A stretch of 13,300 bases of DNA from Bacteroidia bacterium (GTDB lineage Bacteria; Bacteroidota; Bacteroidia; JABDFU01). Made by a program: the position numbers and the translations under genes. The DNA lies in NCBI GenBank assembly GCA_020849195.1, contig JADLGT010000066.1, forward strand, positions 1 through 13,300. Reading direction: 5' to 3'. Below are positions 1-13,300 of this stretch, one piece after another; position 1 is the first letter of the stretch; every line of letters begins with the position of its first letter. Under the pieces are notes generated by a model. That model did no database searches. It was given only the letters and a program-made list of their open reading frames with translations, and had not been told where the DNA came from.

Positions 1-471
1 AGCTGTTGGAATTTCTTCGGCTTTAGTAACCTGAAAATTCCATTTAGTTACCGGCATCGATATACCTATTACATCCGTTTCCTGAAATGCATCGGTACCT
101 AAAAGGTGTGAAGCCACCTGTCCTGTAATACAAACCAAGGGCGTTGAATCGATTTGTGCATCGGCTATACCTGTTATAAGATTGGTTGCACCGGGTCCGG
201 ATGTTGCAAAACACACTCCTACTTTACCGGTAACTCGCGCATAGCCTTGTGCAGCATGAGTTGAGCCTTGTTCGTGGCGAACAAGAATATGTTTAATCTT
301 GTCTTCGTAATCGTACAGCGCATCATATATTGGCATGATGGCACCTCCGGGGTAACCGAAAACAGTATCCACACCTTCTTCAATCAATGACAGGATAAGC
401 GATTCAGAGCCTGTAATTTCTTTTGATAGGTTTGTCTTTTTTTCCTGTAATTCTGTTGCTGACATTTGCAT
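1..471 (-). CDS. ilvB: Acetolactate synthase large subunit, N-terminal part (cut by window edge)
   Basis: First 157 residues of the thiamine-diphosphate enzyme that condenses two pyruvates, or pyruvate with 2-oxobutyrate, in Ile/Val/Leu synthesis. The translation shows the classic N-terminal features of the family: [16 protein letters not shown] (residues 39-54), then [20 protein letters not shown] with the catalytic Glu at residue 67 that activates ThDP, then [19 protein letters not shown], and finally the [10 protein letters not shown] and GTDAFQE segments. The C-terminal half lies beyond position 1. The ATG at 471 is the outermost start; a second in-frame ATG follows two codons later (465) and could be the real one. 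The gene starts only 15 bp after the ilvD stop on the same strand, so the two are almost certainly co-transcribed from the attenuated promoter upstream of ilvD. The product usually works with a small regulatory subunit (IlvN/IlvH), which would lie outside the window. Confidence 0.95.
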
Positions 472-486
472 GGGTATAATTATTAA

Positions 487-2169
487 TTAAAATTTATGTT
501 CGTCTGTAACACAACCTTCTGAAGCAGAAGATACAGTTTGAATGTATTTATATAAAACACCTTTAGAAACAGGTACCTCAGGTCTTTTCCATTCTTTTTT
601 TCGTTTGTTCATTTCAGCATCGCTGATATGAAGTGTGATTGTATTTTTTTTTGCGTCAATAGAAATTTTATCTCCGTTTTTTACAATTGCTATTGTACCA
701 CCTTCATAGGCTTCGGGCGTTATGTGTCCTACAACAAACCCATGCGATCCGCCTGAAAAGCGTCCGTCGGTAATCAGTGCAACACTATTGCCTAATCCTG
801 CACCCATTATGGCCGATGTAGGTTTCAGCATTTCGGGCATACCTGGCGCACCTTTGGGTCCCGAGTTACGAATTACTACAACGTGTCCGGGTTTTACATC
901 GCCGCGTTGCACACCCTGCATTGTTTCAAACTCGTCATTAAATACAATGGCAGTGCCTTCAAAAAATTCTCCTTCTTGACCGGTTATTTTCGCAACAGCC
1001 CCTTGTTCGGCCAGGTTGCCGTACAAAATCTGAATGTGCCCACTTTGTTTTATTGGCGAACTCGTTGGTAGAATTACCTTTTGATCTGTTTTTAGTTCCG
1101 GGAGATTTTTAAGATTTTCTTCGATTGTTTTTCCGGTAACCGTTAAACAATCGCCATGCAGAAAACCTTCTTTTAATAACAGTTTCATTACCGCCGGAAT
1201 ACCGCCTGCTTCGTGTAAATCTTCCATCAGGTATTTTCCGCCGGGTTTTAAATCGGCAATAAACGGCACTTTATTACTTATAGATTGAAAGTCGTCAATT
1301 GTTAATTTAACATCAACCGACTTTGCCATAGCTATAAGATGGAGTACGGCATTTGTAGAGCCGCCTAATGCCATAACAATAGTAATTGCGTTTTCAAAAG
1401 CCTTACGTGTCATTATATCGCGCGGCTTGATGTCTTTTTCCAAAAGATTTCGAATAGCTTTTCCTGTTTCAATACATTCCGTTTGCTTTTGTTTACTTAA
1501 AGCAGGATTGGAAGAGCTGTAAGGCAAGCTCATGCCCATAGCTTCAATAGCAGAAGCCATTGTGTTTGCGGTGTACATTCCGCCGCAGGCACCCGCACCC
1601 GGACAAGAGTTTTTAATTACATTTTTAAAATCTTCGGGTGTAATTTCATTTTTAAATTTTTTTCCTAAGGCCTCAAATGCCGAAACAATATTCAATGCCT
1701 CGCCTTTATAATTTCCTGAATGGATGGTTCCGCCGTAAACCATGATGGAAGGGCGGTTTAACCGGCCCATTGCCATCACCGATCCCGGCATATTTTTATC
1801 GCAGCCTACAACGGCAACAATTGCATCGTACCACTGTGCGCCGGCAACTGTTTCAATAGAATCGGCAATAATATCGCGCGATACCAGCGAGTAACGCATA
1901 CCTGTGGTTCCGTTCGACATACCATCGCTAACACCAATCGTATTAAAAATTAATCCGACTAAATTGTTTTGCGTAACGCCTTGCTTAACCTCTTTGGCAA
2001 GGTCGTTTAAATGCATATTGCAGGTATTTCCTTCGTATCCTGTGCTAACAATACCCACCTGAGCCTTTTTCATGTCGGCATCAGTTAGCCCAACACCATA
2101 TAACATGGCTTGTGCGGCGGGTTGAGTTTCGTCTTGAGTAAGGGTTTTGCTGTATTTATTTAGTTCCAT
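487..2169 (-). CDS. ilvD: Dihydroxy-acid dehydratase
   Basis: 560-residue Fe-S dehydratase that converts 2,3-dihydroxy-isovalerate and 2,3-dihydroxy-3-methylvalerate to the 2-oxo acids leading to Val/Leu and Ile. Three cluster-ligand cysteines sit in recognisable contexts: EGNTCNMH (C50), GCDKNMPG (C123) and [12 protein letters not shown] (C195). The Mg site residues D82 ([11 protein letters not shown]), D124 and K125, which is carbamylated in the family, are present, as is the C-terminal [19 protein letters not shown] block that carries the catalytic Ser region. Length is normal for the family and I see no frameshift. Three cysteines fit either a [2Fe-2S] or a [4Fe-4S] enzyme; the sequence alone does not decide. 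It is the first structural gene of an ilvD-ilvB operon and lies directly behind the attenuator at 2190-2321. As an Fe-S enzyme it is a plausible client of the suf operon 1.6 kb away. Confidence 0.97.
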
Positions 2170-2189
2170 ATTTTTTTATAATTTTTCTC

Positions 2190-2218
2190 AAAAAAAAATC
2201 CCTCTTTTGGGGAGGGAT
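2190..2218 (-). terminator. Intrinsic terminator between the leader peptide and ilvD (attenuator)
   Basis: Read on the minus strand, the arms ATCCCTC and GAGGGAT form a perfect 7-bp stem around a 7-nt loop (CCCAAAA), followed at once by eight or nine T residues. This is a textbook Rho-independent terminator. It sits 26 bp after the stop of the leader ORF and about 20 bp before the ilvD start, so transcripts would stop before ilvD unless the hairpin is prevented. No gene ends here other than the 25-codon leader, which argues for regulated read-through rather than a plain gene-end terminator. Confidence 0.85.
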
Positions 2219-2258
2219 GGTTTTTCAGATTTTTTATTTTTTATTATACCATACCTCC
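2211..2258 (-). promoter_or_regulatory. Predicted antiterminator of the ilv attenuator
   Basis: On the minus strand GGAGGTATGGT (positions 2258-2248, leader codons 22-25) can pair with ACCATCCCTCC (2221-2211). Ten of eleven positions match, with one internal T-C mismatch. The downstream arm contains the 5' half of the terminator stem (2212-2218), so the two structures exclude each other. A ribosome stalled in the Ile/Val run (codons 10-16) would leave codons 22-25 free and favour antitermination. A ribosome reaching the stop codon would cover them and let the terminator form. The pairing is read directly from the sequence; the switching behaviour is inferred by analogy with enterobacterial amino acid operons. 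Confidence 0.75.
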
Positions 2259-2321
2259 TGCGCGGGCAATAAACACCACAATAATAATCACTACAGCAGA
2301 TATGATATATTGTTTTTTCAT
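2244..2321 (-). CDS. Ile/Val-rich leader peptide of the ilv operon
   Basis: A 25-codon ORF: MKKQY, then IISAVVIIIVVFIARAGG, then MV and a TAA stop. Eleven of 25 residues are Ile (6) or Val (5), with the run VVIIIVV at residues 10-16, and there is no Leu at all. That is odd for a simple membrane peptide but expected if codons are selected to sense Ile- and Val-tRNA. It lies between a good promoter and an intrinsic terminator upstream of ilvD, and its last four codons form one arm of a predicted antiterminator. It is therefore best read as a cis-acting leader peptide, analogous in role to enterobacterial ilvL, though I claim no homology. The 5' leader would be only about 5-7 nt and shows no Shine-Dalgarno. 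The alternative is a tiny membrane protein, since KK plus a hydrophobic stretch would also fit. It is too short for most gene finders. Confidence 0.82.
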   Translation of the reverse strand: MKKQYIISAVVIIIVVFIARAGGMV

Positions 2322-2331
2322 TTTGGAGGAG

Positions 2332-2361
2332 CAAATGTATATAATTTTTTTTAAATACAAA
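2332..2361 (-). promoter_or_regulatory. Promoter of the ilv leader-ilvD-ilvB operon
   Basis: On the minus strand a TTTG (2361-2358, -33 element) is followed after 18 bp by TACATTTG (2339-2332). That is an exact match to the Bacteroidota -7 consensus TAnnTTTG; the spacer is at the short end. Transcription should begin around 2326-2328, five to seven nucleotides before the leader ATG at 2321. The fit of promoter, leader ORF and terminator in one line supports each of them. Confidence 0.7.
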
Positions 2362-2394
2362 TTATTTTAACCCGATTTAAATACGGAATTTTAA

Positions 2395-3198
2395 ATGATG
2401 ATTAAACATGTCGATTTTAAACAAGTAAAAGTTCGTTACGACGACCGTGGCAAAGGCCGTACTGTTGTGTTGTTGCACGGCTTTATGGAAAGTTCGGAAA
2501 TATGGGATGAGTTTTCGAAACAACTCTCTAAATCGTTTCGTGTGATATGTATTGACTTGCCGGGCTTTGGCGAAACGCCCTGCATAGGTTATGTACACAG
2601 CATGGAGATGATGGCTAAATGCGTGAAGGCGGTGTTGGATAAGGAACGATTAAGAAAGTATGTAATCATAGGCCATTCCATGGGAGGTTATATAACACTG
2701 GCTTTTGCCGAATTGTTCAACGATAATTTAAAAGGACTTGGGCTTTTTAATTCGACCGCACTGTCCGATACAGAAGAGAGAAAAATTAACAGAAACAAAG
2801 CAATTAGCATAGTGCGACAAAATCCGCGCGCATACATAAAATTATTTTTTGATCCTTTGTTTGCTCCGCAAAATGTCGAAGCATATAAAAACGAAATAAA
2901 ACGGCTACAGGAAAAGGCAGCTCATTTTTCAAAGCAGGCAATTGTAAACACCTTGACTGGCATGAGAGACAGACAAAAACGCGACTGGGTGCTTGAGATG
3001 GCTAAATACCCTGTGCTGTATATTATTGGAAAGCACGACAGCATTATACCCTACGAAACCGTTTTAAAACAAGCCGAATCGGTTAAGCACGCAACTGTGT
3101 TGTTTTTGGAAAATGCAGGCCACATGGGCTTTGTGGAGGAAAAATCAGCTACGCTGAATGCTGTAAAGATATTTGCGCGAAAATGCTTTCGGAAATAA
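2395..3198 (+). CDS. Alpha/beta-hydrolase-fold esterase/lipase-like protein
   Basis: 267-residue soluble alpha/beta hydrolase. Visible features are LLHGFMESSEIW (oxyanion-hole HG at 28-29), the strand and turn CIDLPGFGET (52-61), the nucleophile elbow GHSMGG with Ser95, the acid strand IIGKHDSIIP with Asp215, and the catalytic His243 in NAGHMGF. The triad S95-D215-H243 is complete and the length is typical of single-domain family members. No signal peptide is seen, so it is probably cytosolic. The substrate cannot be told: these proteins are often annotated as carboxylesterase, MhpC-like or MenH-like, and nothing nearby suggests a pathway. It is divergent from the ilv operon, with 73 bp between its start and the leader ATG. 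I found no clean TAnnTTTG for it there (TAATTTTT at 2342-2349 is the nearest). ATG 2395 is followed directly by a second ATG at 2398 that would serve equally well. Confidence 0.9.
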   Translation: MMIKHVDFKQVKVRYDDRGKGRTVVLLHGFMESSEIWDEFSKQLSKSFRVICIDLPGFGETPCIGYVHSMEMMAKCVKAVLDKERLRKYVIIGHSMGGYITLAFAELFNDNLKGLGLFNSTALSDTEERKINRNKAISIVRQNPRAYIKLFFDPLFAPQNVEAYKNEIKRLQEKAAHFSKQAIVNTLTGMRDRQKRDWVLEMAKYPVLYIIGKHDSIIPYETVLKQAESVKHATVLFLENAGHMGFVEEKSATLNAVKIFARKCFRK

Positions 3199-3239
3199 AT
3201 ACGTTTTGTTACTGTTCGGTCCAAAAATATCAAAATAAA

Positions 3240-3266
3240 CAATCGTTGATTGAAATCATTTTTTTT
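3240..3266 (+). terminator. Weak candidate terminator after the alpha/beta hydrolase
   Basis: CAATC-gtt-GATTG forms a 5-bp stem, and a run of eight T follows at 3259-3266 after a 6-nt gap. An alternative, TGAT-TGAA-ATCA directly before the T-run, gives only 4 bp. The position, 40-70 bp after the stop, is right for a gene-end terminator, but the stem is weak and AT-rich, so this is a tentative call. Confidence 0.28.
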
Positions 3267-3708
3267 GAGTAGCATGAAGTAGGGAAATGATTCAGAGCTT
3301 TGCTTTGGTAAATGAAAACATCCGAAGGATTTGTTCCGCCATCAAACTAATTAGCTCTGCGCAAGGAGACGGAAAACTTTATTGCCGGGTTTAAAAAACG
3401 ATTTAGTAGTAAACCTTTTTAAAAAAAATCTCCAACTTTTAGGGGGCTAAGACAATCATAGTATTCTTTATGTTCTGTGCCTGAAGTAACGTTAAAATAA
3501 TACTTTTGAAAAATCTTCTTGCCGATATTTATTCGTCCTGTTGCGCATAAACGGTAAGATTTCTTTGTAAACGAGTGTTAATTTATTACCAATAAAAAGT
3601 CGGCTGATTTATTCTCAATAATCGTATCAATGATCGGCTGACTTCGCCATTTTTCAACGAAACAATTCGAATTTTGCGAAGAAATTGCGTTATTTTTTAC
3701 TAAAAAAC

Positions 3709-3740
3709 TTTGTCCATATACCATCTTTTAGGTATTTTTG
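3709..3740 (+). promoter_or_regulatory. Promoter of the suf operon
   Basis: TTTG (3709-3712), a 20-bp spacer and TATTTTTG (3733-3740) match the Bacteroidota -33/-7 promoter (TTTG, TAnnTTTG) in both elements and in spacing. The start point should fall about 3745-3747, giving a 5' UTR of roughly 40 nt before the sufA-like gene at 3788. I found no comparable element in the later gaps of the cluster, which supports one long transcript from here. Confidence 0.78.
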
Positions 3741-3746
3741 CACTGT

Positions 3747-3765
3747 ATTTAGAATTATTCTAAAT
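3747..3765. promoter_or_regulatory. 19-bp palindrome at the suf transcription start, candidate operator
   Basis: ATTTAGAAT-T-ATTCTAAAT is a perfect 9-1-9 inverted repeat covering about +1 to +20 of the predicted suf transcript, directly after the -7 element. A repressor bound there would block initiation. The 19-bp 9-1-9 layout, and the inner 7-1-7 core, match the geometry of Fur-superfamily boxes; the core agrees with the B. subtilis PerR box TTATAATnATTATAA at 12 of 14 defined positions. Control of Fe-S assembly by an iron or peroxide sensor would make sense, but no regulator gene is in the window, and an Rrf2-type or other dimeric regulator is equally possible. Confidence 0.65.
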
Positions 3766-3787
3766 AAAAATAACAAAAAAATAAACA

Positions 3788-4114
3788 ATGATAACCGTTT
3801 CAGATTTTGCAAAAGAAAAAGCCATTCATTTAATGCAGGAAGAAAATAAACCCGAAGGCTCGTTTATACGTGTTGGTGTTGAAGGAGGGGGTTGCTCGGG
3901 CTTATCGTACAAACTAGAGTTCGACAATGTATTAAAAGAAGGCGATCAGGTATTTGAAAACAAAGGCATAAAAGTAGTAACCGACAAAAAGAGTTTTTTG
4001 TATTTAGTAGGAACTGAGTTGGATTATTCGGGAGGCTTAAACGGAAAAGGTTTTATTTTCAAAAATCCCAATGCAACGCGTTCCTGCGGATGTGGAGAAT
4101 CTTTTTCTGTATAA
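3788..4114 (+). CDS. sufA: A-type Fe-S carrier (HesB/IscA/SufA family)
   Basis: 108-residue A-type carrier protein that accepts Fe-S clusters (or iron) from the SufBCD scaffold and passes them to apo-enzymes. The three conserved cysteines are all present: C36 in EGGGCSGLSYK, and C100 and C102 in the C-terminal RSCGCGESF motif. Length is standard for the family. It is the first gene of the suf cluster, about 40 nt behind the predicted start point, and sufB follows after 12 bp. The family cannot be split reliably into IscA, SufA and ErpA by eye; SufA is chosen from the operon context. Confidence 0.93.
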   Translation: MITVSDFAKEKAIHLMQEENKPEGSFIRVGVEGGGCSGLSYKLEFDNVLKEGDQVFENKGIKVVTDKKSFLYLVGTELDYSGGLNGKGFIFKNPNATRSCGCGESFSV

Positions 4115-4126
4115 CCTCGGTTAGTT

Positions 4127-5587
4127 ATGTCTGACACAAATCAACTATTAGAAGAAATTACCGGCAGCGAGTACAAGTATGGCTGGACCACAAACATTGA
4201 CACCGAAACAGCCCCAAAAGGTATCAATGCAGAGGTAATACGGTTCATTTCGCAGAAAAAAAATGAGCCGACGTGGATGTTGGAATTAAGGTTGAAAGCA
4301 TTCCGCCACTGGCTTACACTTGAAGAGCCACGGCATTGGGCAAAAATTCAATATCCTGCAATTAATTTTAACGATATAATTTATTTTGCTGCCCCAAAAC
4401 CTAAAAAGCAATTAAAAAATTTGAATGAAGTAGATCCCGAACTGCTGAAAACATTTGAAAAACTCGGAATTTCGCTCGAAGAACAAAAGCGCTTGAGTGG
4501 TGTGGAAAGTAGCATTGCCGTTGATGCTGTTATTGACAGTGTTTCTGTTAAAACAACTTTTAAAGAAGTGCTTGCCGAAAAAGGAATTATTTTTTGTTCG
4601 TTCAGCGAAGCAGTTCAGGAACACCCCGAACTGGTAAAAGAATATATGGGTTCGGTTGTGCCCTATACCGATAATTTTTATGCTGCACTTAACGCTGCTG
4701 TTTTTAGCGATGGATCGTTTTGCTATGTGCCTAAAGGTGTGCGCTGCCCCATGGAGCTATCAACTTATTTCCGCATCAACTCGGCCGGAACCGGTCAGTT
4801 CGAACGTACACTTATCATTGCCGACGAAGGCGCGTATGTTAGTTACCTCGAAGGCTGCACCGCACCCAAGCGCGACGAAAATCAATTACACGCAGCCGTT
4901 GTAGAAATTGTTGCACATAAAAATGCCGAAGTAAAATACAGTACCGTGCAAAACTGGTATCCGGGCGACAAGGATGGCAAAGGCGGCATTTACAACTTTG
5001 TTACCAAACGGGGAATTTGCATAGGCAACAATTCGAAAATATCGTGGACGCAGGTGGAGACAGGATCGGCAATTACATGGAAATACCCGTCGGTAATTTT
5101 AAAGGGCGATAATTCTATTGGCGAATTTTATTCCGTTGCCGTTACCAATAATTTGCAGCAAGCCGACACCGGAACTAAAATGACGCACATAGGTAAAAAT
5201 ACCCGAAGCACAATTGTATCGAAAGGAATTTCGGCAGGCAAGAGCAATAATAGTTACCGTGGATTGGTGCGTATAAATAAGGGAGCACACAATGCCCGTA
5301 ATTTTTCGCAATGCGACTCGTTGCTGATGGGCGACAAATGCGGCGCACACACCTTTCCGTATATTGAGATAAAAGATAAATCGGCTATTGTAGAACATGA
5401 AGCCACTACTTCAAAAATAGGAGAAGATCAACTTTTTTATTGCAATCAGCGGGGCATAGAAACAGAAAAGGCAATTGGCTTAATTGTAAACGGATATTGT
5501 AAAGAAGTATTAAATCAACTACCTATGGAATTTGCCGTAGAATCACAAAAATTACTGGCGGTGAGTTTGGAGGGAAGTGTTGGGTAG
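4127..5587 (+). CDS. sufB: Fe-S assembly scaffold subunit SufB
   Basis: 486-residue core subunit of the SufBC2D complex, on which sulfur from SufS-SufE and iron are assembled into a cluster. The C-terminal beta-helix domain is well conserved. [20 protein letters not shown] contains C244, the likely sulfur-accepting Cys (equivalent to E. coli C254). [17 protein letters not shown] contains C405, and [19 protein letters not shown] contains H424 and E425, matching the E. coli cluster-site residues. [11 protein letters not shown] near the N-terminus is also typical. Length is close to E. coli SufB (495). No inteins or insertions are present, which is worth noting because sufB hosts inteins in some bacteria. 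It acts in the cytosol; sufC follows after 72 bp with no recognisable promoter between. Confidence 0.98.
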
Positions 5588-5659
5588 AGAGGTTAATTTT
5601 CACCCCGGCAACTACCAAGATTTTTCAAATTTTTTCAACTAGTTTAAATTCAAAACCAA

Positions 5660-6415
5660 ATGTTATCTATAAAAAATTTAAAAGCCGGCATAGCCGGGAA
5701 AGAAATCCTCAAAGGCATTAATTTGGAAGTAAAAGCCGGCGAAGTCCACGCCATTATGGGACCGAACGGATCGGGAAAAAGTACACTGAGCAACGTGTTG
5801 GCAGGGCGTGAAGATTATGACGTGTCGGATGGACAAGTACTGTTCAACAAAAAAAATTTATTAGAAATGCCGCCCGAAGACCGTGCACGCGAAGGATTAT
5901 TTTTAGCCTTTCAATATCCGGTAGAAATTCCCGGAGTAAGCAACATAAATTTTTTGAAAACTGCCTTGTCCGAAATTCGCCAATACAAAGGGCTTCCGCC
6001 GCTCGACACAAAAGAGTTCTTAAAATTAGTTAAAGAAAAACAAGCCCTTGTTGAGATGCAAGGTTCTTTAGCCAATCGATCGGTGAACGAAGGTTTTTCG
6101 GGAGGAGAAAAAAAACGCAACGAAATTTTTCAGATGGCTATGTTGGAACCTACGCTTGCCGTATTAGACGAAACTGATTCCGGACTTGATATTGATGCCC
6201 TGCGTATTGTAGCCAACGGCGTAAATATGCTCCGTGCAAAAAACAGAGCTTTTGTAGTAATTACACACTACCAGCGTTTGCTCGATTATATTGTACCCGA
6301 TTTTGTACATGTGTTGTACAACGGTCGTATTGTAAAATCGGGTACAAAAGAATTAGCAATGGAACTGGAAGAAAAAGGCTACGAATGGATTAAAGAACTT
6401 GCGCCGGCTGTTTAA
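5660..6415 (+). CDS. sufC: Fe-S assembly ATPase SufC
   Basis: 251-residue ABC-type ATPase that binds SufB and SufD and drives the conformational change needed for cluster assembly; it is soluble, not a transporter. All nucleotide-binding motifs are present: Walker A GPNGSGKST (34-42), Q-loop FQYP (Q85), the signature FSGGEKKR (146-153), Walker B LAVLDETDSGLD (166-177) with D170 and E171, and switch His203 in ITHYQRLL. The SGGEKKRNEIFQM and DETDSGLDIDAL wording is diagnostic for SufC rather than a generic ABC ATPase. It lies between sufB and sufD. Confidence 0.98.
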   Translation: MLSIKNLKAGIAGKEILKGINLEVKAGEVHAIMGPNGSGKSTLSNVLAGREDYDVSDGQVLFNKKNLLEMPPEDRAREGLFLAFQYPVEIPGVSNINFLKTALSEIRQYKGLPPLDTKEFLKLVKEKQALVEMQGSLANRSVNEGFSGGEKKRNEIFQMAMLEPTLAVLDETDSGLDIDALRIVANGVNMLRAKNRAFVVITHYQRLLDYIVPDFVHVLYNGRIVKSGTKELAMELEEKGYEWIKELAPAV

Positions 6416-6502
6416 CCCGGATTGTGTATAAGAATCAAAGCACAAATCAAAATTCGGGAACGTTGAAAAAAACAAAAGACTGAAAAAAGAGTAACAAACA
6501 AA

Positions 6503-7828
6503 ATGAACGCTACAGTAGAAAAAATTAAAACAGGTGATAAATTTGCCGAACTATTTGACCGGTTACATACTCAACTGCCCGGTAACGCATCCATTCAATC
6601 TATTCGTAAAAATGCCATTGCAGCTTTTTTAAAACAAGGTATTCCAACCCGAAAAAATGAGGAGTATAAATATTCGCTTCCCGAAAAACTATTTAAAACC
6701 AATTATTCGCTCGCAACTAAACTGCCTTCGTTGCAAATTACTGCCGACGATTCTAAGACTTTCGATATATCCGGTATTACTCAAAATAAAATAGTGTTGA
6801 TCAATGGATTTTATTCGCAACAATTGTCTTCAGTCAATAATCTTACAAAAGGTGTAATCGTATCGGATATTTCAACTTCGTTTGAAAAACATGCTGCACA
6901 CATTGAAAAACATTTTGCAAAATATGCTAATGTTGATGCAGACCCCTTTATAGCACTGAACAGTGCTTTAAACGCCAACGGTCTTTTTATTTTTGTTCCT
7001 GAAAATACAGTTGTTGAGCAACCCATACACATTATCAACATTATTACCGCAAACGAACTTTCGCTGATTCAGCCGCGCAATTTATTTATAATTGAAAAAA
7101 ATGCAGAAATAAAAATCATTGAATCGCTTGATGCGTATAAGCTATCAACAAACGTTGTTGTAAATATGGTAACCGAAATTTCTGTAGCCGAACAGTCAAA
7201 AGTACAATACTATAAACTTCAAAACGACTGCGAGAAAATTGCACAAATTAATACAACTCAGGTTTATCAATTAGAAAACTCGCACTTCGATACAAACACC
7301 GTTACATTAAACGGAGATTGGGTGCGCAACAATTTGAATATTGTTGTTGATGCAGAAAATTGTGAGACCCATTTAAATGGTTTGTTTATTTCTAAAAACA
7401 ATCAGCACATCGACAATCACACACTTGTCGATCACCAAAAACCAAACTGCCAAAGTAATCAGTTGTACAAAGGTGTGCTTAGCGGAAAATCGACAGGTGT
7501 GTTTAACGGAAAAATTTATGTGCGCCGCGATGCACAAAAAATAAACGCATACCAAAGCTCAAAAAATATTTTATTGAGCGATGATGCAACAATTAATACT
7601 AAACCCGAATTGGAAATATATGCTGATGATGTTAAATGTTCGCATGGGTCGTCAACCGGTCAATTGAACGAAGATGCGTTATTTTATTTACGTGCACGCG
7701 GGCTAAGTACCGATAGTGCGAAACGTATGCTGCTTTACGCCTTTGCTTCCGACGCAATAAATACAATACGAATTGATGTACTAAAAGAACATATTGATAA
7801 GCTGATTGAAAAACAATTAATTCAGTAG
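6503..7828 (+). CDS. sufD: Fe-S assembly subunit SufD
   Basis: 441-residue paralogue of SufB that completes the SufBC2D complex and supports iron acquisition. The N-terminal part is poorly conserved but has the usual PTRKNEEYKYS motif (about 49-59). The C-terminal beta-helix ends with the diagnostic EIYADDVKCSHGSSTGQL block (C379, H381) and DALFYLRARGL. H381 corresponds to the functionally important SufD His (E. coli H360). Length is slightly above E. coli SufD (423). It follows sufC after 87 bp, the longest gap between the core suf genes; no TAnnTTTG element was found there. sufS starts 19 bp after its stop. Confidence 0.96.
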   Translation: MNATVEKIKTGDKFAELFDRLHTQLPGNASIQSIRKNAIAAFLKQGIPTRKNEEYKYSLPEKLFKTNYSLATKLPSLQITADDSKTFDISGITQNKIVLINGFYSQQLSSVNNLTKGVIVSDISTSFEKHAAHIEKHFAKYANVDADPFIALNSALNANGLFIFVPENTVVEQPIHIINIITANELSLIQPRNLFIIEKNAEIKIIESLDAYKLSTNVVVNMVTEISVAEQSKVQYYKLQNDCEKIAQINTTQVYQLENSHFDTNTVTLNGDWVRNNLNIVVDAENCETHLNGLFISKNNQHIDNHTLVDHQKPNCQSNQLYKGVLSGKSTGVFNGKIYVRRDAQKINAYQSSKNILLSDDATINTKPELEIYADDVKCSHGSSTGQLNEDALFYLRARGLSTDSAKRMLLYAFASDAINTIRIDVLKEHIDKLIEKQLIQ

Positions 7829-7847
7829 CCCTCTTCCCGAATCTGTA

Positions 7848-9095
7848 ATGATGGACACAATGACTCAACATAAAATTAAATTAGATGTAACTAAAATACG
7901 TTCCGATTTTCCAATACTTTCGAGAGAGGTAAACGGACAGCCGCTGATTTATTTCGATAGCGGGGCAACAGCTCAAAAACCACGTATTGTAATCGACACA
8001 TTAACTAATTATTATTTGCATGACAATGCCAACATACACCGTGGCGTGCACAAGCTAAGTCAGGATATTACCACAAAATACGAAGAGGCCAGAGCAACTA
8101 TCCAAAAGCACCTTAATGCGCAACATATTCATGAAATAGTTTTTACCTGTGGCGCTACCGACTCCATCAATCTTGTTGCCGCAACGTTTGGAAAAAAATT
8201 TATTAAAGCCGGCGACGAAATTATTGTAAGCGAAATGGAACACCACAGCAATATCCTGCCTTGGCAAATGTTGTGCGAAGAAACAGGCGCTACATTAAAA
8301 GTAATTCCCATTAACGATGCAGGTGAGCTAAAGATGGATGAGTTCAAAAGTATGTTGAGCAACAAAGTCAAAATGGTAGCTGTAACCCATGTGTCGAATA
8401 CGCTTGGTACAATAAATCCTGTAAAAGAAATTACGGCTTTGGCTCATGCTGTCGACGCTTGTGTATTGATCGATGGGGCACAGGCCGTACCTCACATGAA
8501 GGTTGATGTGCAAAATATTGCTTGTGATTTTTATTGTTTTAGTGCGCATAAAATATATGGACCCACAGGCGTGGGTGTGTTGTACGGCAAGGAGAATTGG
8601 TTGAACAAATTACCTCCCTATCGAACCGGCGGAGGCACCATCAAATCGGTATCGTTTAATAAAACCATTTATGCCGATTTGCCCCTAAAGTTTGAGGCCG
8701 GCACTCCGCATATTGAAGGGGGCATTGGTCTTGCAGCAGCAATTAACTATGTAAATAAAATCGGATTGGATACCATAGCCGCATACGAGCATGAGCTAAT
8801 GGAATATGCAACTGAAAAACTATCGGAAATAAACGGGTTACGCCTTATCGGAACGGCAAAAAATAAGGCGAGTGTAATTTCATTTTTTGTTGATGGCGCG
8901 CACCCCTTCGATATAGGAACTATACTCGACAAGCAAGGGATAGCAGTGCGAACAGGACATCATTGCACCCAACCTTTAATGACCTGTTATAAAATTCCGG
9001 GAACGATACGGGTTTCGCTCGCATTTTATAATACAAAAGAAGAAATAAAAAAATTAATTGATGCTTTAAATAAAGCCATCAAAATGTTGAACTAG
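7848..9095 (+). CDS. sufS: Cysteine desulfurase SufS (group II)
   Basis: 415-residue PLP enzyme that removes sulfur from L-cysteine, holds it as a persulfide and hands it to SufE. Seen in order: FDSGATAQKP (37-46), the cofactor-stacking His region SEMEHHSNILPW (H132/H133), the PLP-aspartate strand VLIDGAQAVPH (D209), the Schiff-base lysine K235 in CFSAHKIYGPTG, and the persulfide Cys C373 in the short-loop motif RTGHHCTQPLM, which marks the SufS/CsdA group rather than IscS. KFEAGTPHIEGGIG is also typical. The start is ambiguous: ATG codons lie in frame at 7848, 7851 and 7860, and the first conserved segment lies well after all three. The sufE partner follows after 42 bp. Confidence 0.97.
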   Translation: MMDTMTQHKIKLDVTKIRSDFPILSREVNGQPLIYFDSGATAQKPRIVIDTLTNYYLHDNANIHRGVHKLSQDITTKYEEARATIQKHLNAQHIHEIVFTCGATDSINLVAATFGKKFIKAGDEIIVSEMEHHSNILPWQMLCEETGATLKVIPINDAGELKMDEFKSMLSNKVKMVAVTHVSNTLGTINPVKEITALAHAVDACVLIDGAQAVPHMKVDVQNIACDFYCFSAHKIYGPTGVGVLYGKENWLNKLPPYRTGGGTIKSVSFNKTIYADLPLKFEAGTPHIEGGIGLAAAINYVNKIGLDTIAAYEHELMEYATEKLSEINGLRLIGTAKNKASVISFFVDGAHPFDIGTILDKQGIAVRTGHHCTQPLMTCYKIPGTIRVSLAFYNTKEEIKKLIDALNKAIKMLN

Positions 9096-9137
9096 TTTTT
9101 TCAACCACATAACCGGTGGCGCGAAGGATTTGATTAA

Positions 9138-9566
9138 ATGGAAATAGAAAAAATAGAACAAGAAATAATTGACGAATTTGAATTATTCGGTAAGGACTGG
9201 GAAAGTAAGTATGAGCATTTGATTGAACTCGGGAAGTCGCTCCCAATTATTGACCCTATTTATAAAACCGATGACAAACTTATTCGCGGCTGCCAAAGCA
9301 GAGTGTGGCTGTATAGCGAAATAGTTAATGGTAAAATAAATTTTTCGGCCGATAGCGATGCAATAATTACCAAAGGACTTGTGGCATTAGTAATACGCGT
9401 ATTAGCAAATCACACACCCGACGAAATTATAAATGCTAAATTGAATTTTATTAATGCCATTGGATTGAAAGAGCATTTGTCGCCCACTCGCGCAAATGGT
9501 TTGGTAAATATGATTAAACAAATGAAAATGGATGCTTTGGCTTTAAAATCGAAAATATCAAGTTAG
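9138..9566 (+). CDS. sufE: Sulfur acceptor SufE
   Basis: 142-residue sulfur shuttle that takes the persulfide from SufS and stimulates its activity, then passes sulfur to SufB. The conserved acceptor Cys is C52 in the diagnostic LIRGCQSRVWL motif. The N-terminal helix EIIDEFELFGKDWESKYEHLIELGK is typical of the family, as is the C-terminal LSPTRANGLVNMI segment. Length matches E. coli SufE (138). It lies directly after its partner sufS and 24 bp before the MIP18-like gene. Confidence 0.97.
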   Translation: MEIEKIEQEIIDEFELFGKDWESKYEHLIELGKSLPIIDPIYKTDDKLIRGCQSRVWLYSEIVNGKINFSADSDAIITKGLVALVIRVLANHTPDEIINAKLNFINAIGLKEHLSPTRANGLVNMIKQMKMDALALKSKISS

Positions 9567-9590
9567 AAAAATACGCACTGAATTTATTTT

Positions 9591-9920
9591 ATGGCTGCAA
9601 TAATAATAGGTAAAAACGCAGAACTGGTTCAAAATATAATCGACGTAATAAAAACATGTTACGATCCGGAAATTCCTGTGGATATATGGGAGCTTGGTCT
9701 TATCTACGAAATAAATATTGATGACGAAAATAATTTAAAAGTTATTATGACCTTAACATCGCCCTCGTGTCCCGTGGCCGAAACATTGCCCCCCGATGTT
9801 GAGCAGAAGTTGAGAGATATTGAAGGGATAAAATCAGCAAAAATTGAATTAACATTCGAACCGCCCTGGGAAAAAGAAATGATGAGCGAAGTAGCTCAGG
9901 TAGAGCTGGGCTTTATGTAA
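9591..9920 (+). CDS. MIP18/DUF59-family Fe-S maturation protein (SufT-like)
   Basis: 109-residue single-domain protein of the MIP18 (DUF59) family, whose members include SufT, PaaD and eukaryotic CIA2 and which help mature or deliver Fe-S clusters. Conserved blocks are YDPEIPVDIWELGLIYEI (24-41), MTLTSPSCPVAETLP (53-67) with the family Cys C60, and the C-terminal FEPPWEKEMMSE. Its place directly behind sufE in the same operon supports a role in cluster assembly or trafficking; SufT has been linked to maturation under high Fe-S demand in Gram-positives. Annotation pipelines may call it SUF system assembly protein or DUF59 protein. It is cytosolic, with no signal or TM segment. Confidence 0.92.
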   Translation: MAAIIIGKNAELVQNIIDVIKTCYDPEIPVDIWELGLIYEINIDDENNLKVIMTLTSPSCPVAETLPPDVEQKLRDIEGIKSAKIELTFEPPWEKEMMSEVAQVELGFM

Positions 9921-9992
9921 ATCGGTTGAACAACGAAGATTAAAGATCGGAACAAACTTTTTCAATTCTTAAATTTTAATGCAACCTATCGC

Positions 9993-10508
9993 ATGGAAAT
10001 AATAAACAAAGTTGCTCAAAGTGGTTTGGTCGAATTTAATTTGGAAGACTATTATCCGAAGGGCGATCGTATTTTGTTCGACATTAAAGCACATTTATTT
10101 CAAGAAATAATTTTACGCGAAAAAGATTTCAGAGAATTTGTTAAAAATGAAAATTGGAATAAATACGAAAATAAATTTGTGGCAATAACCTGTACTGCCG
10201 ATGCTGTAGTGCCAACATGGGCCTATATGTTATTAGCTACTGCACTTAAACCCTTCGTAAAAAAAATTGTATTCGGAGATTTAAAACTTTTGGAAACAAT
10301 TTTGTTTCACGAAGCTCTTTCCAAAATTAATCCTAACGATTATTCAGGCAAGCGAGTTGTAATTAAAGGATGCAGTAAGCTCCCCGTTCCTCAATCGGCT
10401 TATGTAGAACTAACCGGTATTCTTCGCCCTGTTGCCCAAAGTATAATGTACGGAGAGGCATGTTCAACGGTGCCGATTTATAAAAAAAAATTAGCGGATG
10501 AGGAATAA
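9993..10508 (+). CDS. DUF2480-family protein, uncharacterised, at the 3' end of the suf operon
   Basis: 171-residue soluble protein that I recognise as the DUF2480 family, found mainly in Bacteroidota; I know of no assigned function. Three cysteines sit in segments that look conserved: C67 in AITCTADAVVPTWAYML, C127 in VVIKGCSKLPVPQSAYVELTG, and C157 in MYGEACSTVPIYKKK. No signal peptide or TM helix is present. The gene follows the MIP18-like gene after 72 bp on the same strand with no promoter seen, so it probably ends the suf transcript. Position and cysteines suggest a part in Fe-S or sulfur handling, but this is inference. The ATG at 9993 is the only reasonable start; another ATG at 9979 is out of frame. 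Confidence 0.85.
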   Translation: MEIINKVAQSGLVEFNLEDYYPKGDRILFDIKAHLFQEIILREKDFREFVKNENWNKYENKFVAITCTADAVVPTWAYMLLATALKPFVKKIVFGDLKLLETILFHEALSKINPNDYSGKRVVIKGCSKLPVPQSAYVELTGILRPVAQSIMYGEACSTVPIYKKKLADEE

Positions 10509-10586
10509 CATCTTAGTGATGTGAGTGAAGCGTCTTTAAATTAAATTATTTTCGCTTATCGTTTTCCGGAACACTATCTTTAGGCT

Positions 10587-11717
10587 ATGCATAAAAAGTT
10601 CACTTATTGCCTTTCATTATTTTTGCTTCCATTTATTTTTGGTGCTTGTTCAAAATCGGTTAACCGATTGTTTAATCGCGGAAATGTAAAAGGCGTTCGC
10701 TCGCCGGCTATTTCTTCTGCTGTACATAAAACATCCGACTACAAACTGAAATTCGATTCAGGAAAAAACAAACAACTGTATTTGCGTTACCTCGGCTGTG
10801 GCGGCTACTATATTGGCACCGATAAAAATGCACTTTTGATTGACCCTTATTTTTCAAACAAATCTTTTTTGTTTGTTCCTATTTCAAAAATGCACACTAA
10901 AATTAATAATGTAAAATATGGGCTTAAAGACCTGCCCATACATGATAGAGTGCGAGCCGTTTTTGTATCTCATTCGCATTACGATCATATGCTCGATGTG
11001 CCGTACATATATACTCACTTTACCGACACTGCCACTACAAAAATAATTTGTTCTCAATCGGGCGTAAACATGTTAGCTAACCTAAAAAATATTAACAAGC
11101 AACATATTGTGAATATTGATTCTACAGGGTTTAGCGATTTTACACAACTTAGCACTCAATATAGTTTGGGTAGTGATAAAAGCATTGTTGTAACGCCCAT
11201 ACGTTCCGACCATGCACCGCATTACAAGAAAATTGCCTTTTACAAAGGAAGCTCTCATCCGGTAAAAAAGTACAAAGAAGAATCGCAGTCAACATGTGCC
11301 AATCAATGGAAGTTAGGGACACCATTTGCATTTTTAATTGATATAAAAGGAGAAGATGGAAAAATAGAATTCAGAATTTTTATAATGAGTTCGGCTGCAC
11401 AACCTAAATTTGGTTGGCTGCCGCCTGAGTTAAAGAGTCAACACCCGGTTAATTTGGCAATATTGGGGGCGGCCTCGTTCGAATATGTAAGTAATTATCC
11501 CGAAGGAATTATTGACCATCTTAATCCTGAAAAAATAATAATCTGCCACTGGGAAGATTTTTTTAACAGTTACATGAAAAAGAACAAACGCACTGTACGT
11601 TTTACCAATATTAAAAAATTTTTGTACCGGCTTAATAGCGTCTATCCATATAACGTAAATGGGCACGAACAATTTTCAATGCCCGACCCAAAAGTGAATA
11701 TTACAATTAATTATTAG
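10587..11717 (+). CDS. Lipoprotein with metallo-beta-lactamase fold (NAPE-PLD/UlaG-like), one ligand Asp apparently missing
   Basis: 376 residues beginning with a lipoprotein signal: basic MHKK, a hydrophobic stretch and the lipobox FGAC with lipidated Cys21. The mature part is a metallo-beta-lactamase-fold hydrolase. It has CGGYYIGTDKNALLIDPYFS (71-90), the metal motif SHSHYDH (H129, H131, D133, H134), a further His209 in IRSDHAPH, and His321 in ICHWEDFF. By eye this matches the NAPE-PLD/UlaG-like branch. At the place where the family normally has the bridging Asp (GDTG-type motif), this protein reads FIMSSAAQPKFGW (265-277), so Asp seems replaced by Ser. The metal centre may be altered or the protein may use only one metal. 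No acidic export motif follows Cys21, so inner- or outer-membrane placement is open. It begins 78 bp after the DUF2480 gene; TATCTTTA at 10575-10582 is only an imperfect -7 element. Substrate unknown. Confidence 0.85.
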   Translation: MHKKFTYCLSLFLLPFIFGACSKSVNRLFNRGNVKGVRSPAISSAVHKTSDYKLKFDSGKNKQLYLRYLGCGGYYIGTDKNALLIDPYFSNKSFLFVPISKMHTKINNVKYGLKDLPIHDRVRAVFVSHSHYDHMLDVPYIYTHFTDTATTKIICSQSGVNMLANLKNINKQHIVNIDSTGFSDFTQLSTQYSLGSDKSIVVTPIRSDHAPHYKKIAFYKGSSHPVKKYKEESQSTCANQWKLGTPFAFLIDIKGEDGKIEFRIFIMSSAAQPKFGWLPPELKSQHPVNLAILGAASFEYVSNYPEGIIDHLNPEKIIICHWEDFFNSYMKKNKRTVRFTNIKKFLYRLNSVYPYNVNGHEQFSMPDPKVNITINY

Positions 11718-11752
11718 TGCATATTTCAAATTGTTTCCCCAATGTTTTTCCG

Positions 11753-11785
11753 TTTCATAATCTCAGTTTAAAAATGTTATATTTG
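11753..11785 (+). promoter_or_regulatory. Promoter of the SpoIIE-type phosphatase gene
   Basis: TATATTTG (11778-11785) matches TAnnTTTG exactly. A TTTC (11753-11756) lies 21 bp upstream as a one-mismatch -33 element. The start point should be about 11790-11792, giving a 5' UTR of about 100 nt. It is the only good -7 element in the 176-bp gap between the lipoprotein and phosphatase genes. Confidence 0.55.
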
Positions 11786-11797
11786 AGAGGCTCAAAT
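11781..11797. repeat. Perfect inverted repeat overlapping the phosphatase promoter
   Basis: ATTTGAG-AGG-CTCAAAT has 7-bp arms and a 3-bp centre. Its left arm overlaps the last five bases of the -7 element, and the repeat covers the expected start point. It may be an operator for a dimeric regulator or, if transcribed, a short hairpin at the 5' end of the mRNA. No T-run follows, so it is not a terminator. Confidence 0.55.
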
Positions 11798-11893
11798 CAC
11801 AGCGATTAGTTAGATATGTTTCCATATACAATTACTTCAATTATGTCGGCAAAGCGGAGTTCTGATATTAAATGCAGAAAATAATTCCACTAT

Positions 11894-13243
11894 ATGCTCG
11901 AAACCCAAGCCACTTCGGCTGACATAAAATCGTACCGCAAATTATTTGCGCTTGGTTCGTCAATTTATTTTGTGTTTTGGTTTATTAGCCACATGGTAGG
12001 GCCAAATGTTTACGACCCATTGTGGGGTAGGGCATTTGTTTCACTTTCAATACTGGCGGCACTGCTATTGTCGTACAGATACGATTACTTTCGCAAAAAA
12101 ATTGTAACGGTTGCCTACTTTTTATCTTACCTATTAACATTTCATTTTATTTTTCTTGTTATTATGAATCGATATTCCAGCGATTACTGCCTGGGTATGA
12201 TGGTGATAGTTTATGCAATTGCATTAGTTTTTAAAGAGAGTTTTTCGCTGCTTTTATTTTTTGGCATTTCGTTTTCGGCAATAGGAGTTGGTTTTTATTT
12301 TGTTCCTGAACCACAAATAAATCCATTTTTATTTATCAATTTATTGCTAACTGCAGGTTTAGTGTCGTACTTGGTTTTAAGTAACCGTTTAAATGCACAC
12401 GAAAACTTGCGTGTAAAAAATACTTTACTCAACGAAGCCTACCAGCAAATAAATGAGCAAAAAATGATTGTTGAAGAAAAAAATAAAAACATAACCGATA
12501 GCATTAACTATGCTAAACGCATACAGGATGCTATTTTGCCTTCGGACGAAAAAGTGAATAGCCTCTTGCCTGAATCATTTGTGCTGTTTCTTCCCAAAGA
12601 CATTGTAAGCGGCGATTTTTACTGGTGCGAACAATGGGGCAACCAAACACTTATTGCTGCCGTTGATTGTACAGGGCATGGTGTGCCGGGCGCATTCATG
12701 TCGATTGTTGGTTTTAATTTGCTTAACCAATGTGTGCATGAACATGGGCTTACCAAGCCGGCAGTAATTTTAAATAACCTTAACCGCGGGCTTTCAAAAA
12801 TAATTAAGCAAAAAAGTAAAAACGATTCGGTGAAAGATGGTATGGATATTAGTTTGTGTAGTATAAATAGAAAAAACAAAAAGCTCGAATTTGCCGGAGC
12901 CTATAATCCATTGTGGCTAATTCGCAACGGAGGACTTACCGAAATAAAAGCCGATAAAACTCCAATTGGCGCCTCTGCCGAAAATACTTTTCCTTCGTTT
13001 ACCAACTATGAAGTAGATTTACAATCGGGCGACGCGATTTATATTTTCAGTGATGGCTACCCCGACCAATTTGGTGGCCCTGCCGGAAAAAAATTTAAAT
13101 ACAAACAACTTCAACAATTGTTGCTGTCGATACAATCGAAATCAATGGCCGAACAAAAGCAGGCACTAATTGATACCATTAAAAGATGGGCAGGCAGCTT
13201 GGAACAAGTAGATGATATACTTATTATTGGAGTGAAAATTTAA
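11894..13243 (+). CDS. Membrane-bound SpoIIE/PP2C-type serine phosphatase
   Basis: 449 residues. The N-terminal half has about six hydrophobic segments (roughly 17-35, 47-61, 71-91, 98-112, 116-136 and 142-163), a likely membrane sensor. A coiled-coil-like linker (about 168-200) and the ITDSINYAKRIQDAILP motif (200-216) follow, a combination common in Bacteroidota signalling proteins. The C-terminal half is a SpoIIE-type PP2C phosphatase with the metal-binding acids D241 (VSGDFYW), D258 (AAVDCTGHGVPGAFMS), D315/D318 (KDGMDIS), D387 (IFSDGYPDQFGG) and D440/D441 (QVDDILIIGVKI), so it should be active. Such enzymes usually dephosphorylate anti-anti-sigma (STAS) proteins. No STAS or anti-sigma kinase gene is in view, so the target is unknown. 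An in-frame TAA at 11882 fixes the start at or after ATG 11894. Confidence 0.93.
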   Translation: MLETQATSADIKSYRKLFALGSSIYFVFWFISHMVGPNVYDPLWGRAFVSLSILAALLLSYRYDYFRKKIVTVAYFLSYLLTFHFIFLVIMNRYSSDYCLGMMVIVYAIALVFKESFSLLLFFGISFSAIGVGFYFVPEPQINPFLFINLLLTAGLVSYLVLSNRLNAHENLRVKNTLLNEAYQQINEQKMIVEEKNKNITDSINYAKRIQDAILPSDEKVNSLLPESFVLFLPKDIVSGDFYWCEQWGNQTLIAAVDCTGHGVPGAFMSIVGFNLLNQCVHEHGLTKPAVILNNLNRGLSKIIKQKSKNDSVKDGMDISLCSINRKNKKLEFAGAYNPLWLIRNGGLTEIKADKTPIGASAENTFPSFTNYEVDLQSGDAIYIFSDGYPDQFGGPAGKKFKYKQLQQLLLSIQSKSMAEQKQALIDTIKRWAGSLEQVDDILIIGVKI

Positions 13244-13300
13244 TTTGTTTGAGGTAAGTTAATTGATTGGGTACTTTTATTTTTGGTATGTGCAAGGCAA

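Follow-up and report, generated by a model that had tools for sequence, protein, structure and literature searches.

A predicted isoleucine/valine leader-peptide attenuator ahead of ilvD and ilvB in a Bacteroidota genome, and serial modules in related bacteria

Introduction

Does the short region ahead of ilvD in a Bacteroidia genome (67.5% complete) control the genes behind it by sensing isoleucine and valine through translation of a leader peptide? The question arises from a stretch of 13,300 nt, hereafter the window, which is the entire contig C66 of that genome, and in which ilvD and the start of ilvB follow a small ORF and a hairpin. The features that bear on it are listed below in the order of transcription.

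2358..2361, minus strand: TTTG, read from the sequence, which we take to be a -33 element
2332..2339, minus strand: TACATTTG, putative -7 box (TAnnTTTG), 18 nt past TTTG and 10 nt ahead of the leader ATG
2244..2321, minus strand: leader ORF, MKKQYIISAVVIIIVVFIARAGGMV plus stop, 25 codons (ATG at 2321, TAA at 2246-2244)
2298..2309, minus strand: segment 1 (codons 5-8), able to form 12 continuous pairs with 2245-2256
2245..2258, minus strand: segment 2 (codon 22 to the stop codon), partner of segment 1 or segment 3
2211..2221, minus strand: segment 3, antiterminator partner of segment 2, overlapping the 5' arm of the terminator
2198..2218, minus strand: terminator hairpin (segments 3:4), ATCCCTC / GAGGGAT, 7 bp with a 7-nt loop
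2190..2197, minus strand: U-tract of eight T, directly after the terminator
487..2169, minus strand: ilvD, dihydroxy-acid dehydratase, with profile matches above curated cut-offs
1..471, minus strand: ilvB, acetolactate synthase large subunit, first 157 codons, the rest cut off by the contig end

Results

The locus and its leader

The ilvD product exceeds the curated cut-offs of TIGR00110 (730 bits vs 618) and NF002068 (817 vs 644), and its closest relatives, among the best 80 of 562 confirmed candidates, belong to Bacteroidota. The partial ilvB product falls under the full-length cut-offs because the contig end leaves only 157 codons, while its Pfam TPP_enzyme_N match lies above its own cut-off. 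The only ilvE-family match in this genome falls below the cut-off, and none precedes ilvD in the window; whatever comes after ilvB lies beyond the contig end. On the other side of the leader a hydrolase gene (2395-3198, plus strand) is oriented away from it, so that no gene just upstream on the minus strand is available for a terminator at 2218-2190 to serve; judged by gene order, the hairpin would stop only transcripts begun in front of the leader. The same hairpin is also terminator-like on the plus strand, with a weaker T-run. The roughly 590 nt that follow the hydrolase gene (3199-3787) contain no ORF of more than 74 codons starting inside, no tRNA and no Rfam match, and lead to a SUF iron-sulfur set (3788-9920, plus strand; IscA/SufA-like, SufB, SufC, SufD, SufS, SufE and an FeS_assembly_P protein), after which comes a gene for a DUF2480 protein. 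IlvD is an iron-sulfur enzyme.

The initial annotation had described a promoter with 18 nt between TTTG and TACATTTG (2361-2332), a 25-codon leader with six Ile, five Val and no Leu, an antiterminator in which leader codons 22-25 pair with 2211-2221 at 10 of 11 positions, and a 7-bp terminator with a U-tract followed by ilvD, all of which direct reading of the minus strand confirmed. The antiterminator joins GGAGGTATGGT (2258-2248) to ACCATCCCTCC (2221-2211), and the terminator arms lie at 2218-2212 and 2204-2198. A further pairing of segments 1 and 2 (2309-2298 with 2256-2245), which had been missed, coexists with the terminator in the minimum-energy fold; as segment 2 is common to 1:2 and 2:3, and segment 3 to 2:3 and 3:4, the design is the classical one of four segments. 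Sequence-level traits of a classical attenuator are found together here: a small leader ORF in which codons for Ile and Val, amino acids made by the operon, are clustered; an intrinsic terminator between the leader and the first structural gene; an antiterminator and terminator that are mutually exclusive; a protector hairpin 1:2 of 12 pairs, weak in many relatives; and a predicted structure that varies with the position of the ribosome at the control codons. The fold has a z-score of -4.4, none of 200 shuffles being equally stable. Among 3000 dinucleotide shuffles of 2170-2394 (225 nt), an ORF with at least 11 Ile plus Val arose in four and a terminator in 12, and none contained an ORF with at least nine Ile plus Val and then a terminator in the required order. 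Since the putative -7 box stands only 10 nt from the ATG, almost no untranslated leader is left, which raises the question of how ribosome and polymerase keep in step.

A modeled switch at the control codons

The leader was folded by partition function while the ribosome was moved along it one codon at a time, on the assumption that the RNA is shielded as far as 13 nt beyond the first base of the codon in the A site; two definitions of the arms gave the same borders. With codons 4-18 in the A site, arm 3 is predicted to lie in the antiterminator (probability 0.79-0.88), codon 3 is mixed (0.47 vs 0.42), and with no ribosome, or with codons 1-2 or 19-26 in the A site, arm 3 is predicted to lie in the terminator (0.70-0.75). 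Every one of the six Ile codons of the leader, and all but one of its five Val codons, fall within codons 4-18. With charged tRNA-Ile and tRNA-Val in ample supply, the ribosome would reach the stop codon and cover segment 2, leaving the terminator 3:4 to form. A shortage of either charged tRNA would hold the ribosome at codons 6-18 and keep segment 1 open, and segment 2, thus freed, would pair with segment 3, allowing RNA polymerase to run on into ilvD. Were the leader not translated at all, segments 1 and 2 would pair and RNA polymerase would terminate.

Residue-specific modules ahead of ilvD in related genomes

A search of 395 genomes of the class gave an IlvD of the window kind in 85. We surveyed 168 ilvD upstream regions (755,596 nt), made up of the best 80 of 562 confirmed candidates, 86 further regions, that of the same-genus genome G002 (L015) and the window; near-duplicates are included and some of the 86 are cut by contig ends. 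A detector for leaders followed by terminators gave 162 sense matches in 101 regions vs 22 reverse-strand matches in 21, and no match in the remaining 67 of the 168. Under stricter settings (terminator score of at least 18 and at least six of eight residues Ile, Val or Leu) 127 sense modules stood against two in reverse. When the same terminators were used with a shorter distance limit and other residue sets, Ile/Leu/Val gave 125 sense matches (87 regions) and Ile/Val 97, whereas eight other sets gave 2, 0, 2, 0, 1, 1, 2 and 5. The 7-bp stem of the window itself lies below the terminator cut-offs of this control and of the serial-array count given below. In 14 candidate-free regions of an earlier 2500-nt scan, inspected by eye, another ORF ends shortly before ilvD, some of these ORFs resembling leuB or ilvE; a leader could be located further up in such regions, or be absent.

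Leader ends fit their own terminator arms

Pairing between leader ends and terminator arms was compared across 86 modules, drawn from 139 (the window added by hand) by removing those more than 85% alike. The 139 had been picked by a terminator score of at least 18 with at least six of eight residues Ile, Val or Leu, or at least five of eight in 12 named loci, independently of any leader-arm pairing, and false-looking picks (L130, L132, L136, L138, L059, L079 and one of L078) were retained. Pairing of each leader end with its own arm averaged -13.04 kcal/mol vs -8.97 (sd 0.27) for permuted arms, the lowest of 10,000 permutations reaching -10.34 kcal/mol. The own arm beat the mean of the others in 73 modules and was among the top 10% in 45; at -16.0 kcal/mol, the pairing of the window comes second of the 86. 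Shared ancestry improves the permuted partners and so works against this result, while differences in G+C between genomes could favor it, a point addressed by reversed and shuffled arms. Reversed arms averaged -9.12 kcal/mol, the own arm being better in 72 of the 86 and not better in 14. The own arm beat all 50 shuffled arms in 23 modules and was matched by at most five of the 50 in 63; in the window, none of the 50 shuffled arms paired with segment 2 as well as the real arm. Averaged over the 86 modules, leader ends fit their own arms far better than swapped ones. The 1:2 pairing likewise exceeded permutation (-11.60 vs -9.52 kcal/mol, sd 0.29), and is weak in many short leaders. Of the 86 modules, 76 pair at -9 kcal/mol or lower, and 72 of these have a segment 2 that begins within the leader ORF. 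Counting pairs on a MAFFT alignment of 25 hand-chosen sequences, from which several near-duplicates had been omitted, was abandoned in favor of the swap test, as the arms were out of register.

The last codons were read in 31 leader rows. Where the last codon is CTA the arm contains AGCC (6/6), and where it is GTA or GTT the arm contains AACC in 13; five GT-ending rows deviate (L036, L114, L143, L148, L183), and six rows that end in TTA divide into four with AACC and two with AGCC, L144 being of the other leader type. This covariation bears on the reading that the ORF encodes a small hydrophobic, possibly membrane-bound peptide with its own function, the hairpin being incidental. The leader peptide is indeed strongly hydrophobic, and a hydrophobic peptide of 25 residues is kept in the two nearest relatives; outside the genus, however, the peptides have little in common beyond runs of Ile, Val and Leu, and the last codons, the five misfits notwithstanding, track the arm; a functional peptide is very improbable.

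The element in the same genus

The attenuator predicted in the window was also sought in five other genomes of its genus. An ilvD match was found in G004 and G002 (in the latter a fragment of the 108 N-terminal residues at a contig end) and none in G001, G003 and G005 (65, 72 and 56% complete). Leader, antiterminator and terminator are all present in both genomes with a match, so that the proposed conservation in relatives holds; there the order is leader-ilvE-ilvD, with the G004 ilvE above the TIGR01122 cut-off, and the leaders read MKHINTILTIFIFFVIIYRSTPGMV and MKHINTIPAIFIFFVIIYRSTPGMV. One leader type therefore precedes different first genes, ilvD in the window and ilvE in L003 and L015. 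With up to three mismatches allowed, a leader-start pattern hit the leaders of G004 and G002 exactly, together with five other places at three mismatches each. A degenerate pattern for the Val/Ile run matched, across the six genus genomes, the window and one place in G004; this second match (L023, G004:C156:32145-32164) lies away from the ilv genes examined.

The terminator stems of G004 and G002 measure 11 bp vs 7 bp in the window. In their models the terminator prevails at equilibrium for almost all positions of the ribosome, with an exception near codons 3-4 of G002, so that antitermination there would have to be kinetic; the antiterminator is predicted to arise before arm 4 is made, with the ribosome at codons up to 18. 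If the hairpin of the window were instead a constitutive partial terminator holding expression at one level, left by an attenuator that has decayed and lost its amino-acid sensing, its shorter stem and an operon that differs from those of G004 and G002 in having no ilvE between leader and ilvD would both be in keeping. Yet the three pairings and the control codons are all intact, and the modeled switch is sharper in the window than in these relatives, so that such decay is even less probable than a functional peptide.

At curated cut-offs Rfam gave no match in the window, and a search of 2100-2400 at E up to 5 gave none above its cut-off. The model for Trp_leader (RF00513) reached 22.4 bits against a cut-off of 41 (E 0.021) and was rejected, as was Bacteroid-trp (RF01692), presumably a trp attenuator, which appeared neither at curated cut-offs nor in the weak list. 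A riboswitch, T-box or protein-bound leader able to detect the amino acid without the ORF being translated would, by inference, look alike in placing a structured leader and terminator before a biosynthetic gene, but the lack of any Rfam match at curated cut-offs, the lack of any T-box or riboswitch among 14 weak matches, and an Ile/Val/Leu-specific ORF at the same place in many genomes make this the least probable reading of all.

Modules in series

At a score of at least 17, the 168 regions, near-identical loci included, comprised 71 with no module, 65 with one, 23 with two and nine with three (L028, L033, L043, L052, L056, L068, L075, L084, L089), the window counting as a zero-module region owing to the lower score of its stem. 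Two or three modules thus stand in series in 32 of the 168. Ahead of ilvE in Flavobacterium psychrophilum (L028) stand three leaders with as many terminators, and the last two of the three are almost identical. Arrays mostly precede the gene before ilvD, as with ilvE in L028; the first module is often of the window type (ending GML or GMV), with later ones of an IIIISIII type.

The motif TAnnTTTG is described as the sigma-A -7 box in the accessible text of one study (PMC9723704). Such a box lies 7-22 nt ahead of an in-frame ATG of the first leader in 27 of the 32 arrays, and at that distance before none of the 41 later modules, which suggests one promoter with attenuators in series. Ten of the later modules, each the second in its array (L033, L039, L042, L045, L048, L054, L058, L074, L079 and L105), have a TAnnTTTG box at a distance of 48-58 nt, possibly an internal promoter.

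Discussion

We predict with high confidence that 2190-2361 is a classical ribosome-mediated transcription attenuator before ilvD-ilvB. Attenuation by a leader peptide, as the initial annotation had claimed, is supported as a prediction because the element is conserved in relatives, is specific for Ile, Leu and Val, and has leader ends that match their own terminator arms; the attenuator is very probably real and of ordinary mechanism. The absence of Leu, from which sensing of Ile and Val had been argued, stands for the leader of the window and fails as a trait of the group, in which Leu is present in 55 of 86 leaders. More broadly, and more tentatively, at somewhat less than an even chance, many Bacteroidota may control Ile and Val synthesis by compact modules whose antiterminator is formed by the end of the leader ORF itself, one to three of them stacked behind a single promoter (-7 box about 7-22 nt before the first start) and each multiplying the threshold of the next, the window being a stripped-down form with a single module. 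Serial arrays would make it possible to test whether stacking of attenuators sharpens the response or divides it into steps.

Ribosome-mediated attenuation is a textbook feature of ilv operons. The E. coli ilvGMEDA (ilvL) and ilvBN (ivbL) operons have Ile and Val codons in their leaders, alternative hairpins, and an intrinsic terminator before the ilv genes, and ilvL has Leu control codons too. Compared by design, the window shares with them the Ile/Val leader, the alternative hairpins and the terminator; unlike ilvL its leader is without Leu control codons, and it differs from both in a segment 2 that lies within the last leader codons and in a putative -7 box only 10 nt from the ATG. Vitreschak et al. 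(2004) and Lopatovskaya et al. (2010) reportedly made comparative predictions of attenuators of the same kind, the abstract of the former being said to include Bacteroidetes/Chlorobi. The accessible text of PMC2965389 (2010), which cites the 2004 paper, states that no leader-peptide system was known beyond Proteobacteria and Actinobacteria before its own case in Firmicutes, at odds with the Bacteroidetes coverage reported for that paper.

Nearer to the window, the accessible text of PMC9723704 reports structured 5' regions ahead of amino-acid operons of F. psychrophilum that strongly hint at attenuation by leader peptides; these are alike in kind and also from Bacteroidota, and that text neither names ilv nor mentions serial arrays. 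As to the doubt in the initial annotation whether the design had been described for ilvD in Bacteroidota, attenuation by leader peptides had already been proposed in Flavobacterium. Within the portions available, Bacteroid-trp RNA (RF01692), whose model the window does not match, is listed as a cis-regulatory RNA of Bacteroidetes (PMC2864571), sORFs of Bacteroides thetaiotaomicron are described as reminiscent of leader peptides (PMC7366714), and an ilvD motif in Veillonella is given as a weak riboswitch candidate (PMC8632094). Our literature search, which covered few subscription papers and some sources in part, found no ilvD or ilvE leader of Bacteroidota and no serial peptide attenuators. 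Set against these systems, the type of mechanism has long been known, and novelty is most likely to be found in the serial arrays; the interest lies in those arrays, and in the spread of the element before related genes in many related bacteria.
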